A DNA stretch of 59,077 nt from an uncultured Clostridiaceae bacterium (GTDB lineage: Bacteria; Bacillota; Clostridia; TANB77; CAG-508). Position numbers and translations under genes: made by a program. Numbering within the stretch: position 1 is the first letter of the stretch; every line of letters starts with the position of its first letter. The notes under the pieces were generated by a model, which was given only the letters and a program-made list of their open reading frames with translations, did no database searches and had not been told where the DNA came from. The stretch is taken from positions 1-59,077 of the forward strand of contig CAKNOI010000007.1 of NCBI GenBank assembly GCA_930990125.1, in the 5' to 3' direction. Shown here in pieces: positions 1 through 59,077 of this stretch.

Positions 1-66
1 TGCAAACTTGCTTTTTGTCAATACTTTCTGATAAATTTTACTTTTAAAGGTATCGTTAACGGTATT

Positions 67-94
67 AAAAAGAAGTGCCTTTTTTAGGCACTTC
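67..94 (-). terminator. Rho-independent terminator of the GNAT gene
   Basis: A 9-bp stem GAAGTGCCT/AGGCACTTC with a 5-nt loop lies just after the acetyltransferase stop codon. On the minus strand it is followed by a T run. Confidence 0.8.
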
Positions 95-105
95 CCTTGA
101 CTTAT

Positions 106-699
106 TTATCCTATATTAATTACCATTCTACGTATTTTTGGATCTACTACATGAAATCCTATCGTCTGATAAAATTTCACTAAATGTTCATTATTTGCAA
201 GAAGTGAAGCTTTACGATAATTTCTTCTTTTTGCTATTTCAAAAGCCTTTTTAAACATAATTTTTGCATAACCATGTCCTCTATATTCTGGCTTGATAGC
301 AATATTGGAAATATAAAATTCGTCTTCCTCACATTCTAGTAAGAACTTACCTTTAATAGAACGATACAAGAAACCTAATTTATTTAGCATTCCTTTTTGA
401 TAAGCCATTACATGTTTTTCACTATTTTGTGTTAACTTATCAATATCTTTTCCTTCCATTAATAAAGCCATACCTACTAGTTCTTTTCCTTTTCTTGCCA
501 CAATAATATTTTGGATAGAGAATCTATTATTTTTAATTTTTAATAATCTTTTAAGAGTATTTTTCATTTCTTCTTCTGAACCAAAACCCCACTCTTCTTC
601 TGGCTCTGGCTCGGTAATATATAATAAGTCAATAATATCTTTTATGTCAGATTCTTTTGCTTTTTCAAAAGTTAACTCGGATCCCGAGGCACTTTTCAT
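106..699 (-). CDS. GNAT family N-acetyltransferase
   Basis: 197 aa protein of the GNAT acetyl-CoA-dependent acetyltransferase superfamily; the substrate cannot be told. The C-terminal half carries the acetyl-CoA pyrophosphate loop RGHGYA (about residues 140-145) after the beta strand ISNIAIKPEY, then the typical ending KFYQTIGF where the second strand and product-side tyrosine sit. The N-terminal 60 residues are acidic and lack recognisable motifs. The start is supported by a GAGAGAGTGA ribosome binding site 6 nt upstream. The gene is monocistronic, with its own promoter about 110 nt upstream and its own terminator. The superfamily call is firm, the substrate unknown. Confidence 0.85.
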   Translation of the reverse strand: MKSASGSELTFEKAKESDIKDIIDLLYITEPEPEEEWGFGSEEEMKNTLKRLLKIKNNRFSIQNIIVARKGKELVGMALLMEGKDIDKLTQNSEKHVMAYQKGMLNKLGFLYRSIKGKFLLECEEDEFYISNIAIKPEYRGHGYAKIMFKKAFEIAKRRNYRKASLLANNEHLVKFYQTIGFHVVDPKIRRMVINIG

Positions 700-805
700 T
701 TTTTATCACTCTCTCATTCTTTTAAAATTTTCTTTTTTCTATTGTATTTTACGTGAATTTGGCAAATCACCTTCCATTTCTTAGATTTTTTCTATCCATG
801 CCATT

Positions 806-834
806 ATTATAGCACATATTTGTTTGTTTGAGAA
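806..834 (-). promoter_or_regulatory. Sigma-A promoter for the GNAT gene
   Basis: Minus-strand TATAAT (806-811) carries an extended -10 TG one base upstream (TGCTATAAT). A poor -35 TTCTCA lies 17 nt away. This predicts a 5' UTR of about 100 nt. Confidence 0.6.
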
Positions 835-862
835 GTAGTAAAAACAAGAGATATTGCGAGAA

Positions 863-888
863 AAAAAGAGCTTTTAAGAGCTCTTTTT
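863..888. terminator. Bidirectional terminator after the membrane protein gene
   Basis: A 10-bp stem AAAAAGAGCT/AGCTCTTTTT with loop TTTAAG. It has a T run on either strand and ends the minus-strand two-gene unit whose last stop is at 984. Confidence 0.8.
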
Positions 889-983
889 AGATTTTTTGAT
901 ATAAAATTTTAGCTAATTTTAAAATTTTTCTATTTTTCCATCGTTTTTAAGGAATTTTTCCTTATTTTTACAGGAGAAACATT

Positions 984-1382
984 TTACTCTTGATTTTCTT
1001 GCTTTTCTTTCTTTTTTCCACCAAACATAGCTTCAAAAAACACAATGATAACATTTAATCCCCACATTAAACTAACCATAACGACGTCCTGCAATACCAA
1101 GATAAAAACAATGAGTGCAATAACATCATACAAGAGCATTCCTTTCCATTTTTTCTTCTTTTCTTTCCATTTTAAAATACCACCATAAATTCCAGAAATA
1201 CCAATACTAAAAATGATAACAAAACCTTGCAAGGTAGTCATATTTTTTATTGGCTCATACTGTATAATAGTGCTTTCTAAACTTGTTCCTGTATTGGTAG
1301 TTATTTGGTTGGTTACAGCATTACTAGGGACTGCAAAAAGTAATACGATAAAAAGTGTCATTATTGCTATTATTCTTTTCAT
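984..1382 (-). CDS. Small membrane protein of unknown function
   Basis: 132 aa. The start at 1382 is chosen because the GGAGG ribosome binding site lies inside the longer 137-aa reading frame, 8 nt before this ATG. It begins with a signal-like segment (KRIIAIMTLFIVLLFAVPSNA), followed by a Thr/Asn-rich stretch and two more hydrophobic spans (about residues 50-67 and 80-115). It ends in a Lys/Glu-rich cytoplasmic tail. No family is recognised. It starts 23 nt after the upstream dehydrogenase gene and probably shares its transcript. Function unknown. Confidence 0.6.
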   Translation of the reverse strand: MKRIIAIMTLFIVLLFAVPSNAVTNQITTNTGTSLESTIIQYEPIKNMTTLQGFVIIFSIGISGIYGGILKWKEKKKKWKGMLLYDVIALIVFILVLQDVVMVSLMWGLNVIIVFFEAMFGGKKKEKQENQE

Positions 1383-1405
1383 CCTATGTTCCTCCATTTT
1401 TGGGT

Positions 1406-2482
1406 TTATTTTATATATTCATTTAGTGGTTTAACACGATAGGTTAATTCGTCTAATTGTTCTGTTGTTACATATCCAGGTTTACCATTAATAACATCTG
1501 GAATTCTGTTTACTACGGTAGCACAGGTTAACTCTACTGTACTTGGTCTTGCAATGACTAGTGTGGTATTTGGTTCTCCTTCTATGGTCCATTCGTTTTT
1601 GTCGTAATCTTCCTTTGAATATACTTTTCCAATACATTCACTTTCAATAACAATACCTTCTTTGGTTTCTGTTGTCACTACTGCACTCATTCCTGTTGCC
1701 ATACCTGCTTTTACTGTCATTCCTAAAGTAGAAGATTCTATATCTTCTTTATAGGTTTGTGGCACACATTTTTGTGTTTGTTTGGTTACCGTTAATCCTA
1801 ATTCTGAGCATAACCAACCATTTACATTCCACATATAGGAAGGAACAAATTTACCACTTTGAATTTGTTTTTGCCTTTCCTCTTCTGAAATATTATCACT
1901 AGCTGCCACTTCTTTTTCAAATGTGTCTAAGTCTAATCCTGCCCCGTGTGCTTTTGCAAGAGCTATTCCATAATCTTCTACATTATAGCTAGAACTTCCT
2001 TTTATCTTTTTAATAGTATGCGTAGATGCTGCAATACTAGAAATTAAATCTCCCCAATAACGGTCTTGATATCCGCTTCCTGTAATGGTACATCCATTTT
2101 GTTTTGCAAGTTCATCTATTTTCTTGGTAAGCTCCGGATTAGAGTTCCAAGGGAAGAAAGCTTCTTCACAAGTAGTAATTGCATTAATACCTAATTTTGC
2201 ACAAAGCATAAGAGGTTCTTCCATTTCTGAAAACAAACTAACAGTAGTAACAATAACAATATCTGGTCTTGTATTTCTTAGTAATTCTTCTGCCTGACTA
2301 CTTGGTGTTACTACAATTCCTTTTTTCTCTGTTCCCATAATGTCTCCAATGTCTTTTCCAACAACATTTGGATTTACATCAATAGCACCAACAATTTCTC
2401 CTCCTTTTTCATAAACATAGCGCATGGTATAAACGCTCATTTTTCCAGTTCCATACTGTACTACTTTCACCTTTCTATCCAT
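1406..2482 (-). CDS. DapB-like NAD(P)-dependent dehydrogenase, possibly 2,4-diaminopentanoate dehydrogenase
   Basis: 358 aa with an N-terminal Rossmann fold (VVQYGTGKMS, about residues 7-16, a GxGxxS variant) followed by EIVGAIDVNPNVVGKDIG, as in dihydrodipicolinate-reductase-like oxidoreductases. Length and overall pattern best fit the 2,4-diaminopentanoate dehydrogenase group, which performs a late step of anaerobic ornithine oxidation. No other ornithine-degradation gene (racemase, aminomutase, thiolase pair) is in the window, so the substrate is uncertain. It has its own promoter at 2521-2550 and an AAGGATG ribosome binding site. The dehydrogenase fold is secure; the enzyme name is an inference. 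Confidence 0.6.
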   Translation of the reverse strand: MDRKVKVVQYGTGKMSVYTMRYVYEKGGEIVGAIDVNPNVVGKDIGDIMGTEKKGIVVTPSSQAEELLRNTRPDIVIVTTVSLFSEMEEPLMLCAKLGINAITTCEEAFFPWNSNPELTKKIDELAKQNGCTITGSGYQDRYWGDLISSIAASTHTIKKIKGSSSYNVEDYGIALAKAHGAGLDLDTFEKEVAASDNISEEERQKQIQSGKFVPSYMWNVNGWLCSELGLTVTKQTQKCVPQTYKEDIESSTLGMTVKAGMATGMSAVVTTETKEGIVIESECIGKVYSKEDYDKNEWTIEGEPNTTLVIARPSTVELTCATVVNRIPDVINGKPGYVTTEQLDELTYRVKPLNEYIK

Positions 2483-2520
2483 CTTATCGCATCCTTTCTT
2501 ATTTAATTTTTCCTATGTAA

Positions 2521-2550
2521 ATTATATCCTAAAATAGACTTCGTATTCAA
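2521..2550 (-). promoter_or_regulatory. Sigma-A promoter for the dehydrogenase gene
   Basis: TTGAAT (2545-2550), 18-nt spacer, TATAAT (2521-2526), read on the minus strand. It lies in the short gap after pheT, so the dehydrogenase is transcribed separately from pheST. Confidence 0.7.
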
Positions 2551-2559
2551 CAGTTTTTT

Positions 2560-4968
2560 CTATTTTCTTAAATTTGCTCCCACTTCTTGTTCTAATCCTG
2601 TAATAATGTCTTGCATTGCTTTATTTACTTCTTCATCGGTTAAGGTTCTTTCTGGAATACGGAAGGTAAGTTCAAAAGCAACACTCTTTTTATTTTCTCC
2701 TAATTTCTCACTACGGTATACATCAAATAAAGTAACGCGTTCTAGGATTTTTTTTGCTTTTTTCTCCATGATTTTTTGGATGGTTCCTACTTCAACTTCT
2801 TCTGCGACTACCATAGCAATATCTCTTAATGCTGCAGGAAATTTTGGTACTTCTACATACTTTTTATTTTGTTTTGCATAACGTGTTATTTTATCTATAT
2901 TTAACTCTACCAAGTATACTTTTTTAGTAATTCCATATTGTTCGGTAAGACTTGGATGTGCTTCCCCTATGTAAGCAAAAATATCATTTCCTACTTTTAA
3001 TTTTGCAGTTCTTCCTGGATGATAAAAATGATTTTCTTCTTCACGTAAGAAATCGTATCTATTTACTCCTACTGCTTGCAATATATTTTCTATAATACCT
3101 TTTATATAGTAAAAATCTACGTTTTCTCCATAAGCTCCTAAAGTAAGCATATTGTTTTCTTGTGGTAATTCTCCTTTTTGAATTGCTTCTTTTTCGTTAA
3201 TATAACTTCTACCTAGTTCATACAATTTTACTTCCATATTCTTTTTATTATAGTTTGTTTCTAATGTTTGCATCATACTAGGAATGGTGGTTGTTCGCAT
3301 ACGGTCAAAATCATCACTTAATGGGTTTTGCAAGAAAATGGTTTTCCTTACCAAATCGCTATTTTCGTCCATAAGAGCTTTTTTCATATCTTTTGCAGAG
3401 TAAAAACCATAAGTATAAATTTCGGAAAATCCAGAGTTTACCAATACTTCTTGTATTGTATCTACTATTTTTTGTTGTTTATTTTTGCTTCCTAGAGTAC
3501 TTTCTGCTTCAATTAAAGTACTTGGCAAGGTGTCGTATCCATAAAAACGTAATACTTCTTCTGCCAAATCTGCTTCTTGCTCAATATCTTGTCTAAAGTA
3601 TGGAGGAATAGCAGTATCCCCTTCTACTTGTATTTCTAATTTTGTAAAAATATCTATCATTTCTTGTTTACTTGCTTGTATTCCTAGTAAATCATTTATT
3701 CTTTCTGCTGACCAAGGAATTACTGTTTTCTTTTGTTTTATTGGATATACATCAATTTTGCCTTCTACGGCTTTTCCTGCTTTTAATAGTTCTACTAATT
3801 CTACCGCACGGTTTACTACTCTTTCTGCATTTTCTGGAGATAAACCTTTTTCATAACGTGAGGATGCTTCTGTTCTTAAGCCTACTTTTTTAGCTGTTTT
3901 ACGAATACTTCCTCCATAAAATACTGCAGATTCAAATACTACTGTTTGTGTATCTTTTTCTATTTCAGAGTTTAACCCTCCCATTACACCTGCAATAGCT
4001 ACTGGTTTTTCATCATCTGCAATAACTAGCATGGTTTCATCTAATATTCTTTCTTCGTCATCTAATGTAGTAATAGTTTCACCTTGTTTTGCTCTTCTTA
4101 CTGTAATATGTTTTCCTTTAATAGACTCAATATCAAAAGCATGCATTGGTTGACCCATTTCTAGCATTACATAGTTGGTAATATCTACAATATTGTTAAT
4201 TGCTCTTACTCCACAGGCTTTTAATCTTCTTTTTAGCCATTCTGGTGATTCTTGTATCTTTACGTTTTCTACCATTCTTGCTACATAACGATAGCACAAA
4301 TCTGGTGCAGTAATATCTACTGTCAGTCCTTTTATTTCTGGTTTAGTTTCTATCTGCATCTTACTTAAATTACTTCTTGGATTCTTAAATTCTTTTCCTA
4401 AAGAAATGGCTGTTTCCCTTCCTAGCCCTTCTACTGATAAGCAATCTGGCCTGTTTGGGGTAATTTCAAAATCAATAATATCTTCTTTTAATTGCAATAC
4501 TTCTACAATATCTTTTCCTAAATCCTTTTCCAAAGAGGCAGGTAAAATCATAATGCCATGCTCTATTTGTCCTGGGTAATCTTCTAACTCTAATCCTAAT
4601 TCTCCTACACTGCACATCATTCCACAAGAATCTATACCACGTAGTTTTCCTGTTTTAATTTTTACGCCACCTGGAAGCTCAGATCCATCTTTGGCAATAG
4701 GTACAATATCGTTTTCTTTTATGTTATTAGCTCCTGTTACAATTTGTAGTATTTCTTCTCCTACATCTACTTTTGTTACTACTAATTTATCGGCATCTGG
4801 ATGTTTTTTTATTTCTAAAATTTTACCTACTACTACATTTTTAATATCATTTCCCTTAGATTCTATTGTTTCTACCTTAGAACCTGTCATGGTTAGAATA
4901 TCTCCTAATTCTTTGGGAGATACATCAATATCTGAAAATTCTTTTAACCATTCTACACTTGTTTTCAT
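2560..4968 (-). CDS. pheT: Phenylalanine--tRNA ligase beta subunit
   Basis: 802 aa, full length for bacterial PheT, which pairs with PheS in an alpha2beta2 enzyme charging tRNA-Phe. In order: EMAP/OB tRNA-binding domain (about residues 40-150, including HPDADKLVVTKVDVG), B3/B4 editing domain (about 205-400, with GLRTEASSRYEKGL), B5 domain, the catalytic-like core, and the C-terminal anticodon-binding ferredoxin-like domain beginning near VPKFPAALRDIAMV. Its start lies 16 nt downstream of the pheS stop, with an AAGGGAAAG binding site. It shares the T-box-controlled pheS transcript. Confidence 0.97.
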   Translation of the reverse strand: MKTSVEWLKEFSDIDVSPKELGDILTMTGSKVETIESKGNDIKNVVVGKILEIKKHPDADKLVVTKVDVGEEILQIVTGANNIKENDIVPIAKDGSELPGGVKIKTGKLRGIDSCGMMCSVGELGLELEDYPGQIEHGIMILPASLEKDLGKDIVEVLQLKEDIIDFEITPNRPDCLSVEGLGRETAISLGKEFKNPRSNLSKMQIETKPEIKGLTVDITAPDLCYRYVARMVENVKIQESPEWLKRRLKACGVRAINNIVDITNYVMLEMGQPMHAFDIESIKGKHITVRRAKQGETITTLDDEERILDETMLVIADDEKPVAIAGVMGGLNSEIEKDTQTVVFESAVFYGGSIRKTAKKVGLRTEASSRYEKGLSPENAERVVNRAVELVELLKAGKAVEGKIDVYPIKQKKTVIPWSAERINDLLGIQASKQEMIDIFTKLEIQVEGDTAIPPYFRQDIEQEADLAEEVLRFYGYDTLPSTLIEAESTLGSKNKQQKIVDTIQEVLVNSGFSEIYTYGFYSAKDMKKALMDENSDLVRKTIFLQNPLSDDFDRMRTTTIPSMMQTLETNYNKKNMEVKLYELGRSYINEKEAIQKGELPQENNMLTLGAYGENVDFYYIKGIIENILQAVGVNRYDFLREEENHFYHPGRTAKLKVGNDIFAYIGEAHPSLTEQYGITKKVYLVELNIDKITRYAKQNKKYVEVPKFPAALRDIAMVVAEEVEVGTIQKIMEKKAKKILERVTLFDVYRSEKLGENKKSVAFELTFRIPERTLTDEEVNKAMQDIITGLEQEVGANLRK

Positions 4969-4983
4969 TTCTTTCCCTTCTTT

Positions 4984-6003
4984 CTAAAATTGTTTTAAAA
5001 ATCTTACGTCATTTTCGTATAACAATCGCATATCATCAATACCAAATTTCGCCATTGCGATTCTTTCTACACCAAATCCAAAAGCAAATCCAGAATATAC
5101 CTCTGGGTCAATATTACAGTTACGTAGTACATTTGGATGTACCATTCCACAACCTAAGAGTTCTATCCATCCTTCGCCTTTACATACTCTACAACCTTTT
5201 CCACCACAAACAAAGCAAGAAACGTCAGCTTCTGCGGATGGCTCTGTAAACGGAAAATGGTGTGGTCTAAAACGAATCTTCGTTTTTTCTCCTAAGCATT
5301 TTTTTGCAAATAATTCTAAAGTACCTTTTAAATCAGACATAGAAATATGTTTATCTATTACCAATCCCTCTATTTGATGGAATACTGGTGAGTGGGTTGC
5401 ATCCACACTATCAGAACGGTAAACCGTACCAGGGCAAATAATTTTAATAGGTGGTTTTTGTTGCTCCATTACTCTTGCCTGCATTGGAGATGTTTGTGAA
5501 CGAAGCACAATAGAATCGGTAATATAAAAGGTATCTTGTATATCTCTTGCTGGGTGGTCTGGTGGTGTATTTAATTTATCAAAATTATAGGTTGCAAGTT
5601 CTATTTCTGGTCCTTCTGCTATTTCGTAGCCTAGTCCAATAAAAATTTCTTTTACATCATTAATAATTTGTGTAATCGGGTGAATAGAACCAAGTTCCAC
5701 TTTTTTAGATGGCATGGTAATATCTATTTTTTCTGTTTTTAATCTTTCTTCTAATAGTTTTTCTTTTATTTCTCTTTCTTTTTGGGATAGTTTTTCTTCT
5801 ATAAAATCTCTTGCCTTATTTACTAAACTACCTACTACTGGTCTTTCTTCTGCTGGCAAGCTTCCCATTCCTCTTAATACTAGGGTAAGCTCTCCTTTTT
5901 TTCCTAAGTATTTAATGCGAGTATTTTCTAACTCTGCAATACTAGTTGCAGATGTTATTTCTGCTTCTGCTGTGTTACGAATTTGCTCAATTTTTTCTTG
6001 CAT
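4984..6003 (-). CDS. pheS: Phenylalanine--tRNA ligase alpha subunit
   Basis: 339 aa, the usual PheS length. An N-terminal coiled-coil arm (residues 1-90) is followed by the class II catalytic core with motif 2 ([20 protein letters not shown]) and motif 3 ([18 protein letters not shown]), which bind ATP and phenylalanine. A Cys cluster [17 protein letters not shown] near residue 260 is typical of Bacillota PheS. First gene of the pheST operon, behind a T-box leader whose specifier reads TTC, so expression should rise when tRNA-Phe is uncharged. Confidence 0.97.
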
Positions 6004-6092
6004 AGTAACCTTCCTTTCTTCTTTATGGTATTTTTTACCTTGTTCTAAAACTATATTCCTTTATTTTCTTGCAATACTGCTTTAGAACAAAA

Positions 6093-6356
6093 ACAAAAAA
6101 GCCATTCCTCCTAAAAGGACGAATGACTGTATGTTCGTGGTACCACCTTATTTTTTATTAATAGAAATTTCTATTAACCTCATTATTGCCTGGTAACGGT
6201 GGCTTATACCGTCTTTTTCTACTATTTTTTCAAAAAAGAACCAAAAAAGTGAAATTTCTATTAATACACTAGTATTGGCTCACAGCAATTTGCCAATTTC
6301 TCTTGCCTAGTTTGCGTATTTCTATACTTTGCTTTTTTATTGGTTTTTTTATTCTA
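6093..6356 (-). promoter_or_regulatory. T-box leader (tRNA-Phe) of pheST
   Basis: The minus strand carries the T-box signature AAGGTGGTACCACG (6136-6150). An overlapping terminator AGTCATTCGTCC/GGAGGAATGGCT plus T run occupies 6093-6128. The probable specifier TTC (Phe), followed by A, is at 6251-6253 in the stem I loop. The codon matches the downstream gene. Uncharged tRNA-Phe should favour antitermination. The exact 5' end is inferred from the promoter. Confidence 0.93.
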
Positions 6357-6362
6357 AGTAGT

Positions 6363-6391
6363 ATTCTACCACATTTTTTTTCCCTTTACAA
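6363..6391 (-). promoter_or_regulatory. Promoter of the pheST T-box transcript
   Basis: TTGTAA (6386-6391), 17-nt spacer, TAGAAT (6363-6368) on the minus strand. It lies just upstream of the T-box leader. Confidence 0.7.
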
Positions 6392-6401
6392 CCCCTTAGC
6401 C

Positions 6402-6548
6402 TCATTTTCGTAATATTTCAAATCGGTCAAATAATCCTAAAAGATAGACTATTGTAAATATTCTCTCGTTTTCTTTTAGAAGTTTTAATTCTTCTTTTTG
6501 AAATAATCTTTTGTATTTTTTTATTTGTCTTTTGTATCTTTTTTCCAT
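6402..6548 (-). CDS. Small basic protein, 48 aa, unknown
   Basis: A 48-codon frame starting MEKRYKRQIKKYKRLFQKEE and ending in a hydrophobic patch (FTIVYLLGLFDRFEILRK). A clear AGGAAAGGAG ribosome binding site precedes the ATG by about 7 nt. The N-terminal half is strongly basic and helical, with a leucine/aromatic tail, so it could be an amphipathic peptide. It lies between the pheS T-box promoter and the divergent candidate RNA at 6613-6690. No family is recognised, and it could be a chance frame despite the good binding site. Confidence 0.4.
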   Translation of the reverse strand: MEKRYKRQIKKYKRLFQKEELKLLKENERIFTIVYLLGLFDRFEILRK

Positions 6549-6576
6549 TCCTTTTCTCCTTTCCTCAAAATTTCTA

Positions 6577-6690
6577 TTGACATTTTAAGGACGAAAAGTA
6601 TATACTAAAGTTAGCATATGCCTTTTCGGCCTATGTAATAGTAAGAAGAGATAGTACGTTTTCCAAGACCTCTATCTCTTCTTTTATTAT
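6577..6690 (+). ncRNA. Candidate small RNA with its own promoter and hairpin terminator
   Basis: A near-perfect sigma-A promoter on the plus strand (TTGACA 6577-6582, 18 nt, TATACT 6601-6606) predicts a start near 6613. The transcript would hold a hairpin CATATGCC/GGCCTATG (6615-6636, one mismatch). It would end in a 12-bp stem AAGAAGAGATAG/CTATCTCTTCTT (6643-6683) followed by TTATTATAT. No usable reading frame with a binding site is seen. The RNA would be about 78 nt. The terminal U tract is imperfect, which lowers confidence. Confidence 0.45.
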
Positions 6691-6800
6691 ATCTTTTCTT
6701 TTCGACTTTTTTCAACAAAAAGTCTTTATTTTTTTTTGTAAAATTTCGACAAAATTAGTTTTTTGTCTCCTCTCCTTTTTGTGGCATTAAGTTTACTCCT

Positions 6801-7106
6801 TTATTTAACAGCCTCCCGAATGTCTCTCCAATTTTTCCCTAATAAGTATTCTATCGAAATATTATTAAAACATCCATTATCTTCTGCAATACGATTCCAA
6901 ATATAATCCGGAATTGATCCTTTGTTATTTTTTACTAATATAGTTAGCACTGCTAGCGTTTTTTGTATATAATCAAATCTTCTTAAAGAATATTCATTGG
7001 CAAATTGTATTACTTCTTCTTTTATTTTATTGGTTACTGGTATTCCATTCTTTTCCATACTTTGCATTAGCTGTTTTGCCATAAGCTCTGCTTCTATGTT
7101 CCTCAT
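6801..7106 (-). CDS. Small helical protein of unknown function
   Basis: 101 aa from the ATG at 7106. A longer frame beginning with TTG at 7151 is unlikely, because that TTG is part of a promoter (TTGACA, 17 nt, TATAGT at 7123-7128) on the same strand. The predicted transcript start is only about 10 nt before the chosen ATG. The protein looks all-helical. Its C-terminal block (W-N-R-I-A-x2-N ... S-x-E-Y-L-x-G-K-N-W-x2-I) matches the C-terminal block of the 72-aa protein at 57210-57428, which suggests a shared small domain. Function unknown. Confidence 0.6.
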   Translation of the reverse strand: MRNIEAELMAKQLMQSMEKNGIPVTNKIKEEVIQFANEYSLRRFDYIQKTLAVLTILVKNNKGSIPDYIWNRIAEDNGCFNNISIEYLLGKNWRDIREAVK

Positions 7107-7161
7107 TTTTTTCACCGATAAAACTATATAAAGAATTCTTCTTAATGTCAAGATTGTTTCT

Positions 7162-7198
7162 AAAAAAAACGCTAGGAGTTACCATTAAATGGTAACTC
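7162..7198 (-). terminator. groEL terminator
   Basis: An 11-bp inverted repeat GAGTTACCATT/AATGGTAACTC (7176-7198) lies after the groEL stop on the minus strand. A T8 run (7162-7169) follows after six intervening bases. It may also work on the plus strand, where TCTTTTTCT follows. Confidence 0.65.
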
Positions 7199-7221
7199 TC
7201 TTTTTCTATTGTTATATTTGA

Positions 7222-8856
<1,635 letters not shown>

Positions 8857-8881
8857 TCATTCCTCCTAAATAAAATTTTCT

Positions 8882-9190
<309 letters not shown>

Positions 9191-9217
9191 TTAGCACTCT
9201 CTATTAACGACTGCTAA
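9191..9217 (-). promoter_or_regulatory. CIRCE operator (HrcA binding site)
   Basis: TTAGCACTC-N9-GACTGCTAA, one mismatch from the consensus TTAGCACTC-N9-GAGTGCTAA, between the groES promoter and its start codon. Known biology: HrcA represses groESL here until heat stress. Confidence 0.93.
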
Positions 9218-9220
9218 TAC

Positions 9221-9249
9221 AATATACTCCCTTTTTTATCCAATGTCAA
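9221..9249 (-). promoter_or_regulatory. Promoter of groES-groEL
   Basis: TTGACA (9244-9249), 17-nt spacer, TATATT (9221-9226) on the minus strand, directly upstream of CIRCE. Confidence 0.85.
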
Positions 9250-9293
9250 TACGTTATTTTTAATTTTCACAAAAAGTTCACAATTTTTTCTTC

Positions 9294-9323
9294 TTGTATA
9301 CTATTCTCCATTCGTGATATAAT
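9294..9323 (+). promoter_or_regulatory. Promoter of deoD
   Basis: TTGTAT (9294-9299), 18-nt spacer, TATAAT (9318-9323). The predicted 5' UTR is short, with AGGAGG before the ATG at 9346. Confidence 0.7.
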
Positions 9324-9345
9324 ACCAAGAAAAAAGGAGGTAGTT

Positions 9346-10065
9346 ATGACACCACATATTGAATCTAAAAAAGAGGATATTGCAAAAATTGTTTTAATGC
9401 CAGGAGACCCTCTAAGGGCTAAGTATATTGCGGAAAATTTTTTAGAAAATGCTCGTCTTGTAAATAGTGTAAGAAATATTTTAGCTTATACGGGAACCTA
9501 TAAAGGAAAGGAAATTACTGTTTTTTCTTCTGGTATGGGTATGCCAAGTATGGGAATTTACTGCTATGAATTATATAAATTTTATGATGTAGATACCATT
9601 ATTCGTATTGGTTCTTGCGGTGGGTATACCAAAGAATTAAATTTACTAGATACCATTTTAGTAGATAAAACCTATACACCAGGAAATTTTGCTCTTGCCT
9701 TAAACAACCAACATGTGCATATTGCAGAAGCAAGTAAAGAAGTAAATGCTATTATAGAGCAAACAGCAAAGGAACAAAATATTGTTTATCAAAAAGGAAA
9801 TACTATTTGTAGTGAATGTTTTGATTATTATGTAGCAGATTTAGAAACCTTTATGAATAGTTTTCCACAAGATTTACACATTATTGGGGCAGAAATGGAA
9901 GCCTTTGCTTTATTTTATACCGCTTCTTACCTAAACAAAAGAGCTGCTTGTTTACTTAGTGTCGTAGACAATCATTACAAACAAGAACAAATTTCTAGTG
10001 AGGCTCGTGAAAAATCTTTAAATACAATGATTTCCCTTGCATTAGAATCTGCTATGAAATTGTAA
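9346..10065 (+). CDS. deoD: Purine-nucleoside phosphorylase, DeoD type
   Basis: 239 aa, the length of hexameric DeoD enzymes, which cleave purine (deoxy)nucleosides with phosphate to base plus (deoxy)ribose 1-phosphate for salvage. The N terminus starts TPHIESKKEDIAKIVLMPGD, containing the phosphate-binding GD and the R of PLRAK. IIRIGSCGGY is the second phosphate loop, and IIGAEMEAFALF holds the ribose-binding Met-Glu. The usual SDH near the active site is here VVDNH, so the catalytic Asp is kept. It is transcribed alone on the plus strand and shares a bidirectional terminator with the convergent greA. Confidence 0.95.
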   Translation: MTPHIESKKEDIAKIVLMPGDPLRAKYIAENFLENARLVNSVRNILAYTGTYKGKEITVFSSGMGMPSMGIYCYELYKFYDVDTIIRIGSCGGYTKELNLLDTILVDKTYTPGNFALALNNQHVHIAEASKEVNAIIEQTAKEQNIVYQKGNTICSECFDYYVADLETFMNSFPQDLHIIGAEMEAFALFYTASYLNKRAACLLSVVDNHYKQEQISSEAREKSLNTMISLALESAMKL

Positions 10066-10123
10066 TTTTGATGGCAAACTTAAGCTTTTTAATACCATAA
10101 GGATTTTATCCAATTTATAATAC

Positions 10124-10161
10124 AAAAAAAGTTCCAGCTTTTGATAAGCTGGAACTTTTTT
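10124..10161. terminator. Bidirectional terminator between deoD and greA
   Basis: A 10-bp stem GTTCCAGCTT/AAGCTGGAAC with loop TTGAT, flanked by A7 and T6. It serves both convergent genes. Confidence 0.92.
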
Positions 10162-10168
10162 CTATTTT

Positions 10169-10645
10169 CTATTTGGTAATAGAAAGAACTTTTAGTTTTA
10201 ACATTCCTCCTGGAGTGTTTGCTTCTACTACTTGGTTTTTCTTTGCACCAAGTAATGCACTACCAATAGGAGATTCGTTGGATATTTTATTTTGTTCTAA
10301 GTCTACTTCTGTAGAACCTACAATGGTATAAGACTCTTCTTCGTCAAACTCCATATCTAGTACTTTAACAGTATTTCCTACTTGTACTGTTTTGGTATCT
10401 ATTTCAGATTCATCTATTATTTTGGCATATCTTAATTTATTTTCTAATTCTGCTATTTTTATTTCATTAGCTGCTTGTGCATTTTTTGCCTCATCATATT
10501 CTGAATTTTCTGATAAATCTCCAAATCCTAACGCAATTTTAATACGTTCTGCTATTTCTGGTCTTTTTACGGTTCTCAGTTCATCTAATTCTTTTTCTAG
10601 GTTGTTATATCCTTCTTGTGTTAGTAGTATTTCTTTTCCTTCCAT
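10169..10645 (-). CDS. greA: Transcription elongation factor GreA
   Basis: 158 aa, the normal GreA length. The N-terminal antiparallel coiled coil (residues 1-78) carries the acidic tip motif GDLSENSEYDEAK, whose Asp/Glu residues stimulate RNA polymerase to cleave backtracked transcripts. The C-terminal FKBP-like domain ends with the usual SPIGSALLGAKKNQVVEANTPGG signature. It has its own promoter 45-70 nt upstream and a strong AAAGGAGG binding site, so it is probably monocistronic. Confidence 0.97.
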   Translation of the reverse strand: MEGKEILLTQEGYNNLEKELDELRTVKRPEIAERIKIALGFGDLSENSEYDEAKNAQAANEIKIAELENKLRYAKIIDESEIDTKTVQVGNTVKVLDMEFDEEESYTIVGSTEVDLEQNKISNESPIGSALLGAKKNQVVEANTPGGMLKLKVLSITK

Positions 10646-10686
10646 TTTGTCTACCTCCTTTATTGATCAAAATTTATACCTTCAAT

Positions 10687-10715
10687 ATATTAAGGGATAT
10701 TCCCAAATTTGTCAA
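10687..10715 (-). promoter_or_regulatory. Promoter of greA
   Basis: TTGACA (10710-10715), 17-nt spacer, TAATAT (10687-10692) on the minus strand. A short dyad GGGATATTCCC lies in the spacer. Confidence 0.75.
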
Positions 10716-10773
10716 GAGATTTCAGAAAACATTTTTTTGTCTTTTTTTGCGAATTCTTCTACAAAAAAGAACA

Positions 10774-11733
10774 TTATCTTTCCATTACTCTTGTATACTC
10801 CTCTTTACTTAACTTTCCTTTATTTCCTATTAAACAAGAAATAGAAATGGTATCCTTTTTTAATTGATTACGAATTCCTTCTAATTTTCCGTACTTTATT
10901 ACCAAGCTTTCGTATAATATGGTAGGAGAAAAAAAAGTAGTTAGGTCTTCTTCTTTAAAATAGTTTTCTATCTCTTCTGGGAGTTTTATTTCTAACATAT
11001 TTACTAAAGCTCCATTAAAAATTTTGTGCTTCATTTCAATTTTTTCTTCTATATTTATAAGAATAGCAGTTTTACATAAATTATATTTTTCTAGTAATTC
11101 TTCTGGAAAATCAAAGTTAACAATCCATTTTGCCTTTCGCAGGCTTTTCTTTTTATTGTTGGCAATATTAATAATAATTCCCATATTGTGATATAAATAT
11201 TCTTCTAAGCTCTGGAATTTTTCTATATGGTTGGTAATAATATATAAATTACGTACTTTTTGTGCCAGTAGTTTTAAGTTATCTAAATGAAAACTACTAG
11301 CATCATTTACTAAAACATACACATCTTCTTTTTCTAAGATAGTATTTTGCTTTTCTGCTATGTATTCTAATGTTTCCAAAATCATGGAAGAAAATAACGT
11401 TCTACCATCTAACACAGTTTTATTTTGGCGATATAAATCATTTTTTAAGGTATCTATTTTGCTTACATACGAGGAAAGTGCCACAGTTTTTACCATGTCT
11501 TTTACGAGTAAGTTTTCTAAATTTTGTCTAATCTTTTGCATTGTTTTAAAAGAAATTTCTTTTCCTTCCCATATAGGAAGAATATAAATTTTATTTTCAT
11601 GAAATGGAATTTCTTTTATCCATCCTCTTTTCATTTTATACCAAAGAAAAAGAGGCTGAAAAAAAGAAAATTTTCCTTTTTCTTTTTCCAATAGTTCCTC
11701 TTTTCCCTTAGCTTGTCTTATATACACATACAT
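10774..11733 (-). CDS. Conserved-looking protein of unknown function, possible Rossmann-like half
   Basis: 319 aa from ATG 11733. The 322-aa version would start at a GTG lying inside the AGGTG ribosome binding site. No family is recognised. The middle and C-terminal parts alternate strands and helices (VYVLVNDASS, LAQKVRNLYIITNH, MGIIINIANNKK, AKWIVNFDFPEELL), resembling a nucleotide-binding alpha/beta fold without a clear glycine loop. The N terminus has a hydrophobic segment with paired Trp and aromatics. It lies between the GH18 gene and greA on the same strand. An RNA hairpin may hide its ribosome binding site. Function unknown. Confidence 0.65.
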   Translation of the reverse strand: MYVYIRQAKGKEELLEKEKGKFSFFQPLFLWYKMKRGWIKEIPFHENKIYILPIWEGKEISFKTMQKIRQNLENLLVKDMVKTVALSSYVSKIDTLKNDLYRQNKTVLDGRTLFSSMILETLEYIAEKQNTILEKEDVYVLVNDASSFHLDNLKLLAQKVRNLYIITNHIEKFQSLEEYLYHNMGIIINIANNKKKSLRKAKWIVNFDFPEELLEKYNLCKTAILINIEEKIEMKHKIFNGALVNMLEIKLPEEIENYFKEEDLTTFFSPTILYESLVIKYGKLEGIRNQLKKDTISISCLIGNKGKLSKEEYTRVMER

Positions 11734-11740
11734 AAAAATC

Positions 11741-11777
11741 ACCTACCATTTACTATTTTTACTAGTGTATGATAGGT
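11741..11777 (-). promoter_or_regulatory. Hairpin overlapping a ribosome binding site
   Basis: On the minus strand ACCTATCAT pairs with ATGGTAGGT (9 bp, one G-U), with an inner ACTA/TAGT. The 3' arm contains the AGGTG binding site of the gene starting at 11733. It could limit translation or act as a weak end signal for the upstream hydrolase gene. Confidence 0.45.
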
Positions 11778-11795
11778 GTTGTTTGTTTATTCTAT

Positions 11796-13511
11796 TTACT
11801 TACTCATTTCTTTTAAGGTAGTCCAAACTCCTGGTGTTTCTCTATCTTTTTCCCAAAAAGCTGAACCTGCAAGTTCATACTTTTCTATTAATCCTAATTT
11901 TTCCTTGATAGATTCTTCATCCTCAATCCACATTTTGTAGGTAGCATCTCCTTCGGTATACTCAATGTAATATTGTTTGGTATCTTCGTTCCAAACTTTT
12001 TCTACTCCTTCTGGAATGTAGTCTTCTACTTCATTCATAAAGATAACTGTAGGTGTTACTTCTCCATTTTCTTCTTTCCAAAGTCTTGTATATAGTGGCA
12101 TTGCTAAAATTAGTTTTTCTTTTGCTACACCTTCTTGTCCTAGGAATTTTTTTACATTTACTTCTACCCAATCATACCCTGCTACCGTTCCTGCTTCTGT
12201 AGAAGAAGCTCCATGTTGGTCATATGCCATAAATATTAAATAATCCGCTACATCGGCAAGTACGTTTCTATCATAACACAAAGACCAGTTTTCTCCTCCG
12301 TCTGGTGCTGTTACATCTACAGAAAGTACCATTCCAAGCTCTTTTAGTCTTGGTTCTAGTTCAATAATAAAGCGAGAAAATAAATCTTTATCTTCGGCAT
12401 TCATATTTTCAAAGTCAATATTTACACCATCTAGCTGGTATTCTACTAAAACATTTACAATATTATTAATTAAATTTTCACGTAATTTATAATCTTGCAT
12501 AATTTCTTCTGTGGTTTCGCGAAGAGAATTATTAGAAAGCATTGGCCATATTTTATATCCATTTTGATGTGCCCATTCAATATAAGCTTTTCCTTCTTCC
12601 CCTATGTTGGTATCTATTTCCCCTTGTCCGCTTCTTACCAAGGTAAAGAAAGATGGAGATACCACATTAATACCTTCTATCGTTTCGCCTGTTCTATCTG
12701 GTGCAGAAGCAACTTCTGAGTAATAATCCCATACTAAATTTACTTGTCCTTCTATCTGTTTTGAAAGAACAATATCGCTTCTAACTTCGGTGATATTATT
12801 TAATACCTTTGTTTTTACAAAACCAATATTACCATTTGCAGTACGAATTTTTGTCCAGTCGTCAAATTGTGCCACAATAATAACGCTATCTCCTTTTTTT
12901 AGTTTTTCTATTGTTCTGCAAAGACTTCTATCACGTGCTTTTACACTAGTATTACGGTTAATAAGTGCCCTGGTCAACTTTTTATCTAACGATTCTATTA
13001 CAATCGTATCATTTCCTTCTATATAAGTTACTTCTACATTGTATACATTTTCCATCTCTGAAAATGGCAAATACCATTTTCCGTCTTTTTCCATTACAGT
13101 ACCATTTATTTCTGTTTTGGCACTATTGACATACATTTCATTTTTCCCAACTTCTATACTAGCAATTTGTGTGCCAGAAGTGGTTATTACTTGCTGATAT
13201 TTTTCGTCAAAGTATAGGTGAGAATCAAAAAAGTTTTCTACATCTTCAAAGCTTAAATACCATACTCCCTTTTCGTCACGATACACATAAGTACCATTCT
13301 TTTGAAGCCTTTCAGTTACATTGCTATTGTTAATAACTAAATTGGTTCTATCTTTAATAGAAGTATCTTTGTAACCTGGCGCTAATTTTATTCCTGCAAA
13401 AACAACTCCTGCAATGATAAGCAGTAAAAAAATAAGTAATATTATTTTTACTGCTTTTGATTGCCATAGCCTTTTCTTCTGTTTTTCCTTTTTCTCTACT
13501 TTTTCTTTCAT
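11796..13511 (-). CDS. Membrane-anchored glycosyl hydrolase family 18 protein with SH3 domain
   Basis: 571 aa. One N-terminal membrane anchor (about residues 20-45) follows a Lys-rich cytoplasmic tip, so the rest should face outside. In order: a copper-amine-oxidase-N-like beta domain (about 60-180), a bacterial SH3 domain (about 185-245, RDRSLCRTIEKLKKGDSVII), and a GH18 TIM barrel (about 255-571). The GH18 catalytic motif DGVNIDFEN is intact, with the acid Glu in place, and YLIFMAYDQHG and LAMPLYTRLW complete the barrel signature. Relatives with this layout act on peptidoglycan or chitin-like glycans, some in spore cortex or coat. The substrate is inferred only. A TATAGT -10 box precedes the gene, but its -35 is poor. 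Confidence 0.88.
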   Translation of the reverse strand: MKEKVEKKEKQKKRLWQSKAVKIILLIFLLLIIAGVVFAGIKLAPGYKDTSIKDRTNLVINNSNVTERLQKNGTYVYRDEKGVWYLSFEDVENFFDSHLYFDEKYQQVITTSGTQIASIEVGKNEMYVNSAKTEINGTVMEKDGKWYLPFSEMENVYNVEVTYIEGNDTIVIESLDKKLTRALINRNTSVKARDRSLCRTIEKLKKGDSVIIVAQFDDWTKIRTANGNIGFVKTKVLNNITEVRSDIVLSKQIEGQVNLVWDYYSEVASAPDRTGETIEGINVVSPSFFTLVRSGQGEIDTNIGEEGKAYIEWAHQNGYKIWPMLSNNSLRETTEEIMQDYKLRENLINNIVNVLVEYQLDGVNIDFENMNAEDKDLFSRFIIELEPRLKELGMVLSVDVTAPDGGENWSLCYDRNVLADVADYLIFMAYDQHGASSTEAGTVAGYDWVEVNVKKFLGQEGVAKEKLILAMPLYTRLWKEENGEVTPTVIFMNEVEDYIPEGVEKVWNEDTKQYYIEYTEGDATYKMWIEDEESIKEKLGLIEKYELAGSAFWEKDRETPGVWTTLKEMSK

Positions 13512-13615
13512 GTTCTACCCCTTTTTCTTGTAATTTTTCATTTTCCTTACTATATCACAAAATACATAGTAAGGGAATAGTCTTTTACAAATATTAAAAA
13601 TATTTTTCTAAACCG

Positions 13616-13646
13616 AAAAGAGCCTAGCTTAAGTTTCTAGGCTCTT
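13616..13646 (-). terminator. Hairpin terminator-like element
   Basis: A 10-bp stem AAGAGCCTAG/CTAGGCTCTT with a 9-nt loop. On the minus strand TTTTCGGTTT follows. It would end a minus-strand transcript arising in 13650-14040, where no gene is evident. Confidence 0.55.
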
Positions 13647-14040
13647 CTATATGTTTTAGGGTAATCATCTATTTTTAAGACTTTTATGGGGTTTTACAAT
13701 TTTACTTTAATATTCGATAGGCATTCCTCCTTTTCTTATTTAAAATTCTATGCTAATTTTTTTATTTTCTGCAATTCATCTTCTTTCATTTCATTTATAT
13801 TATTTTATTTTATTTTCTATCACTCTCCTTCCCTTACGATGGTTTTATTTTACCGTTCCTTTATGTCCTTTTTGTGAATAGCACTCGTCTTTTTGGTAAA
13901 GAATTTCTTTAGTTTTTCTTAAGCTATTTTTTATGTTTTTATTTTTCTTGCCTTAACCTAAATTTTTTATTTATTTTTTGCTGTTTACATGCATTTTTCT
14001 CTTTACGTTTTTCCTATATTTTACAATTTTTTAGTTCTAA
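13647..14040. other. Gene-free AT-rich stretch
   Basis: No reading frame with start codon, binding site and acceptable length was found on either strand. The minus strand has isolated binding-site-like tracts (AAGGGAAGGAG near 13830, AAAAGGAGG near 13730) that lead only to tiny frames. A 28-nt segment at 13869-13896 resembles part of the RNase J leader at 33472-33499. An untranslated minus-strand RNA ending at the 13616-13646 hairpin is possible. Confidence 0.4.
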
Positions 14041-14043
14041 AAT

Positions 14044-14072
14044 TTGCATTTTTAGAATATATATGTTATAAT
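14044..14072 (+). promoter_or_regulatory. Promoter of the candidate structured RNA
   Basis: TTGCAT (14044-14049), 17-nt spacer, TATAAT (14067-14072). It predicts a transcript start near 14079. Confidence 0.8.
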
Positions 14073-14113
14073 GGAATATACACCAAAGAAATTTCAGAAA
14101 GGATGTAGACATT

Positions 14114-14299
14114 ATGTTAAAAGCAAATGAAAACATGATCAAATCGTTAAACGAACGGAGGAACTCCGAATCTGCCATAGGCTCCAACAAAAAGGGCTGC
14201 AAAGACAAAATCTTTTGCCGTCTGTACGGTGAAGGTCTTTGTAATGGCGATACGGAGTATTGCATGCTTCGTAAGGAGTCTTTCACTAGTGAACGATGA
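14114..14299 (+). CDS. Possible 61-aa Cys-containing small protein (alternative to the RNA call)
   Basis: Open frame starting MLKANENMIKSLNER, with cysteines at about residues 29, 35, 43 and 50. An AAAGGA tract lies about 11 nt before the ATG. Codon use is unlike the neighbours (CGG, AGG, TCC, GCC, GGC and CTG are frequent), and hairpins run through it. The frame may therefore be a by-product of a structured RNA. If it is real, it is a small protein of unknown function with a possible metal site. Confidence 0.35.
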   Translation: MLKANENMIKSLNERRNSESAIGSNKKGCKDKIFCRLYGEGLCNGDTEYCMLRKESFTSER

Positions 14300-14310
14300 G
14301 AGCATCCCAA

Positions 14311-14345
14311 AAAGAGAGGACCGAATTTGGTCCTCTCTTTTCTTT
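14311..14345. terminator. Bidirectional terminator between the candidate RNA and mnmA
   Basis: A 12-bp stem AAAGAGAGGACC/GGTCCTCTCTTT with loop GAATTT and T-rich flanks on both strands. It serves the plus-strand RNA and the convergent mnmA. Confidence 0.92.
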
Positions 14346-15404
14346 TTATTCTTCTTCTATTATTCCTCCACCTAACACAACATCTCCATCGTACAATACC
14401 GCAGATTGTCCTGGGGTAATGCTTTTTTGTGGCTCCGTTAGCAATACTTTTATTCTATTTTTAGAAAGCCATTCTATCTTACAGTCCGCTTCTTTAGCAC
14501 GGTATCGTATTTTTACTTGCATGGTACCCAAAGTTTCTATTTTTTCTTTTTCTACTAAAAGGTGTACATCTGAAACGGTAAAGCTACTTTTGTATAATTC
14601 TGTTTCCGTTCCTAATACTACCTTATTTTCCTTTTTCTTTAATGCAATCACATACAGTGGTTCTTTATACGAAATGCCAAGGCCTTTTCTTTGTCCTATG
14701 GTGTAATAGATAAGTCCTTTATGTTCTCCTAATTTTGTTCCATCTTTTAAAACAAAATCCCCTTTTTTTACTGTACCTATTCCATTTTTTCTTAAGAAGC
14801 ATCCATAGTCTCCGTCTGGTATAAAACAAATTTCCTGACTATCTTTTTTTTCTGCAACAGGAAGGTAGTTTTCTTTTGCTATTTCCCTTATTTCTTCTTT
14901 ACTTGTATATTCTTGCAATGGAAATACTAACATTGGTAGCACTTCTTTGGGAATAGCATATAAAAAATAGCTTTGGTCTTTGTTATTTGGTGCTTTTTGT
15001 AATACAACTTGGTTATATTTTTCTGAGTAACTTGTTCTTACATAATGACCTGTTGCTACATACTGGCATCCAAGTTCTTTTGCCTTTGCTAAAAATAAGC
15101 CAAATTTTAAATAGCGGTTACATTGTACACAAGGGTTTGGAGTTCTTGCTTCTTGATATTCTTGTATAAAATTTTGTACCACGTATTTATTAAATTCTTT
15201 TTCCAAATAAAGTGGATAAAATGGTATTTGCAAAGCATCACATACTTTTTTTGCATCTTCTAATGTATGGTTAGGGTGCTGTGTATCCTTCCACAGCTCC
15301 ATAGTAGCTCCTATTACTTCATATCCTTGCTGTTTCAGTAGCAGAGCAGAAACACTGCTGTCTACTCCTCCACTCATTCCTATTAAGACTTTCTTTTTTT
15401 CCAT
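14346..15404 (-). CDS. mnmA: tRNA-specific 2-thiouridylase MnmA
   Basis: 352 aa, normal length. It makes 2-thiouridine at wobble position 34 of tRNA-Lys, Glu and Gln using ATP and a persulfide sulfur. The N-terminal PP-loop SGGVDSSVSALLL (residues about 10-22) binds ATP. The catalytic cysteines are in NPCVQCN and DSQEICF, about 100 residues apart, as required. The C-terminal beta-barrel domains end with TPGQSAVLYDGDVVLGGG. It starts after the terminator that closes the aspS unit, so it is a separate transcript. Confidence 0.97.
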   Translation of the reverse strand: MEKKKVLIGMSGGVDSSVSALLLKQQGYEVIGATMELWKDTQHPNHTLEDAKKVCDALQIPFYPLYLEKEFNKYVVQNFIQEYQEARTPNPCVQCNRYLKFGLFLAKAKELGCQYVATGHYVRTSYSEKYNQVVLQKAPNNKDQSYFLYAIPKEVLPMLVFPLQEYTSKEEIREIAKENYLPVAEKKDSQEICFIPDGDYGCFLRKNGIGTVKKGDFVLKDGTKLGEHKGLIYYTIGQRKGLGISYKEPLYVIALKKKENKVVLGTETELYKSSFTVSDVHLLVEKEKIETLGTMQVKIRYRAKEADCKIEWLSKNRIKVLLTEPQKSITPGQSAVLYDGDVVLGGGIIEEE

Positions 15405-15419
15405 ATTTTCCTCTTTTCT

Positions 15420-15446
15420 AAAAAAGACGTAGTTTTAACCTACGCC
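15420..15446 (-). terminator. Terminator of the aspS-TSCPD unit
   Basis: Minus-strand stem GGCGTAG/CTACGTC with loop GTTAAAA and a T6 run. It overlaps the stop codon of the TSCPD gene. Confidence 0.8.
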
Positions 15447-15695
15447 TTTTTTCTTTTTTGCTTGTTCTAACACTCTTGCTAATTGGTCTGGACATGAAGT
15501 ACCTTTTCCTCCACAATCAATTCCCTTTAATTTTTGAATAGCTTCGTCTACTTTCATGCCTTTTAATAAATTGCAAAGTCCTTTGGTATTTCCATCACAA
15601 CCACCAATAATCTTAATAGATTGGATGGTATCTCCTTCAACTTCTATTTTCATTTCTCTAGAACATACCCCTTGTGGAGTATAGCAATATTTCAT
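15435..15695 (-). CDS. TSCPD domain protein (TIGR03905-like)
   Basis: 86 aa, full length for this small Clostridia-rich family. The sequence MKYCYTPQGVCSREMKIEVE, the Gly-Cys-Asp-Gly-Asn stretch GGCDGNTKGLC, and the C-terminal TSCPDQLARVL motif that names the domain are all present. The conserved cysteines (YCYT, GVC, GGC, GLC, DCG, SCP) suggest metal or Fe-S binding. A related domain occurs at the end of some ribonucleotide reductases. The molecular role is unknown. Its ATG follows directly on the aspS stop, so the two genes are transcribed together. Confidence 0.88.
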   Translation of the reverse strand: MKYCYTPQGVCSREMKIEVEGDTIQSIKIIGGCDGNTKGLCNLLKGMKVDEAIQKLKGIDCGGKGTSCPDQLARVLEQAKKKKGVG

Positions 15696-17456
15696 CTATT
15701 TTTCCTCCAAATCTAGTTTTATATGAACATCTCTTAGTTGTTCTTCTGTTACTTTACTTGGTGCTCGCATCATTAAATCTCTTGCCTTTTTATTTTTTGG
15801 GAAGGCTATTACTTCACGAATATTTTCTTCGTTTTCAATTAACATAATAATTCTATCTAATCCAGGAGCAGCTCCTGCATGTGGAGGTGTTCCATATTGG
15901 AAAGCATTATATAATGCACCAAATTTTGTTTTTACATCTTCTTCGCTATAGCCTGCAATTTGAAATGCTTTTACCATTAGCTCTGGGTCATGGTTACGTA
16001 CGGCACCAGATGCTATTTCGTATCCATTACATACCACATCGTATTGGTAAGCATATACTTCTAATGGATCTTTTTCTTCTAATGCTTTAAGCCCACCTTG
16101 TGGCATAGAAAATGGATTATGGTTAAAGTCTATTTTTCCTTCATCCGATAACTCATACATTGGAAAATCTACAATTAAGCAAAAACGATAGGTTTCTTTT
16201 TCTAATAAATCTAAACGTTTTCCAAGTTCAATACGTAGTGCTCCTGCCATTTTTTGTAGTGGTTCTAGTTCTTCTCCTGCTACAAAGAAAATAGCATCCT
16301 TTGGTTTTGCCATTTCTTCTAATAATTCTTTTCCTATATTTTCTGTAATATATTTTGCAATACCACCAGAAAAAGTACCTTGTTCTTCTACTTTTACCCA
16401 GTAAAGACCACTTGCACCTAGTTCTTCTTTTGCAAATTCTGTCATACCATCAAAGAATTTACGTGAAGAGCTTGCACCATTTGGAACTACAATAGCTTTT
16501 ACTTTCTTGCCTGTAAAGCCTGCAAATTCTGTTTTATTTGCTATTTCTGTTACATCTTGAATAACAAGTGGATTCCTTAAATCTGGTTTATCACTACCGT
16601 ATTTTTCCATTGCTACTTTATATGGAATTCTTTCAAAAGGTCCTTCTGGTACCTTCCATGTTGTATGTTTACGGAAAGTATATGGAATAACATCTTCTAA
16701 TACTTTAAAAACATCCTCTTGTGTTGCAAAACTCATTTCAAAATCCAATTGATAAAATTCTCCTGGTGAACGGTCTGCTCTAGGATCTTCATCACGGAAG
16801 CATGGTGCTATTTGGTAATACCTATTAAATCCAGAAACCATTAAAAGTTGTTTAAACTGTTGTGGTGCTTGTGGAAGTGCATAAAACTCCCCTGGATGTA
16901 ATCTACTTGGTACTAAAAAATCTCTTGCTCCTTCTGGTGAAGAATTTGCCAAAATTGGTGTTTGAATTTCGCAAAAACCAAGTTCATCCATACGCTCACG
17001 AATGGTTTTAATAATTTTAGCACGTAATAAAATATTTTGATGTATTTTATCATTTCGTAAATCTAAAAAACGATATTCTAAACGTAAATCTTCTCTTACG
17101 TTGGAATTTTCGGAATTTATTTCAAATGGTAGCACGCTTTTACACTTACCTAAAATAGTAATTTGCTTTGCCTCTAACTCTATTTCTCCAGTAGGCATTT
17201 TAGGATTTTTACTACTTCTTTCTATTACAGTTCCTAGCACACTAATACAAGTTTCCGTAACAAGCTCATTTGCCACTTTTTCTACTTCGCTGTTATTAGA
17301 AACAACCACCTGTGTAATACCAAACTGGTCTCGTAAATCTATAAACTTCATAGCTCCTAAATTACGAATTTTTTGAACCCAACCAGCAAGCTTTACTTCT
17401 TGCCCAACATTACTTATCCTAAGTTCTCCACAATTATTAGTACGATATTCATGCAT
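15696..17456 (-). CDS. aspS: Aspartate--tRNA ligase
   Basis: 586 aa, the length of bacterial-type AspRS. The N-terminal OB anticodon-binding domain (residues 1-105) is followed by the class II core with flipping-loop region FLVPSRLHPGEFYALPQAPQ (motif 2 CFRDEDPRADRSPGEF follows). A GAD insertion domain lies at about 290-410 and motif 3 at GLDRIIMLIENEENIREV. It may be discriminating, because a separate asnS is adjacent and divergent. First gene of a two-gene unit with the TSCPD protein. Confidence 0.97.
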   Translation of the reverse strand: MHEYRTNNCGELRISNVGQEVKLAGWVQKIRNLGAMKFIDLRDQFGITQVVVSNNSEVEKVANELVTETCISVLGTVIERSSKNPKMPTGEIELEAKQITILGKCKSVLPFEINSENSNVREDLRLEYRFLDLRNDKIHQNILLRAKIIKTIRERMDELGFCEIQTPILANSSPEGARDFLVPSRLHPGEFYALPQAPQQFKQLLMVSGFNRYYQIAPCFRDEDPRADRSPGEFYQLDFEMSFATQEDVFKVLEDVIPYTFRKHTTWKVPEGPFERIPYKVAMEKYGSDKPDLRNPLVIQDVTEIANKTEFAGFTGKKVKAIVVPNGASSSRKFFDGMTEFAKEELGASGLYWVKVEEQGTFSGGIAKYITENIGKELLEEMAKPKDAIFFVAGEELEPLQKMAGALRIELGKRLDLLEKETYRFCLIVDFPMYELSDEGKIDFNHNPFSMPQGGLKALEEKDPLEVYAYQYDVVCNGYEIASGAVRNHDPELMVKAFQIAGYSEEDVKTKFGALYNAFQYGTPPHAGAAPGLDRIIMLIENEENIREVIAFPKNKKARDLMMRAPSKVTEEQLRDVHIKLDLEEK

Positions 17457-17547
17457 ACACTTTCCCCCTCTTTTTTTCTAGGATGTTTCTATTGTACTGC
17501 AAAAGTAAGGAATAATCAAGGTTTTTGGAAAAAACAATCTCGAAATA

Positions 17548-17576
17548 TTGATTTTCTATTCATATTTGGGTATAAT
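17548..17576 (+). promoter_or_regulatory. Promoter of asnS
   Basis: TTGATT (17548-17553), 17-nt spacer, TATAAT (17571-17576). The start codon is only 20 nt downstream, giving a very short leader with AGGAGG (17584-17589). No T-box is present. Confidence 0.8.
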
Positions 17577-17596
17577 TAGGTGCAGGAGGAATTCTT

Positions 17597-18988
17597 ATGG
17601 AAAAAGTAACTGTTAAAAAATTATATCGTGAGCTAGATTCTTATTCTGATAAAGAAGTAGAAGTATCTGGCTGGGTGAAAACCGTTCGTGATTCTAAATC
17701 CTTTGGATTTATTGAGGTAAATGATGGATCTTTCTTTAATAATGTACAAATTGTATTTGATACTACTTTAGAAAATTTTAACGCTATTTGCAAGCTTTCT
17801 ATTGGGTCTTCTATTGTAGTTTGTGGTAATGTTGTGGTAACAAAGGATGCAAAACAACCTTTTGAAATAAAAGCAAAAGAAATAAAAATTGTAAACCAAT
17901 GTGCACCTGATTTTCCACTGCAAAAGAAAAGACATTCTTTTGAATATTTACGTACTATTTCACATTTACGTCCAAGAACCAATACGTTTAGTGCCGTATT
18001 TCGTGTAAGAAGTGTGCTTGCTTTTGCTATACACAAATTTTTTCAAGAAAGAGGATTTGTATATGTGCACACGCCTATTATTACTTCCTCTGATGCAGAG
18101 GGTGCAGGCGAAATGTTTAATGTAACAAATTTTAATTTAAAAGATGTTCCAAAAAACAAAAACAAAGAAGTAGATTTTTCTAAAGACTTTTTTGGAAAGC
18201 CAGCCCACCTAACCGTAAGTGGACAATTAGATGCGGAAAACTATGCTTTTGCTTTTCGTAATGTGTACACTTTTGGACCAACCTTCCGTGCCGAAAATTC
18301 TAATACCGTAAAACATGCAGCCGAATTTTGGATGATAGAACCAGAAATGTGTTTTGCGGATTTAAACGATGATATTGCTTTAGCAGAAGATATGGTAAAA
18401 TATATTATTAAAGACGTTTTTGCAAACGCACCAGAAGAAATGCTATTCTTTAACAAATACATTGATACTGGTCTTACCGAAAAATTAGAAAACGTAGTAA
18501 ACTCTGATTTTGGAAGAATTACGTATACAGACGCTATAAAAGAACTAGAAAAGCATAACGATGAATTTGAATTTAAAGTAACCTGGGGCACCGATATCCA
18601 AACAGAACATGAACGTTACTTAAGTGAAAAAGTCTTTGGAAAGCCAGTTTTTGTAACCGACTATCCAAAAGATATTAAAGCCTTTTACATGAAATTAAAT
18701 GAGGACGGAAAAACCGTTGCTGCAACCGACTTACTAGCACCAGGAATTGGAGAAATTATTGGTGGTAGCCAAAGAGAAGATGATTTCGAAAAATTAAAAC
18801 AAAGAATGAAAGAATTAAATATGCCAGAAGAAGAATACTGGTGGTACCTAGATTTAAGAAGATTTGGAAGTGCGCCACATGCTGGTTTTGGACTTGGATT
18901 TGAAAGAATGCTTATGTATATAACCGGAATGCAAAATATTCGTGATGTAATTCCATTTCCAAGAACCCCAAAAAATTGTGAGTTTTAA
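17597..18988 (+). CDS. asnS: Asparagine--tRNA ligase
   Basis: 463 aa, typical AsnRS. An OB-fold anticodon-binding domain (residues 1-105, [20 protein letters not shown]) precedes the class II catalytic domain, with motif 1 near [25 protein letters not shown], the motif 2 region [20 protein letters not shown] and motif 3 [20 protein letters not shown]. It charges tRNA-Asn directly. It is expressed alone from a short-leader promoter and is divergent from aspS. Confidence 0.97.
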
Positions 18989-18991
18989 AAG

Positions 18992-19025
18992 AAAAAAGAG
19001 AAAGCTTTTTGGTTTTCTCTTTTTT
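18992..19025 (+). terminator. Terminator of asnS
   Basis: Stem AAAAAAGAGAAA/TTTTCTCTTTTTT around GCTTTTTGG, starting 4 nt after the asnS stop. Confidence 0.8.
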
Positions 19026-19063
19026 CATAACGTTTAAAAGATTATTTTTCCTACCTTTTTTGT

Positions 19064-19852
19064 TTACTTTGTTATTTTTTGCCTTACGTATTCGTATAAT
19101 AATATTCCTGTTGCTACCGATGCGTTTAAGCTTTCTGTTTTTCCTAACATTGGTATTTTTATTTTGCTATCGGCTAAATCCATTACTTCTTTGGATACGC
19201 CATTTGCTTCATTCCCTATTACCATTACCTTTTTTTGATAGGTAATGTCATACATACTGTTATTGGTTTGCAAGGAAGTGGCTACTACTTGAAATTTATG
19301 TCTTTTTATTTCTTTCATTGTTTCTACTAAATTAGGACTTGTAATAATATTTAAGCGGAAGATAGCCCCCATGGTAGAACGTACTACTTTAGGATTATAG
19401 CAGTCTGCCGTATCTTTGGATACAATAATTTGTGTTAATCCTACACTATCTATAGTTCTTAAAATAGTACCTAAATTTCCTGGGTCAGCAATGCCATCAA
19501 GTGCTACAATAATATCTTCGTTATAGTCTATTTTTTCACTATTATCCCCTTTTTCTACTACTGCTAATACGCCTTGTGGTGTGGTTACTTCACTAAGGGA
19601 TAAAAATATTTTTTTAGAAACATACATACAAGGATATTTAGCAATTTCGTATAACATATTTTGTTTTAGTTCTCCATTATCACATTCTTCGCAAAGTACA
19701 ATTTTTTTAATGGTTACTTTTTCTTGCATCGCTTCTTGTAATAGCTTAATTCCTTCTATAATATATTCGTTTGTTTCGTCTCGAAATTTTTTGTCTTTTA
19801 ATTTCTTGATATATTTTACAGTTTCATTTTCTTTGCTTGTAATAATTTGCAT
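19064..19852 (-). CDS. TrmH/SpoU-family RNA 2'-O-methyltransferase
   Basis: 262 aa. An N-terminal substrate-binding domain (residues 1-95, starting ITSKENETVKYIKKLKDKKFR) is followed by a SPOUT catalytic domain. All three SpoU motifs are visible: ALDGIADPGNLGTILRTIDS (motif 1), VMIGNEANGVSKEVMDLAD (motif 2, here VMVIGNEANG) and IPMLGKTESLNASVATGILL (motif 3). The enzyme transfers methyl from AdoMet to a ribose 2'-OH of rRNA or tRNA; the exact target is not evident. It follows mfd by 57 nt on the same strand and is probably co-transcribed. Confidence 0.92.
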   Translation of the reverse strand: MQIITSKENETVKYIKKLKDKKFRDETNEYIIEGIKLLQEAMQEKVTIKKIVLCEECDNGELKQNMLYEIAKYPCMYVSKKIFLSLSEVTTPQGVLAVVEKGDNSEKIDYNEDIIVALDGIADPGNLGTILRTIDSVGLTQIIVSKDTADCYNPKVVRSTMGAIFRLNIITSPNLVETMKEIKRHKFQVVATSLQTNNSMYDITYQKKVMVIGNEANGVSKEVMDLADSKIKIPMLGKTESLNASVATGILLYEYVRQKITK

Positions 19853-19909
19853 GGTGCCACTCCTTTCTTTTTTTAAGTGACTTTTGTTAACAGCATTCCC
19901 AGTCTTAAC

Positions 19910-22900
19910 TTATTTTATACTGTCTGGTTGTTGTTTTGCTTTTACACTTGTTAATGTTTGTAAAAAGCTTTTTATTTCTTCTAATTTTTTGCTATCTCCT
20001 TTTCCTTCTACTTTTAGAGTAAAATACATTTCTTTTCCAGGAGAAAAGCGCAATTTATTTTTGTATTCTTGAATCATTGCATCAATAATTTCTGGAGTGT
20101 ATGCTTTTTCTTCTATTATAAACACTACTCCATTTACTCTTTGGGATACCTTATAAATATGGCACTGTTTGCATAATTCTTTTATTCTTGCTATTTCTAG
20201 TAAGTTTTCCACTTCTTCTGGAAGGGTACCATATCTATCTATCATTTCATCTACAATGTTACGAATATCTTCTTCGGTACGGCATAAAGCAATTTCCTGA
20301 TAAATTTCTATCTTTTGACTGCTATTTTCAATATAGGTGTCTGGAATAAAGCTTGAAACATTTAAGTCTATTTGTATGTCTTTTTCCTCTTCTACCGGAA
20401 GACCTTGCATTTCTTTTACTACTTCTTCTAGTAGCTTGCAATAGGTATCATATCCTACCTCTTCCATATGTCCATGCTGAATTTCTCCAAGTAGACTTCC
20501 TGCTCCTCGTATTTCTAAATCACGCATTGCTATTTTAAATCCAGAGCCAAACTCTGTAAATTCTTTAATAGCCTTTAAACGTTTATCTGCTACTTCAGAT
20601 AGCAGTTTATCTCTTTTGTAGGTAATATAGGCATAAGCTTGCCTACTTGCTCTTCCTACTCTTCCACGGATTTGGTATAGCTGTGCTAGCCCTAGCCTAT
20701 CTGCATTTTCTACAATAATGGTATTAGCATTTGGAATATCAATACCAGATTCTAAGATAGTAGTACATACGAGCACATTAATATTTTGGTTAATAAAGTT
20801 TAGCATAATATCTTCTAGTTCCCTACCACTCATTTGCCCATGAGCAAATCCCACTTTGGCCTCTGGTACTAATTTTTCTACTTGTTCTGCTTTTCTTTCT
20901 ATTCCTTCTACTTGATTATATAAATAAAATACTTGCCCTCCACGCTCTAGTTCTTTGGTAATTGCCTCACGTATTACTTCTTCATCATATTCTAACACAT
21001 ACGTTTGTACTGGCTTTCTGTTTTGTGGTGGTTCGTAAATAACAGACATGTCTCGTATTCCTACAATAGACATGTGAAGTGTTCTTGGAATAGGGGTAGC
21101 TGTCATGGTAAGAACATCTACCGATTCTTTTAGCTTCTTTATTTTTTCTTTTGCCTTTACTCCAAAACGATGTTCCTCGTCAATAATTAATAAGCCTAAA
21201 TCTTTAAACTCTACATCCTGGCTTAAAATACGGTGGGTACCAATAATAACGTCAATCTCTCCTAATTTTAATTTTTTAATAATTTCTGTTTGTTGTTTTT
21301 TGGTTTTAAAACGATTTAATACCTCTACACGAATTGGGAATTCTTCCATTCTTTCTTTAAATGATTGATACTGCTGGTCTGCAAGTACTGTTGTTGGTAC
21401 TAAGTAAGCTACTTGTTTTTGGTCTAGGCATGCTTTAAAAGCAGCTCTTATGGCTACTTCTGTTTTACCATATCCTACATCTCCACAAAGGAGTCTATCC
21501 ATTGGTCTTGGCTCTTCCATATCCTTTTTTACTTCTTCAATACAACGAAGCTGGTCATCGGTTTCGGTATATGGGAAACTATCTTCAAATTGTCTTTGCC
21601 ACTCGTTATCTTTTGAAAAAGCATATCCTTTTATTTTCTGCCTTTTGGCATATAACTCTATTAAATCTCTTGCTACCGCTCTTAAGTTTTTCTTTACTCT
21701 TGCTGTAGTATTTGCCCAATCTTTACTTCCTAGTTTACTTAGTCTTGGTTCTGCCTCTCCACCACCAATATATTTACGCACACTATCTAAACTGCTTGTT
21801 GGAACATACAAAATAGCGTCATCTTGGTAACGAAGCTTCATGTAATCCTTGGTATTGCCATCTGCAGAAATAGTAGTAATTCCTACAAATTGACCAATAC
21901 CACTTGTTCTATGTACCACATAGTCTCCTATTTTTAAATCCGAATATACCACTTTTTCCGCTTCTTTAAAAGCAGAACTTGCACGCTTTCTCTTTTTCTT
22001 TGCCTCTCCTGCGAGTTCCTCTCCTGTAATCACCAAAAGTTTTGCTTCTTTTAGTTCATAACCACTAGAAAAACTACCTGGTGCTACTATTACCTTTCCT
22101 GGTTGTAACTGTTCTTTTTTTAGCTCTTTTACTAATAAATGCGGTATATCTTGTTCTAGTAGCAAAGTAGCAATTCGTTTGGCATTTGCCTCTACTCCTG
22201 CAAGTAGTAGTATTTTTTTCTTTTTTTCTACTGCCTCTCGTAAATCAGTAAAAAGCTGTTCCATATTTGCTTTATAAAATAGCACTTCACGGCAGTCAAA
22301 AGCAAAAACGTTTTCTTTTTTGCTAGGTAAATTTTGGCTTTGTAATTCTATTACTTGCTTATCTTGTAAATGAGAAAAAATAGCCTCTTTGTTTTCTAAT
22401 AAAGTAAACGCATCTGGAATTATTTTTTCCTTTTCTGTTAGCATTTTCAAAACCGTTTCATTTTCCTTTAAAATGCTAGTAATACGGTTTTCTAATTTGG
22501 ATGGCTCATCCAAAAAGATAAGGAAATCCTTGCTTATGTAATCTAAAAAGGTTTCGGATTTTGTATAAAAGTCGGAAAAATACTTATCTATTTTGCTAAG
22601 GTAATTTCCTTCTTTTATTATTTCTATATCCTTTTCTAAAACTTCTGCCATTTCTCCTTTTAAGCCTCTATTTCGCAGGCGAGAAATAACCTCTTCTTTG
22701 GGTAGTTCTAGTAAATACTCATGAGAAGGACTAATGGTAACTTTTGAAAGCATTTCGATAGACCTTTGGCTAGATAAATGAAAACTACGAATGGAATCTA
22801 CTTCATCTCCCCAAAACTCTATACGAATGCCTTTGCTATCCGATGTTGCAATATCTAGTATTCCTCCACGAACACTAAAATTGCCTTTTGCCTCTGCTAA

Positions 22901-23392
22901 ATCCGTTCTTTCATATCCCATGGCTAGTAGTTTTTCTTTTATAGTAGAAAGGGAATATTCTTTTCCTACTTCTATCTCCATACTAGAAGCAAACAATACC
23001 TCTTGTGGAATCATTTTCTGCATCATTGCTTCTATGGTAGTAACAATAATTTTTACCTTTCCCTCTCTCATATGATTTAGCACATCCATTCTGGCATAAG
23101 GTAAGTCTTTACTTTCTGCTATATAATCATACGTAACTAGCTCTTTTTTAGGGAAAAACTCTACCGTATCTTCAAAATACTCCAAATCTTTTATTTTGTT
23201 TTTTGCTTGAATTTCGTTATAGGTTATAATACAAATAGGTCTATTGAAAACCTTTCTGCTTGCACACACAAGCCCAAGCCCTGCCACGTCAGTTAAGCCC
23301 GATACAATTACCGGGCCTTTTTTTGCTTTTATATAAGATAGATATTCTTGCACTTTTGGGTTATCTATCCACTCTTCTATTAAACCATTCAT
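19910..23392 (-). CDS. mfd: Transcription-repair coupling factor Mfd
   Basis: 1160 aa from the ATG at 23392. Longer frames reaching 23479 overlap the gene's own promoter, and an AAAGGAG site precedes this ATG. An ATG at 23425 would be almost leaderless. Mfd removes RNA polymerase stalled at DNA damage and recruits UvrA. Domains in order: UvrB-like N-terminal module, RNA-polymerase-interacting CarD-like domain (KIGDYVVHRTSGIGQFVGI), and the RecG-like translocase with Walker A GDVGYGKTEVAIRAAF, DEEHRFGVKAKEKIK and the RGRVGRASRQAYAY motif. The C-terminal regulatory domain ends near ELCKQCHIYKVSQRVNGV. It appears intact. Confidence 0.96.
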   Translation of the reverse strand: MNGLIEEWIDNPKVQEYLSYIKAKKGPVIVSGLTDVAGLGLVCASRKVFNRPICIITYNEIQAKNKIKDLEYFEDTVEFFPKKELVTYDYIAESKDLPYARMDVLNHMREGKVKIIVTTIEAMMQKMIPQEVLFASSMEIEVGKEYSLSTIKEKLLAMGYERTDLAEAKGNFSVRGGILDIATSDSKGIRIEFWGDEVDSIRSFHLSSQRSIEMLSKVTISPSHEYLLELPKEEVISRLRNRGLKGEMAEVLEKDIEIIKEGNYLSKIDKYFSDFYTKSETFLDYISKDFLIFLDEPSKLENRITSILKENETVLKMLTEKEKIIPDAFTLLENKEAIFSHLQDKQVIELQSQNLPSKKENVFAFDCREVLFYKANMEQLFTDLREAVEKKKKILLLAGVEANAKRIATLLLEQDIPHLLVKELKKEQLQPGKVIVAPGSFSSGYELKEAKLLVITGEELAGEAKKKRKRASSAFKEAEKVVYSDLKIGDYVVHRTSGIGQFVGITTISADGNTKDYMKLRYQDDAILYVPTSSLDSVRKYIGGGEAEPRLSKLGSKDWANTTARVKKNLRAVARDLIELYAKRQKIKGYAFSKDNEWQRQFEDSFPYTETDDQLRCIEEVKKDMEEPRPMDRLLCGDVGYGKTEVAIRAAFKACLDQKQVAYLVPTTVLADQQYQSFKERMEEFPIRVEVLNRFKTKKQQTEIIKKLKLGEIDVIIGTHRILSQDVEFKDLGLLIIDEEHRFGVKAKEKIKKLKESVDVLTMTATPIPRTLHMSIVGIRDMSVIYEPPQNRKPVQTYVLEYDEEVIREAITKELERGGQVFYLYNQVEGIERKAEQVEKLVPEAKVGFAHGQMSGRELEDIMLNFINQNINVLVCTTILESGIDIPNANTIIVENADRLGLAQLYQIRGRVGRASRQAYAYITYKRDKLLSEVADKRLKAIKEFTEFGSGFKIAMRDLEIRGAGSLLGEIQHGHMEEVGYDTYCKLLEEVVKEMQGLPVEEEKDIQIDLNVSSFIPDTYIENSSQKIEIYQEIALCRTEEDIRNIVDEMIDRYGTLPEEVENLLEIARIKELCKQCHIYKVSQRVNGVVFIIEEKAYTPEIIDAMIQEYKNKLRFSPGKEMYFTLKVEGKGDSKKLEEIKSFLQTLTSVKAKQQPDSIK

Positions 23393-23432
23393 GCTGTCAT
23401 TTATCTCCTTTGGAATTTTTTTCATTAGTAGT

Positions 23433-23461
23433 ATTATAGCATTTTTTGTGTGAGAAAACAA
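23433..23461 (-). promoter_or_regulatory. Promoter of mfd
   Basis: TTGTTT (23456-23461), 17-nt spacer, TATAAT (23433-23438) on the minus strand. Its position argues against the longest mfd frame. Confidence 0.75.
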
Positions 23462-23475
23462 GTGCTTACCTTTTA

Positions 23476-23505
23476 TCATATTTCTTCTTTTTTTACATAT
23501 ACATT
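23476..23505 (+). promoter_or_regulatory. SigE-like sporulation promoter for ylbJ
   Basis: TCATATT (23476-23482), 15-nt spacer, TATACATT (23498-23505). This resembles the mother-cell SigE pattern (-35 ATA-centred, -10 CATACA-T) at 6 of 8 in the -10. No sigma-A promoter is seen here. In Bacillus, ylbJ belongs to the SigE regulon. Inference only. Confidence 0.45.
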
Positions 23506-23531
23506 ACTATGCAATTTATGAGAAAGCTGGT

Positions 23532-24728
23532 GTGTCTATTTTGAAAAGTAAGTCCATTCATTTTCGCATTGTTTCCTTTCGAAATATTATTCTTCCTGCT
23601 TTATTTTTACTTTTTACTATAAGTCTACTTTTGTTTTCTAAAACCAATCTTTCTGCTACTAAGGAAGGGCTTTCTTTATGGGCAAATTCTGTTTTACCTT
23701 CGCTTTTTCCTTTTTTTATTGCTACCGAGCTTCTTGGGTATACTAGCATTATTCCTAGTATTGGAAAACTTTTTTCTTGGCTGATGCGCCCTTTATTTCA
23801 TGTTCCTGGGGAAGGTGCTTTTGCTTTGGTGATGGGGATGATTAGTGGTACACCAGTGGGTGCTAAAATAGCGACCGATTTTTATGAAAAAGGTATTACT
23901 ACTAAGGAAGAAAGCGAAAGGCTCCTTAGCTTTACCAATAATTCTGGTCCTCTTTTTATTATTGGTACGGTTGGCATTAGTTTGTTTGGAGATACGCTAC
24001 TTGGCTATTTATTACTGTTTACTCATTTACTTGCTTGCCTTACTGTTGGATTTTTATTTCGTTTTTGGAAATACAAAAAGCCTAGTCAAAAAAATACTTT
24101 TACTCATTCTTTAGTCTATACCCAAGAGCCTATTTCTCTTGGTCAAATGCTATCTAGTAGTATTACCAATAGCACGAAAACCATTGTAATGATAGGTGGA
24201 TTTGTTGTGCTATTTAGTGTTATTATTTCTGTGTTACAACAAAGTCATATACTTTCTTTTTTAGGCAATATGCTCTCTCCTATTTTTCAGGTGTTTGGAA
24301 TAGAAACTTCTTTTGTAACTCCTGTTCTTACGGGAATACTAGAGCTAACTAATGGAGTAAAAAATGTAAGTATGGTGGTAACAAAACACCTTTCTACTAG
24401 TGTTACCCTTTGTGCCTTTTTATTAGGGTTTGGTGGAATTTCTATTGGCTTGCAAGTGCTTAGTATTGTATCTAAAACGAATCTTTCTATTGTGCCATAT
24501 TTTTTAGGAAAGTTACTACAAGGAATATTTGCCGCTTTTTACACTTATCTTATGATAGCTTGGTTTCCTATTTTTAATTTAGATTTACAATCTGTTTCTA
24601 GTAATTTAGGAAAATCTCTTGCTAATACTACTACTTCTTTTTCTTATCTTGCTTGGGGAATGGTGCTTTTTCTTGTTCTTTGGATGATAAAAAGCTTTCT
24701 TGCGAAAAGAAAATGTATGAAAATTTAA
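23532..24728 (+). CDS. ylbJ: Sporulation integral membrane protein YlbJ
   Basis: 398 aa, normal length, starting at GTG. About nine hydrophobic spans, including two nucleoside-recognition Gate-like repeats, place it in the YlbJ/SpoIIIAH-era spore membrane protein family. Diagnostic stretches are LWANSVLPSLFPFFIATELL, GMISGTPVGAKIATDFYEKG and LLSFTNNSGPLFIIGTVG. It is known to be needed for spore formation in Bacillus and is mother-cell expressed. The upstream region carries a SigE-like promoter rather than a sigma-A one. It is divergent from mfd and is the clearest spore gene on the plus strand. Confidence 0.9.
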   Translation: MSILKSKSIHFRIVSFRNIILPALFLLFTISLLLFSKTNLSATKEGLSLWANSVLPSLFPFFIATELLGYTSIIPSIGKLFSWLMRPLFHVPGEGAFALVMGMISGTPVGAKIATDFYEKGITTKEESERLLSFTNNSGPLFIIGTVGISLFGDTLLGYLLLFTHLLACLTVGFLFRFWKYKKPSQKNTFTHSLVYTQEPISLGQMLSSSITNSTKTIVMIGGFVVLFSVIISVLQQSHILSFLGNMLSPIFQVFGIETSFVTPVLTGILELTNGVKNVSMVVTKHLSTSVTLCAFLLGFGGISIGLQVLSIVSKTNLSIVPYFLGKLLQGIFAAFYTYLMIAWFPIFNLDLQSVSSNLGKSLANTTTSFSYLAWGMVLFLVLWMIKSFLAKRKCMKI

Positions 24729-24844
24729 GAACAGAATATATATGTAATAATAGTTTTGTTTTTGCATTTTTAGAAATTACATTTTCAATAGGTTTATGGG
24801 TATATCCAAAAACCCAAATATAGTAACTATAAGGAAGGAAAGAT

Positions 24845-25078
24845 ATGGATAAAAATATGGATTTTAATGGGTATTATTCTTCCCAAGGATTTCCCTATGG
24901 CTATGAAAACTATTCCCCTGATATGGAAAATCCTATGTTTCACCCTTTTATGCAATATGAGCAAGGGTATTTGTATTATCGTTATTTAACCATGCAATTA
25001 GAATACAAAATGAAATGCAAGGAATATGAAAAAATGTGTTCTAGTGGAAATAACCGTAATGATAGGAAAATAGAATAA
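24845..25078 (+). CDS. Small Tyr/Met-rich protein, possibly spore-associated
   Basis: 77 aa with a good AAGGAAGGAAAG binding site. It is unusually rich in Tyr, Met, Phe and Pro (NGYYSSQGFPYGYENYSPDM, then YLYYRYLTMQLEYKM) and has a charged tail with two cysteines. The composition recalls small spore coat proteins, and the gene follows ylbJ on the same strand. No family is recognised, so the coat idea is inference. A strong terminator follows 6 nt after the stop. Confidence 0.6.
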   Translation: MDKNMDFNGYYSSQGFPYGYENYSPDMENPMFHPFMQYEQGYLYYRYLTMQLEYKMKCKEYEKMCSSGNNRNDRKIE

Positions 25079-25084
25079 TCATGC

Positions 25085-25110
25085 AAAAAGGAGGCATTCG
25101 CCTCCTTTTT
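25085..25110. terminator. Bidirectional terminator
   Basis: An 11-bp stem AAAAAGGAGGC/GCCTCCTTTTT with tetraloop ATTC between convergent small genes. Confidence 0.93.
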
Positions 25111-25114
25111 ACGT

Positions 25115-25366
25115 TTAGTTTGTGTGCTCCAGATGGTACTGGATGGATTGCGCAATTCGAAGGGATCTTTCGGTATTTAATGCTTCCATCGCCTCTAATA
25201 CAATTTCCCATTCATCTGGTCTGTACTCGTGAAAAATGTTGTCTACATATTCCTCTCTCTTTAGAAGCCTTGTAATTAGGTCGATAAACATTAATCTACT
25301 TGCTTTTCCCTCCAATAACTGCATAATTGCCTCAAAACTTGTCATTGAACCATTCCGATTTTCCAT
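25115..25366 (-). CDS. Small helical protein of unknown function
   Basis: 83 aa with an AGGAGG-type binding site and its own promoter at 25416-25445. It is predicted to be helical and acidic, with the patterns EAIMQLLEGKASRLMFIDLI and EWEIVLEAMEALNTERSLRI. It has no cysteine, membrane span or nucleotide motif. It ends just before the bidirectional terminator shared with the Tyr-rich gene. No family is recognised. Confidence 0.6.
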   Translation of the reverse strand: MENRNGSMTSFEAIMQLLEGKASRLMFIDLITRLLKREEYVDNIFHEYRPDEWEIVLEAMEALNTERSLRIAQSIQYHLEHTN

Positions 25367-25415
25367 ACTGAAACCTCCTAAAATTTAAGCTTGGTTGCTT
25401 TGCTAACCTAATACT

Positions 25416-25445
25416 ATTATACTACATTTTTGCTTTTTTTTACAA
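25416..25445 (-). promoter_or_regulatory. Promoter of the 83-aa protein gene
   Basis: TTGTAA (25440-25445), 18-nt spacer, TATAAT (25416-25421) on the minus strand. Confidence 0.7.
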
Positions 25446-25486
25446 TTCATAAATATACACTTTGCCTTTGCTTTTTTTACATGAGT

Positions 25487-25524
25487 ATCCCCCATAAGAA
25501 TAGTGTTCTTATGGGGGATTTTTT
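25487..25524. terminator. Long hairpin terminator
   Basis: A 14-bp perfect stem ATCCCCCATAAGAA/TTCTTATGGGGGAT with loop TAGTG. A T6 run follows on the plus strand. It sits 2 nt after the minus-strand gene ending at 25527 and insulates it from the next promoter. Confidence 0.85.
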
Positions 25525-25526
25525 GT

Positions 25527-26114
25527 CTATTTTCCGATAAGCCATCTTCCACAATCTTGATAGGAATATCCAATAAATTGATATGACCTAGCCGTTAAAA
25601 ACATCACACATACTGACTCTTCCTCAAATTTATTTTTGATTTCTACTTCAGATGCCACGCTAATCACATTGTTTGAAATAGATTCATACTTACCTTCATC
25701 TATTATTCTTATTATTTTCATAAACTCTGTAAGTAATACATCTGTTCTTTTTCTTCGCGCATCCTGTAATTTTTTACGGAAGCGCTGTAACATAACTTCT
25801 GCATTACTTATCTTTTTTCCTTTTTTGGATGCTTTTACTCCAAGATAAAGGACATCATTTACTATTGGTTCTAGTAAGACAAATCCATTTTTTTCTGCAA
25901 CTACTTTCCATTCGTCAAGAGAATACTTTTGCATTTTTACCGAAAAATAGGAAAACTCTGCTAATTTTTCTAACGATTCATCCAAAGCCTCTTGAAAGGT
26001 TTTCATCAGAATACTCTGTATGACTTTTTTAGCCTTTTTTGTTTTCTTATCATCCTTTATTAGTATACTCCGCAGTACTTTAACCTCTAATGTTTTTGTA
26101 GACTTTTTACTCAT
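25527..26114 (-). CDS. Hypothetical protein, 195 aa
   Basis: 195 aa from ATG 26114, which has TAGGAGG 8 nt upstream; the 216-aa frame begins before this site. The N-terminal 45 residues are Lys-rich (MSKKSTKTLEVKVLRS, KKTKKAKKVI). A mixed alpha/beta body follows (WKVVAEKNGFVLLEPIVNDV, FRKKLQDARRKRTDVLLTEF), ending with SYQDCGRWLIG. No catalytic motif or membrane span is recognised. The gene stands alone between a dyad-bearing promoter and a terminator, which suggests a regulated single-gene unit. Function unknown. Confidence 0.65.
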   Translation of the reverse strand: MSKKSTKTLEVKVLRSILIKDDKKTKKAKKVIQSILMKTFQEALDESLEKLAEFSYFSVKMQKYSLDEWKVVAEKNGFVLLEPIVNDVLYLGVKASKKGKKISNAEVMLQRFRKKLQDARRKRTDVLLTEFMKIIRIIDEGKYESISNNVISVASEVEIKNKFEEESVCVMFLTARSYQFIGYSYQDCGRWLIGK

Positions 26115-26176
26115 TTTACTACCTCCTAAATTATTATGGGTTGGCATTTTTCTACCTTGCTTACATAGCAAGAACA

Positions 26177-26211
26177 TGCTATATTATATAGCAATTTACA
26201 TAAAAAGTCAA
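26177..26211 (-). promoter_or_regulatory. Promoter with overlapping perfect palindrome (candidate operator)
   Basis: TTGACT (26206-26211), 17-nt spacer, TATAAT (26183-26188) for the gene at 25527-26114. A perfect 17-nt palindrome, TGCTATAT-T-ATATAGCA (26177-26193), covers the -10 box, as expected for a repressor site. The regulator is not identified. Confidence 0.7.
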
Positions 26212-26290
26212 ATTTAGATGTTGCTACCCCTTAAACGTTACAGCACCGTTGCATTTAAAATATTTGACAGCTATTTTTTTGGAATTTTAT

Positions 26291-26319
26291 TTGACAATGC
26301 ACTAATAATATGTTATTAT
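26291..26319 (+). promoter_or_regulatory. Promoter of the candidate RNA at 26326
   Basis: TTGACA (26291-26296), 17-nt spacer, TATTAT (26314-26319). A near-consensus sigma-A promoter with no protein gene behind it. Confidence 0.8.
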
Positions 26320-26325
26320 TTAAGT

Positions 26326-26495
26326 ACATAATAAATGTGTCTGATGCCGATTGTCAGATTGTAGTTGTATGTGTATCCGGAAGTGCACATACTATTTTTT
26401 TGCTTAAAAATAGAGCAAATCCGGAAGAATTTGCCCTACGACTTATGTATGTCTACAATCAGTCTTTGCCTGTTTGCTCATCTTTATTTTAAGGT
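26326..26495 (+). ncRNA. Candidate structured RNA with twin CCGGAAG loops
   Basis: Downstream of a strong promoter the plus strand can fold into a closed multi-helix element. GATTGTAG (26357-26364) pairs with CTACAATC (26453-26460). Inside are hairpin GTATGTG/CACATAC with loop TATCCGGAAGTG (26367-26392), hairpin TATTTTT/AAAAATA (26393-26412), and hairpin GCAAAT/ATTTGC with loop CCGGAAGA (26415-26434). Both outer loops show CCGGAAG, which contains the self-complementary CCGG, so a loop-loop contact is possible. GAGCAAA (26413-26419) can instead pair with TTTGCTC (26473-26479), giving an alternative fold. Frames crossing the region lack binding sites. The 3' end is uncertain, and the U-rich ATCTTTATTTT is one option. 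It lies upstream of the Ser T-box unit. Confidence 0.55.
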
Positions 26496-26577
26496 ATATT
26501 TTTCTAAATTTTTAAATTTCCAAATTTTTCTTGCATTTTGTTTGTATTTGTGGTAAAGTATAGATATTATATAGCGT

Positions 26578-26785
26578 TTGATAAGAGACTAGTACTTTTG
26601 TTTTCTTTGTTAGAGAGCTTATGGTTGGTGAAAATAAGTAAAGTGGCAAAACGAATCTACTCTTAGATGCTTTTAGGAAAACCTAAACCAGTCATGCAGG
26701 TTACAGCATAAGAAAAGATAATTTTTAAGGTGGTACCGTGAATACATTTCGCCCTTATCGTTTGGATAAGGACGTTTTTTTGTAT
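26578..26785 (+). promoter_or_regulatory. T-box leader (tRNA-Ser) of the DUF1653-serS-engB unit
   Basis: T-box sequence AAGGTGGTACCGTG at 26727-26740. Probable specifier TCT (Ser) at 26656-26658 in GAATCTAC, with stem I closed by AAGAG/CTCTT. The terminator stem CCTTATC/GATAAGG (26753-26771, extended past one mismatch) has a T7 run. The specifier agrees with serS downstream. A promoter is likely at about 26550-26573 (TTGTAT, 17 nt, TATTAT). Confidence 0.92.
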
Positions 26786-26812
26786 ATATTTTTTTATAGG
26801 AGGTTTTGTGTA

Positions 26813-27070
26813 ATGTCAGTAGAAATTGGAAGAGTGTATCGTCATTTTAAAGGAAATTATTATTTTGTAGAAAATGTTGCATATGATTCGGAAACAAAGG
26901 AACGTATGGTGGTGTATAAACCATTATATCCAAGAGAAGATGGTAAACATATCTGGGTAAGACCAGAAACAATGTTTTTGGAAGAAATTCCACCAAGACC
27001 AGATAATATAACAGGGCAAAAACATCGTTTTGAATTAGTAGATGCAGTTGCCAAAAATTATATCAATTAG
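26813..27070 (+). CDS. DUF1653 family protein
   Basis: 85 aa. The start at 26813 is set by the ATAGGAGG binding site; the longer 110-aa frame would run back into the T-box terminator. The sequence IGRVYRHFKGNYYFVENVAYDSET, then VYKPLYPRED and IWVRPETMFLEE, is the DUF1653 pattern (a small beta-rich domain of unknown role). It lies between the Ser T-box and serS, 16 nt before serS, so it is co-regulated with seryl-tRNA supply. The reason for that link is not known. Confidence 0.88.
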   Translation: MSVEIGRVYRHFKGNYYFVENVAYDSETKERMVVYKPLYPREDGKHIWVRPETMFLEEIPPRPDNITGQKHRFELVDAVAKNYIN

Positions 27071-27086
27071 AAAGGATAGAAAGTAT

Positions 27087-28370
27087 ATGATAGATATTAA
27101 ATTAATTCGTGAAAATCCAGATTTGGTAAGACAAAATATAAAAAATAAGTTTCAGGACTATAAACTTCCTCTTGTAGATGAAGTATTAGAGCTAGATAAA
27201 AAAGCTCGTGAGACCATGGCAAAAGGAGATGACCTTCGTAATAAAAGAAAAACGCTTAGTAACCAGATTGGAAACTACATGCGTGAAGGAAAAAAAGCCG
27301 AAGCTGAAACCGTAAAGCAAGAAGTAGAAAAACTAAACCAAGAATTATTAAAAAATGAGGAATTAGAAGCTTCTTTGCGAGAAGAAGTAAAAACAAGAAT
27401 GATGCGTATTCCTAACATTATTGATAAAAGTGTTCCTATTGGAAAAGATGATAGCCAAAACGTAGAACTTAAAAAATATGGCGAGCCTTTTGTTCCTTCT
27501 TATGAAATTCCTTACCATACCGATATTATGGAAGCTGTAAATGGTATTGACCTAGATAGTGCAAGACGTGTTGCTGGAAATGGATTTTATTATTTAATGG
27601 GAGATATTGCAAGACTACATTCTGCTGTTCTTTCTTATGCAAGAGATTTTATGATTGACAAAGGTTTTACGTATTGTATTCCACCTTACATGATTCGTTC
27701 TGATGTAGTAACCGGTGTTATGAGTTTTGAGGAAATGGATGCCATGATGTATAAAATTGAAGGCGAAGATTTGTATTTAATTGGAACCAGTGAACATTCT
27801 ATGATTGGTAAGTTTAAAGACCAAATTTTAAAAAAGGAAAATTTACCATATACCATGACTTCTTATTCTCCTTGTTTTAGAAAAGAAAAAGGTGCTCATG
27901 GAATTGAAGAACGTGGTGTGTACCGTATTCATCAGTTTGAAAAACAAGAAATGATTGTTGTTTGTGAACCAGAAGAAAGTATGCAGTGGTATGAAAAGCT
28001 TTGGTCTTATACTGTAGAATTGTTTAGAAGCATGGAAATTCCAGTTAGAACATTAGAATGTTGTAGTGGCGATTTAGCCGATTTAAAAGTTAAAAGTGTG
28101 GATGTAGAGGCTTGGAGTCCAAGACAACAAAAATATTTTGAAGTAGGAAGCTGTTCTAATTTAGGTGATGCACAAGCAAGAAGATTAGGTATTCGTGTGA
28201 AAGGAGAAAAAGGAAATTATTATGCACATACCTTAAACAACACTGTAGTTGCTCCTCCTCGTATGCTAATTGCCTTTTTAGAAAATCATTACCAAGAAGA
28301 CGGAAGTATTACCATTCCAGAAGTATTAAGACCATATATGGGTGGAAAAGAAAAAATAGAGAAAAAATAA
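27087..28370 (+). CDS. serS: Serine--tRNA ligase
   Basis: 427 aa from ATG 27087, where MIDIKLIRENPDLVRQNIKN is the family N terminus; the upstream frame extension is spurious. The long helical arm (about residues 30-100) grips the variable arm of tRNA-Ser. The class II core shows motif 2 (SPCFRKEKGAHGIEERGVYR, with HQFEKQEM following) and motif 3 (NNTVVAPPRMLIAFLENHYQ). It also charges tRNA-Sec where present. Middle gene of the T-box-controlled unit. Confidence 0.97.
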   Translation: MIDIKLIRENPDLVRQNIKNKFQDYKLPLVDEVLELDKKARETMAKGDDLRNKRKTLSNQIGNYMREGKKAEAETVKQEVEKLNQELLKNEELEASLREEVKTRMMRIPNIIDKSVPIGKDDSQNVELKKYGEPFVPSYEIPYHTDIMEAVNGIDLDSARRVAGNGFYYLMGDIARLHSAVLSYARDFMIDKGFTYCIPPYMIRSDVVTGVMSFEEMDAMMYKIEGEDLYLIGTSEHSMIGKFKDQILKKENLPYTMTSYSPCFRKEKGAHGIEERGVYRIHQFEKQEMIVVCEPEESMQWYEKLWSYTVELFRSMEIPVRTLECCSGDLADLKVKSVDVEAWSPRQQKYFEVGSCSNLGDAQARRLGIRVKGEKGNYYAHTLNNTVVAPPRMLIAFLENHYQEDGSITIPEVLRPYMGGKEKIEKK

Positions 28371-28386
28371 AAAGAGGTGAAAAAAG

Positions 28387-28980
28387 TTGATTTCTATTCA
28401 TAATCCTAAGCTAGAAGTTTCTGCTGTTCGTCCTTCGCAATATCCTAAAAATGACTTACCACAAATTGTCTTGGTAGGAAAATCTAATGTAGGAAAATCT
28501 TCTTTTATTAATACTATGATAAATAGAAAGCGTTTAGCAAGAACCAGTAGTGAACCGGGTAAAACCAGACAAATTAATTTTTATGATATGGATTCTAAGT
28601 TTTATTTTGTAGATTTACCAGGTTATGGTTATAGTAAAATGTCTAAAAAAGAACAAGAAACAGTGGGGCATTTTATTGAAGAATATTTAGAAACTTCTAA
28701 GGAAATTGCTTTAATCCTCTTTTTACTAGATATTCGCCATGCTCCTACGGAAAATGATAAATTAATGTACCAGTATATTATAAATTCCAACCTACCTTGT
28801 ATTGTAATTGGAAATAAAGCAGATAAAATAGCTGTTACAAAGGTAGATACTGCAATGCAAACCTTAGCCAAAGCCATTAATCCTCTTCAGGATTTAGCTT
28901 ACCTTCCTTTTTCTTCGGAGCGAAAAATTTATACCGAAGAAGTTTGGAAAGCAATACAAAATTATGTAAATTTGTGTTAA
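28387..28980 (+). CDS. engB: Ribosome biogenesis GTPase EngB (YsxC/YihA)
   Basis: 197 aa, normal length. It assists late assembly of the 50S subunit. GTPase motifs: G1 GKSNVGKSSFIN (about residues 31-42), G2 around SSEPGKTRQ, G3 DLPGYGYSKM, G4 GNKADK and G5 FSSE. It starts at TTG 28387, supported by AAGAGGTGAAAAAAG just upstream and by the family N terminus. It begins 16 nt after serS and is the last gene of the Ser T-box unit. Confidence 0.95.
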   Translation: MISIHNPKLEVSAVRPSQYPKNDLPQIVLVGKSNVGKSSFINTMINRKRLARTSSEPGKTRQINFYDMDSKFYFVDLPGYGYSKMSKKEQETVGHFIEEYLETSKEIALILFLLDIRHAPTENDKLMYQYIINSNLPCIVIGNKADKIAVTKVDTAMQTLAKAINPLQDLAYLPFSSERKIYTEEVWKAIQNYVNLC

Positions 28981-28986
28981 AATCCC

Positions 28987-29015
28987 TTGCTTTTAGGCAA
29001 AAAGTATTGTATAAT
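28987..29015 (+). promoter_or_regulatory. Promoter of the duplicated-repeat protein gene
   Basis: TTGCTT (28987-28992), 17-nt spacer, TATAAT (29010-29015), immediately after engB. Confidence 0.75.
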
Positions 29016-29022
29016 AGATACA

Positions 29023-29070
29023 TGTTCAATTTGAACACGGCACAATTTCATTTGTTCAAATTTGTACAAA
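29023..29070 (+). promoter_or_regulatory. Two operator-like dyads in the leader
   Basis: A 15-nt perfect dyad TGTTCAATTTGAACA (29023-29037) and an imperfect 20-nt dyad TTTGTTCAAATTTGTACAAA (29051-29070) share the core TTGTTCAA/TGTTCAAT just after the -10 box. This looks like a double binding site for one repressor. The regulator is unknown. Confidence 0.55.
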
Positions 29071-29091
29071 TATTTTTAGGGAGGCATATTT

Positions 29092-29508
29092 ATGTCTAAA
29101 AGTAAAAGAGCACGGTTTGTTTTAAAGGACTATGATGCTGGAACTTTGTTAGCAAAAGAGTTTGGTGGTAACTACGACAAAGACTCTCAAATTTTAGTAG
29201 TACCATTAAATGGTTCGGAAAGCCACGATGATGACGTTAAAAGTGTTATCCGTCATTATGGCGGATTTCAGAGAGAACGCTATGTTCTCCACAATTCTGA
29301 AGCAGGCACTATACTAGCAGAACGTTATGAAGGTAGCTACGACCCAGAATCCCAAATTTTAGAGGTAACACTAACAGGTTCCTACTTCTACGATTTACGT
29401 ATAACCAAATCTATTAGTAATCATGGAGGATTTCCAGAATATGAACGTCCGGACATGAACAACCCTGAATATACAAAGTATATTCGCACAGGTTCTAAAA
29501 CCGAGTAA
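29092..29508 (+). CDS. Small protein built of two tandem repeats, unknown function
   Basis: 138 aa with TAGGGAGG upstream. Two repeats of about 53 residues make up most of it: residues 8-60 (RFVLKDYDAGTLLAKEFGGN ... IRHYGGF) and 63-115 (RYVLHNSEAGTILAERYEGS ... ISNHGGF). Shared positions include VL-AGT-LA, G-YD--SQIL-V-L-GS, and the closing HGGF/YGGF. A Pro/Asn-rich charged tail follows. No signal peptide, membrane span or known family is recognised. It has its own promoter, a double dyad and a strong terminator, so it is a separately regulated gene. Function unknown. Confidence 0.7.
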   Translation: MSKSKRARFVLKDYDAGTLLAKEFGGNYDKDSQILVVPLNGSESHDDDVKSVIRHYGGFQRERYVLHNSEAGTILAERYEGSYDPESQILEVTLTGSYFYDLRITKSISNHGGFPEYERPDMNNPEYTKYIRTGSKTE

Positions 29509-29532
29509 AATTTACTTTATGTAGACCCTATG

Positions 29533-29570
29533 AAAAATACTCATCACTTTCTATGTGATGAGTATTTTTT
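29533..29570. terminator. Bidirectional terminator
   Basis: A 15-bp stem AAAAATACTCATCAC/GTGATGAGTATTTTT with a 7-nt loop between the convergent repeat-protein gene and the gltX-DUF951 unit. Confidence 0.93.
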
Positions 29571-29572
29571 CA

Positions 29573-29752
29573 TTACTGGTTACATTTTTTTGTAATCATT
29601 TTTAAAGCTTTTGGTCTTTCTACTGTAATACTATGCCCACATCCTAGGCATTTTAATTTAAAGTCTACCCCTACTCTGGTTATTTCCCATAGTTTGCTTC
29701 CACAAGGATGCTGTTTTTTGGTCCTTACTATATCTCCTATGTTGTATTCCAT
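29573..29752 (-). CDS. DUF951 family protein
   Basis: A 59-codon gene that is easily missed because of its size: MEYNIGDIVRTKKQHPCGSK, then LWEITRVGVDFKLKCLGCGH, then SITVERPKALKMI. This is the DUF951 pattern: V-R-KK-HPCG near the start, then W-(I/V)-R-G-DF-(I/L)-K-CL-GCGH. Three to four conserved cysteines suggest a zinc-ribbon-like fold. It starts 16 nt after the gltX stop with an AGAGGTG binding site, so it belongs to the gltX transcript. Function of the family is unknown. Confidence 0.9.
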   Translation of the reverse strand: MEYNIGDIVRTKKQHPCGSKLWEITRVGVDFKLKCLGCGHSITVERPKALKMITKKCNQ

Positions 29753-29768
29753 TTACTTTGAACACCTC

Positions 29769-31424
29769 TTATTTGGATAAAATTTCTTGATAACGTTTTT
29801 GTATTACATCTTTTCCTAGTATTTTCATTATTTCGTAAAGGTCTGGTGTATTGGCTCTTCTGGTTAGGCTAACACGAAGTACTGTACTTACGTCTCCTAC
29901 ATGACCTTTTGGATACTTGTCTGGATTTAGCTTATATTCTTTTACTTCTCTTGCATATCCTAGTTTTTCTGCTACATCTTTTATTTTATCAAACCATGTT
30001 TGTTTATCATCTTGCTCATCATATACAGTAAGGTAATTTTCTAAAATAGCTTGTATTTCTTTTTTATCTGTTATGGTTTGGTATTCGTATTCTTCTTGTG
30101 CTTGTTCGTAAAGCTCTTCAAACATATAGGCTGTTTGATAACGTATATCAGACCATTTTGCTATATCTTTTCTAGGTTTTACGTTTCCTCTTTCCATTCC
30201 TAATACTTTCATAGTATAGGTTAGGTCTTTATCTAAAATTTTCTCTAGCTCTGTATCGTATTTAGATGCCCATTTTTTTGTTTCGTTATATACTGTTTGT
30301 GCATCATAACGAGAGATAACGTTTTTAGAAATGTCTAATAGTTTTACCATATCAAACAAAGCACCACTTACTCCCATTTTATTTAGTTGTAAATCAAATT
30401 CCTCTACAGATTTATCTTTGTTTTGTTTTCTCCAAATTTCAAAATTAGAGTTGGCTATATTTAATAAATATTCTAATACCGCTTCTTTTGGCACTCCTAT
30501 TTCGCTATAATAGCTAACAGCCGCTTCTGGGTCTTTACGTTTGCTTAGTTTTCTTTTGGTATCTCCCTCTTGCTTCATAATAGGTGCAATGTGCGCATAC
30601 TTTGGTGGTTTAAATCCTAGTACCTGGAATAATTGCAAATGAAGTGGTACAGATGCTGCCCATTCGTCCCCACGAATTACATGTGTAGTATGCATTAAAT
30701 GGTCATCTACGGCATGTGCAAAGTGATAGGTTGGAAGTCCATCGGATTTAATAATAACAATATCTTGGTCATTTTCTGGAAAATCAATATTTCCTTTTAT
30801 CACATCATGGTGTTTTATTTTCTTTTCTGGATTTCCTGGAGATTTTAAACGAATAATATATTCTTCTCCTTTTTCTATTTTTTCCATCATTTCTTCTACT
30901 GATAAATTTCTGCATTTTGCCCATACACCATAATAGCCAGGTCGTATTTTGGCAGCTTCTTGTTTTTGTCTCATTTCTTCTAAGTCTTCTGGGGTACAAA
31001 AACAAGGATATGCTTTTCCTTGTGCTAACAAATATTTGGCATAGGCTTGGTATATTTCTTTTCTTAAGGATTGCTTATATGGTCCATAATTTCCTTTTTC
31101 TTCGGTTTCGTTTTGCATGCCTTCGTCTGGAGTAAGTCCAAAGTCGTTTAAGGCATCAATAATTCCGGTAATTCCATTTTCTACTTCACGTTTTTGGTCC
31201 GTATCTTCTATTCTTAAAAAGAATACGCCTCCTGTTTGTTTGGCAAGTTTTTTAGCAAGGGTTGCTTGGTACAATCCTCCAATATGTACAAATCCTGTTG
31301 GGCTTGGTGCAAATCTTGTCACAATTGCCCCTTCTTTTAAGTTTCTTTCTGGATATTTTTCTTCGTAATATGATATATCTTTTGCATTGGGAAATATTTT
31401 ATCTGCTAAATCTTTATAATCCAT
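29769..31424 (-). CDS. gltX: Glutamate--tRNA ligase
   Basis: 551 aa from ATG 31424, supported by AAGGAGAGAGG upstream; the longer frame to 31499 runs over the promoter. Class I signatures: HIGH-type motif in RFAPSPTGFVHIGGLYQATL (about residues 39-58), RIEDTDQKR, and KMSKS-type motif KRKLSKRKDP. It is longer than the common 480-500 aa GltX, with an expanded C-terminal anticodon-binding part, a form I know from some Clostridia. Whether it charges only tRNA-Glu or also tRNA-Gln cannot be told; no gatCAB is in the window. Confidence 0.95.
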   Translation of the reverse strand: MDYKDLADKIFPNAKDISYYEEKYPERNLKEGAIVTRFAPSPTGFVHIGGLYQATLAKKLAKQTGGVFFLRIEDTDQKREVENGITGIIDALNDFGLTPDEGMQNETEEKGNYGPYKQSLRKEIYQAYAKYLLAQGKAYPCFCTPEDLEEMRQKQEAAKIRPGYYGVWAKCRNLSVEEMMEKIEKGEEYIIRLKSPGNPEKKIKHHDVIKGNIDFPENDQDIVIIKSDGLPTYHFAHAVDDHLMHTTHVIRGDEWAASVPLHLQLFQVLGFKPPKYAHIAPIMKQEGDTKRKLSKRKDPEAAVSYYSEIGVPKEAVLEYLLNIANSNFEIWRKQNKDKSVEEFDLQLNKMGVSGALFDMVKLLDISKNVISRYDAQTVYNETKKWASKYDTELEKILDKDLTYTMKVLGMERGNVKPRKDIAKWSDIRYQTAYMFEELYEQAQEEYEYQTITDKKEIQAILENYLTVYDEQDDKQTWFDKIKDVAEKLGYAREVKEYKLNPDKYPKGHVGDVSTVLRVSLTRRANTPDLYEIMKILGKDVIQKRYQEILSK

Positions 31425-31457
31425 TTTGCCTCTCTCCTTATTTTTATTTCTGTAAAT

Positions 31458-31504
31458 ATTATACAGCATAAATATAAGATGTGTCAAAAGTTTTGACACA
31501 TCTT
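31458..31504 (-). promoter_or_regulatory. gltX promoter overlapped by a 29-nt perfect dyad
   Basis: TTGACA (31482-31487), 18-nt spacer, TATAAT (31458-31463) on the minus strand. A perfect inverted repeat, AAGATGTGTCAAAA-G-TTTTGACACATCTT (31476-31504), includes the -35 box. It could be an operator, or the weak terminator of the RNase J gene. A good T run is missing. Confidence 0.75.
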
Positions 31505-31541
31505 GTAAGTTTTATTGTATTTTTTTTTTCCTTCTATGTGG

Positions 31542-33320
31542 TTATACTTCCATAATGATTGGTAATAACATTGGGTTTCTTTTGGTCTTTTGGAAAATAT
31601 ATTCTCTTAATTCCTCTTTTAAAATAGACTTAATGCTAGCCCAATCTTTGATGTGTTTTTCTTCGCATTTTCTTAAACTTTGGCGAATAACGCCTTTTAC
31701 ATCTTCCATTAAGTTTTCGGATTCTCTTACATACACAAAACCTCTAGAAATAACATCTGGTCCTGCTACAATTTCTCCGGTAGAAGAATCCATGGTAAGC
31801 ACAATAACAATAAGTCCATCTTGTGATAAATGTTGTCTATCACGAAGAACAATATTACCAACATCTCCTACTCCTAGTCCGTCTACTAAAATTTTTCCAG
31901 ATGATACGGCTCCTGTTAGTTTTGCCTCTTTTTCGTTTATTTCTAGCACTCTACCATTAGACATCATGAAAATATTTTTCTTTTCTACTCCCATTTTTTG
32001 TGCTGTTTCCGCATGAGCTACTAATTGTCTGTACTCTCCATGAACAGGAATAAAATATTTTGGTCTTGTTAGTGCTAGCATTAGTTTTTCTTCTTCTTGA
32101 CAAGCATGCCCAGATACGTGAATATCTTCTAGTGAACTATATACTACTTCTGCTCCTATTTTCATTAAGTCATCAATTACTTTAGAAACTAATTTCTCGT
32201 TTCCTGGTATTGGGTTGGCAGAAATAATAATTAAATCATTTGGGGTGATTTCTACTTTTTTATGTTCTCCTGTTGCCATTCTTGTTAAAGCAGACATGGT
32301 TTCCCCTTGGCTTCCTGTTGTGATAATAACAAGTTGTTCGTCTTTGTAGTTTTTAATCATGTCAATATCTATAAATACATTGTCTGGTACTTGAATATAG
32401 CCAAGTTCTCTTGCTACATTTATCATGTTAATCATACTTCTACCACAAACAGCAATCTTTCTTTTATTGGCTACTGCAGCATTTACAATTTGTTGTACAC
32501 GGTGTACGTTAGAAGCAAAAGTTGCTACCACAATTCTTTTAGTACAATTTAAAAATAGTTTGTCAAATACTTCTCCTACACTGCGTTCTGACATGGTGTA
32601 ACCTTTTCTTTCGGCATTGGTACTATCAGACATTAATGCTAAAATTCCTTTATTACCAAGTTCTGCAATTCTTCCCATGTCCATTCTTTCATCATCAATT
32701 GGGGTATAATCTATTTTAAAATCTCCTGTATGCAAAACTACTCCTACTGGTGTATGAATAGCAAGGATAACCGCATCTGGAATACTATGGCAACTACGAA
32801 TAAACTCTACACGAAAGTTTCCTAATGTAATGGTTTGCCCTTGTTTTACTTCTTTTAATCTAGTTTTCTTTAGCAAATGATGTTCCTCTAATTTATTTTT
32901 TATTAGTCCCATCGTTAATCTAGTAGCATAAATTGGTACATCCATTTGTTTTAATAAATAGGGAATACTGCCAATATGGTCTTCATGTCCGTGAGTAATA
33001 ATTAAGCCTTTAATTTTATATTTGTTTTTTTCTAGATACGTAATATCTGGAATCACTAAGTCTACACCTAGCATATCATCTTCTGGGAAAGCAAGACCAC
33101 AGTCTACAACAATCATTTCGTCTCCATATTCAAAAACAGTCATGTTTTTTCCTATCTCTTGCAATCCACCTAATGGTATTATTTTTAAATTTTCTTTTTT
33201 AAAAGTAAATTCCTTTTTTTCTTCCTTTAATTTTCTTGGTTTTGTCCTTTCTCTTTTTACTTTACTTTTTACCATTCCGCTTTTTACGGGATGGCTATCT
33301 TTTTCTGTTTTTTCTATCAT
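31542..33320 (-). CDS. rnj: Ribonuclease J
   Basis: 592 aa, intact RNase J, with an extra basic N-terminal extension of about 45 residues (KSKVKRERTKPRKLKEEKKE) before the core begins at KIIPLGGLQEIGKN. It is a metallo-beta-lactamase/beta-CASP nuclease with 5'-exo and endonuclease activity in mRNA decay and rRNA processing. Metal ligands: HGHEDHIG, H in SCHSIPD, D in HTGDFKID, and the beta-CASP motifs DSTN, SGHA and the final VHGEYRQL histidine. Transcription starts about 240 nt upstream, and the long leader contains an attenuator-like structure. Confidence 0.95.
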   Translation of the reverse strand: MIEKTEKDSHPVKSGMVKSKVKRERTKPRKLKEEKKEFTFKKENLKIIPLGGLQEIGKNMTVFEYGDEMIVVDCGLAFPEDDMLGVDLVIPDITYLEKNKYKIKGLIITHGHEDHIGSIPYLLKQMDVPIYATRLTMGLIKNKLEEHHLLKKTRLKEVKQGQTITLGNFRVEFIRSCHSIPDAVILAIHTPVGVVLHTGDFKIDYTPIDDERMDMGRIAELGNKGILALMSDSTNAERKGYTMSERSVGEVFDKLFLNCTKRIVVATFASNVHRVQQIVNAAVANKRKIAVCGRSMINMINVARELGYIQVPDNVFIDIDMIKNYKDEQLVIITTGSQGETMSALTRMATGEHKKVEITPNDLIIISANPIPGNEKLVSKVIDDLMKIGAEVVYSSLEDIHVSGHACQEEEKLMLALTRPKYFIPVHGEYRQLVAHAETAQKMGVEKKNIFMMSNGRVLEINEKEAKLTGAVSSGKILVDGLGVGDVGNIVLRDRQHLSQDGLIVIVLTMDSSTGEIVAGPDVISRGFVYVRESENLMEDVKGVIRQSLRKCEEKHIKDWASIKSILKEELREYIFQKTKRNPMLLPIIMEV

Positions 33321-33374
33321 TCTTTTTCCTCCTTTAACGTTTTTGATTGCTCACATATATGTTAAAATTGCGAC

Positions 33375-33562
33375 AAAAAAACAGTTTAATACTTACTATT
33401 AAACCCAAAAAATATGTAATTCATCCTAAAACCGCTCCGATGAATTTTTTTACTACAGTATTTTCCGAATCTTTTTTATGAATAGTATCCGCTCTTTTTC
33501 TCAATTTTATACATCATATATATTTTACATCTCATTTTTTTACCAAACTATGGTAACAACTG
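33375..33562 (-). promoter_or_regulatory. Long rnj leader with internal terminator (candidate attenuator)
   Basis: Between the promoter and the rnj start, the minus strand has a hairpin AATTCATC/GATGAATT (33418-33446) whose loop carries a GGAG binding site. A second hairpin GTTTAATA/TATTAAAC (33384-33404) is followed closely by a T7 run (33375-33381), i.e. a terminator ahead of the coding region. A 12-codon frame links the two. The arrangement suggests conditional readthrough into rnj. Confidence 0.55.
33386..33424 (-). CDS. Possible 12-aa leader peptide of rnj
   Basis: ATG-to-TAA frame encoding MNYIFFGFNSKY, with GGAG 10 nt before the ATG. The stop codon lies in the 3' arm of the leader terminator, so a ribosome reading it would cover the hairpin. 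The start codon is in the arm of a second hairpin. It is rich in Phe/Tyr (5 of 12), but no codon run typical of amino-acid attenuation is certain. Confidence 0.4.
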   Translation of the reverse strand: MNYIFFGFNSKY

Positions 33563-33568
33563 TTTTCT

Positions 33569-33597
33569 ATTATACTATTTTTTTTACCTTCTGTCAA
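33569..33597 (-). promoter_or_regulatory. Promoter of rnj
   Basis: Consensus TTGACA (33592-33597), 17-nt spacer, TATAAT (33569-33574) on the minus strand, directly after the ROK gene. Confidence 0.88.
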
Positions 33598-33626
33598 GTT
33601 TGGCCATTTGGAGGTCAGAAAAGATG

Positions 33627-34547
33627 CTATAGCATACTTGCTCCAATTATTCCTGCATTATTTTTTAGAGTAGCTAATTGTATTGGAATACTTTCTCTTT
33701 TGTTAAATAACATTCCTTTTTCTATTATTTTTGTCGTTGTTTTTGGAAGTAGAAAACTACTATAGTGTACAAAACTACCTCCTATACTTATTTTCTCTGG
33801 TTCAAATAGGTTCATAATATTACTAAGTCCTATTGCCAAATAGTCGGTATAGTCTTCTATTACTTTTTGTATTTCTTGGTTATTTTTTCCTAATTCTCTT
33901 ATGATATATTCTACAATTTCATGTCCTCTTACGCTTTCTTCTAATCCTAAAATATTTCTAACTTTTTGACGTAATCTTTTAATAGAACAATAGGTTTCAA
34001 AACACCCTTTACTGCCACAGTTACATTGTCTTCCATCTTTTTCTAGTATCATGTGGCCAAATTCAAACCCTGGATTAGTTTTAGGCATTACCAATTTTCC
34101 TTGATATATATAGGCACCTCCAATTCCTGTGCCAATCGTTAAAAACACAGCATCTTGAACGCCTTGTAGACTTCCGTACTTTTGCTCTGCTAAAGAGCAA
34201 CAAGTAACATCGTTATTTCCTGCTACTGGTATATGGTATTTTACTTGTATTTTACTTTCTATTGCTAGTTCTTCTATTCCTAAATTAACAGCATGTAGAA
34301 TACAACCATTTTGATAAATTCCTGGAGTTGCAATTCCTATTTGTGAAATAAATTCTTTGTTAAGACCTGTTTCTTCAAAAATTTCATCTATTTTTTCTAA
34401 AATAGTATCTATAATAAATTTTTGGACACGTCCTTCTTCTTTATATTTTTGCAAAATATCTGCTCCCTTTTTTACAAGCAATTTTCCTTCTTCTGAAACT
34501 AATCCAACTGCTACATGGCTTCCGCCTAAATCAATTCCAATTCTCAT
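33627..34547 (-). CDS. ROK family sugar kinase (glucokinase-like)
   Basis: 306 aa. The N-terminal phosphate loop RIGIDLGGSHVAVGLV and the catalytic region VAGNNDVTCCSLAEQKYG are present; the Asp in NNDV is the general base. The ROK signature GFEFGHMILEKDGRQCNCGS, with the zinc-binding C-x-CGxxGCxE cluster, follows. ROK kinases phosphorylate glucose, N-acetylmannosamine or similar sugars. Glucokinase is the commonest role in Bacillota, but the substrate cannot be fixed here. It sits between the pilus operon terminator and the rnj promoter; no clear promoter of its own was found. Confidence 0.9.
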   Translation of the reverse strand: MRIGIDLGGSHVAVGLVSEEGKLLVKKGADILQKYKEEGRVQKFIIDTILEKIDEIFEETGLNKEFISQIGIATPGIYQNGCILHAVNLGIEELAIESKIQVKYHIPVAGNNDVTCCSLAEQKYGSLQGVQDAVFLTIGTGIGGAYIYQGKLVMPKTNPGFEFGHMILEKDGRQCNCGSKGCFETYCSIKRLRQKVRNILGLEESVRGHEIVEYIIRELGKNNQEIQKVIEDYTDYLAIGLSNIMNLFEPEKISIGGSFVHYSSFLLPKTTTKIIEKGMLFNKRESIPIQLATLKNNAGIIGASML

Positions 34548-34568
34548 ATTTTCTCCTCTTTCTTTTTA

Positions 34569-34600
34569 GAAAAAGACAGGTTAAAATCCCTGTCTTTTTC
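34569..34600. terminator. Terminator after the pilus operon
   Basis: A 12-bp stem GAAAAAGACAGG/CCTGTCTTTTTC with loop TTAAAAT, downstream of pilC and just before the ROK gene start. Confidence 0.88.
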
Positions 34601-34674
34601 TCTTTTACGATACAACAAAGTTTTTAAGTTTCTTTACGTTTTACTGATTGTCTCTTCATTGTATACTTTTATTT

Positions 34675-36039
34675 TTATACTCCTGCTGCGGAGATTAAGA
34701 AGGTACCCATATATACTTGAATACATGGTACTAATACAACTAGTACGAAGAATATTAGTACAATACCAACAATAACATAAACAATTTGTGGTAATGTTTT
34801 CATAATTTTTTCCATTGTATTATCCATATCAATTTCCATATATTCTAGTAACTTTTGCATCATCTCAGATAAGTCCGTTTGCATACCTATTTTTAACATC
34901 TCGGTTGTCATGGCACTAGATAAACCAGCTTTTTCAAAAGGTTCTATCCAAGAGCCACCAACATAAATATTGTTAATTGCTGTTTCTACAATAGAAAGCA
35001 TAACATAATTTTGTACAACATTTTTACTTACTTCCAGCGAATCTTGAATTCTCATACCATTTTGTAAATTCAAGAGCATTGCTCGCATTAATCTAGTAAA
35101 ATCAATAGAGTAAATCAGTTTTCCAAATACCGGCATGACATATTTAAAATAATCAAAATTGTATTGCCCTTTAGGAGTATGAATATAAAATATAATGGCA
35201 GCTGCTATCACAGCAATGATGGCAACTGGAATATACCAGTGTGCAATTACTCCATCAACAAAATTAGAAAACCAAATGGTAATAGCCGGTAAAGTTTCTG
35301 TTGTTCCTACAGCATCAAATACACTTTGAATAGCTGGTATAGCAACAAGTGTACCTGCAATTAATAATACAATTAATAACACAAATTGTATGATATTGGG
35401 TAGTAAAATAGAACGTAATCTTCGTTTTAATTTTTCTGTGTCGTCTAAATATTTAACAGCTTGCATTAACGAATTGGTTAATGAACCAGATAATTCTCCT
35501 ACCTTTATCATATTTACATAGACATAGGAAAATACGTTAGGAAAAATATTAGAATAATATTCCATGGTGACATACATATTTTCACCAGCTTCTACACCAG
35601 CAATAATATCCTCTAATATTGTTCGCAATGTTAGGTTTTCGGTACTTTCTAAAATAGTGGATAATGCATGAATATTATTAAAATTTGCCTTTTTTAACAA
35701 GTAGAAATTTTGTGTAAAAATAGATAAATCACGAATGGTAAGCGGTTCTGTTTTGGATAATGCCATATTAATTTTGTCTATGGTAGAAACTTTTTTTCCT
35801 CTACTTTGTGCTAAGTTGGCTGTATTCACGTTTTTTAATATTTCTTCTACATTATTAATATTTCTTTTTCTTGCTCTTGTTTTGCCTCTTTTACGAATCA
35901 CATCATGTGATACTACACTAATAGGCATTAAGTCATTATGTTTCAGACGTTTAATAAGAGCTTGTTTACTAACATCTTCTACTCGGTTTCGAACAATGAC
36001 TCCATTTTTATCTACTGCTCTATACGTAAACTCTGGCAC
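34675..36039 (-). CDS. pilC: Type IV pilus inner-membrane platform protein PilC
   Basis: 454 aa of the GspF/PilC family, the membrane platform on which the PilB and PilT motors act. It begins with the family N terminus PEFTYRAVDKNGVIVRNRVE and has two GspF repeats: residues about 115-240 (FTQNFYLLKKANFNNIHALS, then a membrane span) and about 305-450 (FTRLMRAMLLNLQNGMRIQD, then a C-terminal span). Hydrophobic segments near 210-235, 265-290 and 425-450. A basic linker (KRGKTRARKRN) near residue 55 is longer than usual. Last gene of the pilus operon. Confidence 0.93.
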   Translation of the reverse strand: MPEFTYRAVDKNGVIVRNRVEDVSKQALIKRLKHNDLMPISVVSHDVIRKRGKTRARKRNINNVEEILKNVNTANLAQSRGKKVSTIDKINMALSKTEPLTIRDLSIFTQNFYLLKKANFNNIHALSTILESTENLTLRTILEDIIAGVEAGENMYVTMEYYSNIFPNVFSYVYVNMIKVGELSGSLTNSLMQAVKYLDDTEKLKRRLRSILLPNIIQFVLLIVLLIAGTLVAIPAIQSVFDAVGTTETLPAITIWFSNFVDGVIAHWYIPVAIIAVIAAAIIFYIHTPKGQYNFDYFKYVMPVFGKLIYSIDFTRLMRAMLLNLQNGMRIQDSLEVSKNVVQNYVMLSIVETAINNIYVGGSWIEPFEKAGLSSAMTTEMLKIGMQTDLSEMMQKLLEYMEIDMDNTMEKIMKTLPQIVYVIVGIVLIFFVLVVLVPCIQVYMGTFLISAAGV

Positions 36040-36062
36040 TTCTTTTCCCCCTTTTCTTCTTT

Positions 36063-37163
36063 CTAATTATTTTTATGTATTCTTAATTGCATTATGGTTC
36101 TATTTAAAGTTTCTATATTTTTTTCTTCTATTTGTGCTTTGGCTTGTTCTAGTGTAATTACATCATCTACAAATAGTTTAGCTATAGAATTTATAAGACC
36201 AATACTTCCTTTTTCTAAGTTACTTTGAATAGCATCTTCTATTTCAGAAACACTTATTTTTTCTTTTCTAATAATTCCAGAAACAATATTATCTACCACC
36301 ATTACTTCTGGTACCAACACTAATTTACCTCTTGTTCCTTTTAATAATCTTTGAGAAACTACTAGTTTTAATAGTGCAGAAATTAAATATTTGATACTGG
36401 TTTGGTCTTTAACATCATAAAAGTTAATCATTCTGTCTATGGTTTCCGCACAAGATTTGGTGTGTAATGTTCCAATTACCAAATGTCCAGATTCAGCTGT
36501 TTCTATTGCTGCATCCATGGTTTCTCTATCTCGAATTTCTCCTATTACTAGAATATCACAGTCCTCACGTAAAGAGTTTTTTACACCATCACTAAAGGTA
36601 AGACAATCTCTACCTGGACCTATTTCTTTTTGCACAATAATAGATTTTTTAGAAACATGTTTATATTCTACTGGATTCTCTAAAGTTAATATTTTTCTAT
36701 TTTGCGTTTCATTAATTTCATTAATAAGTGCATTTAATGTTGTCGTTTTACCAGAATTGGTTTTTCCAGTAACCAAAATAAGTCCTTGTGGTTGATATGT
36801 CATTCTACGAACAATATCCGGAACTCCTAAATCTTCGTATTTTGGTAATGTATTTTTTATTAATCTTAGTGTAAAAATTGGTACTTCATTGGAAAGTGAA
36901 ATATTTACTCTTAAACGAATATCCTTATATTCAAAAGACGAGTCCAATTTTTTTGTTTGTTTAAAAACTGTATCTCTATCCAAATTTCCTCTAACAAAAT
37001 AATCATAAACATCATATAAATCGTCCGGTGTTAATACTTCCATGTCTTCTATCGGTTTTAGCTCGCGGATAATTCTAAGCATTGGTTTTAAGTCACAAAT
37101 TAAATGTACATCAGATGCATCTTTTTCTATGGCAGTGTCTAAAATTTTATCAATATCTATCAT
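36063..37163 (-). CDS. pilT: Type IV pilus retraction ATPase PilT
   Basis: 366 aa, PilT length. It powers pilus retraction by hydrolysing ATP at the inner face of the membrane. The N-terminal PAS-like domain (ASDVHLICDLKPMLRI) is followed by the RecA-like core with Walker A GKTNSGKTTT (the usual PTGSGKS is varied), Asp box LREDCDILVIGEIRD and His box GTLHTKSCAETIDR. Its neighbours, PilB upstream and PilC downstream, support a twitching role rather than secretion. Start at 37163 with AGGAGG upstream. Confidence 0.93.
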   Translation of the reverse strand: MIDIDKILDTAIEKDASDVHLICDLKPMLRIIRELKPIEDMEVLTPDDLYDVYDYFVRGNLDRDTVFKQTKKLDSSFEYKDIRLRVNISLSNEVPIFTLRLIKNTLPKYEDLGVPDIVRRMTYQPQGLILVTGKTNSGKTTTLNALINEINETQNRKILTLENPVEYKHVSKKSIIVQKEIGPGRDCLTFSDGVKNSLREDCDILVIGEIRDRETMDAAIETAESGHLVIGTLHTKSCAETIDRMINFYDVKDQTSIKYLISALLKLVVSQRLLKGTRGKLVLVPEVMVVDNIVSGIIRKEKISVSEIEDAIQSNLEKGSIGLINSIAKLFVDDVITLEQAKAQIEEKNIETLNRTIMQLRIHKNN

Positions 37164-37217
37164 TAGTATTCCTCCTATCCCTTAAATCATAACTGTTAAA
37201 ATTTTGTTTCTTCTATT

Positions 37218-38846
37218 TTAATAAATCAACAGTTTTTTATTTAATTCTTCTAGTGTAGTAGTACCATTTATTACTTTTTTTATACCATCAATTACTAGTG
37301 GTTCATATCTTTCTTTCATTGCTTGTTCTCGAATTTCAATCGTTGAGCTATTGTTTACAATCATTTCGCGAAGGTTATCTGTTAATATTAAGACTTCAAA
37401 AACAGCAATTCTATCGTAATATCCCGTATTATTACATTTTGGGCATCCTACTGCTTCGTATGTTGTTTTACCTGCTAAATCTATTGGAAGATTATATTTC
37501 TTAATAATAGATTCTAACACTGCTTTTTCTTGTTCGGTATATTCTCTTTCTCTTTTACAATTTGGGCATAAACGTCTTACTAGTCTTTGGGATACGGAAG
37601 TTGCAAGTGTACTCGCAATATCATAATTAGAAACTCCCATTTTTCTTAGTCTTGTTAATACCTCAATACTATCAATTGTATGGATAGTAGAAAGTACATA
37701 ATGACCTGTTTGTCCTGCTTGCATTGCAATTTCTGCTGTTTCATTATCACGAATTTCTCCTACTAAAATAATATCCGGATCTTGTCTTAATACGGTACGA
37801 AGAGAATCCGAAAAAGTTGTTCTTGGATCTATCTCAATTTGATTTAGTCCTTCTATTCGGATTTCTACCGGATCTTCGATAGTTGTAATATTAATTTCCG
37901 GTCTATTTAAATAGTCTATAATACTATATAAGGTAGTTGTTTTTCCTTCTCCTGTAGGAGCTGCAACTAGAGTAATACTATTTCTTTTATTAAATGCTTT
38001 GTTTACTAATTGGTCATCCTCTGGAAAACCAAGTTCAAATAACCTTTTAATATCCGTATTCTTTTTTAATAAACGTAAAACAAATTTTTCTCCATAGACA
38101 TTTTTTTGAGAAGACACACGAATATTATAATCTGGATATACCAAAATTCTACCATCTTGTGCTTCTTGTTTTTCCTGATGCATGTTAGAAATAGCCTTTA
38201 ATCTACCAATAATTTGGGATTGTTTTTCATTTTCTATGGTAACAGCAGTATATAGTTCTCCATCTATTCGATAACGAACTCTTACTTCATGTTCCATTGG
38301 TTCTATATGAATATCACTTGCTCTTTTTTCCATCGCTGTTTTAATAATGCTGTCCACAAGCTCTGTAATATTACTATTGGTATTAATTTTTTCGTTAGCT
38401 ACTCCTTCTAAAGAAGTTAAGATTTTCTCAATATTACTTTCAAATGTAATATATTTTTCCATTACTAGTCCTTTATTTAACAATAAAAGACGAACGGTTT
38501 CAATTGCTCTTTTATTAGAAGTATCTGCAAAACAAACCTTTATTCTTCCAGCTACAATATCAAACGGAATTGCTTTATTGTTTTTTGCAATGTCAATAGA
38601 GATATAATCGGTTACATTAATTGTAATATCTTTCGCAGTTAAATAAATAGCTTTTTCATCTAGAATTTCTCCAATTGTTTGAATAAGTACTCTACTATCA
38701 CACAAGCCTAATATATTAATAATATCTCCTAATTTTTTATTTGGATATTGTTTTTGATAATCTAATGCTTTTTCTATATCAAGTTCTGTTATAAGGCCTC
38801 TTTTTACAAGCTCAATTCCTATTGGTTGTCTTTTTTTAGCATCCAT
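37218..38846 (-). CDS. pilB: Type IV pilus assembly ATPase PilB
   Basis: 542 aa, GspE/PilB family extension motor. In order: N-terminal MshEN-like domain (about residues 1-140), N2 domain with ASDIHIEPMEHEVRVRYRID, and the RecA core with Walker A APTGEGKTTT (296-305), Walker B/Asp box VLRQDPDIILVGEIRD and STIHT. The tetra-cysteine zinc site CPNCKRE ... CPKCNNTGYY lies near residue 440. AGGAGG lies 9 nt before the ATG. It sits 54 nt upstream of pilT on the same transcript. Confidence 0.94.
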   Translation of the reverse strand: MDAKKRQPIGIELVKRGLITELDIEKALDYQKQYPNKKLGDIINILGLCDSRVLIQTIGEILDEKAIYLTAKDITINVTDYISIDIAKNNKAIPFDIVAGRIKVCFADTSNKRAIETVRLLLLNKGLVMEKYITFESNIEKILTSLEGVANEKINTNSNITELVDSIIKTAMEKRASDIHIEPMEHEVRVRYRIDGELYTAVTIENEKQSQIIGRLKAISNMHQEKQEAQDGRILVYPDYNIRVSSQKNVYGEKFVLRLLKKNTDIKRLFELGFPEDDQLVNKAFNKRNSITLVAAPTGEGKTTTLYSIIDYLNRPEINITTIEDPVEIRIEGLNQIEIDPRTTFSDSLRTVLRQDPDIILVGEIRDNETAEIAMQAGQTGHYVLSTIHTIDSIEVLTRLRKMGVSNYDIASTLATSVSQRLVRRLCPNCKREREYTEQEKAVLESIIKKYNLPIDLAGKTTYEAVGCPKCNNTGYYDRIAVFEVLILTDNLREMIVNNSSTIEIREQAMKERYEPLVIDGIKKVINGTTTLEELNKKLLIY

Positions 38847-38933
38847 ATCGATTCCTCCTTTGTTCCTTTCTTACTATTTTATTATACTGTAATTAGATAG
38901 GTTTGAATAGCTATTTTGGTATATTACATAATA

Positions 38934-39359
38934 TTACCAATAACGGAGTACATAGTCGGTAGAAAGCGTAAGATTGGTGTTTCCCGGTATCGCAATTCTT
39001 ACCGTAACAATTTCCTTTTCTCCTTGTTTTTTACTCTCAAAATTTAATAATTCTATATTTCTTAAAATTTCTGCTCCATTACGATACAGTCGTTTTCCTA
39101 AGTATTGATAACTTGTTCCATCGGAAAATATAATTTTATCACCAGTACAACTTGTAACTGCTATATCTTCTTTTTTGATATCTCCTAAAAAGTACATATT
39201 AAAAGCAGTATAAATTTCTGAGTTTTTTCCTGTTCCACTTACTATTTTTATATTTTTGTAAAAATAGGTGCTAACAAGAGTGATAATACTAATAATAATT
39301 GTAATACCTAGGACATATACTACTAATGAAGTTAAGGTAATTCCTCTTTCTGAACGCAT
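38934..39359 (-). CDS. Minor pilin-like protein
   Basis: 141 aa with a type III signal: a short basic leader MRSERG followed by ITLTSLVVYVLGITIIISII. The prepilin peptidase should cut after Gly6 and leave the helix that packs in the pilus core. Position +5 is Ser rather than the classical Glu. The globular part has strands around IIFSDGTSYQYLGKRLYRNG, resembling ComGF/GspJ-type minor pilins, but identity with one of these is not clear. It starts 8 nt after the upstream minor pilin gene. Confidence 0.8.
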   Translation of the reverse strand: MRSERGITLTSLVVYVLGITIIISIITLVSTYFYKNIKIVSGTGKNSEIYTAFNMYFLGDIKKEDIAVTSCTGDKIIFSDGTSYQYLGKRLYRNGAEILRNIELLNFESKKQGEKEIVTVRIAIPGNTNLTLSTDYVLRYW

Positions 39360-39367
39360 ATTCCCTC

Positions 39368-39775
39368 CTATTCTTTTACCTTTAATTTGCTAATTTCTAT
39401 TGTTTCTGTTTTTCCTACCACATCATAGTTTACCGTTACCGTCACGGTTTTTATAATATCTTTTGCTCCTGCATGTGTGTCTTTGTAGTTCTCTATTGCA
39501 AATTGAATAGAAAAAGCAGAATCTATTTGTGAGTTATCACGGATACTTTCTAAGTTTTCTACCGTTACAGAGTCATAATCCGCTTTATCGGTATATTCTA
39601 AAAATTGTATAATATAACTAACAGCTGTTGCGGCATACTGATTTTCGGCCGAGATAACAAATGCTTGATACATTCCTACTATGATAATAGAAGCAAATAA
39701 TACAATAATAATAACGGAAATTATAATATCTGTACCAGCTACTCCTCTTTCTTGCCTGCATTTTTTTTGAATCAT
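39368..39775 (-). CDS. Minor pilin-like protein
   Basis: 135 aa. The start MIQKKCRQERG at 39775 is chosen because GGAGG lies 5 nt before this ATG and within the longer GTG-started frame. The type III signal is ERG|VAGTDIIISVIIIVLFASII, with Asp at +5 standing in for the usual Glu. The body is acidic, with strands TVTVTVNYDV and TIEISKLKVK. It is probably a tip or minor subunit assembled with the other pilins. Its start is separated by one base from the prepilin peptidase stop, indicating translational coupling. Confidence 0.8.
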   Translation of the reverse strand: MIQKKCRQERGVAGTDIIISVIIIVLFASIIIVGMYQAFVISAENQYAATAVSYIIQFLEYTDKADYDSVTVENLESIRDNSQIDSAFSIQFAIENYKDTHAGAKDIIKTVTVTVNYDVVGKTETIEISKLKVKE

Positions 39776-39776
39776 A

Positions 39777-40598
39777 TTATCCTCCACATATATATGTAAT
39801 ATAAAAATTAGTTACAATCCAAACAATGAGATTAATCGTACAAAAGTAAAATCCAAAACGAAAATCTTGCATTACTTGTTTGTCTGTTTTTACATACTTT
39901 GCCCTTTTTGATGTGATTTTATGAATAAAAATAGTAATAGGTATGCATAGTAAAAAGAAAAGGCAAGTAACAACAAAAACATATTCTCCTGTAAATAGTA
40001 TCGTATATATTACAAGAGTAAGTACTTGTAACCAATAATAATTTTTTCCCTTCTTCTTTAACAAAAAGGTATCTACTGCTAATAAAATACATAGCAAAGC
40101 AAGATATATAACATATCTATATATATTAGCTTTTTCTACTACATATAGATAAATCATATATATTGTAGCAGTAATAATTCCAAAGAGTAAAACGCTTTTT
40201 GGAATATATCTTTTTTCTTTATCAATACCAGCAATAATAAACAATGTGGATATATACATTGCTCCAAAAATGAAATAAACAAGTTTACTAATTTCTAATG
40301 TATAGAATTCAAAACGAATAGAAAGGGCTAATAGTAAAAAAATTACCCCAGAAAAAATTTCTAATAAAAAATAGCGTGGTCTTATTTTGGTTTTACAATA
40401 TCTACATTTTCCTCCTAAAAAAAGATAGCTAAAAATAGGAATTAAATCTGCAATTCCTAATTTGTGATGACAGTTAGGGCAAAAAGAATGTTCATGTGTA
40501 ATATCTTGTTTTAATGGAATTCTGTATACTGCTAATGTAAAGAAACTACCAAAAAAACTACCCATAATAAAAATTAGTAAATAGATAATTAGTTCCAT
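39777..40598 (-). CDS. pilD: Prepilin peptidase PilD, atypical
   Basis: 273 aa, family A24 aspartic peptidase that cuts prepilin leaders and methylates the new N terminus. The N-terminal methylase region has both Cys pairs (FCPNCHHKLG and GGKCRYCKTKIRPRY). About eight hydrophobic spans follow. The first catalytic Asp is in IAGIDKEKRYIPKS. The second motif, normally GxGDxKL, is not seen in standard form; the best match is LAVDTFLLKKKG, which keeps an Asp but loses both glycines. It is still the only candidate peptidase in the locus. Located between the pilin gene and the minor pilins. Confidence 0.85.
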   Translation of the reverse strand: MELIIYLLIFIMGSFFGSFFTLAVYRIPLKQDITHEHSFCPNCHHKLGIADLIPIFSYLFLGGKCRYCKTKIRPRYFLLEIFSGVIFLLLALSIRFEFYTLEISKLVYFIFGAMYISTLFIIAGIDKEKRYIPKSVLLFGIITATIYMIYLYVVEKANIYRYVIYLALLCILLAVDTFLLKKKGKNYYWLQVLTLVIYTILFTGEYVFVVTCLFFLLCIPITIFIHKITSKRAKYVKTDKQVMQDFRFGFYFCTINLIVWIVTNFYITYICGG

Positions 40599-40624
40599 TG
40601 TTTTTCCTCTTACTTAATTTAAAC

Positions 40625-40661
40625 TTGGCATATACATTATAAGCTATAATGCATATGCCAA
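40625..40661 (-). other. Long stem-loop between the pilin gene and pilD
   Basis: A 37-nt near-perfect inverted repeat: TTGGCATAT (40625-40633) with ATATGCCAA (40653-40661), and ATTATA (40636-40641) with TATAAT (40645-40650). No T run follows on the minus strand, so it looks like an mRNA-stabilising or processing hairpin rather than a full terminator. Confidence 0.65.
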
Positions 40662-40690
40662 TGTTCCTTCATTTATTTTTACAAAACTAT

Positions 40691-40903
40691 TTATGATTGT
40701 TCATCAATGAAATTACTTAAGTTTTGTAATTCTTCGTTTTCTCGTTTTTGAGCATTTCCCATGTTAGTTTTTGCATCTTGAGCTTTGTGGATAACACCAT
40801 TATCACTTACTACTAATGAGATTGTTACACCAGCTAGTATTAATAATACAATAATAGTAATAACTAAAGCTACTAATGTAATACCCTTTTCTTTCTTAAA
40901 CAT
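40691..40903 (-). CDS. Type IV pilin, probably major, very short
   Basis: 70 aa. Leader MFKKEKG, then the hydrophobic helix ITLVALVITIIVLLILAGVT; cleavage is expected after Gly7. The classical Glu at +5 is absent (ALA region), as in many short Clostridia pseudopilins of this KGITLVALVIT type. Only about 35 residues remain after the helix (SDNGVIHKAQDAKTNMGNAQ), so the subunit is hardly more than the filament core. A strong AGGAGG and the downstream hairpin suggest high expression, which supports a major-pilin role. Confidence 0.82.
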   Translation of the reverse strand: MFKKEKGITLVALVITIIVLLILAGVTISLVVSDNGVIHKAQDAKTNMGNAQKRENEELQNLSNFIDEQS

Positions 40904-40965
40904 AAAAATTCCTCCTTATAGTTTGTTTTGTGTATATCTATATAAATAATAAATATAACCTAAAT

Positions 40966-41370
40966 TTATTTTCCTCCGGTACTCGGATAATAATTTCCTG
41001 TTCCTCCACCTGTTTGTGTGTTGGAACCAGATTGTGAATTTCCTGATTGTGGATTATCTGTTCCGGATGTTTCTTCAGAAGTATTAGCAAACGGATTTAC
41101 TTTACCTGGGTTATAGCTTCCGCTATTTTGGTATACTTTTAAATCAGATGCATCTACTTCATAAACAATATTAACTTTTTGCATATTTTCTTCTGCTTCT
41201 GCTTGCTCTTTTAATTCGTTTACTTCTTTTGTTGGAGTATAAGCTACTTGTCCTGGCAATAATTTATTGGTTGGAATATAGTTATAAAATAATACTCCTA
41301 AGATTAATACAATTGCAAGAGCTAACAAAATAATAATGAAAATTTCTTTTAAAATTCTAGTAAGTTTCAT
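40966..41370 (-). CDS. Pilus accessory membrane protein, PilP-like position
   Basis: 134 aa. A membrane span (about residues 8-32, EIFIIILLALAIVLILGVLF) is followed by a coiled-coil-prone acidic stretch (KEVNELKEQAEAEENMQ) and a low-complexity Ser/Gly/Gln/Thr tail. The short VNPFAN motif after a Gly/Pro linker recalls the DPF-type motif of PilP/GspC proteins that follow PilO. Gene order PilMN-PilO-this supports that reading, but sequence similarity is too slight for a firm name. Confidence 0.6.
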   Translation of the reverse strand: MKLTRILKEIFIIILLALAIVLILGVLFYNYIPTNKLLPGQVAYTPTKEVNELKEQAEAEENMQKVNIVYEVDASDLKVYQNSGSYNPGKVNPFANTSEETSGTDNPQSGNSQSGSNTQTGGGTGNYYPSTGGK

Positions 41371-41390
41371 CTACTTAATCCTACCTTTCT

Positions 41391-42125
41391 TTATTCTTGT
41401 GTTGTATCGGTATTATCTTCAGAATTTGCTGTTCTTGTTGTAGCATTGTCATCTGTACTTGTACCTGCATCGGTATTGGTATCAGTATCAGTATTGGTAG
41501 TAGTAGTCTGCGTACTATTTTGAACCATAGATTTATCAATATTAATAGCAATATCAGATACTAAAAAACTTGCTTGCAAATTAGTATCAGAAGAACCTGG
41601 AATTAATTTAAAGTTTTCTATTTTAAATCCTAGTTCTGAATCATTTTCTAGTGCATACACGAAATCAGAAATACTAACATATTGTCCATTTACTACAAAA
41701 TTAATATTAAATAAATTAATATTGGAAGTGGATGTGCTACTATTGGTGATTCGCATATCTATTTTTACTCCATTTTTACGAGCATGATTTCCTATTTTTA
41801 CTTGTAATGTTTCTAATTCGTAAGAAATTTCTTGATAAGCTAGTGCTAACTCTGCTTCTGTACTAATACTTGCTTTATCTAAATAATCTTGTTTCGCTTT
41901 TTTTACATTTTCTTCTTGTTCTCTTAACGTTTTCATTGCATTCAAATAGTCAGAATTAGCAAGTTTATCTGCTTGTACAATAAGTTCGTCTGTATTATCA
42001 TTTCTTTGTTCAATCTGTTTTATACTTAATATATCAAAATCACCAAGTGAAATGCCATTAATTAGTGCATATCCACACAAGACTCCTAATAGTAAGATAA
42101 TAATCAAAATTAGTATTTTTTTCAT
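41391..42125 (-). CDS. pilO: Type IV pilus alignment protein PilO-like
   Basis: 244 aa. An N-terminal membrane span (residues 2-20) is followed by a coiled coil (about 35-110) and a ferredoxin-like beta/alpha domain (about 115-195: VKIDMRITNSSTSTSNINLF, YVSISDFVYALENDSELGFK), the PilO layout. A Thr/Asp/Asn-rich tail of about 45 residues is probably disordered. It overlaps the preceding pilMN gene by 4 nt (ATGA), so translation is coupled. In the family it pairs with PilN and links to PilM. Confidence 0.82.
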   Translation of the reverse strand: MKKILILIIILLLGVLCGYALINGISLGDFDILSIKQIEQRNDNTDELIVQADKLANSDYLNAMKTLREQEENVKKAKQDYLDKASISTEAELALAYQEISYELETLQVKIGNHARKNGVKIDMRITNSSTSTSNINLFNINFVVNGQYVSISDFVYALENDSELGFKIENFKLIPGSSDTNLQASFLVSDIAINIDKSMVQNSTQTTTTNTDTDTNTDAGTSTDDNATTRTANSEDNTDTTQE

Positions 42126-43747
42126 GGCAACTCACCTTCTATCACAGTTTTTACAACGTCTCCTTCTTTATACATTTGCTGAGACACTACATTATATAAG
42201 ATTTCATTTGTCTTAATTGCAGATTTAAAATATCCTAATTGCTCATACTGTGTAGATTGAGCATTAATACGAATTTTATTGTCTGAATAATTTTCTATTG
42301 CAGTAATTTGTACTGCTTCTGGTACTCTTACCATAATTTGACTAAGTAATGTAGGAATTGCATTTTTAGTTTGATTAATAGCATTTACCTTTTCTGCCAT
42401 TTCTTCTAGATTTCTAGACAATTTTTCATAACTAGCTTGGCTTTCTTTTAATCCATCAATATCTGCCTGTACTTTGCTTATTTCTCTTTGGGTATCAGAA
42501 ATATATTGTTGTATTTCTTCATCTTTTGCATCATACATGTGTTCCAAGGTGATAGAAAAACCGCCGTACGTAAGAATGATAATTAAAATTCCAATAGCAA
42601 ACGTAATAAGTCCTCTTTCTGTTCTGTCTAGTTGTTCTCCTAAATCGTTACGTATGTTAAATTTTCCAGATTTGCTTTTTTTGCCATTTTTGTTACTTTT
42701 TTCTGACGAACCTCCAAAGAAATCTGGGAGTTTATCGGATAATGTTTGTTTTTTAAAGTTCATTCCTTTAATGCCTTCTCCTAAGCCTTGTAAAGCTAGA
42801 GCAATAGCGGAATTTACTTCTATATAGTCCTTAATATTTACTTTTGCAACCAATTCATTAATAAAATACGGTTTTAATATTTCGCACTTTGTTGTTCTTA
42901 AATATTCTTGGAAATATAAATCAATATTGCTAATAACACATGCTGTACCAGTTAAATATATTTTATCAATTTTGTTTAAACTTTCATCTGTTATTTCTTT
43001 TACTTGTGTTGCAATATTGTACAATGTTGGCATGATTTGCTCTAAGTAAAGATTTTCTTCTTCTTGCAATTCTTTTCCTTCCATTGTATAAATCGTAGAA
43101 TTTTTGCAAATTTCATATGCTTTAGAAAAAGAATTTTCTCTTTCATTTATCTGTGCTAAAATATCAGATGAACCTTGGTCTAAGTTTACAACATCATATA
43201 ATTTTCCATCTATAATTTTGGTTATTGTAGTTTTATTTTCTATATTTACAATCAAAATATTTTCTTTTGGTTTAAAATCTACCAAGTTAGATATACTAAT
43301 AGATAACGGGGAAATGGTTGTTAAACGATTTCCTTCTAATTGTTGTAATCTTTTGTTAATTTCCATCTTGTTGGCAGAAACATGTATTACTTTTATTTTT
43401 TCCTTATCTTCAAAACTATTTACCAATACATAGCGAGATTCCAAAGAATTTTCGTTTATTCCTTGGTCCGTACAATAAGAGCTAAATTCTGTTTCTACCG
43501 CTTTTTGCATATCTTTTTTGTTAATTAAGCTAAACATATAAAAATAGTTATACATTTCTTGTGATAAGTTAACACTAATTGGAATTTTGAAGCTATAAGT
43601 TTCGCTAATGATTTGTTTGATTGCTTCATTAAGTTTGTCATAGAATTTGATGCCAAATGCTTCTACTTTTATTGCTTCTCGTTCTTTAGACACTTTAGCA
43701 TATTTAATTAAATTGTTTTCAATATATAACCCCAAACAACTCGGCAT
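42122..43747 (-). CDS. PilM-PilN fusion protein
   Basis: 541 aa. Residues 1-330 match the actin-like ATPase PilM: phosphate region SCLGLYIENNLIKYAKV, ILIVNIENKTTITKIIDGK and IYLTGTACVISNIDLYFQEY. A Lys/Ser-rich linker (331-378) leads to one membrane span (379-401, LITFAIGILIIILTYGGFSI), a coiled coil (405-465), and a ferredoxin-like domain with TLLSQIMVRVPEAVQITAIE, which is PilN. PilM and PilN are usually separate proteins joined by the PilN N-terminal peptide; here one chain does both. First gene of the operon, 130 nt behind its promoter. Confidence 0.88.
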   Translation of the reverse strand: MPSCLGLYIENNLIKYAKVSKEREAIKVEAFGIKFYDKLNEAIKQIISETYSFKIPISVNLSQEMYNYFYMFSLINKKDMQKAVETEFSSYCTDQGINENSLESRYVLVNSFEDKEKIKVIHVSANKMEINKRLQQLEGNRLTTISPLSISISNLVDFKPKENILIVNIENKTTITKIIDGKLYDVVNLDQGSSDILAQINERENSFSKAYEICKNSTIYTMEGKELQEEENLYLEQIMPTLYNIATQVKEITDESLNKIDKIYLTGTACVISNIDLYFQEYLRTTKCEILKPYFINELVAKVNIKDYIEVNSAIALALQGLGEGIKGMNFKKQTLSDKLPDFFGGSSEKSNKNGKKSKSGKFNIRNDLGEQLDRTERGLITFAIGILIIILTYGGFSITLEHMYDAKDEEIQQYISDTQREISKVQADIDGLKESQASYEKLSRNLEEMAEKVNAINQTKNAIPTLLSQIMVRVPEAVQITAIENYSDNKIRINAQSTQYEQLGYFKSAIKTNEILYNVVSQQMYKEGDVVKTVIEGELP

Positions 43748-43883
43748 TTTGTTCTCCTTTGTAAACTAATTTTCTATATATATGTTCTACAAAAAAATAC
43801 AAAATAATACTTGATTTTTTTGTCTTTTTTTCTATTTTTTGTTTTGCTTATTTTTTAAACATAATTAGATATTTTATGCTTTT

Positions 43884-43911
43884 ATTTTATCGTTTTTTTT
43901 AGAAAAGTCAA
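43884..43911 (-). promoter_or_regulatory. Promoter of the pilus operon
   Basis: TTGACT (43906-43911), 16-nt spacer, TAAAAT (43884-43889) on the minus strand, about 130 nt before pilMN. Very AT-rich leader. Confidence 0.7.
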
Positions 43912-43978
43912 TACGTTTAACCGAATCGTAATAAAAATGTAATATGTTTGTAACATTGTCTTTTTTCATGCTTTTTGC

Positions 43979-44018
43979 AAAAAAAGAAACAAAAAAATTG
44001 TTCTTTTTGTTTCTTTTT
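43979..44018 (-). terminator. Terminator of the dpaA-uppP unit
   Basis: A 15-bp A/T-rich stem AAAAAGAAACAAAAA/TTTTTGTTTCTTTTT, starting 4 nt after the uppP stop with a T run on the minus strand. Confidence 0.8.
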
Positions 44019-44022
44019 CTTT

Positions 44023-44826
44023 TTATTTAATAAGAAGTGCTATTAAAATGATAATTCCAAAAATAACACGATAAATGGCAAATCCTTTAAAGCTTCCTTT
44101 TTGTAAATAATTTAATAAGAATTTAATTACTATAATTCCTACGATAAAACTTGCAAACACTCCCACAAAAAATGGTATGTTAAATACAAAGTCTTTCATT
44201 TTTAATAAAGTGGCTCCTAATACGATTGGTGCAGAAAGCATGAAAGAATATTTCGCACAAGATTTTCTTTCTACTCCTAATAATCGTCCTGTTGTCATGG
44301 TAATTCCAGATCTAGATACTCCTGGAATAAAAGCAAGTGCTTGTGATAATCCAATTAAAAATGTTTGTTTAAATGTCATATTTTCGTATTTTGTATTTGA
44401 TTTTGCATTTTTATCTACCAAATAAAGAATGATACCCATTACAATAAGTGCTATTGCAATAATAAGTGGTTTTGTTAATACTCCTTCTGCAAAATGATCT
44501 AATAAAAATCCTATAATTCCTCCTGGTATGGTTGCAATCACAATATACCAGAACATTTTTCCTTCTATTGTTTTTTCTTTTTTTACAACTTGGTTCCATC
44601 CACCTTTAATAAGCGAAATCCAATCTTTAAAGAAAAAGATAGCTATTGCTAGTAGTGTTCCAAAATGTAATGCTACATCAAACCCTTCAAAAGCAGTAGC
44701 AAATTCTTCTGAATTCGTCCAGCCTAATAGCCAAGGAATGATATTTAAATGTGCAGAACTAGAAATAGGTAGTAGTTCTGTTAATCCTTGTATAATTCCC
44801 AAAATAAGTGCTTGTAATATACTCAT
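44023..44826 (-). CDS. uppP: Undecaprenyl-diphosphatase UppP (BacA)
   Basis: 267 aa, normal length, with about eight membrane spans. It dephosphorylates undecaprenyl diphosphate so the lipid carrier can be reused in peptidoglycan synthesis; extra copies give bacitracin resistance. The conserved motifs are ALILGIIQGLTELLPISSSA with the catalytic Glu, and GLSQALAFIPGVSRSGITMT with the Pro-Gly-x-Ser-Arg-Ser-Gly loop. It begins 26 nt after dpaA, which suggests a shared transcript and possibly a link to spore cortex synthesis. Confidence 0.96.
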   Translation of the reverse strand: MSILQALILGIIQGLTELLPISSSAHLNIIPWLLGWTNSEEFATAFEGFDVALHFGTLLAIAIFFFKDWISLIKGGWNQVVKKEKTIEGKMFWYIVIATIPGGIIGFLLDHFAEGVLTKPLIIAIALIVMGIILYLVDKNAKSNTKYENMTFKQTFLIGLSQALAFIPGVSRSGITMTTGRLLGVERKSCAKYSFMLSAPIVLGATLLKMKDFVFNIPFFVGVFASFIVGIIVIKFLLNYLQKGSFKGFAIYRVIFGIIILIALLIK

Positions 44827-44852
44827 TGTTTTTTCCTCTCTTTCATTTGTTC

Positions 44853-45713
44853 TTACATTTCTTTTATCATGTTATATAAGGTATCTTTAATAAATTCTGC
44901 TGAGGTAATTGGTGCTACTTTTCCCGGCAAAGATAATGCCCAAATTAATTTAATACCTAACTTTTTAGCAGCCATTTTATCTATTCCACCTGGATTAGAT
45001 GCTAAGTCGATAATGAGAACATCTTCTTTTACTTTTTGTAATTCTGCTTCTTTTAAAATAGTTACTGGTATGGTGTTAATAATAATATCAAATTTTCCAA
45101 GGTAATTGTCTAGTTCTTTCAAATGTACAGAATTGTATCCATATGCTTTAATCCATGCCAAGTCTGTATCTTTTCTTGCTTCGCAATATACTTGTGCACC
45201 AATTCCTTTTAAAATATTAGATAATATTTTTCCTACTCTTCCAAATCCCATTACCAACACTTTGCTACCATGTATTGTTCTTGTTGTTTCTTCCATTGCT
45301 ATTTGAATAGCTCCTTCTGCTGTAGATATAGTATTTAATACTGCTAATTCTTCCCTTGCCATAATATCCAGTATTTGTACATTGTTCCACTTTTCTATTA
45401 AGCTTTGCTTAATACTTCCGGCAATTACTTTTTTACCATCTAATTTTGAAAACAGTTCTTCTACTGTAATACAGGTATCACTAAATGGTGTATTAATATC
45501 TTTTCCATTGCTAGATAACGGAATTGGTCCTATTACTAATTCTGCTCCTTCTATTGCTTCTTCCATAGAAGAACATTTTTTTATGGTTTCTAATTTATTT
45601 AAATTTTCTGCTTTATCTAATGCAAATGTTTTAATAAGGAAACCATCTTCAGCAAGTAATTCTGCTAATTTTGCTATTCTTAAATCTCCACCAATAATTG
45701 TTATTTTTTTCAT
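44853..45713 (-). CDS. dpaA: Dipicolinate synthase subunit A
   Basis: 286 aa from ATG 45713, with AAGGG nine nt upstream; a second ATG at 45722 is too close to that site. DpaA (SpoVFA) has two nucleotide-binding domains. The first starts ITIIGGDLRIAKLAELLAED; the second, GSKVLVMGFGRVGKILSNIL near residue 150, is a classical GxGxxG. With DpaB it oxidises dihydroxy-tetrahydrodipicolinate to dipicolinate in the mother cell, which gives spores heat resistance. DpaB (a flavoprotein) normally follows directly but is not in this window; uppP follows instead. Confidence 0.92.
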   Translation of the reverse strand: MKKITIIGGDLRIAKLAELLAEDGFLIKTFALDKAENLNKLETIKKCSSMEEAIEGAELVIGPIPLSSNGKDINTPFSDTCITVEELFSKLDGKKVIAGSIKQSLIEKWNNVQILDIMAREELAVLNTISTAEGAIQIAMEETTRTIHGSKVLVMGFGRVGKILSNILKGIGAQVYCEARKDTDLAWIKAYGYNSVHLKELDNYLGKFDIIINTIPVTILKEAELQKVKEDVLIIDLASNPGGIDKMAAKKLGIKLIWALSLPGKVAPITSAEFIKDTLYNMIKEM

Positions 45714-45799
45714 TTTCCTCATCCCTTGTTTTGTATTTAGGTTTTTATTGGTACCTATAACCTTTACTTAGTATATTCTACTTTGTCTGTTTTATGTCA

Positions 45800-46429
45800 T
45801 TATTCTTCTTGTCTTTCTTTTTGTTCTTGTTCGTAAGATATTTCGTCTTTTTTCTTTTCAATACGAATATCACGATAGCTTAATGTTCCAACAATTTCTT
45901 GTGTTTCTTTTAAATGCCTCCATGTAATTTGTTCCATTTTGCTAGCTTTTCCTTTGTCTTTTACTTCATCTACTTCTTTATTTGGTATTATAATGTATTT
46001 TTTTATTGGAATAAAAATAGCATCTTCCTCTGCTAATTTTGCTACCGAAATATCTAGGTCAATTGCTAAATTTAAATAGGTTACTGCTTTTTCTTGTTCT
46101 CCTTTTAGCATTGCTATTTTAGCTAGGTAATAATAAGAACCAGCTTCTACTTCTTCTCCTGGAATACTTTTCAAAAAATAATTTTCCGCTTCCTCTAAAT
46201 CATCATATATCATAGCAATTTGTGCTAGGTCATAATATCCATGATACAATAAGGTATTTAATTCTGCTGCTTTTTCGTAATTATTTTTTGCATTTTGAAA
46301 ATCGTTCAGCATGGTATAGGTCATTCCTAATGCATAATAAATATCATATTCTATGGTATTATACTTTAATGCTTCTTTATAAATAGTAATAGCTTCTTTA
46401 TATCTTTCTTCTTCAAACAGGATTTCTCC
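45800..46429 (-). CDS. TPR protein, C-terminal part (out of frame with 46413-47009)
   Basis: About 209 codons from the probable frameshift point (GGA at 46427-46429) to the stop at 45800; the first ATG in this frame is at 46324. It carries about four tetratricopeptide repeats (GEILFEEERYKEAITIYKEA, MTYTMLNDFQNAKNNYEKAA, GYYDLAQIAMIYDDLEEAEN, YYYLAKIAMLKGEQEKAVTY) and then an acidic, charged tail. The repeats continue without a gap from the upstream gene if one base is skipped, so both parts are one gene of about 402 codons. Confidence 0.75.
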   Translation of the reverse strand, partial: GEILFEEERYKEAITIYKEALKYNTIEYDIYYALGMTYTMLNDFQNAKNNYEKAAELNTLLYHGYYDLAQIAMIYDDLEEAENYFLKSIPGEEVEAGSYYYLAKIAMLKGEQEKAVTYLNLAIDLDISVAKLAEEDAIFIPIKKYIIIPNKEVDEVKDKGKASKMEQITWRHLKETQEIVGTLSYRDIRIEKKKDEISYEQEQKERQEE

Positions 46430-47009
46430 GAAGTAGTAAAGATGCTTTTGTGTAATCTGGCTTAAGTTCTAGTAAATTATCTAACATAAGAGCTGCTTCA
46501 CTTTGTCTTCCACATTGCTTCAACAAATCGGATATAACAAAATAGGACTGATAGTCTTTTTTATTAATATCGATTGCTGTTACATATTCTTCAATACCTT
46601 TTTCCTTTTCCCCTTCTTTTACTAGAATTTCTGCCAAAAATTTATGCCCTAAATAAGATTGTGGATATTTGTTTATTAATTTTTCTAAATGTTTTTTTGC
46701 AGTAGCCGTATCTCCCAATACAAAACTTATTTTTGCTTTTGCAATTTGTAGACATTCTGCAAAGTTAAATCCTCTCCATTCTATTCCTAAAATAATAAGA
46801 GGAAGTAACACAGATAGTAAGTATATTAGTATATGGAGTAGAAGTGTCAGTTCTTTTGAACAAATTAAGCTAATAAAATTAATGGTAATTCCTATTACTT
46901 GTATTACTAATAATACAAGGTAAGAAGTGTCATTTTTTATAATCATTTTTAGAAAGATAAAAATAAAAAGAGTGAAAGCTAGCAAATTGAAAATAATAAT
47001 TTCAATCAT
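46413..47009 (-). CDS. TPR membrane protein, N-terminal part (frameshifted)
   Basis: 198 aa as read. Three membrane spans fill residues 1-80 (IEIIIFNLLAFTLFIFIFLK, YLVLLVIQVIGITINFISLI, LTLLLHILIYLLSVLLPLII). TPR repeats follow (LQIAKAKISFVLGDTATAKK, AEILVKEGEKEKGIEEYVTA, LLKQCGRQSEAALMLDNLLE). The last residues RRNPV come from the wrong frame. At CTT-CGG (46428-46433) skipping one C restores the TPR reading LLLGEILFEEERYKEAI. This is either a disrupted gene, a base-call error, or a programmed +1 shift at a rare CGG codon. Function unknown; TPR proteins usually scaffold complexes. Confidence 0.75.
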   Translation of the reverse strand: MIEIIIFNLLAFTLFIFIFLKMIIKNDTSYLVLLVIQVIGITINFISLICSKELTLLLHILIYLLSVLLPLIILGIEWRGFNFAECLQIAKAKISFVLGDTATAKKHLEKLINKYPQSYLGHKFLAEILVKEGEKEKGIEEYVTAIDINKKDYQSYFVISDLLKQCGRQSEAALMLDNLLELKPDYTKASLLLRRNPV

Positions 47010-47060
47010 ATTAGATTTCCCTCCTTCTTTTTTTCATTTTCTTTTTATTTTCTTTTGCTT

Positions 47061-47591
47061 TTATTTTAAAAATTCTTTTTTGTAATTTTCGATACAATCT
47101 TGGATGATTTTTTCTGCATCTTCTCTTCCTAGTATTTTTTCTACCATGGTTTGTTTTCCTTCTAGTTGTTTATATACTTCAAAGAAGTGCATAATTTCTG
47201 CTGATATATGATTTGGTACTTCGGTAATATCTTGATAACAATTTAAGAAAGGATCTTTTTTAGCAACTGCTACAATCTTTTCGTCAAATTCGTTATTATC
47301 AATCATTTTTATTACTCCAATAGGATAACATTCTACCAAAGTTAATGGTATAATGTTTTCTTGGCATAGTACTAATACATCTAATGGGTCATGATCCCCT
47401 GCATAGGTTCTTGGAATAAATCCATAATTTGCAGGATAATGTGTCGCAGTATATAATACTCTGTCTAATTTTAACATTCCTGTTTCCTTGTCCAATTCAT
47501 ACTTGTTTTTGCAACCTTTTGAAATTTCAATAACTGCTAAAAAATCATCTTTTTGTATTCTTTCTTCTTTTACGTCATGCCATACGTTCAT
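47061..47591 (-). CDS. ppa: Inorganic pyrophosphatase, family I
   Basis: 176 aa, the size of soluble bacterial Ppa, which hydrolyses pyrophosphate and so drives biosynthesis. Active-site stretches: AVIEISKGCKNKYELDKETG (Lys/Glu/Lys), YPANYGFIPRTYAGDHDPLDVLV with the signature D-x-D-P-x-D acidic metal cluster, and KKDPFLNCYQDITEVP. The gene has its own promoter (47628-47656) and the downstream TPR gene begins 51 nt later. Confidence 0.95.
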   Translation of the reverse strand: MNVWHDVKEERIQKDDFLAVIEISKGCKNKYELDKETGMLKLDRVLYTATHYPANYGFIPRTYAGDHDPLDVLVLCQENIIPLTLVECYPIGVIKMIDNNEFDEKIVAVAKKDPFLNCYQDITEVPNHISAEIMHFFEVYKQLEGKQTMVEKILGREDAEKIIQDCIENYKKEFLK

Positions 47592-47627
47592 TTTGTATCA
47601 TTTCCTTTCTTCATTTTTAGTATATCT

Positions 47628-47656
47628 ATTTTATGACAAATTTCCCAAATTGTCTA
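47628..47656 (-). promoter_or_regulatory. Promoter of ppa
   Basis: TAGACA (47651-47656), 17-nt spacer, TAAAAT (47628-47633) on the minus strand. Confidence 0.65.
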
Positions 47657-47687
47657 GTCCTAAGCCAAAATTTTTGCATTTTTAGAC

Positions 47688-47718
47688 AAAAAAGCATCTT
47701 GAGCTAAGATGCTTTTTT
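47688..47718 (-). terminator. Terminator of the fatty-acid operon
   Basis: A 13-bp stem AAAAAAGCATCTT/AAGATGCTTTTTT with loop GAGCT, 4 nt after the fabI stop. Confidence 0.92.
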
Positions 47719-47721
47719 AAG

Positions 47722-48486
47722 TTATATTCCCATAATATTATATCCATTATCTGCATAAATTATTTGGCCTGTGATGCTACTTGCCATGTCAGATAGTAAG
47801 AAACTTACTACATTTCCTACTTCTTCTATGGTTACATTTCTCTTAAGTGGTGCTTTTTCTTCTACCACATCTAATATTTTTCCAAAGTCTTTAATTCCTT
47901 TTGCAGAAAGTGTTTTGATTGGTCCTGCTGAAACGGCGTTTACACGAATACTTTCTTTTCCTAAATTATCGGCTAAGTAACGCACACTAGCTTCTAGGGC
48001 AGCTTTTGCGATTCCCATTACATTATAGCCTTCTAGTACTTTGGTAGAACCATAATAGGTTAAAGATACTAAACTTGCATTTGGATTTAAAACTTCCTTA
48101 GCATATCTTGCTACTGCTACAAAAGAATAACTGCTAATATCATTTGCATGGCTAAATCCTTCTCTGGATGTTAAAATAAAATCATTTCTTAGATCTTCTG
48201 TATTAGCATGTGCAATACTATGTAAAATTCCATCAATTGTTCCATAATCTTTTTTTATGTTTTGAAATAAGTTTTGAATACTTTCATCTGTTGCTACATC
48301 ACATTCATAGGCTTTGGCATTTGGAATTTCTTGTATTAATTCTAAAATTTTTTCTTTTTTCTCGCTTGGGTGATAAGCAAAAAGAACAGTTGCTCCTTGC
48401 TGTGCAGCGGACTTTGCTGCTCCCCATGCAATACTCCATTTGTTACGAATTCCCATAATTAAAATTTTTTTATTTTCTAATATCAT
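47722..48486 (-). CDS. fabI: Enoyl-ACP reductase FabI
   Basis: 254 aa from ATG 48486, set by AAGGAGG 7 nt upstream; the longer frame overlaps accDA further. It catalyses the last step of each elongation round, NAD(P)H reduction of trans-2-enoyl-ACP, and is the triclosan target. The N-terminal loop [20 protein letters not shown] is the FabI form of the SDR dinucleotide site. The catalytic Tyr-x6-Lys is in [15 protein letters not shown]. It starts within the 3' end of accDA (17-nt overlap). Many Clostridia use FabK instead, so its presence predicts triclosan sensitivity. Confidence 0.95.
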
Positions 48487-50200
48487 TTTTTTCCTCCTTA
48501 TATTCTCCCATATTTCTAAATTTTTCATAACGCATTTGGGTTAATTTTGCTTTTGAAAGTTTTTCTAGTCTGCTCATTTCTTCTACAATATACTGTACCA
48601 TTTCTTCAGATACTTGTTTTATATTTTCTTTTTTTACTCCACCTTCTGGCTCTGGCAATACGGCATCTACTATTCCACTTTGCCATAATTCTTCTGCTGT
48701 TAGTTTCATTTTTTCTGCCGCTTCTTTTACTCTACTACTGTCTTTCCATAAAATGCTTGCATACCCTTCTGGAGATAAAATAGAATATACCGCGTTTTCT
48801 AGCATAGCCACTCTATCTGCCACTCCAAGAGCAAGCGCTCCACCACTAGAGCCTTCCCCAATTACAATAGCAAGAATAGGAACTGTTAACTGTACCATTT
48901 CCATTAAATTTTTAGCAATAGCTTCTCCTTGACCTCTTTCTTCTGCACCTGTACCTGGATAGGCTCCTTTGGTATCAATAAGCGTAAGAATTGGCTTACC
49001 AAACTTTTCTGCTTGTTTCATTAATCGTAATGCTTTTCGGTAACTTTCTGGATTTGGCATACCAAAGTTTCGCTCCATATTTTCTTTGGTGGTTCTGCCT
49101 TTTTGTTGTGCAAGAATCATATAGTATTTTCCTTTTATTTTACCTATTCCACATACGGTTGCTTTATCATCTGCAAAATATCTATCTCCATGAAGTTCTA
49201 CAAACTCCTCTGTTATTTCTGCTATATAATCTAACGATGTAGCCCTTCCTGGTTTTCTTGCTATTTCTACTCTTTCCCATGCAGATAACGTTTGTTTTTT
49301 CGTCTCGCTTTTTTTGCTTTTTTTTCCTTTTGTTGTAACTTCTATTGGTTCTTCTTTTTGATAAGCTTTTAAGAAAAAGGCAAGTGTACTTTTCATTTCT
49401 TTTCTTGGAACAATTTTATCAATAAATCCATGTTCTAGTAAAAACTCTGCTGTTTGAAAATCTTCTGGAAGTTCTTCATGAATAGTTCCTGCAATAACTC
49501 TTTTTCCTGCAAACCCAATCATTGCTTCTGGTTCTGCTAAAATAATATCTCCTAAAGAAGCAAATGATGCAGTAACACCACCATAGGTTGGGTCTGTTAA
49601 TACCGAAATATAGAGTAATCCTTTTTCATGATGTTTTGCAATAGCAGCAGAAGTTTTTGCCATTTGCATTAAGGACTGAATTCCTTCTTGCATTCTGGCA
49701 CCTCCAGAAACACTAAATAGAATTAGTGGCAGTTTTTGTTTGGTAGCTTTTTCTATTAACCTTGTTATTTTTTCTCCTACTACTACCCCCATGCTTCCCA
49801 TTAAAAAGTTTCCATCCATGATACCTACTACTGCTTTTTGCCCTTCTATAGTACATTCACCACACAAAACAGCTTCTTCTATTTTTGTTTTTTCTTGCAA
49901 ACTTTTTATTTTTTCTTCGTAGCCTTCTAGGTGTAAAGGATTTGCTGTACTTAAATTCCACTTATATTCTACAAAGCTTCCTTCATCTGCTATTTGTTTT
50001 ATTCTTCTTCTACTAGATAAACGGAAGTGATATCCACAATTTGGGCACACACTGTAGTTTTCGTGTACAATATCTTTGTATAAAATTTCGCCACATTTAT
50101 TGCACTTTACCCATTTGCCAATAGGAATGTCTGGTTTTATTATGCCTTCTTTTTCTTCTTCGTCTTTTCTTTCCCTTTTTTTGATTTTATCTAAAATCAT
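48470..50200 (-). CDS. accDA: Fused acetyl-CoA carboxylase carboxyltransferase, beta plus alpha (AccD-AccA)
   Basis: 576 aa in one continuous frame. Residues about 30-275 are AccD, with the zinc finger CNKCGE ... [10 protein letters not shown] and crotonase-fold stretches [20 protein letters not shown] and [16 protein letters not shown] Lys/Ser-rich linker (about 278-298, [12 protein letters not shown]) leads to AccA (about 300-560: [60 protein letters not shown]). The two subunits are separate in most bacteria. Together they move the carboxyl group from biotin to acetyl-CoA. It overlaps accC by 4 nt and fabI by 17 nt. Confidence 0.95.
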
Positions 50201-51555
50201 AAAAGTTTCTCCTTTTTCTGTTTTTTCACTTCTAAAAAGGAAGTATCAAAATTTCCTTCTTCAAAGTCTACATCTTCTAAAATTTCATATAAAAAATCCA
50301 CATTGGTAGTAATGCCATCGATGACTACTTCTTCTAATGCTCTTTTCATTTTTGCAATTGCTTCTTTTCTATCTTCTCCATGACAAATAATTTTAGCAAG
50401 CATGGAATCATAAACTGGTGGAATAGTATAACCACTATAAATAGCAGTATCTATTCTCACACCATTTCCTCCTGGTAAATTTAATTCTTGTATGGTACCT
50501 GGACAAGGAATAAAGTTCTTTTCTGGGTTTTCGGCATTTATTCTACATTCTATGGTATGACCAGAAAAAGAAATATCTTTTTGTGTAAAACGTAACGTTT
50601 CTCCTGCTGCAATACGTATTTGTTCCTTTACAATGTCTATTCCTGTTTGCATTTCTGTTACAGGATGTTCTACTTGTACCCTTGTGTTCATTTCCATGAA
50701 ATAAAAATCTTTGTTTTTATCTACTAAGAATTCGATGGTACCTGCATTATAGTAGCCAGAAGCTTTTACTGCTTTCATAGCAGCTTTTCCCATTTTATTT
50801 CTTAAGGTTTCATCTAATACTGTAGATGGGCTTTCTTCTATTATTTTTTGATTTCTTCTTTGGATACTACAATCTCTTTCTCCTAAATGAATAGCATTAC
50901 CGTGTTTATCTGCTAACACTTGGATTTCTACATGTCTTGGGTTTTCTATGTATTTTTCTAAATATAGTTCATCATCCTGAAAAGCATTTCTTGCTTCTTG
51001 TTTTACTAGTGGATAGGCATCTTCTAATTCTTTTGGACTATATACCAATCGGATTCCTTTTCCTCCTCCTCCACTAGATGCTTTTAGCATAACAGGATAC
51101 CCTATCTTACTTGCTATTTCTTTTGCCTGACTTAGGCTTTCTAGTTTCCCTTCTGACCCTGGAATAACTGGAACTCCTGCTTTTTTCATTAATTCTTTAC
51201 TATGGGATTTATTTCCCATTTTATCAATAACAACATAAGAAGGACCAATAAAACAAATATTACTTTCTTCACAAATTCTTGCAAAATGAGCATTTTCTGA
51301 TAAAAAACCAAACCCCGGATGGATAGCCTCTGCTCCTGTTAAGCATGCAGCTTCTAATATATTTTTCATATTTAAATAACTTTTGCCAGAACTTGCAGGT
51401 CCTATGCAAACTGCTTCATCTGCCAATCTTGTATGCATTGCTTCTTTATCTGCTTCGGAATATACCGCAACGGTTTTTATTCCCATTTCTTTACACGCAC
51501 GAATAATACGAACAGCAATTTCTCCACGATTAGCAATTAGTATTTTTGAAAACAT
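50197..51555 (-). CDS. accC: Biotin carboxylase subunit of acetyl-CoA carboxylase
   Basis: 452 aa, normal length. It carboxylates biotin on AccB with bicarbonate and ATP. The N-terminal domain begins [20 protein letters not shown]. The ATP-grasp domain carries [16 protein letters not shown] (glycine loop) and [15 protein letters not shown] with the catalytic Glu/Asn/Arg; the C-terminal domain follows. It starts 9 nt after fabZ and its stop overlaps the accDA start (ATGA), so the carboxylase subunits are translationally coupled. Confidence 0.97.
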
Positions 51556-51564
51556 GGTTTCCTC

Positions 51565-51990
51565 CTATCCTACTACTGCGAAAGTAAGCTCTCCTTTTAC
51601 GGCAACTGCACCATCTACAGTAGCTATTGCTTCTCCTACACCAATACTACCTTTTTGTTTGATAATATTTACTTCTAAACGTAACACATCTCCTGGAACA
51701 ACTTGTTTTTTAAAACGTAAATTGTTAATTCCACCAAAAATAGCATTTTTTCCTTTATTTTCTGGTAAAGAAAGAATAGAAACTGCACCCGTTTGTGCCA
51801 AAGCTTCTACCATTAATACCCCTGGCATAATTGGGTTACCTGGAAAATGTCCTGTAAAAAATGGCTCATTGATGGTTACATTTTTATAAGCAACACAAGA
51901 TTTTCCTGGAACCACCTCTTCTACACGGTCAATCATCAAAAAAGGTGGTCTTTGTGGAATAATATCCATAATCTCAACACTTGTTAACAT
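51565..51990 (-). CDS. fabZ: 3-hydroxyacyl-ACP dehydratase FabZ
   Basis: 141 aa, hot-dog fold. It dehydrates 3-hydroxyacyl-ACP to trans-2-enoyl-ACP. Active-site His is in [20 protein letters not shown], and the Glu of VEALAQTG lies 14 residues later, as in the family; [14 protein letters not shown] is the N-terminal signature. It lies between accB and accC, with 10-nt and 9-nt gaps. Confidence 0.96.
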
Positions 51991-52000
51991 ATATCTTCTC

Positions 52001-52426
52001 CTATCTTACTTTTATTTTAAATAGTGGTTTTCCGAAGTCTACCATTTCTTCGTTTTTGCTACATATTTCGACAATTTCTCCATCGTATTCGGATTCTACT
52101 TCGTTCATTAGTTTCATTGCTTCTATAATACAAAGTACTTGCCCTTTTTTTACGGCATCTCCTACTTTTACAAATTCTTTTTCTTTTGGAGAGGCTTTGG
52201 TATAAAAGGTTCCTACCATAGGAGAAGTAATACATTGTATTGTTTCGTCTTTTTCTTCTTGCGTTTTTGTTACTTCTGGTTCTTTTTTGGTATTTACTAC
52301 TGCTGAAGATACTTCTTCTCTTTTTTTCATATTTATTTTAACGCCATCCGGAAATTCGATACTTAATGTGTCTAGTTTTGAATTTCCCATGGTTTCTATT
52401 AATTTTTGAATTTCTTCGTAATTCAT
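52001..52426 (-). CDS. accB: Biotin carboxyl carrier protein of acetyl-CoA carboxylase
   Basis: 141 aa. An N-terminal helical dimer segment ([20 protein letters not shown]) and a Lys/Glu/Thr-rich linker (about residues 40-68) precede the biotinyl domain. The biotin-accepting lysine is in [14 protein letters not shown], and the thumb region [14 protein letters not shown] is visible. BirA, encoded at 57812-58396, would attach biotin. The start is one base past the fabF stop, in a tight operon. Confidence 0.96.
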
Positions 52427-52427
52427 G

Positions 52428-53663
52428 TTATTCCTCCCATTTTTTTAGAATAATAGAACTGTTGTGTCCTCCAAATCCTAAGGAATTGGACATAGCATAT
52501 GTAATATCTTTTTGTATTCCATGGTTTGGTACAATATTTAGGTCACATTCTTCATCTTTTACTTGGTAGCCAATTGTTGGCGGAATAAATCCTTCTTGTA
52601 GTGCTTTTACACAACAAATAGCCTCTACTGCTCCTGCTGCTCCTAGTAAATGTCCTGTGTTTCCTTTTGTTGAACTCATATATACTGTATTTGCTTTTTC
52701 TCCTAATGCTTTTTTAACTGCCATGGTTTCTCCTTTGTCGTTTAATGGAGTAGATGTTCCATGTGCATTTATATAGTCTATTTGTTCTTTTTGTATTCCG
52801 GCATCGTTTATGGCATTTTCCATTGCTCTTGCAGCACCTTCTCCTCCTGGTGCTGGAGAGGTAATATGGTACGCATCAGTAGATGCACCATAGCCTACTA
52901 CTTCGGCATAGATGTGAGCACCTCTTTGTTTTGCGTGTTCTAGTTCTTCTAGTACTAAAACACCTGCTCCTTCTCCCATTACAAATCCGCTTCTCTCGGC
53001 ATCAAATGGAATACTTGCTCTGATTTTATCTGTTGCTTGTGATAATGCCTTAATGTTCATAAATCCAGCTACTCCTGTTGGGGTAATAGAACATTCTGTT
53101 CCTCCTGCTAATACTACATCTTGGTAGCCATGTTTAATTAATCTATAGCTTTCACCTATACTATGGGTACTACTTGCACAAGCAGTTACCATGGCAAAAG
53201 ATTCTCCTTTTAGTCCTAGGTCAATAGCAACATTTCCTGCTGCCATGTTGGTAATAGCAATGGGAATATACATAGGAGATACTCTATCTGGACCTTTTTC
53301 TAGATAAATAGCATTTTGTTCTTCTATGCTTTTTAATCCTCCCATTCCAGAACTAATAACTGTTCCTACTCTTGTCATGTCTGTATTTTCCTCTTGAATA
53401 CCACTATCTTTAAAAGCTTCTCTTGCTGCAATCATCGCATATTGGGTAAACCCATCAATACGTTTTGCTGCTTTATGGTCAAAATAGTTTTCTGGATGAT
53501 AGTCTTTTATTTCTGCTGCTAATTTTACTTTAAAGTCTGCAGTATCAAAATAGGTAATCTCATCAATTCCACATTTTTCTTCTTTGATACTGTTCCAAAA
53601 TTCTTCTACCGTATTTCCTATTGGAGTAATTGCTCCCATTCCTGTTATAACAACTCTTCTCAT
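52428..53663 (-). CDS. fabF: 3-oxoacyl-ACP synthase II FabF
   Basis: 411 aa from ATG 53663, set by an AGGGGG binding site; the longer frame adds seven residues overlapping fabG. It elongates acyl-ACP with malonyl-ACP. The catalytic triad is complete: Cys in VTACASSTHSIG, His in YINAHGTSTPLND, and His in STKGNTGHLLGAAGAVEA. The N-terminal RRVVITGMGAITPIG is the usual thiolase-fold start. Translationally close to fabG (13 nt) and accB (1 nt). Confidence 0.97.
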   Translation of the reverse strand: MRRVVITGMGAITPIGNTVEEFWNSIKEEKCGIDEITYFDTADFKVKLAAEIKDYHPENYFDHKAAKRIDGFTQYAMIAAREAFKDSGIQEENTDMTRVGTVISSGMGGLKSIEEQNAIYLEKGPDRVSPMYIPIAITNMAAGNVAIDLGLKGESFAMVTACASSTHSIGESYRLIKHGYQDVVLAGGTECSITPTGVAGFMNIKALSQATDKIRASIPFDAERSGFVMGEGAGVLVLEELEHAKQRGAHIYAEVVGYGASTDAYHITSPAPGGEGAARAMENAINDAGIQKEQIDYINAHGTSTPLNDKGETMAVKKALGEKANTVYMSSTKGNTGHLLGAAGAVEAICCVKALQEGFIPPTIGYQVKDEECDLNIVPNHGIQKDITYAMSNSLGFGGHNSSIILKKWEE

Positions 53664-53676
53664 GTTTTCTTTCCCC

Positions 53677-54420
53677 CTATCCAATCATTCCACCATCAAT
53701 TGGTATTACCTGTCCTGTGATATAACTATTTTCGTCTGATGCTAAAAAGTATACTAAATTTGCCACTTCTTCTGCTGTTCCCATTCTTTTTAAAGGAATA
53801 CTAGACAAAATATTTTCTTTTACAGAATCAGCTAGTACATCTGTCATATCGGTTCTAATAAACCCTGGTGCTACACAATTTGCTAAAATATTTCTGCTTG
53901 CTAGTTCCTTTGCTAGGCTTTTCGTAAATCCTATGATTCCTGCTTTGGATGCAGCATAATTACTTTGTCCAGCATTTCCTGCAATTCCTACTACAGAAGA
54001 AATATTTACTATTTTTCCATGTTTTTGTTTCATCATGATAGGTACTACTTGTTTGCAAATATGGAAGGTTCCTTTTAAATTAATGTCTAATACCTTGTCA
54101 AAATCTTCTTCTTTCATACGCATTAATAGTCCATCTTTGGTAATTCCTGCATTGTTAATTACTACATCTAATTTCCCAAATTCTTTGGTAATTTGTTCTA
54201 CCATTTCTGTGCAAGATGCTACATCGGTAACATCTCCTTTTACAAATAGAGTGCGAATTTCTTCTTGCCCATTTTTTAATTCTTTTTCTAATTCTTCTAA
54301 ATTTGTGTTTTCAGAAACGTAATTCACAATTACATCATAACCATTTTGGGCAAATTTTTTCGCAATTGCTTTTCCTATTCCTCTTGAACCACCTGTGATA
54401 AATACATTCTTTCTTTCCAT
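53677..54420 (-). CDS. fabG: 3-oxoacyl-ACP reductase FabG
   Basis: 247 aa short-chain dehydrogenase. NADPH-binding FITGGSRGIGKAIAKKFA (about residues 7-24), NNAGIT, and the catalytic Ser-Tyr-Lys set in NISSVVGIAGNAGQ and NYAASKAGIIGFTKSLAKEL are intact. It reduces 3-oxoacyl-ACP to 3-hydroxyacyl-ACP. Operon position between fabD and fabF makes the FabG call more secure than for a stand-alone SDR. Confidence 0.96.
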   Translation of the reverse strand: MERKNVFITGGSRGIGKAIAKKFAQNGYDVIVNYVSENTNLEELEKELKNGQEEIRTLFVKGDVTDVASCTEMVEQITKEFGKLDVVINNAGITKDGLLMRMKEEDFDKVLDINLKGTFHICKQVVPIMMKQKHGKIVNISSVVGIAGNAGQSNYAASKAGIIGFTKSLAKELASRNILANCVAPGFIRTDMTDVLADSVKENILSSIPLKRMGTAEEVANLVYFLASDENSYITGQVIPIDGGMIG

Positions 54421-54438
54421 TTTCTTCTTCCTTTCTTA

Positions 54439-55365
54439 CTACTGTCCTAGTATTTGTTCTAACCCTTCTAAATTAGAAACTGTATAAATGTTACCAGAGC
54501 CTAACTCTTTTTTTACAAATCCGGATAGTGTTTTTCCTGGTCCTAATTCTATGTATGTGTCTATTTGTTCTTCTTGCATTTTTTTCATTTGTTTATCAAA
54601 TCGTACTGGAGATACCATGTGCTTTGTAAGTGTAGATACCATGTCTTCTCCTTCTTGATAAAAAGTACCATCTAAATTTTTTAATACTGGCACATTTCCT
54701 TTTTGCCACTCTATTTTTTCTAATTCCTTTTGAAACTCTTCACATGCTTTTTGTAGTTTTGCTGTATGAAATGGTCCACTTGTTTTTAAAGGAACTACTC
54801 TTGCTTTTTTTTGTAGTAATACTTGAACCGCTTCTTCTACTTTTTCCTTGTTTCCAGAAATAACAGTCTGCAAAGAATAATTATAATTAGATGGCACTAC
54901 TATTTTCTCTTGTTCGGATAAAGATGCACATACCTTTTCTATTTCTTTACTATCTAATCCAATAACAGCATACATCGCATATTCTTCTTTTGGAACAAGG
55001 TTTTGCATATATTCTCCACGTTTTTTTAATAAATACATTCCTTGTTCTAAACTAAGGTATCCTGCATCTATTAAAGCTGTATATTCTCCTAAACTTAATC
55101 CTACAGAAAGAGCCTGTGTGATTCCGCTTTTTCGAACCATTTTTGCAATAGCTAAACTAGTAATAGCAATAGCTATTTGCGCATTTTCCGTTTGATTTAA
55201 TGTTTCCTGTGGTGCTTCAAAGCATAAACTTGCTAAATCTATTCCAACTACTTTGCTAGCCTCTTTATATAACAATCTTACCTCTTCTTCTTTATCGTAA
55301 AAATCTTTTCCCATTCCTACTACTTGTGCTCCCTGCCCAGGAAACATAAATGCTATTTTCTTCAT
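54439..55365 (-). CDS. fabD: Malonyl-CoA:ACP transacylase FabD
   Basis: 308 aa, normal length. It loads malonyl groups onto ACP. MFPGQGAQVVGMGKDFYDKE at the N terminus, the nucleophile elbow GLSLGEYTALIDAGYL (Ser about residue 91) and the catalytic His in TSGPFHTAKLQ are present. An ACP gene (acpP) often adjoins fabD, but there are only 12 nt between fabH and fabD, so ACP is encoded elsewhere. Confidence 0.96.
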   Translation of the reverse strand: MKKIAFMFPGQGAQVVGMGKDFYDKEEEVRLLYKEASKVVGIDLASLCFEAPQETLNQTENAQIAIAITSLAIAKMVRKSGITQALSVGLSLGEYTALIDAGYLSLEQGMYLLKKRGEYMQNLVPKEEYAMYAVIGLDSKEIEKVCASLSEQEKIVVPSNYNYSLQTVISGNKEKVEEAVQVLLQKKARVVPLKTSGPFHTAKLQKACEEFQKELEKIEWQKGNVPVLKNLDGTFYQEGEDMVSTLTKHMVSPVRFDKQMKKMQEEQIDTYIELGPGKTLSGFVKKELGSGNIYTVSNLEGLEQILGQ

Positions 55366-55377
55366 TTTTCTTACTCC

Positions 55378-56295
55378 TTACTTTTCTAATAAAATAGATC
55401 CTGTATTTAACCCTCCACCATAACCAGAAAGTAATATCCTTTGCCCTGGACGAATTTTATCAAATACCTCATCTAATGCAATAGGGATACTTGCGCAAAA
55501 AGTATTTCCTACGTTTTGAATATTACTTATCATTTTCTTTTTCTCTATTTGCAATCGCTTTACCATAGAATCTAAAATTTTTTGATTGGATTGATGTGGT
55601 ATAAAGTAATCAATATCTTGTATTGTTTTTTGTGTTTTTTCTAGTAATTCTTCTATGTTTTTTGTTGTTTTTGTTACTGCATAGCGATAAATTTCTTTTC
55701 CATTCATTTGAATATAGTTGCCTACTTGGTAAGTTAAAATATCGCCTTCTATGCCATTACTTTCTAATAAACTAGCATATTCTTTTGGCTCATTTGTTGC
55801 TTGAATGAAGGTTGCTCCTGCGCCATCTGCTAACAATATTTTGGTTGCTGGTTCTTTGGTAATGGTAGATAATACATCTACTCCAATAATAAGTGCATTG
55901 GTTGCTATTCCAGCAGATACATACAATCTTGCTATATCTAAAGCATTAATATAACCACTGCATCCAGCAGAAACATCCAAACAAATACAAGATGGAATTT
56001 GCAATGCTTTTTGTACTTGAAAAGAAATTCCTGGCATTTGCTCTTTACTAGAAGTACTTGCTACCAAAATCATTTCTATGTTACTACTGTCTATTTTCTT
56101 TTTTTGTATTACATCAAAGGCAGCTCTTACAGCCATTTCTACTATTGTTTCTTCTTGCACATAATACCTTGTCAAAATTCCACATCTAGAATAAATATAA
56201 TCCTTGGGTAATTTTTCTTCTTGCTCTAATTGCCAATTTTCTATTTTTCTACTTGGAAGATATCTTCCGGTTCCTACTATTTCTATGTTTTTCAT
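55378..56295 (-). CDS. fabH: 3-oxoacyl-ACP synthase III FabH
   Basis: 305 aa from ATG 56295, set by an AAGAGG site 5 nt upstream. It starts fatty-acid chains by condensing an acyl-CoA with malonyl-ACP. The catalytic Cys is in CLDVSAGCSGYINALDIA, His in YFIPHQSNQKI and Asn in IQNVGNTFCASIPIAL. The N terminus KNIEIVGTGRYLPSRKIENW is typical. First gene of the nine-gene operon. A dyad (56366-56377) upstream of its -10 box may be the operon's operator. Confidence 0.95.
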   Translation of the reverse strand: MKNIEIVGTGRYLPSRKIENWQLEQEEKLPKDYIYSRCGILTRYYVQEETIVEMAVRAAFDVIQKKKIDSSNIEMILVASTSSKEQMPGISFQVQKALQIPSCICLDVSAGCSGYINALDIARLYVSAGIATNALIIGVDVLSTITKEPATKILLADGAGATFIQATNEPKEYASLLESNGIEGDILTYQVGNYIQMNGKEIYRYAVTKTTKNIEELLEKTQKTIQDIDYFIPHQSNQKILDSMVKRLQIEKKKMISNIQNVGNTFCASIPIALDEVFDKIRPGQRILLSGYGGGLNTGSILLEK

Positions 56296-56336
56296 CTTTT
56301 CCTCTTGTAATAATTCCAATTTATTGCTTCTATTTT

Positions 56337-56377
56337 ATTATACTAATTTTTGAATTACTATTAGTCTGACTGGTCAG
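56337..56377 (-). promoter_or_regulatory. Promoter region and candidate operator of the fatty-acid operon
   Basis: TATAAT (56337-56342) on the minus strand, with a poor -35 (ACTAAT or GACTAA at 17-18 nt). A 12-nt dyad CTGAC-TG-GTCAG (56366-56377) lies just upstream. Dyads of the GAC-N2-GTC type are typical of TetR-family regulators. No FapR-type or CodY-type site is seen. Confidence 0.5.
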
Positions 56378-56383
56378 GTTTTC

Positions 56384-56414
56384 AAAAAAAAAGAAACACC
56401 ATCTGGTGCTTCTT
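56384..56414 (-). terminator. Terminator of the Bax-inhibitor-like gene
   Basis: Stem AAGAAACACC/GGTGCTTCTT with loop ATCT and one mismatch, followed by a T9 run on the minus strand. Confidence 0.85.
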
Positions 56415-56420
56415 TCCCTT

Positions 56421-57077
56421 TTAATTTCTTCTTTTCCCAAAAATAGATAATACTCTTAAGAAAATATTGATAAAGTCTAAATAGAGTTGCATTGCTCCAT
56501 AAATATGTAATTTACTTTTATCCATGCCTTCTGCTTGTTGTAACATCTTTAACATATTCATATCATAGGCAGTAACACCAAAGAACACAAATAAAATAAC
56601 CCAGTCTATGATAATGTCTATCATTGGATTTCCTAAGAACCAGTTAATAAGACTAATGATTAATCCTGCTATTAATGTTCCAAATAATAGTGTTCTCCAA
56701 TTACTTAAATCTTTTTGCGTTCGATAGCCATATAGTGCCATTCCTCCAAATAGAAGCGCTGAAATGACAAAAAGTAAGATGACAGAATTTAATTCAAACA
56801 AAGCAAAAATAACGGCTATACTTACGCCATTTATCATAGCATAAATAAAATATAAGATAGCAACTGCTGTTGGCGATAACTTTTTAAATAAAAAAGAAAA
56901 TAAAATCACAACAAGCAACTCTACAATCAATAGCATACTATAATAACCTTGAAAAATAATTCGTAAGAAAAGTCCTGAAGAGTAAGTATACCATGCAACA
57001 ATAGCTGTTCCTAATAAACCTAAAAACATCCAAGAAAATGTCTTTGTAAGAAAATTTTTATTTTGCTCTTCTTCCAT
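56421..57077 (-). CDS. Bax inhibitor-1/YccA family membrane protein
   Basis: 218 aa with seven hydrophobic spans, the BI-1/TMBIM layout. Family markers are the N-terminal FLTKTFSWMFLGLLGTAIVA, the central ALFGGMALYGYRTQKDLSNW-like segment (here FGGMALYGYRTQKDLS) and the C-terminal GAMQLYLDFINIFLRVLSIFGKRRN. Bacterial relatives act as pH-sensitive calcium leak channels or interact with membrane proteases. The exact role here is unknown. It has its own promoter and terminator. Confidence 0.92.
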   Translation of the reverse strand: MEEEQNKNFLTKTFSWMFLGLLGTAIVAWYTYSSGLFLRIIFQGYYSMLLIVELLVVILFSFLFKKLSPTAVAILYFIYAMINGVSIAVIFALFELNSVILLFVISALLFGGMALYGYRTQKDLSNWRTLLFGTLIAGLIISLINWFLGNPMIDIIIDWVILFVFFGVTAYDMNMLKMLQQAEGMDKSKLHIYGAMQLYLDFINIFLRVLSIFGKRRN

Positions 57078-57140
57078 TTTTCTCCTCCTTCCTTTTATAC
57101 AAGTTTCTTAACACGTAAATAATACTCTGATTTATTATTT

Positions 57141-57169
57141 ATTATACCGAATTCTTACTTTATTTGCAA
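57141..57169 (-). promoter_or_regulatory. Promoter of the Bax-inhibitor-like gene
   Basis: TTGCAA (57164-57169), 17-nt spacer, TATAAT (57141-57146) on the minus strand. Confidence 0.75.
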
Positions 57170-57199
57170 GCTATCTATTTGTTTTTATTTGTCTATCAG

Positions 57200-57231
57200 A
57201 AAAAGGAGATCATAGGTTTTCTATAATCTCC
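57200..57231 (-). terminator. Terminator overlapping the end of the 72-aa gene
   Basis: An 11-bp stem GGAGATTATAG/CTATGATCTCC (one G-U) with loop AAAAC and a T5 run on the minus strand. The stop codon at 57210-57212 lies in the 3' arm. Confidence 0.88.
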
Positions 57232-57428
57232 TCTATTTCTCTACAAATACGGTCAAAATTTCTACCTGCTATATATTTCATTGATTCTGTGGAAAGATAC
57301 TGATTTCCCTTTGCTATTTTATTCCAAGTTTTACAACTTATTTTTTCACCAGCATCTAATCTTTTTTTTAGTTGCATAATACTAATAGTATAATAGTATT
57401 CTATCCCTTTTACTTTCTCTGTCCCCAT
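57210..57428 (-). CDS. Small protein with a motif shared with 6801-7106
   Basis: 72 aa with a GAGGAG binding site. The C-terminal half contains W-N-K-I-A-x2-N ... S-x-K-Y-I-x-G-R-N-F-x2-I, closely matching the C-terminal block of the 101-aa protein at 6801-7106. It is predicted to be helical. It lies 30 nt after a small HTH regulator gene, and the pair ends in a strong terminator. A two-gene module in which the HTH protein controls or partners this one is plausible. Function unknown. Confidence 0.65.
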   Translation of the reverse strand: MGTEKVKGIEYYYTISIMQLKKRLDAGEKISCKTWNKIAKGNQYLSTESMKYIAGRNFDRICREIEEIIENL

Positions 57429-57458
57429 TTTATTTCTCCTCTACTTGGCATTTTTCTA

Positions 57459-57659
57459 TTACCATATCACCTTGTATAAGTCTGTTATTTTTACATCCAG
57501 TGCTTTTGCTAGTTTTACCATTACTAACAAACTTGGACCTTTTAAGTTGTTTTCTACATCATTAATATGTGTTTTAGAGATTCCGGTTTTCGTAGATAAT
57601 TGAGAAAGAGTTAAGCATTTTTCTTCCCTTACCTGTTTTAATAAAATTTCTATATGCAT
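57459..57659 (-). CDS. XRE-family helix-turn-helix regulator
   Basis: 66 aa from ATG 57659, with GGTGGG upstream. It is a single HTH domain: QVREEKCLTLSQLSTKTGIS (helices 1-2), KTHINDVENNLKGPSLLVMV (recognition helix and after), and LAKALDVKITDLYKVIW. No extra effector domain. It precedes the 72-aa gene by 30 nt in one transcript. A dyad in the spacer of its own promoter suggests self-regulation. Confidence 0.9.
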   Translation of the reverse strand: MHIEILLKQVREEKCLTLSQLSTKTGISKTHINDVENNLKGPSLLVMVKLAKALDVKITDLYKVIW

Positions 57660-57708
57660 ATTACCCACCAGTTCTAGTATGTACATATTTTATTTTATTT
57701 AAACACAG

Positions 57709-57737
57709 ATACTATCCGCTTTGGCGGAAACGGTAAA
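57709..57737 (-). promoter_or_regulatory. Promoter with dyad in the spacer (candidate autoregulation site)
   Basis: TTTACC (57732-57737), 17-nt spacer, TAGTAT (57709-57714) on the minus strand. Within the spacer is TCCGC-CAAA-GCGGA (57715-57728), a perfect 5-bp dyad well placed for repression by the small HTH protein. Confidence 0.5.
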
Positions 57738-57811
57738 ATTCACACTACTTTATTAAATTTTTAGGGGTCTATGTTTTTAGTTCTAATTCTAGTTTGTTTT
57801 TCTCCTTTCTT

Positions 57812-58396
57812 TTAAAATAGATAGTTTACTTTTTTTTCTAACCTTTCTAAGAAAGTAATTAGGATATTCTCTCTTGAAAATTCTTCTTTGGGATATTCTT
57901 TTTGTAAAGACGTTGCAATATCTTGTAATTCCTGTGGAAAATCCATTTCTTTTACATTAAAACCAACACCTATTAGCAAATATTTAATTTGATTTGCAAG
58001 AACACTAGACTGTGTTAGAATTCCTCCTATCTTTTTCCCATTTAATAATAAATCATTTGGCTTTTTAATGGTAAGAGAAATGCCATACAGTTCTTGTATT
58101 GCATCCACCATTGCTTCTGCTATTTGTACCGTAATATGTTGTAATTTTTCTAATACACAGGTTGGATAATAAATAATGGTAAAAGCAAGATTTTTCCCCT
58201 CTCCCGTATGCCACTTGCGTTCATGTGTCCCTATTCCTTTTGTCTGTGATTCTGCAAGAAGTATTGTTCCATTAGGTAGTTTTTCTTGTTGTACCATTTG
58301 CTTTGCCTCTAGCTGTGTAGATGCAATCTGCTTAAAATACAAGATATTTTTTCCTGTAACGATTGTTTTACTATTTTTAATTTTTTCTATATCCAT
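57812..58396 (-). CDS. birA: Biotin--[acetyl-CoA-carboxylase] ligase, short form
   Basis: 194 aa catalytic core of biotin protein ligase, without the N-terminal HTH repressor domain of bifunctional BirA. The biotinoyl-AMP loop TKGIGTHERKWHTGEGKNLA (normally GRGRxGRxW) is of the GIGTH variant known in Clostridia. KKPNDLLLNGKKIGGILTQS carries the catalytic Lys and biotin contacts, and YLLIGVGFNV is the following strand. The C-terminal SH3-like cap is reduced or missing. It would biotinylate AccB, encoded 5 kb away. Confidence 0.92.
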   Translation of the reverse strand: MDIEKIKNSKTIVTGKNILYFKQIASTQLEAKQMVQQEKLPNGTILLAESQTKGIGTHERKWHTGEGKNLAFTIIYYPTCVLEKLQHITVQIAEAMVDAIQELYGISLTIKKPNDLLLNGKKIGGILTQSSVLANQIKYLLIGVGFNVKEMDFPQELQDIATSLQKEYPKEEFSRENILITFLERLEKKVNYLF

Positions 58397-58516
58397 TTTT
58401 ACCTTCCTTACTCACACATTACTCAAATTATAGCATGGATATACATGTTGTGCAACGAAAAATACAAGCGATACATAAAAAATTTTCACATTGTACAAAA
58501 AATTTTTTATAACCCC

Positions 58517-58546
58517 TTGACAAACACTTTATAATAGTAGTATAAT
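58517..58546 (+). promoter_or_regulatory. Promoter of tRNA-Leu
   Basis: TTGACA (58517-58522), 18-nt spacer, TATAAT (58541-58546), 22 nt before the tRNA. Confidence 0.85.
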
Positions 58547-58568
58547 TCATTTTGTCAGTTCAAGAAAT

Positions 58569-58658
58569 GCAGATGTGGCGGAACTGGCAGACGCACAGGA
58601 CTTAAAATCCTGCGGGACTTAACCTCCCGTGCCGGTTCGATTCCGGCCATCTGCACCA
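58569..58658 (+). tRNA. tRNA-Leu (anticodon TAA)
   Basis: 90 nt including an encoded CCA. Acceptor stem GCAGATG/CATCTGC, anticodon stem CAGGA/TCCTG with loop CTTAAAA (anticodon TAA at 58603-58605), a long variable arm (GCGGGACTTAACCTCCCG region) as required for Leu, and T loop GGTTCGATTCC. Its 3' end lies next to an integrase gene, so it is a likely integration site. Confidence 0.97.
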
Positions 58659-58662
58659 CTAG

Positions 58663-58707
58663 AACACCAAGTGTTTCGGAAGATTCAAACTTGGTGTTTT
58701 AATTTTA
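58663..58707 (+). terminator. Terminator of tRNA-Leu
   Basis: A 10-bp stem AACACCAAGT/ACTTGGTGTT with a 16-nt loop, then TTAATTTT. Confidence 0.8.
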
Positions 58708-58716
58708 AAAATAGTC

Positions 58717-58740
58717 AAAGTTCTAACAAAAGTTCTAACA
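58717..58740. repeat. Tandem direct repeat 2 x AAAGTTCTAACA
   Basis: Two perfect 12-nt copies head to tail (58717-58728, 58729-58740) between the tRNA terminator and the integrase gene. The placement fits integrase or excisionase arm-type binding sites, but this is inferred. Confidence 0.6.
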
Positions 58741-58796
58741 CTTTTCCAAAATTAGAATTTTTATTAAGTTAGAAATGTATTTTTAAAACAAGTTAC

Positions 58797-59077
58797 CTAA
58801 AGTGCTAGTTGGGTAAGTTGTTCTTTTTTTGTATCTAATGCTAATTTGTTTTTTATCACATTTGCAGAAATCATTTTATTTTCTACATCTGCATGAGCAT
58901 ATCTTAAAGTAGTTTGAAAATTTGAATGACCTAGCCATATTTGTATATCTTTTAATGGCACACCATTTCTTACTAATAAAGTTCCACAACTATGTCTTAA
59001 ATCGTGTAGTCTAATATGTCGCAAATTATTATTATCTAATATTTTACTAAAAGTTTGAGTTACATATCCAGGTTTCA
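58797..59077 (-). CDS. Tyrosine recombinase/integrase, C-terminal part (cut by window edge)
   Basis: About 93 codons are visible; the frame stays open to the window end, so the N terminus lies outside. Catalytic-domain motifs: LHDLRHSCGTLLVRNGVPLK (H-x-x-R), IQIWLGHSNFQTTLRYAH with the second His and the nucleophile Tyr. The gene reads toward the tRNA-Leu 3' end, the usual position for an integrase of a prophage or integrative element inserted at that tRNA. The element itself would lie beyond 59077. Confidence 0.92.
   Translation of the reverse strand, partial: KPGYVTQTFSKILDNNNLRHIRLHDLRHSCGTLLVRNGVPLKDIQIWLGHSNFQTTLRYAHADVENKMISANVIKNKLALDTKKEQLTQLAL

Follow-up and report, generated by a model that had tools for sequence, protein, structure and literature searches.

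Fold-back control of translation is known from type I toxin mRNAs. Among 47 unknown intergenic regions with raised GC in one genome, about one in four held short coding regions (Stav et al. 2019; PMC6429828), and Friedman et al. estimated the share of annotated bacterial sRNAs that have a coding frame at about 10% (PMC5521070). The raiA motif RNA, also named ModT (RF03072), is present in more than 2,500 species (PMC11706538). We examined a locus in a 59,077-nucleotide stretch of DNA from an uncultured Clostridiaceae bacterium (hereafter the window), for which a preliminary description had proposed a structured non-coding RNA, possibly raiA. The explanation that we favour, and hold to be fairly probable, is a stand-alone gene for an orphan, lineage-restricted 61-residue protein with four cysteines, the mRNA of which is extra-folded.

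Comparison with known RNA families

The covariance search of the locus against Rfam gave no match at the gathering score, and at E ≤ 10 it returned only terminator-driven or weak scores. This agreed with the earlier view that the locus matches none of 6S, SRP, RNase P and tmRNA. In particular, 6S RNA (RF00013) was not found at the locus, and the genome's own 6S lies on contig C43 (106 bits). The raiA proposal was not supported, since RF03072 gave no match to the locus at E ≤ 10 (gathering score, 101.3 bits); we also found no raiA in the host genome or in 20 relatives, in a search whose positive control also gave no signal. The weak scores of SR1, atoC and sraA were rejected as arising from the terminator, which in the case of SR1 was read on the other strand.

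Transcription unit

The promoter matches 10 out of 12 consensus positions, carries TG ahead of the -10 element and was the top-scoring site, at a position that fits the unit, in a scan that overall showed no excess of promoter-like sites (3 compared to 4.2 in shuffles). Transcription would be expected to start at about position 14079. At the other end, the 14-pair terminator is one of 3 terminator-like sites, where 0.4 were expected. The sigma-A promoter, the strong terminator and, with both located, the self-contained transcription unit of the preliminary description were all recovered.

The gene mnmA (14346–15404, minus strand, identified with Pfam) is convergent with this unit and has its stop at 14346. 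The terminator is probably common to both genes, because it follows the stop of mnmA immediately and is flanked by T runs on either side. The other flank of the unit consists of ~570 AT-rich bases, followed by a GH18-type gene on the minus strand (11796–13511). A near-perfect hairpin, AGAGCCTAG / CTAGGCTCT, was observed at 13612–13655, within the long AT-rich stretch that lies upstream of the GH18 gene; the hairpin has T runs on its minus-strand side and is a possible terminator or attenuator.

Table 1. Positions of the elements of the locus and of two further open frames in the window.
Feature	Position	Strand	Evidence or remark
Sigma-A type promoter, extended -10	14043–14072	+	TTTGCA-18-TATAAT; promoter scan
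Shine-Dalgarno AGAAAGGATGT	14097–14107	+	Core GGATG(T) doubles as 5' arm of the predicted closing helix
Predicted folded body, closed by GGATGT / GCATCC	14101–14308	+	Single-sequence folding, prediction only
61-codon open frame, four cysteines (C-x5-C-x7-C-x6-C)	14114–14299	+	ORF, ribosome site, shuffle statistics
Intrinsic terminator, 14-pair stem	14310–14341	.	Terminator scan; T runs on both sides
83-aa frame, gene-like	25115–25366	-	Strong Shine-Dalgarno; CAI 0.45, GC3 41%
138-aa frame	29092–29508	+	CAI 0.54, GC3 29%; departs less strongly from host usage

Open frame and ribosome site

The open frame is preceded by a Shine-Dalgarno sequence whose duplex with the 16S end (-11.6) is comparable to the host median (-11.2), at a normal spacing to the ATG at 14114. 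Only 1.5% of all ATGs have a Shine-Dalgarno as strong, so that the site of this frame beats 98.5% of them, and most of the window's other small frames that have an equally strong site are gene-like (e.g. GroES and a DUF951 protein). A frame of at least 61 codons combined with such a Shine-Dalgarno appeared in 3 out of 20,000 transcript shuffles (1.5e-4). The purine content at codon positions 1, 2 and 3 (64, 64 and 44%) is also coding-like. One mark of a small-protein (sORF) gene, a ribosome site with a frame beyond chance, is found here, and sequence and statistics alike show the signals for transcription as well as the frame and its ribosome site. The earlier suggestion that the sequence may be shaped by structure more than by coding is not supported, given this host-strength ribosome site and frame. 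Elsewhere in the window, a T-box leader was detected on the minus strand (6112–6349, 102 bits), adjoined by a 48-aa frame with a strong Shine-Dalgarno (6402–6548).

The encoded peptide would be charged and polar, with no hydrophobic stretch. It matched no Pfam, NCBIfam, PHROGs or PADLOC family and no solved structure. An AlphaFold model made with no alignment was of low confidence (mean pLDDT 63), and Foldseek with this model returned nothing at E below 1. The four cysteines would be compatible with a mini-domain that binds metal or is linked by disulfides.

Composition and codon usage

The GC content of 14101–14309 is 42.6%, compared to 31.6% in the whole window and 20% in 13900–14099, in agreement with the GC-rich island in AT-rich DNA described before. 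GC is raised to the same degree as in a known structured RNA, the genome's 6S RNA (41%). The codons are indeed foreign to the neighbouring genes, given that the GC3 of the frame is 49% while 234 host pieces of 61 codons have a mean of 19% and a maximum of 33%. The raised GC and the host-unlike codons can be cited for a structured RNA that is purely non-coding, belongs to an undescribed family restricted to the lineage and has an open frame by accident, an explanation that we consider improbable and that has to accommodate the rarity of such a frame and Shine-Dalgarno in shuffles. The foreign codons are no argument for an RNA, because the 83-aa frame of Table 1 and, to a lesser degree, the 138-aa frame share them. 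No Pfam or PHROGs family was found for the former and no family above the cut-off for the latter, beside which a strong hairpin followed by a T-rich tail was observed (~29540–29570).

Predicted RNA structure

The minimum-energy fold contains both end pairings of the preliminary description, the first extending to GGATGT (14101–14106) with GCATCC and the second being ATCGTT with AACGAT. It also has local hairpins, among them one near 14251–14273 in which 10 pairs enclose a UGC triloop. Compared to dinucleotide shuffles, the fold had a z of -5.8 with the terminator and -3.6 without it (-3.0 in a rerun), the energy of the body without the terminator being -62.4 kcal/mol versus -47.7 for the shuffles. 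The opposite strand of the body had a z of only -0.6. Against permutations that kept the protein and the codon usage, the transcript had a z of -3.1 and the frame one of -3.4, and none of the 500 was as stable. The same test on 160 host-gene pieces had a mean z of -0.57 (sd 1.10, minimum -3.06). Structure beyond chance is thus borne out, only slightly past the host-gene extreme; for a locus picked for looking structured, this is suggestive of an excess just outside the host range. The z of -3.6 without the terminator, the strand specificity and the greater stability than synonymous permutations support the purely non-coding RNA, and the small step past the host extreme counts against it.

The Shine-Dalgarno core overlaps GGATG, the 5' pairing arm of the preliminary description. 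In the full-length ensemble, pairing with the 3' end reached 94% or more for GGATGT, while pairing of the start codon, located in a hairpin, was 85–99%, as predicted from one sequence only, where helices spanning more than 200 bases are unreliable. The predicted fold would hide both elements, so that the RNA may have a dual function or exert fold-back control. In the corresponding rival explanation, a dual-function RNA or self-controlled mRNA would combine a translated frame with a selected fold that pairs the Shine-Dalgarno with the 3' end, as type I toxin mRNAs do. The pairing in the ensemble and the synonymous choices, which favour the fold, are consistent with it. However, the hydrophilic peptide is unlike the hydrophobic membrane peptides of type I toxins, and the antisense promoter is not convincing (on the other strand, where an antisense antitoxin would be transcribed, the only promoter-like site has 9 out of 12 matches, a chance level); we regard this rival as improbable.

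Search for relatives

Protein searches of 38 relatives and of genomes from the order (385), the class (391) and the phylum (398) found no credible relative; the collections of phages, plasmids, viral contigs and genome contigs gave none either. The weak matches were rejected, as they were out of frame or within other genes; one in the 398 phylum genomes had two stops inside. The degenerate cysteine-motif pattern was not found in viral contigs, and a 16-base exact pattern matched 4 viral contigs. At the DNA level, the matches in 195 family genomes were all short, and almost all of them lay in the AT-rich first part. A search of 117 genomes of the family and 341 of the class with a single-sequence covariance model of the predicted fold recovered only the locus itself and chance matches, which is a further point against a purely non-coding RNA. 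Two weak matches of this model were rejected as chance: the first covered the beginning of a frame resembling a phosphate-binding protein, and the second was a simple hairpin.

The neighbourhood downstream of mnmA was not conserved in 30 relatives, and that of the GH18 gene was not conserved in the genome-contig collection, where no congener was found. The genomes drawn comprised no other member of the host genus, and their nearest MnmA proteins were at most 59% identical; the absence elsewhere may for this reason correspond to a genus- or species-specific gene. As no relative was found in the genomes and collections searched, conservation could not decide between coding and RNA.

The foreign composition and the variable surroundings of mnmA would also suit a remnant of a mobile element in which neither RNA nor peptide is functional. 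We consider this highly improbable, as the promoter, ribosome site, frame and terminator are all intact and no phage, plasmid or viral-contig relative was found.

Discussion

We favour the coding explanation, in which the sigma-A promoter would start a monocistronic mRNA at ~14079, ribosomes would bind AGAAAGGATGT and translate the frame, and the terminator probably shared with convergent mnmA would end transcription. Translation may be restrained, as the predicted fold pairs the Shine-Dalgarno core with the 3' end and places the start codon in a hairpin. Should this fold also form in cells, translation could begin only during transcription or after unfolding. The gene is probably restricted to its lineage and either horizontally acquired or recently arisen. 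Against the coding explanation stand the lack of a homologue in the genomes and collections searched, by which selection on the protein might be seen, the host-unlike codons, a fold that beats 500 out of 500 synonymous permutations and a ribosome site hidden in that fold. The purely non-coding RNA, which the evidence supports only in part, is less likely than the coding explanation. It is also unlikely that the locus is a lineage-restricted dual-function RNA, that is, an mRNA for a new cysteine protein whose fold is a selected regulatory device or has an RNA function of its own.

As biology, an orphan gene within a small AT-rich Clostridia genome is an ordinary to mildly interesting case. It illustrates a common trap, in which GC-raised islands with a promoter, a terminator and predicted folds mimic new RNA classes and may be small-protein genes. 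The fold-back, if true, would make the transcript a compact self-controlled messenger.

Like raiA/ModT, the locus would give a structured transcript of about 200 nt that stands free in a Clostridia genome, but it has no covariance-model match and no relatives, and carries a frame with a strong ribosome site. With dual-function sRNAs and type I toxin mRNAs (SR1, Hok class) it shares a small frame and ends predicted to pair over the ribosome site, whereas its peptide is hydrophilic and cysteine-bearing and an antisense RNA is not evident. Finally, it differs from the sORF genes of Stav et al. in having no relatives and a predicted RNA structure beyond the terminator, and resembles them in its GC-raised intergenic unit with a ribosome site, a short frame and a terminator (PMC6429828).
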